Virus record (IMG/VR): IMGVR_UViG_3300042508_000154 | Span: 1 to 29,093 of that record | Length of the DNA: 29,093 nucleotides | DNA from: a virus | Strand: one strand, 5' to 3' | Part shown: piece by piece, positions 1-29,093 of the stretch | Layout of the letters: every line of letters starts with the position of its first letter | Numbering within the stretch: the stretch's first letter is position 1 | Notes under the pieces: model-generated | Told to the model about the DNA's origin: nothing | Databases searched by the model: none | Seen by the model: only the letters and a program-made list of their open reading frames with translations | Made by a program: the position numbers and the translations under genes

Positions 1-1
1 T

Positions 2-349
2 AATAAAGAGTATTGGCTTAGAAAAGCTATTGAGGAATGCCCAGAAAGAAGAGAGCCTTTTGTAGACCTAGCTCAACATTTTTATGAATTAGGAGATTGG
101 TACAGAGTAAAAGAATATTCACAACTTGCTTTAAATATAAAAGAAAAGTATTTAGGATATTTTTGTGAGTCAGAAGCATGGGGATGGAAGCCCCATGACC
201 TACTAGCCCTTGCAAACTATAATCTAGGAGACTTTGAAGAGGCTTCAAAGCATGGAGAAATAGCTGTTTCTTTGTGTGAAGATCAAAGACTGCATGACAA
301 TCTTGCGTTTTATCATGATGCTCAGAATCTTAAAAGTGGTATAATTTAA
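2..349 (+). CDS. C-terminal end of a probable glycosyltransferase with TPR-like helices (5' partial)
   Basis: The reading frame is open from base 2 to TAA at 347-349 (115 codons) with no in-frame ATG, so the gene begins before the window. The product has paired helices of TPR type: [20 protein letters not shown], then a second repeat with [15 protein letters not shown], then [20 protein letters not shown]. The layout [18 protein letters not shown], followed by a repeat containing a WGWKPHD turn and a final NLAFYHD, is what I know from the C-terminal half of phage and Firmicutes family 2 glycosyltransferases with TPR tails. The catalytic GT-A domain would lie upstream, so the enzymatic call rests on family resemblance only. 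The stop is 2 nt before the first fibre gene, whose promoter lies inside this gene's last codons. Other TPR proteins are possible. Confidence 0.6.
318..345 (+). promoter_or_regulatory. Promoter, extended -10, for leaderless fibre mRNA
   Basis: TATAAT at 340-345 is preceded by TGG (337-339), an extended -10. A candidate -35 ATGCTC lies at 318-323 with a 16-nt spacer. Six nt separate the -10 from ATG 352, so transcription would begin at or next to the start codon. No Shine-Dalgarno sequence precedes that ATG. Confidence 0.6.
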
Positions 350-351
350 AA

Positions 352-2211
352 ATGCCTAGTAATTTAACTCCTAAGAATTTCAGATATCCAACACTGGATA
401 TGTCTCCTGACATTCCTAGAGACTTAGGTTATCTTGCACAAGACATTGATGATTACTTAACAGCAAACCCAGGAGCTACAGGACCTACTGGTCCTACAGG
501 AGCAACAGGTGCTACAGGGTCGACTGGTGCTAACAGCACAGTTGCAGGACCAACAGGTGCCACAGGTGCAACAGGTCCTACTGGATCTACAGGTGCCAAC
601 AGCACAGTTGCAGGCCCTACAGGCCCAACAGGTGCCACAGGGCCAACTGGTGCTAACAGTACAGTCGCTGGTCCAACAGGATCAACAGGCGCAACTGGCT
701 CTACGGGCCCAACAGGTGCCACAGGTGCCACAGGTGCAACTGGTCAAGCTGGAACTGGAATTGACATTCTAGGAACTTTTTCTTCTTTAGCTTTATTACA
801 ATCAACTCATCCAACAGGAAATCCTGGAGATGGCTACATGGTGCAAGGCAATTTGCATGTATGGGATAGTGTAAATAGCGAATGGGATAATGCAGGACCA
901 ATTTCTGGACCAACAGGTGCCACAGGTGCAACAGGACCAACAGGTTCTACAGGTGCAACAGGCGCAGATAGCACAGTAGCAGGACCAACAGGTGCAACAG
1001 GCGCAACAGGTTCTACAGGTGCAACAGGCGCATCTGGCGCTAACAGCACAGTAGCAGGACCTACAGGCGCAACAGGAGCAACAGGCGCAACAGGCGCAAC
1101 GGGCTCCACTGGTTCCCAAGCAACATTTTCTTTAACTTCTTCTACTCCCCCACTTGATCCAATCCAAGGACAAGCGTGGTTTAATACTGAAAATGGTAAA
1201 AGTTATACTTACTACGATTCGTTCTGGATAGAAACTGGTTCTTCTTTATCTGGACCAACAGGAGCAACAGGCTCTACAGGTGTAACAGGACCAACAGGTG
1301 CCACAGGAACTCAAGGAGTTGCCGTAAACTTAAAGCCTTCAGTAGCAACAGTACCTTCTTTACCGTCTACTGGCAATACTTTAAATGATGGAAGAATTGT
1401 TGAATCAGATGGAGATCTTTACATTTGGGACGGATCCTCATGGAGTTCAGTCGGACAAATAGTAGGACCTACAGGAGCAACAGGCGCAACAGGCGCAACA
1501 GGTTCTACAGGCGCAACAGGCGCAACTGGTGCAACAGGTTCTACAGGCGCAACAGGCGCAGATAGTACAGTAGCGGGCCCAACAGGCCCAACTGGCGCTA
1601 ACAGCACAGTTCCAGGACCTACAGGCGCAACAGGCGCAACTGGTGCTAACAGCACAGTAGCAGGTCCAACAGGCGCTACAGGACCAACAGGTGCAACAGG
1701 CGCAACAGGCGCAGATAGCACAGTAGCAGGACCAACAGGAGCAACAGGCGCAACAGGCGCCACTGGTTTACCAGGAGCAAGCGGTGGAAAAATAGTTCAA
1801 GTTGTTAGTGCTACAACATCAAATACTACATCTTCAACAGGTGGAGCAGGATATGTAGATGTTAGCGGATTATCTGTAACAATTACCCCAACACTTTCAA
1901 CAAGTAAAATTCTTGTAATGACATCATTTTTAATTTTAGGTACTGGTCCATCATATCAATCTGGTTTGGTTCAACTTGTAAAAAATTCTACATCATTAAC
2001 TTCAGCAGTACTAGGTACTTATTATCCAAATGGTGGGGGAGTTAATACTGGAAACTATGCTCAATATTCAATTCAGTATATAGATTCTCCAGCAACTACA
2101 AGTGCAACAACTTATAAAATTCAGATTAACAACGTCCTTAGCGCAAATAACTGGGGTGCTAATCCAAGTGGAAATCCAATTCAAATTATAGCAATGGAGA
2201 TACTAGCATGA
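352..2211 (+). CDS. Collagen-like tail fibre / receptor-binding protein
   Basis: 619 residues. An N-terminal segment (1-40, probably the tail attachment region) is followed by Gly-X-Thr collagen-like blocks at about 41-133, 186-255, 301-320 and 372-475. Three short globular modules separate the blocks at about 134-185, 256-300 and 321-371; these contain tryptophan motifs such as [13 protein letters not shown] and [11 protein letters not shown]. The blocks use recurring units ([21 protein letters not shown]). The C-terminal domain (478-619) is beta-rich and ends [10 protein letters not shown], like the trimeric C1q/TNF-like or fibre-tip domains that end many phage fibres. Collagen-like blocks in phage fibres form trimeric rods, so the role is a side or tip fibre contacting the host surface. 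The start is ATG 352 directly after a promoter; there is no ribosome binding site. The stop overlaps the next gene by ATGA. Confidence 0.88.
472..1776 (+). repeat. Four blocks of 9-bp Gly-X-Thr coding repeats
   Basis: GGN-NNN-ACN triplet-of-codons repeats run at about 472-747, 907-1116, 1252-1311 and 1465-1776. The X position is mostly Ala, Pro or Ser. Units coding [11 protein letters not shown] punctuate the blocks. The reverse strand shows long open frames here only because of the repeat. Confidence 0.9.
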
Positions 2212-2468
2212 AAAACTTTAACGCAATACTTTATTTGTATCCAGATGCTGTATTTAGTATGGTAAATGATGACATATCTATGATAACTTGGGTAGGTCAA
2301 GAATATCCAGTTCCAACTGCAAAGCAGTTAAGCGATGCAATTAAAGCAATAGAAGATAAAGAAGCACAAGATATTTTAGATAAAGAAGAAGCAAAAAATT
2401 CAGCTCTTAGTAAGTTGCAGGCGTTAGGCTTAACAGAAGCCGAAGCTAAAGCGATTGCGGGAGTATAG
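2208..2468 (+). CDS. Small XkdW-like protein, possible fibre assembly factor
   Basis: 86 residues. ATG 2208 overlaps the previous stop (ATGA), with GGAG about 10 nt upstream, so it is translationally coupled to the fibre gene. The N-terminal half starts [21 protein letters not shown] and has a short beta-rich pattern. The C-terminal half is a charged helix ([20 protein letters not shown]) ending in [20 protein letters not shown]. Small phage proteins with this plan, including the final LGLTEDE-type motif, are commonly encoded next to tail fibre genes, and some are in the XkdW family. A chaperone or fibre-associated role is inferred from position only. Confidence 0.5.
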
Positions 2469-2476
2469 GAGATATT

Positions 2477-3205
2477 ATGCCAATAGACTTTCCAAATAGC
2501 CCCTCATTAAATCAATTATTTACAAGTAGCCAGAACACTTGGATATGGGATGGCACAGCATGGACTCTACAAAGACTTACTACAGGTGCTACTGGTGCCA
2601 CAGGTGCAACAGGAGCCACTGGCGCAACAGGCGCCGACAGCACAATTGTTGGCCCAACAGGTGCAACAGGATCAACAGGCGCTACAGGTGCCACTGGCGC
2701 AACTGGCGCTAACAGCACAGTCGCAGGACCAACAGGCGCTACGGGCGCTACAGGTGCCACTGGCGCAACAGGCGCCGACAGCACAGTCCCAGGACCTACA
2801 GGCGCAACAGGCGCAACTGGCGCTAACAGCACAGTAGTAGGTCCAACAGGCGCTACGGGCGCTACAGGTGCCACTGGCGCAACAGGCGCCGACAGCACAG
2901 TCCCAGGACCTACAGGTCCCACAGGGGAAACTTTTCCTTCACAAACTGGTAACTCTGGAAAATTCTTAAGTACAAATGGTACTTCGACTTTATGGAATAC
3001 GGTTGCACAATATTCTTTACCAGCGCAGTCTGGAAACTCTGGAAAATTTCTAACTACAAATGGAACGGCAGAGTCATGGGCAACTGTAGCAACTACAGCA
3101 TATTCAAACGGAACTAATACAGCAAACTCAAATAAAATATTCTATAACACATCTGGAACGCCACCAACTGGCACTGCAGCTGGCGATTTATATATTTTCT
3201 ACTAG
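2477..3205 (+). CDS. Second collagen-like tail fibre protein
   Basis: 242 residues, with a good ribosome binding site (AGGAGAT, 2468-2474). Residues 1-36 form a short N-terminal module with [12 protein letters not shown], the same aromatic motif seen in the neighbouring fibres. Residues 37-150 are Gly-X-Thr repeats containing the [16 protein letters not shown] and STVVGPTG units of the first fibre. The tail holds two copies of a repeat with the core [13 protein letters not shown] followed by W and V (about 157-178 and 183-206), a motif common in phage fibre distal regions. It ends [11 protein letters not shown]. It may trimerise with, or form a shorter fibre beside, the 619-residue protein. 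A 114-bp tandem duplication lies in the collagen block. Confidence 0.85.
2585..2926 (+). repeat. Gly-X-Thr coding repeat block in the second fibre gene
   Basis: Residues 37-150 are almost entirely 9-bp Gly-X-Thr units, with A-N/D-STV punctuation shared with the first fibre gene. The shared units make recombination between the two genes likely. Confidence 0.88.
2708..2916 (+). repeat. Tandem direct repeat, 114-bp period
   Basis: Bases 2729-2802 and 2843-2916 are identical over 74 bp at an offset of 114 bp (38 codons, in frame). Each copy is preceded by a similar GCTAACAGCACAGT unit, at 2708 and 2822. This is a recent in-frame duplication in the collagen-like block. Confidence 0.9.
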
Positions 3206-3213
3206 GATAACAT

Positions 3214-5043
3214 ATGACTATAAAAGCATATGATGGAACAACATGGCAAACACAAAAATCATTAAAGATTTATAATGGTTCGTCTTGGTCAACCGCAAAG
3301 CAAGCTTGGATTTATAATGGGACAAGTTGGCTAATAAACTACCCAGAATTTCCATCTTCTTCTTCAAATCCATCTATAACAGTATCATCAGGACTCGACG
3401 GTAGACTTGGTTGTACATATAGTGCATCTGTAGGCTCATGGAATTCCAATGATGCGTATGTTCCAACATCATATACATATCAGTGGACTAGGTCAGGTTC
3501 AGACATTTCTGGAGCGACATCTTCTACATATACAACTGTTTCGGCAGATGCAGAATCAGTGATTGGAGTTAAAGTACGAGCTACTAATCAAAGAGGTAAC
3601 ACAACAACTTCTTCTACTACTGGAACCCAAATGCTCCCACACGTCACATCATTAACAGGTTCAAATACAACACAGTCAGTTTCTACACCAACAGTCTCAT
3701 TTAACCCAAATGGTTTAAGCTACAGCGGATCCTGGAACTCTATATTAAATGCAACCACATATGAAACTACATCGGGAGGATCTGCAGGGTCACCAAGTGT
3801 TAATATTGGAGCACGAACATTTAACGGTACAGGAACTGCAGGTAACGCATCATTTTCAGTAAGAGCAGTAAATACAACTAGACGGATTTCTTTGAGTTGG
3901 CCTGCAGCTATTGGCGCAGTATCTTATGATCTTTACGTTAACGGTACTTTTTTTGGAAATGTGGGTAACGTAACAAGTTATGTTTATAATCCTCCTGATG
4001 ATAGTGCTAGAAACTTTACTATATACCCTAGAACTTCAGGAAATGTTCAAGGATACGGATCATCAGTGGCATCTGCTATAGCGGCTGCAGCAACACGAAG
4101 CGATTATGGAACTGGCAGCGGAAACCTTGTTCAACCTAACGCAACATCCCCTACATTCGCTAGCAGTTCTGCAAGTACTTCAAATTTATCCGTATCTTGG
4201 GGCGGAGCAACAAATGCAACAAAGTATAGAGTGTATTGGACTACCGCATCTTCAATTTCTTTAGACCCCGCTGTGTCCTATGATTCACCAGAATGGACAG
4301 GAACTGCTGCAAGCTATAGTATTTCAGGTAGCGAAGGAAGCACATACTATTTTTATATATCTGCTTCAGGTGACAACAATGTTTGGACACCATATGGATC
4401 ATACAAAACATCAGCTACAATTGCATATACTGCTCCAGGCGCACCTAGCCCATCTACAAGCGGAATAACTTCAAGTTCATTTACAATTTCATGGTCGGCA
4501 GTATCTGGAGCAGCTTTTTATTCTGTAAAAGTTGGAACATCTTCTGGCGGAACAAATATAGTTAATACAACAACAACTAATACCTCATATTCTGTATCAA
4601 GTTTATCTTCAAGCACAACATACTATGTAACAATTGCTGCAAATAAAACAGGATATGGCTATGGAGGTGACGGAACTGCATCGGCAACTACAACAGCAGC
4701 CCCCCCTTCAGTTGGTGTGCCAACTGTTCAGTTTGAAAGAACTGGAAGTCAAATAAAATGGGGTATTGATAACCCATCATTTAGCGGTGCGTTCACACCA
4801 TTTGGAATTGAGTGGGAAGTTAGAACAGCCCAAGGAGGCGGAACTGCAATTGCTAACAGTACAATAAACTATACAACATCTATGACAAGGGGTCCAGTAA
4901 ATGGATATAACTGGAATTATTGGGTTAGATCAACAACAGATTTACCATACAGCGCCAACGCAAGATATCTGAGATGTAGACTTTATGGGCAAAATGACAA
5001 TACTTTTGCAATATTTGACGGCCCTTGGTCCAGTTGGATATAA
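3214..5043 (+). CDS. Fibronectin III / Ig-like tail-surface protein
   Basis: 609 residues. Residues 1-42 hold three copies of an aromatic motif (AYDGTTW, IYNGSSW, IYNGTSW). Residues 55-135 form an Ig-like domain of the YTYQWTRSGSDISGATSSTY type. At least two and probably three fibronectin III domains follow: about 222-295 (RRISLSWPAAIGAVSYDLYV), 310-405 (LSVSWGGATNATKYRVYW) and 407-495 (FTISWSAVSGAAFYSVKV). The C-terminal 110 residues are an aromatic-rich beta domain ending GPWSSWI. Such Thr/Ser-rich all-beta proteins decorate phage tails or fibres and bind host glycans weakly. The start is ATG 3214 with AGGA at 3204-3207. No enzyme motif is visible. Confidence 0.75.
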   Translation: MTIKAYDGTTWQTQKSLKIYNGSSWSTAKQAWIYNGTSWLINYPEFPSSSSNPSITVSSGLDGRLGCTYSASVGSWNSNDAYVPTSYTYQWTRSGSDISGATSSTYTTVSADAESVIGVKVRATNQRGNTTTSSTTGTQMLPHVTSLTGSNTTQSVSTPTVSFNPNGLSYSGSWNSILNATTYETTSGGSAGSPSVNIGARTFNGTGTAGNASFSVRAVNTTRRISLSWPAAIGAVSYDLYVNGTFFGNVGNVTSYVYNPPDDSARNFTIYPRTSGNVQGYGSSVASAIAAAATRSDYGTGSGNLVQPNATSPTFASSSASTSNLSVSWGGATNATKYRVYWTTASSISLDPAVSYDSPEWTGTAASYSISGSEGSTYYFYISASGDNNVWTPYGSYKTSATIAYTAPGAPSPSTSGITSSSFTISWSAVSGAAFYSVKVGTSSGGTNIVNTTTTNTSYSVSSLSSSTTYYVTIAANKTGYGYGGDGTASATTTAAPPSVGVPTVQFERTGSQIKWGIDNPSFSGAFTPFGIEWEVRTAQGGGTAIANSTINYTTSMTRGPVNGYNWNYWVRSTTDLPYSANARYLRCRLYGQNDNTFAIFDGPWSSWI

Positions 5044-5057
5044 TGAAGGTTTATGAT

Positions 5058-5258
5058 ATGATAACAAAAGAAGAAAAAGTTTTTATTTTAAATCAGTATA
5101 TAAAAGAACTTAATTGTAACAAATATACTAGCACAAATAAAATTACTCCTGACTTAACTCAGGAGGAGCTTGCTGAAATAAACCTCAGCATAGAGTCAAT
5201 AGATCAAAAGATTCAAGCCATTGAATCCGAAAAAACAAAAATAGAAGAAGGAGAATAA
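5058..5258 (+). CDS. Small coiled-coil protein, unknown function
   Basis: 66 residues from ATG 5058, chosen because GAAGG (5045-5049) sits 8 nt upstream. An in-frame ATG at 5043 overlaps the previous stop and would add five residues. The protein begins MITKEEKVFILNQYIKELN and ends in a charged heptad-like helix (INLSIESIDQKIQAIESEK), suggesting a coiled coil. It aligns loosely with the next gene: T-K/N-E/D-EK, an I four residues later, a second I, then L and a YT, followed by a variable loop and a helix ending near an I-x-A. It sits between fibre genes, so it may be a small accessory structural or assembly protein; that is inference only. Confidence 0.6.
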   Translation: MITKEEKVFILNQYIKELNCNKYTSTNKITPDLTQEELAEINLSIESIDQKIQAIESEKTKIEEGE

Positions 5259-5259
5259 A

Positions 5260-5457
5260 ATGCCAACATACACAGTTCTAACAAATGACGAGAAAGCAGC
5301 AATTGCTAAAGCAGAAATTAGAAGCCTAGAGTATCAGATGTATACACTTGAAGTAAGACTTATCGCTGAAAATGCAAAGTCTGATCCAGACGATACAACT
5401 GTTGCAACTTTAAATACACTTATTGCTGAAAAGCAAACACAAATAGCAGCACTTTAA
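5260..5457 (+). CDS. Small coiled-coil protein, probable paralogue of the preceding gene
   Basis: 65 residues, starting 1 nt after the previous stop codon, with AAGGAG (5248-5253) upstream. The sequence MPTYTVLTNDEKAAIAKAEI leads into a helix, then a loop DPDDTT, then a second helix TLNTLIAEKQTQIAAL. The plan is that of an antiparallel helical hairpin. Length, acidic start motif and the second helix resemble the adjacent 66-residue protein, which suggests an old tandem duplication. Its function is unknown; the position suggests a tail or fibre-associated role. Confidence 0.65.
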   Translation: MPTYTVLTNDEKAAIAKAEIRSLEYQMYTLEVRLIAENAKSDPDDTTVATLNTLIAEKQTQIAAL

Positions 5458-5475
5458 TTTAAAAAGGAGGATGGA

Positions 5476-7275
5476 ATGTCATACAAAAATACAGTCTTAA
5501 ACGACTTTCCAAACTCATTTTATTTATTAGATGAAGTAGAGTCTGGGCAAATAGCAGACTACACCGAGCTATTATCACAGTTTGCTACATATCAAGATTT
5601 AAAAGATAGCGGATTAGTTTATGCACAATTAGGTGGAATCTCTGTTTACGACTACTCTGGAAGCTTAAATAATGGATCTGCTTCTTCGACATCTTTAAGG
5701 CAAATAATGCCCTTGGTGGCGGGAGGAATAAGAGGAACAGAAATGTTGCCACTTACTGAAATTACCTATAGCCCAAAAGGAATAGCAAACAAAAATTATA
5801 AAGATAATACTTTTTCAATAGAGGCCTGGGTTTTGCTTCCAGCATATAATGCTACTGCAACAGTTGTGGGAGACACGGCTACAGACACTGGAATATTCTA
5901 TGAAAATGGTAATATTATATTTCAAGTAGGTGCCAATAAGGCAGAACATACAGTATCTAATTCTGAAGCAATTCATGTAGTAGGTATATTCCAAAGCAAT
6001 CTTTTGTCTTTGTATGTCAACGGTATTTTGGTTGACACCACATCTGTAGATAATTATAAATTTTTAAATGACATTGCAACATTTAAAAGTGGTCCTTCTA
6101 CAGGAAAATTTGTAATAGACTCAGTAGGATTTTATAGGTATGCCTTATCACCTTCTCAGATTTTAAGTCATTACAATGAGGGTACAAAGGAAGTTAATGT
6201 ATCTCAAATAGCGTCTATAGATGGCGGTTACCTTTTTAGCATGAACACAGAATCTATGCAGCGCAAATTTTCATATACATATCCTGTATCAAAATTATGG
6301 AGCGAGCTAAATATTAATGGCCAGTATTTATCAAGTGATCAGTCTTCTGTATATATTCCAGAGGCAGTTGGGGCCAAGTCTTTTTCTTTCACAGATCATT
6401 TTATTGTACCAAATTACCTAGGGATTACTAGCTCACAGATACACTGGGAAAATGACGTAAAAGGAATTTTAGTAGAGGCAAGCATAGACAACATAACATG
6501 GAGAACTTGCACAAATGGATCGCCATTGCCATACTTTAATAAAAACGATAATCAAATTTCAGATATTATTTATCTAAGGGTAACTTTATCATCTGACGAT
6601 GCCACCAGATATCTACCGATTTTAAAATCCCTAGACATTGCTTTTTACGGTTCAAAGAATTTCTACAGCGACAATTCTGGATATTATATATCTTCGAATT
6701 ATGACTATTCTTTGCCAAAGACAAATAGCAAGACGTTGTCATATAATAAAAACAATGGTCTTACTATGTATGACGGACACGGATTTTCTTTAAATAACGT
6801 CCCAGCAATTTCAACAGTAGAAGTTATATTTACCCCTCAGTACGACGACAATGTTTTAGTGAGCGGATTAGCCAGTCGGTACGAGTGGAATAATGCGGGG
6901 GTCATAACAAAAGCAGGAATATCCTCAATCTATGTAAATGGTATAAATAGGACATCCGCAGTAAACGTATGGGACTTCATGGCTGTAAATACGCCTCACC
7001 ATATAATCATTGAATTTACATCGGCAGACAGCAACCTTAAGTTTAATCAAAATCAAAATGACTCCAAGTCTGGATCTGGGCATATGTATAACAATCTTGC
7101 CGTATATGAAAATGCATTACCGCTATCTTCTAAGCTTAATCACTACTTGCTATATACGGGAAATATCGTAAATCAAATAAATGACACCGCTTTTGGAATT
7201 GAAGAGTCCGCCCTAGGTGAAGATTTGACCCCGTTCTTTATAACTGTGGTAGAGCCAGAGTCAGTTAGCCTATAA
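5476..7275 (+). CDS. LamG-type (concanavalin A-like) tail protein
   Basis: 599 residues, preceded by one of the strongest ribosome binding sites in the window (AAAGGAGG, about 10 nt upstream). It opens MSYKNTVLNDFPNSFYLLDE, a start I associate with phage LamG-type fibre proteins. A LamG/concanavalin A-like domain covers about 110-235: NTFSIEAWVLLP at the front, LSLYVNGILVDTT in the middle, FYRYALSPSQILSHYNEG at the end. Residues about 300-392 resemble a discoidin-like beta sandwich (GILVEASIDNITWRTCTNG, IYLRVTLSSD). A second, more diverged LamG-like unit covers about 445-565 and ends AVYENALPLSSKLNHYLLY. LamG folds bind carbohydrates, so host-surface binding is likely. It is the last gene before a new promoter. 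Confidence 0.75.
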   Translation: MSYKNTVLNDFPNSFYLLDEVESGQIADYTELLSQFATYQDLKDSGLVYAQLGGISVYDYSGSLNNGSASSTSLRQIMPLVAGGIRGTEMLPLTEITYSPKGIANKNYKDNTFSIEAWVLLPAYNATATVVGDTATDTGIFYENGNIIFQVGANKAEHTVSNSEAIHVVGIFQSNLLSLYVNGILVDTTSVDNYKFLNDIATFKSGPSTGKFVIDSVGFYRYALSPSQILSHYNEGTKEVNVSQIASIDGGYLFSMNTESMQRKFSYTYPVSKLWSELNINGQYLSSDQSSVYIPEAVGAKSFSFTDHFIVPNYLGITSSQIHWENDVKGILVEASIDNITWRTCTNGSPLPYFNKNDNQISDIIYLRVTLSSDDATRYLPILKSLDIAFYGSKNFYSDNSGYYISSNYDYSLPKTNSKTLSYNKNNGLTMYDGHGFSLNNVPAISTVEVIFTPQYDDNVLVSGLASRYEWNNAGVITKAGISSIYVNGINRTSAVNVWDFMAVNTPHHIIIEFTSADSNLKFNQNQNDSKSGSGHMYNNLAVYENALPLSSKLNHYLLYTGNIVNQINDTAFGIEESALGEDLTPFFITVVEPESVSL

Positions 7276-7300
7276 TTTTGTCCACCTCTTGTGCAAACTC

Positions 7301-7329
7301 TAGACTTTAGCACAGAATAATGGTATGAT
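7301..7329 (+). promoter_or_regulatory. Promoter of the portal operon
   Basis: TAGACT (7301-7306), a 17-nt spacer, then TATGAT (7324-7329) with a TGG extension (7321-7323). The -10 ends 8 nt before ATG 7338, again compatible with a leaderless transcript. No hairpin terminator is visible between the LamG gene and this promoter. Confidence 0.55.
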
Positions 7330-7337
7330 TTATGTCT

Positions 7338-7679
7338 ATGGATATTAATAAAGCTAAATATAACATTAATGAAGAAGAATCGATTCTAGGCATATACGTA
7401 TGGGAGATGCCTGACGGTAGATGGATTGGAGACGACGATGGGAACTTTCTTTCAGTCACGTCCAAAAAAGGAAATAGATCCAACATCGATGCTTTGGCTA
7501 GAGAAGTTCGCTCATTTGGCATATATGAGGGCGGGCCTAAATTTCTTTCAGCAAGAAGAAAGATTGACGACGAAGAATTCCAGCATCAAAAGCAAAGACT
7601 TGACTGGGGACTAGTTCCTGATCCATATGATATCGGAAACTATAAAGACGAAATGAAAAAAATAGGTGGTTTAAGATGA
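7338..7679 (+). CDS. Small conserved-looking phage protein upstream of portal, unknown function
   Basis: 113 residues from ATG 7338. ATG 7332 (two residues longer) is possible but lies too close to the -10 box to be transcribed from that promoter. Neither start has a Shine-Dalgarno sequence. The protein is acidic and soluble, with IYVWEMPDGRWIGDDDGNFL near the start, a short helix (NIDALAREVRSFGI) and a charged C-terminus with LVPDPYDIGNYKDEMKKI. I do not recognise a family. It overlaps the portal start by ATGA, so it is probably translated in step with the portal and may be a head-assembly or packaging accessory. Confidence 0.7.
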   Translation: MDINKAKYNINEEESILGIYVWEMPDGRWIGDDDGNFLSVTSKKGNRSNIDALAREVRSFGIYEGGPKFLSARRKIDDEEFQHQKQRLDWGLVPDPYDIGNYKDEMKKIGGLR

Positions 7680-9259
7680 CAGTAGAATTTCTCGGTGAAG
7701 ATAACTCAGAAAACATTATCGACATATCAAATACAGCGGATTGGTTTTCTTTTAAAAAGGATGAAAAAAACAACGACCCGTTTGCAATAGGCCTAGAAGA
7801 CATCAAAAAGCTTAGAGGTCTCGGGTCATCATTTAAGCGTAGAATTAATAGAGAGTTTTCTAAATCATTCTCAGGCATTGAAGATACTGGAACACAACAA
7901 AACCTATTGGCACAAGCAATTAGCGGATACGCTATGTTTGATCTTATTGAGCCTCCATACAACCAAGAGTATCTTTCAAAGATTTATGAAATTTCAACAT
8001 ATAACTATGCAGCAATTAATGCAAAGGTTGCCAATATTGTTGGCCTAGGTTATGACTTTATTGAAACAAAGAAAACAAATGATGCCTTTGATTCAATAAC
8101 AGATGACAAACAGCTTGAGAGGGCACGTAGAAAGCTAAATAAGCTTCGTCAAGATCTACACGCTTGGCTAGATACAACGAATACTGAAGATACATTTACA
8201 CAAACATTAATTAAGGTTTACACAGATCTTGAAGCAACAGGAAACGGTTACCTTGAAATAGGAAGAACAACAGGCGGAGACATTGGGTACATTGGGCATA
8301 TCCCAGCAAAGACAATGCGTGTTCGCAGACTTAGAGATGGCTTCATTCAGCTGCTGTATGGCAAGGCTGTATTCTTTAATAACTTCGGCGAGAATGAAAC
8401 AGAGAACCCAATCGCTGGTCAAGAAGATCGCCCAAATGAAATTATTCATTTTAAGAAGTACACACCAATGAATAACTATTATGGAATTCCAGACATCATT
8501 GCAGCACAGGTAGCCCTTGCTGGAAATGAATTATCTGGCCGTTACAATCTAGACTACTTTGAAAACAAAGCGGTCCCAAGATATATTATTACAGTTAAGG
8601 GAGCAAAGCTTTCTCCAGAGTCAGAAAGAAAATTGCTTGAATTTTTCCAAGTTGGATTAAAGGGAAAGAATCACAGATCCCTATATGTTCCACTTCCAGC
8701 AGATAGCCCAGACTCAAAAGTTGAATTTAAAATGGAGCCTATTGAAGCGGGTAATCAAGAAGGATCATTTGAGAAATATCGTAAATCAAATAGAGACGAA
8801 ATTCTACTTGCCCACCGTGTTCCAATTAATAAAATAGGAACTCCAGAGGGGGTTAATTTAGCGGTAGCCAGAGATGCTGATAAGACATTTAAAGAGCAGG
8901 TTTGCCGACCAGCTCAAATGACCCTGGAGAAAAAAATTAATGCAATATTTGATGAAAAAACAGATGCCTTGACTTTAAAGTTTAATGAATTAACTTTAAC
9001 TGATGAAGACACTCAATCTCAAATAGATGAAAGATATTTAAGAATGCAGGTAATTACTCCAAATGAAGTTAGAATTAGAAAAGGAATGATACCTGTTGAA
9101 GGCGGAGATAAAATGGTTGAATTAAAGCCCCAAGAGGCTGCTGATCAAAAAGCAACCGCTGGGAAAACCAGGGCCCGAGATTCCGAAAGATCCGCATCCT
9201 CCTCAGATAAAGTGGGAGAAGGCCGAAATGCCAAAGGCGAAGGAAGACGGGTCGACTAA
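7676..9259 (+). CDS. Portal protein
   Basis: 527 residues. Portals form the dodecameric ring at the capsid vertex through which DNA is packaged and ejected. Portal features visible in order: AAINAKVANIVGLGYDFI (about 113-130), a helical insert, TGNGYLEIGRTTGGDIGYIGHIPA (about 187-210), EIIHFKKYTPMNNYYGIPDI (about 254-273) and a clip/stem region with LSGRYNLDYFENKAVPRYII. The match is to PBSX/HK97-type portals. Residues 490-527 form a Ser/Arg/Gly-rich low-complexity tail ending KGEGRRVD, a kind of ending found in several portal families. The start ATG 7676 overlaps the preceding stop. Confidence 0.9.
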   Translation: MTVEFLGEDNSENIIDISNTADWFSFKKDEKNNDPFAIGLEDIKKLRGLGSSFKRRINREFSKSFSGIEDTGTQQNLLAQAISGYAMFDLIEPPYNQEYLSKIYEISTYNYAAINAKVANIVGLGYDFIETKKTNDAFDSITDDKQLERARRKLNKLRQDLHAWLDTTNTEDTFTQTLIKVYTDLEATGNGYLEIGRTTGGDIGYIGHIPAKTMRVRRLRDGFIQLLYGKAVFFNNFGENETENPIAGQEDRPNEIIHFKKYTPMNNYYGIPDIIAAQVALAGNELSGRYNLDYFENKAVPRYIITVKGAKLSPESERKLLEFFQVGLKGKNHRSLYVPLPADSPDSKVEFKMEPIEAGNQEGSFEKYRKSNRDEILLAHRVPINKIGTPEGVNLAVARDADKTFKEQVCRPAQMTLEKKINAIFDEKTDALTLKFNELTLTDEDTQSQIDERYLRMQVITPNEVRIRKGMIPVEGGDKMVELKPQEAADQKATAGKTRARDSERSASSSDKVGEGRNAKGEGRRVD

Positions 9260-9276
9260 GTCCACTCAACTGTTAT

Positions 9277-9305
9277 TTGCTTTATAGTCTATAACACTAT
9301 AAAAT
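9277..9305 (+). promoter_or_regulatory. Promoter of the protease-scaffold-capsid genes
   Basis: TTGCTT (9277-9282), a 17-nt spacer, TAAAAT (9300-9305). The same hexamers and spacer recur at 14952-14980. The -10 ends 7 nt before ATG 9313, which has no Shine-Dalgarno sequence, so the protease mRNA is probably leaderless. A TATAAA at 9298-9303 overlaps and is an alternative -10. Confidence 0.6.
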
Positions 9306-9312
9306 TAAGCAT

Positions 9313-10665
9313 ATGAACATTGAAAAGTCTTTATGGACCAGTAACGGCAACGTTATTAATTTGTCGGTTCCTTTTACTAAAGTTAACCGTGAAAAGAGAA
9401 CCGTATCTGGATTCGCAACCCTAGACAATGTTGATCAGACTGGTGATGTTGTAACAGCAGAATCAAGTCTCAAGGCATTCGAAAATTTCCGTGGGAATAT
9501 TCGTGAAATGCACGGATCAAATGCGGTAGGAAAGATGGTTTCATTTAAGCCAGAAACTTTTTATGATCCAAAGTCAAAAGAGTTCTTCAACGGAGTGTAT
9601 GTAGATGCATACATCTCAAAGGGCGCACAAGACACCTGGGAGAAAGTTCTAGACGGAACTCTATCTGGATTCTCAATCGGCGGAAAGATTCTTGAGTCAG
9701 ACAATGAAGTTAACAAGGCAAACGGTAAGACCGTAAGATTTATTAAGAACTATGAACTAATTGAACTTTCTATTGTTGATTCACCAGCAAATGAACTTTG
9801 TAACATTCTTTCTATTCAGAAAGTAAATGGACAATACATTGCTAAGGGAATTGCAGTAGGTGTAGTAACTGAAAACATATTTTACTGTGCAGACAGTGAT
9901 TCTGTTTTTATCTCAACAGATAAAACATACGACTCTCCAGTATCTGGAAAGCCAGCAGAATTAATAGGATGGGTTGAAAGCTCAGACGTTAATAAAGCAA
10001 AAGAGATAGATAAGATTCTTGATGCATATAAGCATTCAAGATTTACGTTGCCTGAAACACAAACAATTGCAAAACAGGCAAACGCAGAAGGAGGTAATGA
10101 AATGTCAGATAATACAGAAAACGTAGTTGTCGAAGATGTTGCAGTAGAGGCACCAGCCGAAGCAGTAGCAGAAGAAGCAGCCGTTGAAGATACAGCAGTA
10201 GTTGCAGATGATGCAGCTCCAGCTGAAGCTCCTGCAGAAGCAGTAGCAGAAGACGTTCCTGCCGAGACTCTGGAAAAAGCAGCCGAAGTATCAGAAGATA
10301 AGGTTGATGAACCTGATTTTGCGAAGATGTTAGGCGATCTAAAAGGCTTTTTCTCAGAAACTCTAAACAAGGCATCTGAAGCAAATGCAGCACAAGTAAC
10401 AACAATCCAAACGACTGTTGAAGCTTTCAGCAAGAGCGTAGATGCTAGAATTTCAGAGTTGGCAGAACAACACACAGCACTTTCAAGCGCTGTAAATAAC
10501 ATCAAGAGCACGATTGATGGTGTACAAAAGCGTGTCGACGCAGTAGAATCAGAGACTGCATTTAAGAAGTCTTCAGATCTTGGCCGATCAGAAGAAGCAA
10601 CAACAATCAAAAAATCTAAATGGAACGGTTCTTTCCTCGGTTCCGTAAACGAAATATTCAACTAA
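9313..10665 (+). CDS. XkdF-like prohead serine protease with C-terminal scaffold domain
   Basis: 450 residues. Residues 20-172 resemble XkdF-type phage head maturation proteases: VSGFATLDNVDQTGDVV, then IREMHGSNAVGKMVSF with His67, then LDGTLSGFSIGGKIL with Ser118/Ser121, then YELIELSIVDSPANELC with Asp156. A His/Ser/acidic catalytic set of this order is usual for herpesvirus-protease-fold prohead proteases; I cannot say which Ser is the nucleophile. Residues 175-255 are a linker domain. Residues 264-450 are an acidic Ala/Glu/Pro/Val-rich stretch followed by a long coiled coil (about 345-430), as in scaffolding proteins. The gene therefore covers protease plus scaffold, like lambda C/Nu3. It lies 13 nt before the capsid gene. 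Confidence 0.85.
   Translation: MNIEKSLWTSNGNVINLSVPFTKVNREKRTVSGFATLDNVDQTGDVVTAESSLKAFENFRGNIREMHGSNAVGKMVSFKPETFYDPKSKEFFNGVYVDAYISKGAQDTWEKVLDGTLSGFSIGGKILESDNEVNKANGKTVRFIKNYELIELSIVDSPANELCNILSIQKVNGQYIAKGIAVGVVTENIFYCADSDSVFISTDKTYDSPVSGKPAELIGWVESSDVNKAKEIDKILDAYKHSRFTLPETQTIAKQANAEGGNEMSDNTENVVVEDVAVEAPAEAVAEEAAVEDTAVVADDAAPAEAPAEAVAEDVPAETLEKAAEVSEDKVDEPDFAKMLGDLKGFFSETLNKASEANAAQVTTIQTTVEAFSKSVDARISELAEQHTALSSAVNNIKSTIDGVQKRVDAVESETAFKKSSDLGRSEEATTIKKSKWNGSFLGSVNEIFN
10088..10104 (+). promoter_or_regulatory. Internal ribosome binding site and start codon for nested scaffold
   Basis: AAGGAGGT (10088-10095), a full 8-nt complement to the 16S rRNA tail, lies 6 nt upstream of in-frame ATG 10102. 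It is among the best Shine-Dalgarno sequences in the window although it sits inside a gene. Confidence 0.75.
10102..10665 (+). CDS. Scaffolding protein, nested in-frame product of the protease gene
   Basis: 187 residues in the same frame and with the same stop as the protease gene. The start is residue Met264 of the long form, chosen because of the perfect ribosome binding site. The first 70 residues are acidic and low-complexity, rich in Ala, Glu, Val, Asp and Pro. Residues about 80-165 form a coiled coil (FFSETLNKASEANAAQVTTI onward). The basic C-terminus contains KKSKWNGSFLGSVNEIF, the sort of end that contacts capsid subunits in scaffolds. In lambda the scaffold Nu3 is made from an internal start in the protease gene C; the same plan is inferred here. 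Separate translation would give excess scaffold over protease. Confidence 0.7.
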   Translation: MSDNTENVVVEDVAVEAPAEAVAEEAAVEDTAVVADDAAPAEAPAEAVAEDVPAETLEKAAEVSEDKVDEPDFAKMLGDLKGFFSETLNKASEANAAQVTTIQTTVEAFSKSVDARISELAEQHTALSSAVNNIKSTIDGVQKRVDAVESETAFKKSSDLGRSEEATTIKKSKWNGSFLGSVNEIFN

Positions 10666-10678
10666 GGTAGGTATAAAA

Positions 10679-11728
10679 ATGAGCAATGAAACATTAGAAA
10701 AGGCCGTAGCAGCTGGTACTCAGGTATCAACAGGATTCGGTTCAGCAACTGGTGGAACAGGAGTACACGTAGCGTCTGAAAATGGCAACGGTGGACTACT
10801 CAACCCAGAGCAGTCTGCTCGCTTCCTTGATTATATGTTCGACGCAACCGTTATCGGTAAGGTCGCACGTACAGTTCGTATGAAGTCAGACACAGCCGAG
10901 ATTGACCGTATGTCCGTTGGTGAGAAGCTTATGAAGCTTGCAACCGAGGCAGACAACACTGGTGTAAATGCACCAGTAACTTTCTCAAAAATCTCTTTAA
11001 CAACAAAGAAACTCCGCATGGACTGGGAGCTTTCAACAGAGTCTCTAGAAGATAACATCGAAGGTGCAGATCTAGAAGATCACATTGCACGTTTGATGGC
11101 AACACAAGCAGGAAATGACATCGAAGATGTTATTCTTAACGGTGACACACTTCTAACAGCAGACGGTCTTTACAAGTCATTCGATGGCGTTGTAAAGAAG
11201 GCAAAGGCATCAGGCCGTGTCGTAGACGCAGCAGGAGCCGCAGTATCACGTGAAGTATTCAACAAGGCACTTAAGGCTATGCCACGTAAGTACAAGCAAC
11301 GTCGTGGAGACCTTCGCTTCCTTGCTGGATCAAACTTGATTCAGGATTTCCTATATGCTAACAGCATTGGAACAAACCAAACAATTCCACAAGATATCGC
11401 TTCAAGCGTTATCCGTGGTGGAGTTGCACCACTAGGTGGACCAGCAGGATACGTGGCACCATTCGCATTCGGTATTCCGATTGTTGAAGTTCCACTTCTT
11501 AATGAAACACAGACTGGTACATACGCAACACCAACAGGTTCACACGGAGATATCCACTTGACATTCCCAAATAACGTAGTTATTGGTATCAAGCGTGACG
11601 TAACCGTTTACCGCTTCTTCCAGCCACGTAAGGACACAATCGAGTACACAATGTATACTCGTGTTGGAGTTCAAATCGAGCAGGCAGACGCTTGGGTAGT
11701 TGTAAAGAACGTTAAGGTTGCTTCTTAA
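10679..11728 (+). CDS. Major capsid protein (HK97 fold)
   Basis: 349 residues. The order portal, protease/scaffold, capsid and the sequence both point to the major capsid protein. Visible features: an N-arm (1-45) rich in Gly; LLNPEQSARFLDYMFDATVI; an E-loop region around MKLATEADNTGVNAPVTFSK; the spine-helix segment LEDHIARLMATQAGNDIEDV followed by ILNGDT; and P-domain strands ending YTMYTRVGVQIEQADAWVVV. It is similar in plan to PBSX/SPO1-like HK97-fold capsids. The ribosome binding site is AAGGTAGG (10664-10671). Codon use differs from most neighbours: every Arg codon I checked is CGT or CGC rather than AGA, and AAC, ATC and TTC are frequent, as in highly expressed genes. A strong terminator follows. 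Confidence 0.9.
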   Translation: MSNETLEKAVAAGTQVSTGFGSATGGTGVHVASENGNGGLLNPEQSARFLDYMFDATVIGKVARTVRMKSDTAEIDRMSVGEKLMKLATEADNTGVNAPVTFSKISLTTKKLRMDWELSTESLEDNIEGADLEDHIARLMATQAGNDIEDVILNGDTLLTADGLYKSFDGVVKKAKASGRVVDAAGAAVSREVFNKALKAMPRKYKQRRGDLRFLAGSNLIQDFLYANSIGTNQTIPQDIASSVIRGGVAPLGGPAGYVAPFAFGIPIVEVPLLNETQTGTYATPTGSHGDIHLTFPNNVVIGIKRDVTVYRFFQPRKDTIEYTMYTRVGVQIEQADAWVVVKNVKVAS

Positions 11729-11750
11729 TTAATTTAAGATAAAACCCTCG

Positions 11751-11780
11751 AAAGGCCCCTAATTAATTTTAGGGGCTTTT
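11751..11780 (+). terminator. Rho-independent terminator after the capsid gene
   Basis: Stem GCCCCTAA (11755-11762) pairs with TTAGGGGC (11769-11776) around a 6-nt loop. The stem can be extended by AAA/TTT flanks, and is followed by TTTT and a T-rich run. Confidence 0.9.
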
Positions 11781-11805
11781 CATTTTAATTTATCAATGCT
11801 ATAAT
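11777..11805 (+). promoter_or_regulatory. Promoter of the neck operon
   Basis: TATAAT (11800-11805) has a TGC extension (11797-11799); a TTTTCA at 11777-11782 is a plausible -35 with a 17-nt spacer. The -35 overlaps the T-tract of the capsid terminator, so a new transcript begins directly where the previous one ends. Confidence 0.65.
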
Positions 11806-11830
11806 TGAAGAACCTAACAAAGGAGATAAT

Positions 11831-12238
11831 ATGTCATTTGAGACATTGAAGGTCGCAGAACTCAGAAAAATTGCAGAGGACTTTGCAGTTGATACTGATG
11901 GAATTAAGAGTAAGGCAGATATCGTTGCCGCCCTTGCAGAAGAGGGAGTTACATGGTCTGTCTATCAAAAAACTATTAAAGATATCGAAGACGCAACAGA
12001 TGAATTTAACGAAGACGCAGAAGAGATTCTTCCTAGATTTAGCCTAGATGCTCAGCCAGAAGATACGGTTCTAGTTCGAATGACTAGAGAAAACTTCAGA
12101 TACGATATCATTGGATTTACATTTACAAAAGAGCACCCTTTTATTGCAATGACAGAAGAAAATGCTCAAGAAATTTTTGATAAGGAGGAGGGCTTTAGAT
12201 TAGCAACTCCAAAGGAAGTTCAGGAGTATTACAACTAA
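11831..12238 (+). CDS. Head/neck-associated protein with SAP/Rho-N-like N-terminus
   Basis: 135 residues, with AAAGGAG at 11819-11825 upstream. Residues 1-42 (MSFETLKVAELRKIAEDFAV, then KSKADIVAALAEEGVTW) have the two-helix LEM/SAP or Rho N-terminal-like pattern, which often contacts nucleic acid. A helical acidic linker follows, then a small globular domain (about 72-135) with EDTVLVRMTRENFRYDI, GFTFTKEHPFIAMTEENAQE and a last motif FRLATPKEVQEYYN. I know of similar two-part proteins just downstream of capsid genes in actinophages and uncultured phages, but not a proven role. A capsid-fibre, decoration or neck role is inferred from position. Confidence 0.6.
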   Translation: MSFETLKVAELRKIAEDFAVDTDGIKSKADIVAALAEEGVTWSVYQKTIKDIEDATDEFNEDAEEILPRFSLDAQPEDTVLVRMTRENFRYDIIGFTFTKEHPFIAMTEENAQEIFDKEEGFRLATPKEVQEYYN

Positions 12239-12252
12239 TCTAAGCTTATAAA

Positions 12253-13239
12253 ATGGCAGAGATATATGTAAACAGCAATTCACCGATCAGAACAAAGATC
12301 TACTGGGAGGGTGAATTAGCATCCCCTACGGGTAACGTAACGGCAAAGGTTTATGACATTACTCAAAACCCTGCTAACGTTATATCTTCTACCAATTTAT
12401 TACTTACTCTAACAGGAACAGCCGTTGAAACAGATGTCGGCACATATCAAGTTGTGCTACCGTTTTCCTATTCTGCATATCCCAGAAAGCTAAAGCTCGT
12501 CTGGGAATACGCAGTAGCTGGATCAACAGTGGGAACTCATACAACTTATGTGAATGTTGTAACCCCATACGTTTCTATCAATGAGCAAATAGATGAATTA
12601 AACTTTGGGTCGGATCCAAGTGATCCTAACTACAAGACATACTCAGACCTCCAGATGGCTGAGAGATATGCAAGAAAATTAATTGAAGAATACACTCAGC
12701 AAGAATTCTACCTGTATCCAGACACAAAGATTATATACGGAGACGAATCAGATACTCTACCCCTATCATCTAAAATAAATCGGATATACCAGATTTATTC
12801 TAACGATATACTTCTTGTAGATAACCTTGCTACACCAAAGGTAAACAACTGGCTATATGACCCAATTGTTTCAGAAACAGGTTTTGGAATAAGAGTTAAT
12901 AGAGTAAACCTATTAGACAATTCAGTATATGTTGCAAATGGTTTAGTTCCTCCAACAATTAATGATACATATAATGGAGTCTTTTCTAAGAACGTTAAGT
13001 ATAAGATCGTTGGCGAATTTGGATGGGATTTAGTTCCCGCTCAAGTGCAGATGGCAACAGTTGAACTAATGAAAGACTATTTCTCAAAGGACAAAGTCTG
13101 GAGAAATAAGTACATTAAATCCATTAAGACATTTGACTGGAGTTTTGAATATAACAGCTCAGCATCAAAAGGAACTGGCAATCTATATGCAGATCAATTG
13201 CTTGCTCCACATGTTATATCTCAAATGGTCCTTATCTAA
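12253..13239 (+). CDS. Head-tail connector (adaptor) with N-terminal Ig-like domain
   Basis: 328 residues. Residues 1-107 are an all-beta Ig-like domain: IRTKIYWEGELASPTGNVTA, VGTYQVVLPFSY, LKLVWEYAVAGSTVGTHTTY. Residues from about 120 fit head-tail adaptor proteins of the gp6/gp15 class: helix LQMAERYARKLIEEYTQQEF, a middle beta region with hairpins, then YKIVGEFGWDLVPAQVQMAT and LMKDYFSKDKVWRNKYIKSI. Adaptors bind the portal ring. The Ig-like domain would project from the neck, as in decorated connectors. No Shine-Dalgarno is visible before ATG 12253; a weak TAAGCT lies 6 nt upstream, so a leaderless start is possible but uncertain. The stop overlaps the next start (TAATG). Confidence 0.75.
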   Translation: MAEIYVNSNSPIRTKIYWEGELASPTGNVTAKVYDITQNPANVISSTNLLLTLTGTAVETDVGTYQVVLPFSYSAYPRKLKLVWEYAVAGSTVGTHTTYVNVVTPYVSINEQIDELNFGSDPSDPNYKTYSDLQMAERYARKLIEEYTQQEFYLYPDTKIIYGDESDTLPLSSKINRIYQIYSNDILLVDNLATPKVNNWLYDPIVSETGFGIRVNRVNLLDNSVYVANGLVPPTINDTYNGVFSKNVKYKIVGEFGWDLVPAQVQMATVELMKDYFSKDKVWRNKYIKSIKTFDWSFEYNSSASKGTGNLYADQLLAPHVISQMVLI

Positions 13240-13667
13240 TGTATGATCTTGTCGACTCCGTTCTTCCAATGCTTATTGATGTATATAGGCAATTTGAAAC
13301 ACAGGACCCAGCGACGGGATCTTTAAAGAAAGACTGGCAATTTAATAGAACAGTTGCATGCAGCGCAAAAGGAACTATTAGTAATTCTACAGCCAGCAGA
13401 TCTGGAGACAAGCAGACCTTTTCAAACAAATATGTTAATGAGCAGATGATTCAAATAAGAACTACATCCAAATTAGTATTTAACGAAAAGGTTACAAACA
13501 TTAGAAATTTAGACGGAACTGTTATTTGGGAAGAGATTAACTTTCCAAGCAACACGCCAACAGTATTTGAAGTAATGGGAGTTACTCCAATTACAGAGCC
13601 GATGGGCGGAATTATTGGTTACAATACAACCGTTAAAAGATCGGAGAATCAGGTAATTGGACAGTAG
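13239..13667 (+). CDS. Head-closure (head-tail stopper) protein
   Basis: 142 residues, ATG 13239 overlapping the previous stop by one base. The second half is beta-rich (NEQMIQIRTTSKLVFNEKVT, then FEVMGVTPITEPMGGIIGYN), matching the small beta-barrel closure proteins of the SPP1 gp16 type that plug the connector. Support is mainly positional: this gene follows the adaptor and precedes the neck and tail terminator proteins, the order found in many siphoviruses. It overlaps the following gene by 11 nt. Confidence 0.65.
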   Translation: MYDLVDSVLPMLIDVYRQFETQDPATGSLKKDWQFNRTVACSAKGTISNSTASRSGDKQTFSNKYVNEQMIQIRTTSKLVFNEKVTNIRNLDGTVIWEEINFPSNTPTVFEVMGVTPITEPMGGIIGYNTTVKRSENQVIGQ

Positions 13668-14445
13668 CGTAGCATTATTACAAACAGCCAGCGGTCTTGA
13701 AAGATTGATGGCAGGATCAGTTCCAGGAGTAATAAAAGATAGCACCGTGGCTCAAGTATCTGCATTTTTGTATTATGAAGCAGCTGTTATTGCCAAGCTA
13801 ACAACAAATGCTGAATTTAAAAATTTATTTAAAACAACCATATTTAATCAAATAGAAAAAGATTTTGGTCAGTACGTTGATGCCCAAGCAAGAGTAAAGC
13901 CTAAAAGCCTTCACCATGTATACGAGTGGAATAAAACTGGCAACCCAACAGCAAGGCTTTTCAACCTATATCTAATAGATTCTGAAGGCCTTTCATTTAG
14001 AGTAGGCCGTGATTTTAAACTATCTAAATCAACAGTACCGTCTAAAAATAAAAAACAAAAGAATAGATATGTATTTGCTAATAAAGCTTCCGTAATGGAA
14101 GAAGGAATGCCCATAGTAATTCGACCAAGATCCGCAGAACGCCTAGTATTTGAATTAGATGGTGCAACAGTCTTTATGCCCAAAGGCACCTCAGTTACAG
14201 TCAAGAGGCCAGGAGGCAAGGCTGCAACAAATCAATTTGCACTCACATACGGAAGATTCTTTGGAGGTCAACCAGTAAACTCCTCAATAAAGTCTTCAGG
14301 GTTTCAAAGAATATTTAATGCTAAGATTGCAAGAGCATTGAGTGTACCAACTAATATTAAAAAGGTGCAGTATAGCTTCAGTGCTGGTAAAATAAGAGTG
14401 CAGGCAGATGCAGCATTAAGCTCATCATTTGGAGGGTCACTATGA
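13657..14445 (+). CDS. Neck / tail-completion protein (HK97 gp10-like position)
   Basis: 262 residues from TTG 13657, which has GGAG about 10 nt upstream and overlaps the previous gene by 11 nt. The next in-frame ATG (13708) would remove 17 residues. The middle shows a helix with IFNQIEKDFGQYVDAQARVK, then LHHVYEWNKTGNPTARLFNL, a motif I associate with a neck protein of siphoviruses. Residues 130-210 are basic and beta-rich (NKKQKNRYVFANKASVMEEG, VFMPKGTSVTVKRPG). The C-terminus ends in a positively charged beta region. The function is taken mostly from gene order (between closure and terminator). Confidence 0.55.
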   Translation: MDSSVALLQTASGLERLMAGSVPGVIKDSTVAQVSAFLYYEAAVIAKLTTNAEFKNLFKTTIFNQIEKDFGQYVDAQARVKPKSLHHVYEWNKTGNPTARLFNLYLIDSEGLSFRVGRDFKLSKSTVPSKNKKQKNRYVFANKASVMEEGMPIVIRPRSAERLVFELDGATVFMPKGTSVTVKRPGGKAATNQFALTYGRFFGGQPVNSSIKSSGFQRIFNAKIARALSVPTNIKKVQYSFSAGKIRVQADAALSSSFGGSL

Positions 14446-14951
14446 CAGTAGATTATAAAATAGACGCAATGTTTGAGCTTCGCAAGTTCTTGTGGACCCA
14501 ATTAAAACTTACTGGACTATTTGATCCAGACGACTACTACTCAGATAATCTAGGATCTGAGATAGTACCTATTATTCCAGTTCAGCAATTACCAGAAATG
14601 GATCAATTCCTAAACGGTAAAAAGCATATCGTATATGACAAGATCGGAATGTCCTATGAAGAGAACTGGCTGATATGCTGCGAAAAGGTTTTGTTTACCA
14701 TATACTCAACAGATATAACAGAGATATATGAGATAAGAAACCTAATGACTGACCTGTTTAGAAGAATGGACGAATCTGCAAAAGATGTCAATTCTTTAAA
14801 GACCACCAACAAATTAATTTTCCACAGCATTCATATTACAGAAACTTCTCCAATTGACCCATCCCTTGAACTTCAGGGCTTTTTGTCATCAGACGTAATA
14901 CTAGAGGTCAAGTACTCCAGAGTCACCGACGGACTAGGTAGATTTGCCTAG
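14442..14951 (+). CDS. Tail terminator protein
   Basis: 169 residues, ATGA overlap with the preceding gene and a GGAGGG ribosome binding site at about 14431-14436. The fold suggested is the alpha/beta tail-terminator fold of the gpU/gp17 type: a first helix (FELRKFLWTQLKLTGLF), strands with EIVPIIPVQQLPEM and ICCEKVLFTIYST, a long helix (ITEIYEIRNLMTDLFRRMDE) and a final strand pair ending VILEVKYSRV. Tail terminators form the hexameric ring that stops tail polymerisation and joins the head. The position immediately before the tail tube gene supports this. Confidence 0.65.
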   Translation: MTVDYKIDAMFELRKFLWTQLKLTGLFDPDDYYSDNLGSEIVPIIPVQQLPEMDQFLNGKKHIVYDKIGMSYEENWLICCEKVLFTIYSTDITEIYEIRNLMTDLFRRMDESAKDVNSLKTTNKLIFHSIHITETSPIDPSLELQGFLSSDVILEVKYSRVTDGLGRFA

Positions 14952-14980
14952 TTGCTTTTAAAGGGTTAATCCAGTAAAAT
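14952..14980 (+). promoter_or_regulatory. Promoter of the major tail protein gene
   Basis: TTGCTT (14952-14957), 17-nt spacer, TAAAAT (14975-14980), identical in both hexamers and spacing to 9277-9305. Transcription would begin near 14987 and give a leader of about 78 nt, unlike the leaderless promoters. Confidence 0.65.
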
Positions 14981-14986
14981 TGGACA

Positions 14987-15064
14987 TAAGAGGAAATGAG
15001 CCTAGCCAGCTTGATTTAAAGTAAGTCAATATATATATATTTATTTAACAGGAGGTTTTACAAC
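14987..15064 (+). promoter_or_regulatory. Long 5' leader of the major tail protein mRNA
   Basis: The leader is about 78 nt and ends with AGGAGG (15050-15055), 9 nt before ATG 15065. It contains an (AT)6 run at 15029-15040 that can fold on itself. It also has a possible 7-codon reading frame, ATG 14996 to TAA 15017-15019, preceded closely by GAGGA. AT-rich unstructured leaders are common before highly expressed genes; no known riboswitch is recognised. Confidence 0.35.
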
Positions 15065-15802
15065 ATGGCACAAAATATTGGTAATGCTAGAAATATTCTT
15101 GTCGGTGCGTCTCCACTGTTTCTTTCAGTAACAGACATCACCAGCCCAGATTATGTAGTTTCTGCACCAGCAGGAACACTAAACGCATTTGCAGCAAACA
15201 AGAATAAGACAGTCCCAGCATTTAAAACAGGAGAGTCTTACACAGATTCTTTGAACAAGGTTGATGTTACAACAGCAGCAACTGGTGCGGTATCACCAGC
15301 CCTTGACACAAAGGGTGCATTTTACCGTAACGTAGGTTACACAAATAACGGTCTTCAGGTTACATACAACCCATCATACGGTTCAGTAACAGTAGATCAG
15401 CTTCTTGATACAGCAAAGCTTTTCAAGGAGTCAATGGAAGTTATGATCGCAACAGAAATGGCAGAAGGTACTCTTGAGAACGTTCTTGCCGTATTTGGTC
15501 AGAAGTCAGATACACTTACAGATTCTGGTAAGAAGCTAGGTATCGCAGGTGGAGCTCTTGGTGAAGCACCAACAGAGCGTCAGCTAATTGCAGTTGGTCA
15601 AGCACCAACTTCAACAACAGATACTGCAACTGAGCGTGTATATTATGCACGTCGTGTTCTTTCTGTACAACAGTCACAGTTCTCTTTGGCTCGTAACGCA
15701 GCATCAACATTCCCAGTAACATTCCGTTTGCTACCATCAGGTGATTCATCACACGTAGGTCAGGAATATGGTTTCATCGTAGACCGTGTTCTATCAGTGT
15801 AA
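15065..15802 (+). CDS. Major tail protein (tail tube subunit)
   Basis: 245 residues. It follows the tail terminator and precedes the frameshifted chaperones and tape measure, the classic place of the tail tube gene. The sequence shows alternating beta strands (NNGLQVTYNPSYGSVTVDQL), a helix (LDTAKLFKESMEVMIATEMA) and a final strand region SQFSLARNAASTFPVTFRLL. Ala/Thr/Gly-rich composition and a length of about 245 are typical. Its codon use is like that of the capsid gene: nearly all Arg codons are CGT and only one AGA was seen, which points to high expression. It has its own promoter and a strong terminator. Confidence 0.85.
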   Translation: MAQNIGNARNILVGASPLFLSVTDITSPDYVVSAPAGTLNAFAANKNKTVPAFKTGESYTDSLNKVDVTTAATGAVSPALDTKGAFYRNVGYTNNGLQVTYNPSYGSVTVDQLLDTAKLFKESMEVMIATEMAEGTLENVLAVFGQKSDTLTDSGKKLGIAGGALGEAPTERQLIAVGQAPTSTTDTATERVYYARRVLSVQQSQFSLARNAASTFPVTFRLLPSGDSSHVGQEYGFIVDRVLSV

Positions 15803-15824
15803 TTAATTTAATTAATTAATAGAG

Positions 15825-15848
15825 CCCCCCAAGAAATTGGGGGGTTTT
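15825..15848 (+). terminator. Rho-independent terminator after the tail tube gene
   Basis: CCCCCCAA (15825-15832), GAAA loop, TTGGGGGG (15837-15844), then TTTT. The perfect 8-bp GC-rich stem with a GNRA-type loop makes this the strongest terminator in the window. Confidence 0.95.
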
Positions 15849-15851
15849 CTA

Positions 15852-15880
15852 TTGCTCTTGTATTTTGAATATGATACAAT
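15852..15880 (+). promoter_or_regulatory. Promoter of the chaperone-tape measure operon
   Basis: TTGCTC (15852-15857), 17-nt spacer, TACAAT (15875-15880) with TGA extension (15872-15874). It lies directly after the tail-tube terminator. A separate AGGAGG (15896-15901) precedes ATG 15907. Confidence 0.65.
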
Positions 15881-15906
15881 AATTAAGACGATCCTAGGAG
15901 GATTAA

Positions 15907-16239
15907 ATGGCAACAACAGTATACGATGTTGAAGAAATTCAACTACAAAATGGCGCAACAGTTAAGCTCAAGCCTTTAACAATTAAAGAGCTACGTGAGT
16001 TTATGAAGGTCATTCAAAGAACACAAGAAGTAACATCAGAAGATGAAACACTAACAATCCTTATTGAGGCCTGTGGAGTAGCACTAAAAAAGCAGCTTCC
16101 AGATCTTGTAGCAGACAAAGACGCATTTGAAGACACACTTGACGTTCCAACCATCAATCGCATTCTAGAAGTATGCGGAGGGATTAAGATGGACGACCCA
16201 AACCTACTAGCGGCAGCGGTTCTGGCTGGTCAGAACTAG
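15907..16239 (+). CDS. Tail assembly chaperone, short form (gpG-like)
   Basis: 110 residues, TAG stop at 16237-16239. It starts with a small beta-rich domain (VYDVEEIQLQNGATVKLKPL) followed by helices (TIKELREFMKVIQRTQEVTS, ETLTILIEACGVALKKQLPD), the familiar shape of short tail chaperones upstream of the tape measure. The short form is made by most ribosomes. A slippery heptamer near its end lets a fraction enter the -1 frame. The short chaperone is thought to bind tape measure and tail tube subunits during tail assembly. Confidence 0.85.
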   Translation: MATTVYDVEEIQLQNGATVKLKPLTIKELREFMKVIQRTQEVTSEDETLTILIEACGVALKKQLPDLVADKDAFEDTLDVPTINRILEVCGGIKMDDPNLLAAAVLAGQN

Positions 16240-16568
16240 ATCTAGCCGCTTTAGAGGGGGAAGTATTTCTTCTAGGTAATTGGAAAAATTACGAAGAACT
16301 AGAAGATAATCTTTCAATGCCAGAGATGGTCCAGACTTTTAAGTCAATGCAAAAAACGGAATCAGAAAAAAGGAAATTCCTAGCTTCGATTCAAGGTGTT
16401 GATTTAGATGAAAGCAGTAATAATGAGGAGGGATCATCCTTCGAAGATGTCAGAAGAAGAGCACTTGGTATAACCACATCAGCAGATGATGTTGTTTCAT
16501 TACAAGGTGGTCTTGCAGCAGAAGCTGGCTTTGGCATTAACGCAGGATTAGGATACCGAATAGAGTAA
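15907..16568 (+). CDS. Tail assembly chaperone, -1 frameshift fusion (gpGT-like), join 15907-16203 and 16203-16568
   Basis: Slippage at 16197-16203 re-reads C16203 and continues in the -1 frame, giving a fusion of 99 + 121 = 220 residues. The second part is open with no stop between 16203 and 16566. It begins with the linker PTSGSGSGWSELDLAALEGE, then NWKNYEELEDNLSMPEMVQT, a charged helix, and RRRALGITTSADDVVSL near the end. This is the T-domain type of pattern. The -1 frame has no good independent start: ATG 16317 lacks a ribosome binding site and would omit 38 residues. Expression by frameshift is therefore the better reading. Confidence 0.85.
16197..16250 (+). promoter_or_regulatory. Programmed -1 frameshift signal: CCCAAAC with nested stem-loop
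   Basis: CCCAAAC at 16197-16203 fits X-XXY-YYZ in the zero frame (CCA AAC to CCC AAA). Five nt later AGCGGC (16209-16214) pairs with GCCGCT (16245-16250). Inside it GTTCTG (16219-16224) pairs with CAGAAC (16231-16236). The spacing of 5 nt and the two stacked stems suit a stimulatory structure. Confidence 0.85.
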
Positions 16569-16577
16569 CATATACAT

Positions 16578-19500
16578 ATGGCAGATAATTTAATCACCAC
16601 CAATATTACCGCCAACGCAGACTTCACGAGTTTAAGAACTCAGCTTGCTGCGGTTACTGCCCAACTCGTAAAATTACAAGAAACAACGGCGGGAACTAAC
16701 GCCAAACTAGCAAATCAAATTGCTGTAATGAATAAGTCCTTCGCAGAAACTATGCGATCAACGGGACAGTTTTCATCACACTTTGTATCGCTTACATCAG
16801 ACGTAGAAAAATTTGGTAGGAACCTAGATAGAGGAAGACTTAAACTAGGGGAATACTACAACGCCTGGAGTGGGCATACAAAGAAAACAAGCAGCCTGAT
16901 TAGAGACCTGGCCAAGCAGCAGGTAATGCTAGAGAATGCAATCATTCAGCCTATCGGCAAAAACGCACAAGGCCTAATGCAATACAATGTTATGGTTGCA
17001 AAGGGCCTTGATGAAATAAAGAACAAGACGGCAATTGCAAGACAAGAGCTATCTATCATGAATAAGGTAATGCTCGATGGATCTAATCAGCTTATCAATT
17101 GGGGTAAGAACACCCAGTGGGCTGGCCGTCAGTTAACAGTAGGACTAACAGTTCCTCTTGCAGCATTTGGAATGGCTGCACAAAAAGCATTTAGAGAAGC
17201 AGATCAAGAGCTTGTAAGACTTACAAAGGTTTACGGCGGACTAAGTGCAACATCATCTTCAGAGCTAGCAAAAGTAAGAAAAGATGTTTCCGAAACAGCA
17301 AGAGAAATTGCTGGAGCATACGGAATTGCATACAAAGAAACTATTGCATTAGCAGCTGACCTTGCTGCAACAGGACAAGAAGGCGGAAACCTTCTAGAAG
17401 CTACAAGACAGACAAGCAGACTTTCAATCCTTGGTGAAGTAGACAGACAAGAAGCAATGAAGGCAACTCTTGCTATTCAAAATGCATTTAAATCAAGTAC
17501 AGATGAATTAACTCAATCTATTGACTTTCTTAACGCTGTTGAAAACCAGACATCCACTTCTCTACAAGATTTAGTTGAAGCAATCCCTAAAGCAGGCCCT
17601 GTTGTAAAGTCTTTAGGTGGAGATGTAAAAGATTTAGCATTGTATTTAACTGCAATGAAAGAAGGCGGAGTAAACGCATCAGAAGGTGCTAACGCAATTA
17701 AGTCAGCAATGGCATCTCTTATCAACCCAACAAAGGTTGCAAAGGAAATGTTTTTTGGCTTTGGTATAGATATAGATAAGATTGTAACATCTAATGCGGG
17801 AAATTTAACTGAAACAATTACAGACCTTCAAGCAGCTTTAGACAGACTAGATCCACTAAGCAAGTCAAGAGCAATTGAACAGTTGTTTGGTAAGTTCCAG
17901 TATGCAAGAATGTCAGCCCTATTTGAAAACCTAGGTAAAGAAGGATCTCAAACTCTTCAGGTAATGGATTTAATGAAAGCAAGCGCTACAGATCTTGCAA
18001 ATATCTCTGCTCGAGAATTAACTATGATGACAGAGTCCGCTTCAGGACAATTTAAAAGAGCATGGGCTTCAGTCCAAGCAGACCTTGCTTCAGTAGGAGA
18101 ACAATTTTTAAGAATTAGCACAAAGGTTTTAAATGTAGTAGATGGGATCATTAAGTTTTTCCAAGGACTTCCAGGTCCAGTTAAAACATTCCTTAACGCT
18201 CTTGGTGGACTAACAGCATTTGCTGGACCACTAATTATGTTAACTGGTGTTATGGCCAACTTTATTGGTTATGTTACAAAGGGAATATTCTCTTTAAGAC
18301 AAATGGCTACAGGAGGACATGGGTTTAAGCTCCTTACTCCAGAAATATTAGCGGCAGATGCAGCAGCAAAAGGTCTTGCTACATCATTCTATTCAGATAC
18401 AGAAGCAACAGTTGTATTAACAAATGCAGTAAATACTCTTGCAGCATCATTTGATAATCTTCAGGTAGCAGCATCTACAGCGCAAGTTGCAGTGCAACCA
18501 AGCATCTCAACAGTTGCAGGCGGAGTAATTGCAGCGGGAACTCCAGGCGGAACGCCAAGATATGTTGATAAAAATAATCCATTAATTGGAGATTCATACT
18601 CAAGAGATATGTCTCACATGATTCCTGCTCAAACACAACAGGCGGGGACAATATTTGGAACAGTTCCAGGAGCAGGACCAGTAAACGTTAGAATTGGTAA
18701 AAACCCTCAAGCATATATGAACGCAGATCTTCCAAAGATTCCAGGTGTTACATCTGTAAACGGAACATCGACTGGTATAGTTGCTCAAGAGGCAGCAAAG
18801 TGGCATGCAATGACAGCGGCAATTGCAATGCAATCAGAAGCAGAACTTAAAGTATTAAAGGCAGAGGTAAATGCTACAGGAACAATTACATCAAGTCTAT
18901 CTAATTCTTATCAAGCCTTGCTTCCAGAATTTTCAGAAATTACAAGCATGGCTGCACAAGAAACTGCTTTAATCGTTAAGCAGCTACAGCAAAGCAAAAT
19001 AACAGCAGACGAAGCAAGAATAAAAGTAATTCAATTAAATGCAACAGTTGAAGCAATGCTTGCTGAGACAGCTCAAAAGATTGCAGCTGGACAAGGAAGA
19101 TCTGTAAACTTAACAACAGTTCCATTAACATCTCAACCTGTAGTAGACCCAGTAACTGGTAAATCAAATATGAAAGAAATGTTTCATAAGGGTTCTACAA
19201 AAACATTAGTAGATAAAATTGCTAGAGCGCTAGGCGGAGTTAGAACTTCAGGTGCAGGATATAACATTGAAACAACAAAGCCTAAGTTTAATAAAGGCGG
19301 AATAGTTCCAGGAACTGGTAACACAGACACCTATCATACAATGGCCGAGCCCGAATCATTTGTAATTAATAAAGCTGCAACACAAAGAAACATGCCTACA
19401 ATTAGCAAACTTATTGGTGGCACTCCAACATTTAGAAACACTGGAGGAATGGTTCCAGTAGTTTTAACTCCTGGAGAAGCAGTAATTCCAGCAAAAATTG

Positions 19501-22500
19501 CTAAGCGTAATCCAGAACTAATGTTGCAATTAAATGGTGGCCCAGGTAATACAACTGGTATGGGAAGACATCAAGGCGGAGGAGTTCACCCACACCCTCA
19601 TGCAGGAAAGCCTATGACAGATGCTCAATACAGAAGAGCTCTTAAAATGTATTATGAATTTATTAACGATCCAAACTATGAAGCCAATGTTCGTGCAAGA
19701 TTTATTGCACTAGATGCTTCAGAGTATTTGGGAGTTGCCCCACAGATAGGAACTAAAAAAGCTATTGAAATAGCTACTGCTAATTTTGATGCTGCTAAGG
19801 ACCTTAATGGATCTCCCGAAGACTGGATTAAAACTAGAACAGCACAGCTTGCTGCTTTTGACGAAAAATATTCTATGGGAGACAAAAGATTAGTAAAAGA
19901 AGGAAGAAGCGCAACGGCTTCTGGTTTAACTAGCGATAACTTTTTAAATAGAAATATGAACAGGGTTTTAAGATCAATGAGCAGAAACCCATTATTTGCA
20001 GAAGCTCATGAAGATTTAAAGTCAATACCTAGAGCAACTGGTAAAATACAAGGCGGCGGAGGAAGATTAGTTGAAACTGCTAGAGGCCACGCATTTAGAA
20101 GATCTTTAATAGCACAACTAGGTGGAGTTGGCTCAAGAGGATTTGCAGGATTTGCTGCTATTATGCCTGCAGCATTTAATACAATTGCTGCACAACTTCA
20201 GGGCAAAAATTTTCAACCAGATGTAATTCATTTAAAGAGGGCAAGTGCAATTGCTGACTTTGAAGAAATGGTAAGAAAATCTGGAGTCCCTGGAAGCGTA
20301 GACGATGTAATACAAGCATTACAGTATGATACAAGATTTGTAGCTGCATCAGACAAGAAACCACGAGTTGCTCCTCCATCACCAAAACAAAAAACTGCAC
20401 TCAACATGTTTTTGCAAGCAATCTCTGCAGGAAAAGCTTGGATTCCAATTCGTGGAAAACTTGCTCTTGCAGGAGCGGTTAAATTAAATAAGGGTGGACA
20501 AGTACCAGGAAAGTTTGCACAAAGATTGTTTGGCGGCGGTAAAGCGTTGTTCTTAGGAATGCCAAGATCTATTAAGCAGGTTGAAGCCCAGAGAGCCGCA
20601 AAGGTTGCTATGGAAAAAGCAAGTCAAGCAGTTAAAGACTCTAGATTTAGCAAGACCCCAGTAACTGATTATGACGCTATGCTAGAGCCAACATCAGGAA
20701 GAAGTTTCCCAGTATCTGGAATTGGTGGAGTTTATAGCAAGAACGGGGAAAAGGTTTTTGTTAAGCCAGTACTAGATGAAAAAGCAGCGCTTGCTGAGAT
20801 AAGAGCAACTGAAATTGCTCGTGATGTTCACGGACTACAAACACCTAATCAAAGAGTTGTTGTAATGAGAGACCCAACTGACAGAAGAGGATCTAGAACA
20901 CTACTAGCTTTAGAGTCTAAGTACAATCCTGCTATAGCAAATCAAGATGGTAAATTTACAGAAGATCAATACTTTAGACAGTTAGTTGCATCATCATTAC
21001 GTGGCGACAAAGATTTAGGCAGGGGTAACCTTTCTGGGAACATACTTGCCGATGTAGGTCCAGCTGGGGTATTTTCAACAGCCTCTGGACCAAGAGATTA
21101 TTCTGCAACAATGCCTTCATTTAAACAACAAGCAATGATCAACTTGCTTGGAGTAAAAGGAAGCAGTACAAAGAAATTCTTTGCTGAAGCAACTTCAGAT
21201 ATTCCAAGAGGTATGACACCTGATCAATACAATGATCGCATGCTGCAAGAAATTGAATCTGCTCTCCCAAAGCTAAAACAAACAATAGGTAGATTTGATT
21301 TAAACACAGAAGAAAAAGTTATTTACAATGCAATGATCACAAGACTATCTGATGCAAGAAGACAAACTTACAGAGATTTGCATGGAGTTCATTCATCAGT
21401 AACAATGTCTCCAGAAAAAACAATGACTCCAGCAGCAATTGCCAAAATGCTTGCAGCAGATGAATTGAAGCGCAGACAAAAGGGTCACTCTGTAAGCCTA
21501 TCTGATAATGCATTTAAGACACCAGAAAATGGATTCAATATTGGCGGATTAATTGGAAACGTTCTTAAGGGTAAAGCAATGCATAGAATTGGTGCAGGAT
21601 TTGGCCCAACTGGAGCACCTAAGCCAAGTATGTATGAGTCAGCTCCATGGGGCGTGAACTCTCTATCTATTGAAATGGCCGACAAGCTATTTGCAAACAC
21701 AGGTTTAAGAAAGCATACTCAAAAATTATTCTATGACAAGTTTGCGGCAGCACTAGCAAAAGAAAAACCTTACGGATATGTAAAGATGCCAGATGGTAAA
21801 TTAAAGAACGGACTCGAGCCAGACGTGCTAGACTCTGTAATAAGATCAGCCGCTTCAGATCTTGTTGGAGACAGAAACATAATTAAACAACTTTCTCCAA
21901 TTGATAAAGATATTTTGCGAAACAAATATTTAAATTGGGATTCTAAAAAAGATACTCCGCTTACAGAATCTTTAAAGAAAATTATATTTGGTTTAGAAAA
22001 AAGAGAAATGGGCGGACCAGTTAACGCAGGTCAACCATACGTTGTGGGAGAAAAAGGACCAGAGCTATTTGTACCTAGAAATTCAGGAGGCATTGTTCCA
22101 AACGGATACATGAAGGGCGGAAACATTGCAATGCTTGGAGCCTCACTAGCACCAATGCTAATTGCGAGCAAGATTACTAATCCTTTACTTCAAACAATAA
22201 TGCAGACGCTTTCATTTATCATACCTCAAATGATGATGACGGCAATGATGCAGACAAAAGCTGAAGGCGCACAAGGAAGAGTCGGTGGACTTATGTCTAA
22301 GATTCCAGCTTCTGCAAAAACTCCTATATTCTCTACAGCAAGAGGGACAAAAGTTGCTGGTGAAATGTTGGAAGATGGAACATACGCCAAGGGCGGAAGA
22401 ATGCTCAATAGATACGGCGCAGCTCTTCAGAATTCTGCCAAGAGCGGGAGCGCAGTAACAAGAACCCTGGGAAGAATTGGAATGGGTCTTACAAGATTAA

Positions 22501-24884
22501 ATGTAGGACTTGCTGTAGCAACAGGAGCTTTTATTCTTATCAATAAAAGAATAAGGGATCACAACGAACATTTAAGAGTTGGGGTAACACAATACGGACT
22601 AACAGAAGAAGCTGCCAAAAAGGCGGGACTTAAGTTTACTGATTACAACTCAAAGCTTGCAGATACTGTTAAAAACATAGAAGCAATACGAGAAAGAAAT
22701 CAGTTCCTTTATGAAAGCATGCAAGATGCTGGACTTCCTATATCCATGACAATTGAAGAGTATAAGAAGCTTAAGAAGGAAGTTAAGGAAGTATATACTG
22801 ATCAAATTAAATTAATTAATCAGTCTAAAGAAAGTGAACTTCCACAAGTAGCAATAGACATTAAGACTGCTCTAATGGCTGCTGGGTTATCAGCAGATGA
22901 AGCAAGCAAGAAGATATTTACAATGTTTAAGCTTTCTGAAAAGGGAGAAAAGGCTGGTGCATTTACTGTAGGTAATCGTGCATTTAGAAATATTAAAACA
23001 GGACAAGATGCAGCCGAGGCTGCAATAAACACTTATACTACTGCCTCAGATGGTAAAGAGAAAGCACAGGCAGTAAATACAGGTCTAACTGCTATCGATG
23101 CAGGAATCATTGATATGATTGAGCAAAGTAAAAAAGCTGCTAGAGAAGACAAGAGTGGAAATACAAAAGTATTAACTCAGTATCAAGCCCAAGAAGCAAT
23201 GCTTCAAAAACTAAATAAGCTAGAATCTTCTAAAGCTGTTCTTACTGCAAAAACTAGAGCGGAAATGATTAAGCAGAATCCAGAACTTAAAAAGATTATT
23301 AATCCTATGGATACAATAGTTAGCTTATTTGAAAAGATGAATCTTGCAGCAAAGGGATTTACTGGAGATCTTTCAAAGTTAGGCGCTGAGGCTGTATCTA
23401 CACTATCAAAAGTTGCAGATTCCATATCAGAAGCAACCGTTGCTGCGAACAAAGAGGGTCTATTAAAACAACAGTACATAGATTTAAAGAAGCTAACAGA
23501 TCAACAAAAGGCATTAATGCAAGCGGCCAAAGGACAAACTGCTCAGCAACAAATAAACACTAGAGAGCAGCTAAAGGGTTTGCAAAAGCAAATAGATGCT
23601 AATAATAAACTTGCAGAGTCAAGACTAAAAGCATTAGATGCAGCAAAGCAAGAGGGCGATATTGCAAGACAAATTGCAAAAGCACAAGCAGCATACGAAG
23701 CAGCTTTAGCAACAGGCAATACTGCTGCAGCACAACAAGCAAGCTTAGATATTCAAGGTCTGCAATCAGATCAGCAATACAACTCTCAAAAGAAAGCAAT
23801 TGAAGATGCTCTTAAGCTAGCCAATGCTCCTCTTGAGGCTAAGATAAAATTAATTAATGACGGACAACAAAAGATGTCAGACAATGCATCAATTGCTGCA
23901 GAAAAATTGGGCTCATTAAATGCAAGGATTGATAAGCAAAAACAAAAGATTGATGATGTTAATCAAGCAATGGTCACCTTAGCACTAAATGCAGCTGCTG
24001 CAGGAAAAAGTATAGAGGATTATATTAAGTTTGGAACTGATGAAGACCCAAATGCTGGTAGAGAGGCTGCTGCAGGCCTTGTTGGAGCAGTAAGAACAGC
24101 AAAGCCTGGAACAGTTCCTGAATTTAAACAACCAACTCATCCAAAGGGTGTTAAAACTCCAATTGATGTAGGTACCCAAGCCCTGGGAATAATGGGCGGG
24201 GTAGAAGGAGCTATTACAAAAGGATTAGCCTCAAAGGGTATTCAAATGGGCAGCGGAGATATTATTATTAATGGAAAGAAGATGGATGTTGGCCAATCAA
24301 ATGCTACTGCTAAGATTAGTTCTGTTCCTACAACTTTAGGCGTAACCGCTGGAGCCTATGCAGGATCTACAATTATTCATCCATCTACACTTATGGCAGC
24401 AGGAGCATCTCAAATATCTGATGGCAAACGAGGCTCTACTTGGGTTGGTGTTGAGTTTGTAGATAAAAATGGTAAAAAGTGGAAGGTAACTTCTGATGCA
24501 GGGAGAGCTGGTCTTAACGTTCAAGCAGTAAAAGCTGGTTACGGAACAATGAAGCTTAATCCAAATGTTCCTACTATTGTCGGAGACCGTGGACCAGAAA
24601 TGGCATTTGGCGGAATGGTTATTCCTAATATGGCTAAGGTACCATATGCTTCACCTAGATACGATATTAAGCAAGCAGCAAAAATGTTTGAACCAATGCG
24701 TGATTCAGGGGTAGGACAAGGTGTAATTAATTATACACAACATATTCATGCCTCTCCAGGAATGAATGAGGATCAATTAATAAGTAAAGCAAAGGTTGCA
24801 GCATATGAATTCTTGCAGGCCAATATAAAAACTAATGCTAAAATGAAGGGCAACCCAATGAATGTAGGTATTAAAAACACATGA
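16578..24884 (+). CDS. Tape measure protein with inserted domains
   Basis: 2768 residues, the largest gene here. The N-terminal part (about 170-600) matches the TP901-type tape measure core: TVGLTVPLAAFGMAAQKAF, a helical region with GEVDRQEAMKATLAIQNAFK, and a hydrophobic stretch at about 538-567 ending IGYVTKGIF. From about 900 the protein is modular. Gly-Gly linkers with PG-rich motifs (KGGIVPGTGNTDTY at 906, KGGQVPG at 1305, IGG at 1655, MGG at 1811 with VVGEKGPELFVPRN) separate globular segments at about 1012-1300, 1335-1640 (kinase-like) and 1670-1805. Hydrophobic helices lie at about 1849-1891 and 1970-1993. A long coiled coil covers about 2315-2480, and the end has IVGDRGPEMAFGG and YTQHIHASPGMNEDQ. 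If the usual ratio of about 1.5 angstrom per residue applied to all of it, the tail would be about 415 nm; inserts may not count. No good ribosome binding site precedes ATG 16578; a TAACAT lies 6 nt upstream. Confidence 0.92.
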   Translation: MADNLITTNITANADFTSLRTQLAAVTAQLVKLQETTAGTNAKLANQIAVMNKSFAETMRSTGQFSSHFVSLTSDVEKFGRNLDRGRLKLGEYYNAWSGHTKKTSSLIRDLAKQQVMLENAIIQPIGKNAQGLMQYNVMVAKGLDEIKNKTAIARQELSIMNKVMLDGSNQLINWGKNTQWAGRQLTVGLTVPLAAFGMAAQKAFREADQELVRLTKVYGGLSATSSSELAKVRKDVSETAREIAGAYGIAYKETIALAADLAATGQEGGNLLEATRQTSRLSILGEVDRQEAMKATLAIQNAFKSSTDELTQSIDFLNAVENQTSTSLQDLVEAIPKAGPVVKSLGGDVKDLALYLTAMKEGGVNASEGANAIKSAMASLINPTKVAKEMFFGFGIDIDKIVTSNAGNLTETITDLQAALDRLDPLSKSRAIEQLFGKFQYARMSALFENLGKEGSQTLQVMDLMKASATDLANISARELTMMTESASGQFKRAWASVQADLASVGEQFLRISTKVLNVVDGIIKFFQGLPGPVKTFLNALGGLTAFAGPLIMLTGVMANFIGYVTKGIFSLRQMATGGHGFKLLTPEILAADAAAKGLATSFYSDTEATVVLTNAVNTLAASFDNLQVAASTAQVAVQPSISTVAGGVIAAGTPGGTPRYVDKNNPLIGDSYSRDMSHMIPAQTQQAGTIFGTVPGAGPVNVRIGKNPQAYMNADLPKIPGVTSVNGTSTGIVAQEAAKWHAMTAAIAMQSEAELKVLKAEVNATGTITSSLSNSYQALLPEFSEITSMAAQETALIVKQLQQSKITADEARIKVIQLNATVEAMLAETAQKIAAGQGRSVNLTTVPLTSQPVVDPVTGKSNMKEMFHKGSTKTLVDKIARALGGVRTSGAGYNIETTKPKFNKGGIVPGTGNTDTYHTMAEPESFVINKAATQRNMPTISKLIGGTPTFRNTGGMVPVVLTPGEAVIPAKIAKRNPELMLQLNGGPGNTTGMGRHQGGGVHPHPHAGKPMTDAQYRRALKMYYEFINDPNYEANVRARFIALDASEYLGVAPQIGTKKAIEIATANFDAAKDLNGSPEDWIKTRTAQLAAFDEKYSMGDKRLVKEGRSATASGLTSDNFLNRNMNRVLRSMSRNPLFAEAHEDLKSIPRATGKIQGGGGRLVETARGHAFRRSLIAQLGGVGSRGFAGFAAIMPAAFNTIAAQLQGKNFQPDVIHLKRASAIADFEEMVRKSGVPGSVDDVIQALQYDTRFVAASDKKPRVAPPSPKQKTALNMFLQAISAGKAWIPIRGKLALAGAVKLNKGGQVPGKFAQRLFGGGKALFLGMPRSIKQVEAQRAAKVAMEKASQAVKDSRFSKTPVTDYDAMLEPTSGRSFPVSGIGGVYSKNGEKVFVKPVLDEKAALAEIRATEIARDVHGLQTPNQRVVVMRDPTDRRGSRTLLALESKYNPAIANQDGKFTEDQYFRQLVASSLRGDKDLGRGNLSGNILADVGPAGVFSTASGPRDYSATMPSFKQQAMINLLGVKGSSTKKFFAEATSDIPRGMTPDQYNDRMLQEIESALPKLKQTIGRFDLNTEEKVIYNAMITRLSDARRQTYRDLHGVHSSVTMSPEKTMTPAAIAKMLAADELKRRQKGHSVSLSDNAFKTPENGFNIGGLIGNVLKGKAMHRIGAGFGPTGAPKPSMYESAPWGVNSLSIEMADKLFANTGLRKHTQKLFYDKFAAALAKEKPYGYVKMPDGKLKNGLEPDVLDSVIRSAASDLVGDRNIIKQLSPIDKDILRNKYLNWDSKKDTPLTESLKKIIFGLEKREMGGPVNAGQPYVVGEKGPELFVPRNSGGIVPNGYMKGGNIAMLGASLAPMLIASKITNPLLQTIMQTLSFIIPQMMMTAMMQTKAEGAQGRVGGLMSKIPASAKTPIFSTARGTKVAGEMLEDGTYAKGGRMLNRYGAALQNSAKSGSAVTRTLGRIGMGLTRLNVGLAVATGAFILINKRIRDHNEHLRVGVTQYGLTEEAAKKAGLKFTDYNSKLADTVKNIEAIRERNQFLYESMQDAGLPISMTIEEYKKLKKEVKEVYTDQIKLINQSKESELPQVAIDIKTALMAAGLSADEASKKIFTMFKLSEKGEKAGAFTVGNRAFRNIKTGQDAAEAAINTYTTASDGKEKAQAVNTGLTAIDAGIIDMIEQSKKAAREDKSGNTKVLTQYQAQEAMLQKLNKLESSKAVLTAKTRAEMIKQNPELKKIINPMDTIVSLFEKMNLAAKGFTGDLSKLGAEAVSTLSKVADSISEATVAANKEGLLKQQYIDLKKLTDQQKALMQAAKGQTAQQQINTREQLKGLQKQIDANNKLAESRLKALDAAKQEGDIARQIAKAQAAYEAALATGNTAAAQQASLDIQGLQSDQQYNSQKKAIEDALKLANAPLEAKIKLINDGQQKMSDNASIAAEKLGSLNARIDKQKQKIDDVNQAMVTLALNAAAAGKSIEDYIKFGTDEDPNAGREAAAGLVGAVRTAKPGTVPEFKQPTHPKGVKTPIDVGTQALGIMGGVEGAITKGLASKGIQMGSGDIIINGKKMDVGQSNATAKISSVPTTLGVTAGAYAGSTIIHPSTLMAAGASQISDGKRGSTWVGVEFVDKNGKKWKVTSDAGRAGLNVQAVKAGYGTMKLNPNVPTIVGDRGPEMAFGGMVIPNMAKVPYASPRYDIKQAAKMFEPMRDSGVGQGVINYTQHIHASPGMNEDQLISKAKVAAYEFLQANIKTNAKMKGNPMNVGIKNT
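20580..21497 (+). other. Kinase-like segment inside the tape measure protein
   Basis: Residues about 1335-1640 of the tape measure. Motifs in order: GIGGVYSKNGEKVFVKP with candidate ATP-binding Lys1396; ALAEIRATEIARD with Glu1407 or Glu1412 in the next helix; a hinge-like LLALESKYN; and RGDKDLGRGNLSGNILAD, where Asp1479-x4-Asn1484-Leu resembles the D-R-x-x-G-N-I/L catalytic loop of PI3/4-kinase and HipA-like folds. The metal-binding Asp is unclear (Asp1492 in DVG is close, Asp1507 further on). The segment is bounded by Gly-Gly linkers. This is motif reading by eye; a structure prediction would decide. Confidence 0.45.
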
Positions 24885-25348
24885 GCTATCCAATGACACT
24901 CCCAGTAGGTTCCCTATTATATTTTGATACAGGAACTGACCTTGTAAACCCAACATGGACAAAGGTCTCTGAGCACAACAGATCTAGCGCCTCTCTAGAA
25001 ATAGATAGAATAGAAAAGACTCAAAGAATGTCTAACGGATCCCTTAGAAAAATTTGGATTGCAGATAAGAAACAATTTAGCGCAAGCTGGGGAATGCTGC
25101 CAACTGATAATACAATGACAGTAGACGGAGGCATGGGCGCCTCAGAAATTAAATCTTTTTATTTAAATAAAGGCAAGGGTGCCTTCAAGGTAAAGATATC
25201 ATACAACGGAGTAGCGGCTAGAGATGAAATTATTTTAATGTCATTTACCTCATGTAATTTTACAGTTATGAAAAGAAACGTTAAGTCTTCTTCAGCTTCC
25301 GTCCCACAAGAATTTTGGGACGTCTCTCTCTCCTTAGAAGAGGTATAA
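24881..25348 (+). CDS. Distal/minor tail protein
   Basis: 155 residues, ATGA overlap with the tape measure gene. It has a beta-sandwich-like pattern: WTKVSEHNRSSASLEIDRIE, then QRMSNGSLRKIWIADKKQFS, SWGMLPTDN, and a second half with FKVKISYNGVAARDEIILMS. The phrase RMSNGSLRK with a following aromatic strand is one I associate with minor tail proteins next to the tape measure in actinophages. It may be a Dit-like or tube-like adaptor at the tail tip. The stop overlaps the next start (TAATG). Confidence 0.6.
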   Translation: MSYPMTLPVGSLLYFDTGTDLVNPTWTKVSEHNRSSASLEIDRIEKTQRMSNGSLRKIWIADKKQFSASWGMLPTDNTMTVDGGMGASEIKSFYLNKGKGAFKVKISYNGVAARDEIILMSFTSCNFTVMKRNVKSSSASVPQEFWDVSLSLEEV

Positions 25349-28300
25349 TGATACAGGTATCAGCAAATACAACGAATGCCTTAAGCAAGGCCGTAAACGT
25401 ATCTGTAACTAACGGATGTCGTGTTGAGTATAATATGAACGACCTAATATCAGGAGTGGCTGTAACAGCCCCTGAAGGCGTTATAACAGCAACCCTGACT
25501 GCTCCACAGAATCAAGGCGGATATCAATATAAGCCTTTTGAAAAGCTATTTCCAATAAAAAGCATTATTGATCCAAGACGCCCAAAGGTAGCTGGGATTC
25601 AATATATGATTGCAGCAGACCCAAGCCTTAGCACAACACTTGCTGCTAGTGGGTCAGCAGATGGTAAAACATATGCGGCGGCAAAGGAATTAAATAAAAG
25701 ACTATATTTTTCTGGAATAAAAACTGCTTATAAATATTGGGTAACCCCAAAGGCAGCAAGCGGAAGTACCTCTTTAACAAATTGTATATTAACTGTTTCA
25801 TACCCAGCAGTAAAAACTGCTGCAGCAAATAAAATTGTTCTTAAGTTTGAAACATCTCACTCCAAACCTACATCCTGGAACGTAAAACTTTTAAGTCTAT
25901 CTGGAGTAGAGTCTACAATATATACAGGAACAACTTGCCCAGATAACGGAATAGTAAACTTATACTACAACGGATCGGCTTGGGTAGACGTAGAACCTGC
26001 AACCGTTTCTACAGGGGTAGACCTAAGCGGGTTGAAGTTACAAGTTAATAGTATAAGTACTGCAGGCGGGTACCTAGGAATAATTGAAATATCAGCAAGA
26101 CTAGTAAAGGATGTAACAGACATTCTTCAATCATTTGATATATCTCAGAACTCATCAGACTCAATCAATGGCTTAGTCCCAGTTGGAGATGTAACAGCAA
26201 ACTATTTAAGACTTAGTTTAAATGCATACGATAAGTCCTATGACAATTATGATAAGACTAAAGCTTTTAATAAAAACAAATTAAGCCTTTATGAAAACAT
26301 TACAATTAGACCACACGTTATAGTTGAATCAGAAAAAATTAATCTAGGTGTTTTTTACCTTGACTCATATGAGGTAGATGAATTTGGAGAAGTTTCTATT
26401 AATGCATTAGATGGGGCAAGAGAACTTCAGTATATTAAGCCACCAGATATTGTAACAAAGGACATGTCCACAGTTGCTATAATCAGAAGACTGTTAGATT
26501 CAGTTGGATTTTCCAATTATAAATTTAATCTAGTAGATACCGATACCTCTATTGTTGCTCCCTACTACTGGTACACCGATCCTCAAAAGACAGTTTGGCA
26601 GCACATACAAGATTTATGTAAGGACACTCAGATGATTGCTGTTTTTGACAACAACGATGTTCTGCAATTTTATCCAAGAGGATATATATTTAATACAGCA
26701 AAAAACCCAGACGCTTCTTTTAGATATAGCAATACAGCAGATGGAAAGCTAGCAAACATATCAGGAATATCAATTGAAAATGTTCCATCAGTAAAAGCTA
26801 TTAAAGTTATGTATAGCCCACAGCTTACATCTAATTATGATGGAGATGCCGACAACCTTTATACTTCCCCAGTAGTCACACTTGGATCAGCAGCACTAAT
26901 GGCTGATTTGCCAAAGGTTGCTACAGCAGAAACAGATGCACCAAAGGGAGTAATTAAATTAAGGCCAGTAGAAATTTCAGGAGCCGCACAGCAATTTTAT
27001 TCCTACACAGGGTATTTAGTTTTAGGAAAAGAAATTATTGAGTATGACGCTATTAAGTTTGTTTATGAGCCAGCTTCAGGAAGCCCAGCCGTTGCGTATA
27101 AGTGGATAAAGAATGAATCAGACATACAGTCTAACTTAGGTCTTGCTAAGCCTAACACTTTTAGGCCAACAGGTGAGTACAGAATTAAAGAAAGAAATGT
27201 TTTTAATGCAGTAACTGCCGATGCTGATTTAACACATAGCGCAGATATTGATTCCCTAAGAATGGAATGGACGGGACAAAAATGGAACTCAGAGACTGGA
27301 AACTTTACTCCTGACAATACTGAATCAGCATTTACTTTAAAAGAAGTTGCTATTAAAGATGAGAACGGTAAAGACTTAGCAAATCCAAATAATTTATTTA
27401 GTGCCATACCTAGGTCAATGATGACAATTTTTGCCCCGCTGGGAACATTAAAAGATAGTACACAAGATCCAACCATAAAAGAGCCTGTTCCAAACAAGAT
27501 ATATACTCTTGTAACAACAGATACGGCTAAATATCTTAAGGGGGAAAACTTTTCGATTGGAACAAATATGTATTTCCCATTGTTAAAGAATTCAAAAGGC
27601 GAAGCCACGGGAGAGCAAAGAACAATTTCGGGTATAGCATTTTCATTAAACTCAACTAACAAAAGTGGTTATTTTTTATCAGTAGCAACAACCCAAAACA
27701 CAAGTGCAGATAAAGGATTTAGAGAACTTTCATTTTACAAAATTGTAGACGGAAAACTTATTAAGATGACTGACTCACAAAAAGAAGAAGACGGTAGTAT
27801 CTTGACAGGAATAAGTGGAGGAAGACTATATAGAATAGATATCCGTGCAAATTATTCTGTACCTACAGGAGGATCCGCTAAAGTTTTAACTTTAAGAATA
27901 TCTATTAATAACAAAGAGTTTATTGTGGTAGACCAGTCTCCAATAACAATTACAGAAAAAATTGGAATTGCTTCCCTTCAAGGGGTATCAGCATTTGACT
28001 ATGTTTATGCTTCTGCTATAGATGAATCAGACTTTACTGCTGATAAAAAATATAATCCTTACAAAGGATTTATGGGCGGAGAGTCTACAATCATTAAAAC
28101 ATTCGGAGAGTTTATTTTTAATCAAAAGGGACAAACCGAAAGCACCTCGTGGGTCAGAGAGTTTGGTCCAGTTGCAAGAGAACTTAAAAAGATTACAGCT
28201 AGGTATACTACTCCAGGCTTTCCGCTTTACCCAAGCCTAGTAAATAATCCAGATGTAACAATTGCTGGAACCTCAATAGATTCTTTTGGAATGGACATCT

Positions 28301-28746
28301 ATGTAATAAACAACACTGGAACATTTACGGATCTTGCTAATAGCGAAGAGAAACAGTTTGTCGTGGTTGGCAACTATATCGTGCCTTCAGATCCATTTGA
28401 ATATATTGACCCAGCACTTACAGATGAAGAAAAAAAGGAAATTGTAGGCTTTGACTCCACATGGATTCAGAGGGAGTCAGAAGCAATTGAGCTATCTAAG
28501 TTTATGACAAAGCAGTGGTCTAAGCAGCAAAAGGTTGTCACACTAGAAACATTTTTTAATCCCCTAATACAAATAGGAGATATTGTGGAAATTTCTTACC
28601 CAGATAATGGACTATATTCTTCTGAAAACTCAACGATACCCTCTGGGTTTCAGGCTAATAAATTTGTTGTTCTGTCTATTGATAGTACCTACGATAAGGA
28701 TTCTCCGCCTACAACAAACATAGCGTGTAGGTCAATTTATACATGA
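25348..28746 (+). CDS. Large minor tail / baseplate hub-like protein
   Basis: 1132 residues from ATG 25348, chosen because AGAAGAGG lies just upstream and the ATG overlaps the previous stop; in-frame codons upstream from 25315 lack such support. Residues 1-250 are a beta-rich N-terminal part. About 255-480 has hub-like features: SINGLVPVGDVTANYLRLSL, then LYENITIRPHVIV, FYLDSYEVDEFGEVSINALD and WQHIQDLCKDTQMIAVFDN, ending LQFYPRGY. Residues about 695-895 look like an inserted LamG/jelly-roll unit with GRLYRIDIRANYSV and LRISINNKEFIVV. The C-terminal part (about 950-1132) has more tail-hub strands such as NPLIQIGDIVEISYPDNG. Position after the tape measure and Dit-like genes supports a central tail tip role. 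Confidence 0.7.
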   Translation: MIQVSANTTNALSKAVNVSVTNGCRVEYNMNDLISGVAVTAPEGVITATLTAPQNQGGYQYKPFEKLFPIKSIIDPRRPKVAGIQYMIAADPSLSTTLAASGSADGKTYAAAKELNKRLYFSGIKTAYKYWVTPKAASGSTSLTNCILTVSYPAVKTAAANKIVLKFETSHSKPTSWNVKLLSLSGVESTIYTGTTCPDNGIVNLYYNGSAWVDVEPATVSTGVDLSGLKLQVNSISTAGGYLGIIEISARLVKDVTDILQSFDISQNSSDSINGLVPVGDVTANYLRLSLNAYDKSYDNYDKTKAFNKNKLSLYENITIRPHVIVESEKINLGVFYLDSYEVDEFGEVSINALDGARELQYIKPPDIVTKDMSTVAIIRRLLDSVGFSNYKFNLVDTDTSIVAPYYWYTDPQKTVWQHIQDLCKDTQMIAVFDNNDVLQFYPRGYIFNTAKNPDASFRYSNTADGKLANISGISIENVPSVKAIKVMYSPQLTSNYDGDADNLYTSPVVTLGSAALMADLPKVATAETDAPKGVIKLRPVEISGAAQQFYSYTGYLVLGKEIIEYDAIKFVYEPASGSPAVAYKWIKNESDIQSNLGLAKPNTFRPTGEYRIKERNVFNAVTADADLTHSADIDSLRMEWTGQKWNSETGNFTPDNTESAFTLKEVAIKDENGKDLANPNNLFSAIPRSMMTIFAPLGTLKDSTQDPTIKEPVPNKIYTLVTTDTAKYLKGENFSIGTNMYFPLLKNSKGEATGEQRTISGIAFSLNSTNKSGYFLSVATTQNTSADKGFRELSFYKIVDGKLIKMTDSQKEEDGSILTGISGGRLYRIDIRANYSVPTGGSAKVLTLRISINNKEFIVVDQSPITITEKIGIASLQGVSAFDYVYASAIDESDFTADKKYNPYKGFMGGESTIIKTFGEFIFNQKGQTESTSWVREFGPVARELKKITARYTTPGFPLYPSLVNNPDVTIAGTSIDSFGMDIYVINNTGTFTDLANSEEKQFVVVGNYIVPSDPFEYIDPALTDEEKKEIVGFDSTWIQRESEAIELSKFMTKQWSKQQKVVTLETFFNPLIQIGDIVEISYPDNGLYSSENSTIPSGFQANKFVVLSIDSTYDKDSPPTTNIACRSIYT

Positions 28747-28750
28747 GAAA

Positions 28751-28759
28751 TGGTAGAAT
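28751..28759 (+). promoter_or_regulatory. Extended -10 element for a leaderless minor tail gene
   Basis: TGG (28751-28753) plus TAGAAT (28754-28759), then six nt to ATG 28766. It is the same plan as at 337-354. No good -35 hexamer was found (GTCAAT at the 17-nt position is weak). No Shine-Dalgarno sequence precedes ATG 28766. Confidence 0.5.
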
Positions 28760-28765
28760 GTAAAT

Positions 28766-29093
28766 ATGAGTAATATTAAAAACCCAGCGTCCTCAACGGC
28801 AAAAGTAAAAAAGCTTTTGCTTTTTGAAGGAGACCCTTTAATTAAAACTCTTAAGCCAGACTATTATGCTATTGTTGGTAAAGACACGCTGACTGGTATT
28901 GCAGACCCTACTGGAGAAGACCCAGGAACAGACCCAGAAGATCCTGGCGAAGAGGATCCAGGTGAACCAGGTGATGGACTAAAGGCACCATCTTTGTCTG
29001 ATATAACTCTTATAAGCAAGACTATGGTTACAGACAAAAACAAAAATCAATATGTTGAGTTTGTATTTAATGTTAAAAATAGCGGCGGAGAAA
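28766..29093 (+). CDS. Start of a minor tail protein (3' partial)
   Basis: 109 codons run off the window end with no stop. The start ATG 28766 lies 6 nt after a TGGTAGAAT element and has no ribosome binding site. The first 45 residues (MSNIKNPASSTAKVKKLLLF, then DYYAIVGKDTLTGI) lead into an acidic Pro/Gly-rich linker at about 48-72 with DPEDPGEEDPGEPGDG, then a beta-rich domain starting APSLSDITLISKTMVTDKNK. The plan suggests a tail-tip protein with a flexible spacer before an Ig-like domain. The product cannot be named from this part. Confidence 0.6.
   Translation, partial: MSNIKNPASSTAKVKKLLLFEGDPLIKTLKPDYYAIVGKDTLTGIADPTGEDPGTDPEDPGEEDPGEPGDGLKAPSLSDITLISKTMVTDKNKNQYVEFVFNVKNSGGE

Follow-up and report, generated by a model that had tools for sequence, protein, structure and literature searches.

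Three roles are known for tape-measure proteins (TMPs): they serve as rulers, form part of the DNA channel and carry cell-wall hydrolases. In the accessible literature, the mt3 Tmp of mycobacteriophage TM4 holds a muralytic motif that is dispensable for viability and helpful for infection (PMC1796659), and phages T5 and phiIPLA35 are named as having tape measures with muralytic domains (PMC6116005). These proteins resemble the one described here in that an enzymatic insert lies inside a tape measure. Actinobacterial contractile injection systems, as far as the available text of PMC13277306 describes them, use TMP-like effectors with diverse functional domains. Such Sle1-type effectors share with our protein a TMP-related chain, a variable functional domain and packaging in a tail-like machine, but they belong to the bacterium's contractile injection particles rather than to phages, and the word 'kinase' is absent from that portion of the paper.

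The nearest published concept found, within the partial texts at hand, is that of polyvalent proteins, which belong to phages and conjugative elements and include one kinase family, Kinase-PolyVal (PMC5512222). Here, too, a kinase is part of a large phage protein for which packaging and delivery into the host are presumed. Kinase-PolyVal, as that source presents it, has lost its C-terminal subdomain and has a conserved phosphotransfer histidine, whereas the TMP domain has a modelled C-lobe, no loop histidine and no match to the family profile (PF18762). The term 'tape measure' does not occur in the main text of PMC5512222. Similar in part are T4 Alt, an ADP-ribosyltransferase that is packaged in the head and injected, and the MuF-VIP2 fusions, in which a VIP2-like domain is joined to a head protein (both PMC5512222 and PMC7302621, from extracts); they differ in being head proteins and in their chemistry. 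One phage has been described in which separate ORFs encode a HipB-like antitoxin and a tape measure (PMC6293099, partial text).

A literature search for kinases in phage tape measures found no report. It covered open-licence papers and no bioRxiv preprints, and the absence is a weak one. Hydrolase inserts in TMPs and TMP-like effectors of contractile injection systems are known already; with the reservation just made, a kinase within a phage TMP appears to be new. The original prediction had likewise named lysozyme and peptidase inserts in tape measures but knew of no kinase.

A tape-measure protein with a predicted kinase fold

The window, by which we mean the whole stretch of DNA that was analysed, is a virus record of 29,093 bases. 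Its longest ORF (16578–24884, + strand, as for all features below) encodes a tail tape-measure protein of 2768 residues. The assignment rests on a PhageMin_Tail core (PF10145) at residues 239–438 (17292–17891; Pfam, E = 1e-26), on the length of the gene and on its structural neighbours, and phrog_10030 (tail length tape measure) spans residues 39–849 (PHROGs, E = 3.3e-116). Eight of the nine other scanned ORFs of the window match PHROGs, portal, head maturation protease, virion structural and tail-fibre families among them, which places the TMP in a block of structural genes. PhageMin_Tail was also present in all 15 scanned TMPs that bear the kinase domain. A 19-residue Kyte-Doolittle scan rises above 1.6 in one stretch only, residues 541–563 (18198–18266), with a weak maximum of 1.69. 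When the N-terminal 1141 residues were used in a protein search, 501 named phage records matched, most commonly phages of Streptomyces (127) and Gordonia (105), with best identities of about 31–34% among the matches listed. The same kind of search with the kinase region found no relative among named phage records; six Rhizobium phage records at E 4–9, annotated as single-stranded DNA-binding protein, were taken as chance.

The kinase-fold domain was modelled as residues 1324–1623 (20547–21446; model residue n is tape-measure residue 1323 + n). AlphaFold2, given 26 aligned sequences, returned a confident model (pLDDT 84.7, pTM 0.83) with a folded core at about residues 1367–1606 that is preceded by a helix at 1332–1353. 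A replicate led by L280, a homologue of only 25% identity, gave pLDDT 81.9 and pTM 0.79, its alignment having members in common with that of the first model.

Both models were compared with known structures. Foldseek against the PDB listed kinases for the first model, the best being CtkA (E = 2.2e-3, probability 0.97), and the best row for the L280 model was ALK2 kinase (1.1e-3); neither model thus produced a PDB row at E 0.001. We then ran VIA-align, for the first model on the 1000 best Foldseek chains, with the top 50 structures listed for each model. The first model aligned best to CotH (5jda, Z = 11.6, 214 residues, 3.9 Å), followed by CtkA (Z = 10.6, 200 residues, 4.3 Å), PI4KII alpha (Z = 9.6, 211 residues, 4.7 Å) and MavQ (Z = 9.2, 215 residues, 4.7 Å), with VPS34 at up to 8.7, HipS-HipT at 8.6, HipA at 8.5, the Golgi casein kinase 4kqa (FAM20) at 8.3 and actin-fragmin kinase at 8.2. 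For the L280 model, CtkA (Z = 10.6) and HipA (Z = 10.5) led. These Z values are only moderately above 7–8, which is what the tool typically gives at best when a model has no clear match. All 50 structures listed for the first model are nevertheless kinase-fold entries, most of them by title; the one titled 'MDT protein' we take to be HipA. The remaining structures listed for the L280 model are likewise kinase-fold, including a few with inhibitor titles that are presumably such entries. LepB, also in the VIA-align list of the first model, is termed a kinase in the available part of PMC9758233. In a viral structure library, four rows reached E 0.001 with the first model; one of them, at 4.6e-4, comes from an uncultured tailed phage and is titled 'Phosphatidylinositol 3-/4-kinase, catalytic domain containing protein'.

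Sequence comparison did not recognise the domain. Pfam gave no kinase profile match over the whole TMP, and the 14 families that it reported for 26 family members (best E 0.0098) include no kinase. PHROGs held no kinase match for TMP or segment, NCBIfam had no match for the kinase-fold domain, and no relative of the segment was found in the PDB by sequence. HipA_C (the HipA family, PF07804) is absent from the window record and from the families listed for the 26 members. PI3_PI4_kinase (PF00454) has no window match up to E 10 (of the control genomes only one gave a match, below the cut-off) and none in the 26 members. CotH (PF08757) likewise has no window match up to E 10 (3 of 14 controls were above the cut-off), nor has Kinase-PolyVal (of the control genomes only two gave matches, below the cut-off). 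Assignment to the HipA, PI3/4-kinase, CotH or Kinase-PolyVal family was therefore rejected for want of a profile match. The original prediction had proposed a profile-profile search as a check; hhalign of the domain against E. coli HipA gave no match, and the five PDB matches by profile (E 0.086–1.2) include no kinase and were taken as chance.

Taken together, the agreement of the two models, the uniformity of the kinase lists and the invariant residues described below make a strong case, on modelling and sequence grounds, that residues 1324–1623 have a two-lobed protein-kinase-like fold, even with all Foldseek PDB rows above E 0.001. The resemblance to HipA, HipT and CtkA is borne out by Z values of 8.5, 8.6 and 10.6 for the first model and of 10.5 (HipA) and 10.6 (CtkA) for L280. 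With HipA/CtkA, PI3/PI4-kinases, CotH and FAM20 kinases the domain shares two predicted lobes and the order lysine, helix glutamate, hinge, Asp-x4-Asn and metal aspartate. It differs from these atypical kinases in lacking a HipA_C, PI3_PI4_kinase or CotH profile or any PDB sequence match, in having the loop RGDKDLxxxN followed by D-x-G 8 residues past the Asn, and in being embedded in a tail protein.

That the resemblance is fortuitous or the fold mispredicted, with no kinase kinship, is scarcely credible: the silence of the sequence profiles (Pfam, PHROGs, NCBIfam) and Foldseek PDB E-values above 0.001 would allow it, but two confident models, each with 50 listed VIA-align structures that are kinase-fold entries, mostly by title, together with residues that stay invariant down to 25% identity and include those of a kinase active site in the proper sequence, speak against it.

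Conservation and layout of the putative active site

Homologues were gathered by successive, overlapping scans of viral contigs, which found 23, 85, 184 and 244 relatives (36, 174, 257 and 326 matched stretches, respectively); at most the best 80 relatives were retained from each. A domain profile was then run against the ORFs of the window and of the fetched loci, giving 291 ORF hits, repeats of the same contigs included. These reduce to 115 distinct sequences and, with one of fewer than 230 residues left out, to 114, which are not independent of one another. L041 was left out of the first alignment set because a spurious second match had overwritten its coordinates. When one genome per prokaryote species was scanned, 187 stretches matched the pattern, none of them a relative.

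Twenty-two positions are invariant in the 114 distinct homologues, at identities down to 25% (L280): G1374, G1384, K1396, A1404, E1407, P1423, F1460, Q1468, R1475, D1477, D1479, L1480, N1484, D1492, G1494, V1498, S1503, G1504, N1522, F1535, T1539 and R1589. By alignment, this set includes the kinase active site in the correct order. L280, the most distant member, keeps the active-site residues, which disfavours a chance resemblance.

In the model, strands 1384–1388 and 1391–1398 come first, and the latter carries Lys1396 (20763–20765), the putative strand-3 lysine, in VFVKP. Helix 1401–1418 follows with Glu1407 (20796–20798), the helix-C glutamate and presumed salt-bridge partner of Lys1396. 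After strand 1426–1431, strand 1441–1448 runs into the presumed hinge and has at its end Glu1446 of an LES motif (20913–20915), conserved in 112 of the 114. Helix 1462–1475 leads to the predicted catalytic loop D1477-K-D1479-L-G-R-G-N1484 (21006–21029), and a very short hairpin separates it from Asp1492-Val-Gly1494 (21051–21059), a DFG-like motif for the metal site. Four helices lie beyond (1515–1524, 1548–1571, 1577–1593 and 1599–1606). The lysine, the helix glutamate, the catalytic Asp and Asn and the metal Asp thus meet the order and the structural elements expected of a kinase, in so far as alignment and model can tell; this comparison stops short of superposing individual residues on those of a known kinase.

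The original prediction had placed a kinase-like domain at about residues 1335–1640 of the TMP and had named two outcomes that would refute it: a confident model without kinase lobes, and homologues that do not conserve Lys1396, Asp1479 and Asn1484. Both were looked for and neither occurred, as two confident models of sequences 25% identical align best to kinase folds and all three residues are found in 114 of 114 homologues. The HipA- and PI3/4-kinase-like folds that it put forward are both among the best-aligned structures, and the lysine in VFVKP and the Asp and Asn of D-L-G-R-G-N are where it had them. Its extent needs correcting: the folded core is at about 1367–1606, with helix 1332–1353 before it. 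Between the two candidates offered for the helix glutamate, Glu1407 stands and Glu1412, a Glu in only 34 of the 114, was rejected. The metal-binding residue, whose identification had been conceded to be weak, is most likely Asp1492 of the Asp-x-Gly motif, judged from alignment and model, because Asp1492 and Gly1494 are each invariant whereas Asp1507, the rejected candidate, is Asp in 64 of 114 homologues.

An optional cassette within tape measures

The domain is nearly always encoded within a tape measure. In 281 of the 291 ORF hits the TMP N-terminus lies in the same ORF, and seven more are open at the 5' edge. The remaining three are a single contig, retrieved three times (L074, L136 and L253), where the kinase is in a separate 389-residue ORF that is open at the contig end, in another frame, and overlaps the end of the ORF for the TMP N-terminus. 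In L322, a closed TMP ORF terminates within the kinase. For this contig and L322 we cannot tell apart a frameshift, a sequence fault and a real split.

The converse does not hold. A scan with the TMP N-terminus found at least 593 relatives (at least 600 matched stretches), of which the best 80 were used; 25 of the 59 closed ORFs among these carry the kinase and 34 do not, so the domain is dispensable for the tape-measure role. Open-ended ORFs, excluded from this count, divide into 5 of 21 with and 16 of 21 without. The rate of 25 in 59 is probably biased, since the query was built from kinase-bearing TMPs only (10 of 10) and only the best 80 relatives were used. Median TMP length was 2950.5 residues with the domain (n = 24) vs 2560.5 without (n = 32), ORFs of 2000 residues or fewer being left out (one with and two without the domain); with the kinase subtracted the median was 2660, closer to that of TMPs without it, though these chains were still somewhat longer (p = 0.015).

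The region is flanked by linker motifs: GGMVPVVLTPGEAVIPA at residues 956–972 (19443–19493), upstream, and GGPVNAGQPYVVGEKGPELFVP at residues 1812–1833 (22011–22076), downstream. An LTPGEFV-type linker lies within 450 residues upstream in 70 of the 95 distinct domain copies whose flank is long enough (27% expected for random placement), and an LTPGEFV- or GEKGPELF-type linker lies within 450 residues downstream in 58 of 95 (random, 23%). From this patchy presence, the length difference and the nearby linker motifs, the domain has the appearance of an optional insert, one that lengthens the protein while leaving the ruler in place.

Directly before the kinase is a variable stretch (residues 1073–1323; 19794–20546) that has no Pfam match and that, in many of 88 relatives, blastp with the window protein does not cover. 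After it comes a conserved module of unknown function (residues 1651–1800; 21528–21977), present in 199 of 261 kinase-bearing ORF copies. Some of the other 62 are cut by the contig or locus end. In L178 and L181 the module is absent between intact flanks. In the distant TMPs L083, L086 and L097, just the N-terminal part and the kinase domain align to the window protein.

Pairwise dN/dS estimates (NG86, seven comparisons) were 0.09–0.27 for the kinase segment and 0.08–0.21 for the N-terminal 620 residues, as against 0.26–0.73 for residues 1073–1323 where these aligned; residues 1611–1850 gave 0.085–0.153. The values are rough because dS often exceeds 1. At the level of coding sequence they show the kinase segment to be under purifying selection, like the TMP core and unlike the adjoining stretch 1073–1323.

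Proposed function and alternative readings

Starting from the predicted fold, the invariant active-site residues, the location in the TMP, the patchy, cassette-like presence and the purifying selection, all of which we observe, we propose that the TMP carries, near recurring linker motifs, an optional cassette that would be a catalytically competent phosphotransferase. It would belong to the protein-kinase-like superfamily, in its atypical branch (HipA/CtkA, PI3/4-kinase, CotH, FAM20). ATP would be held by Lys1396 and Glu1407; Asp1479 would act as catalytic base, and Asn1484 and Asp1492 may bind the metal. Most likely, the domain would get into the envelope or the cytoplasm of a newly infected cell right at the onset of infection, where it would phosphorylate (less likely AMPylate) a protein or lipid, whether to facilitate entry of the DNA or to disarm or reprogramme the host.

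Catalysis, substrate, tail passage and refolding in the host are all inferred. Kinases need ATP, so the enzyme would most likely act in the cytoplasm or at the inner face of the membrane; the muralytic tape measures, as far as their accessible descriptions go, cut peptidoglycan, whereas the natural site of a kinase is on the cytoplasmic side. A folded 30-kDa domain exceeds the lumen width of a siphophage tail and would have to travel unfolded. To get through, it would need to unfold and then refold, or else be cut free, and this is the weakest step. Because tape measures exit the tail before the DNA does and go into the envelope of the host, arrival of the domain at envelope or cytoplasm is likely; the accessible text of PMC6116005 and of PMC13277306 supports ejection and insertion in the envelope. 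That an active enzyme is delivered with the DNA onto a host target is an inference whose sole basis is existing knowledge of tape measures. Overall, we consider it probable that the TMP delivers an active kinase-like phosphotransferase cassette into the new host.

Three further readings have to be weighed. The domain might be another enzyme of the kinase fold, either a SelO-like AMPylase or a lipid or PI4-kinase-like enzyme working at the membrane. This partly overlaps the proposed phosphotransferase, whose substrate is open. PI4KII (9.6), MavQ (9.2) and VPS34 (up to 8.7) are indeed among the structural matches, and a TMP acts at the membrane; yet CotH and CtkA score above them for the first model, as do CtkA and HipA for L280, and a fold cannot reveal the class of substrate. 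As a distinct reading we hold it to be unlikely, without setting it aside.

It is also improbable, in our judgement, that an active kinase works in the producer cell or in tail assembly, on tail proteins, itself or late host targets, and not in the next host. No evidence fixes the time of action, the gene that encodes the domain is structural and sits amid head and tail genes, and a folded kinase would be a poor fit for the tail tube. What weighs against this timing is that the kinase is fused to a tail protein that is ejected (the TMP N-terminus being in the ORF for 281 of 291 hits) and that its site in mid-protein, near linker motifs, resembles that of carried cargo.

We give little credence to a pseudokinase, that is, a kinase fold turned into a structural or binding module of the TMP, for instance for membrane or chaperone contact. 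Such a role would suit a structural protein, activity has not been shown and no kinase profile recognises the domain. Pseudokinases, however, usually lose catalytic residues, whereas here the catalytic set is kept in 114 of 114 homologues while a position such as Asp1507 varies (64 of 114).

Returning to the delivered phosphotransferase, the data suggest that the kinase-like TMP domain of these viruses is a chemical tool that they send into the host together with their DNA. Should the kinase work, the role of the TMP would widen from breaching the wall to chemical reprogramming of the host before phage genes are expressed, and the few named residues give a handle on whether enzymes can cross a phage tail and refold.

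A broader reading, that the TMPs of this phage group are general effector carriers with linker-bounded bays for exchangeable enzymes (the kinase and an unrelated stretch in the TMP of L016), is possible, but we lean against it for now. If true, the tail would deliver signalling enzymes ahead of the DNA, comparable to the effectors of secretion systems. In 18 of the 34 closed TMPs without the kinase, Pfam found no enzyme family; it listed PhageMin_Tail in 18, LysM in two, glycine-zipper families, YggL_50S_bp in two and DUF6861 in one. Weak ABC1 and APH matches in L016 hint, at the sequence level only, that the enzymes in these TMPs are of more than one kind. They fall at residues 3127–3167 (E 0.0028 for ABC1 and 0.0044 for APH, below the curated cut-offs), where this second kinase-like stretch reads HGDMHPGN...FDWG. 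The same TMP ORF, of 4157 residues, also carries an OmpA domain (E = 1.7e-18).

Genome context and interrupted tape measures

Because the tape measure of L004, a viral contig of 104,426 bases, is identical to that of the window, the window probably belongs to a phage genome no shorter than 104 kb. Two related tape measures are interrupted. The L322 ORF (from 5303) stops within the kinase-fold domain, and in L074 (around 7884–7920; L136 and L253 are the same contig) the kinase is encoded in a new frame, overlapping the end of the N-terminal tape-measure ORF. Frameshift, sequence fault and real split could not be told apart in either case.

Regions flanking the predicted kinase

Residues 1073–1323 of the window tape measure (19794–20546), preceding the predicted kinase, have no counterpart detectable by blastp in many relatives, which makes the stretch look as though it had been swapped. 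The module following the kinase, residues 1651–1800 (21528–21977), gave no convincing match in the family search. It sits within a stretch that is among the best conserved in the tape measure, and dN/dS for window residues 1611–1850, a span including the module, was 0.085–0.153 (rough estimates). The L178 and L181 tape measures lack the module, with the flanks on both sides intact.

Additional domains and enzyme-like stretches in related tape measures

In the C-terminal insert of the L011 tape measure (ORF from 5530), residues about 2880–2990 matched nothing in Pfam or NCBIfam. By eye, they read KGVRG ... YFSTN ... EFPQ, resembling an ADP-ribosyltransferase pattern.

The L016 tape-measure ORF (from 6185) contains a second kinase-like stretch, HGDMHPGN...FDWG, at residues 3127–3167, matching the Pfam families ABC1 (0.0028) and APH (0.0044) only weakly. 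The same ORF holds an OmpA domain (residues 2697–2790; 1.7e-18), and blastp matches in L237, L245, L254 and L233 also span the kinase-like stretch.
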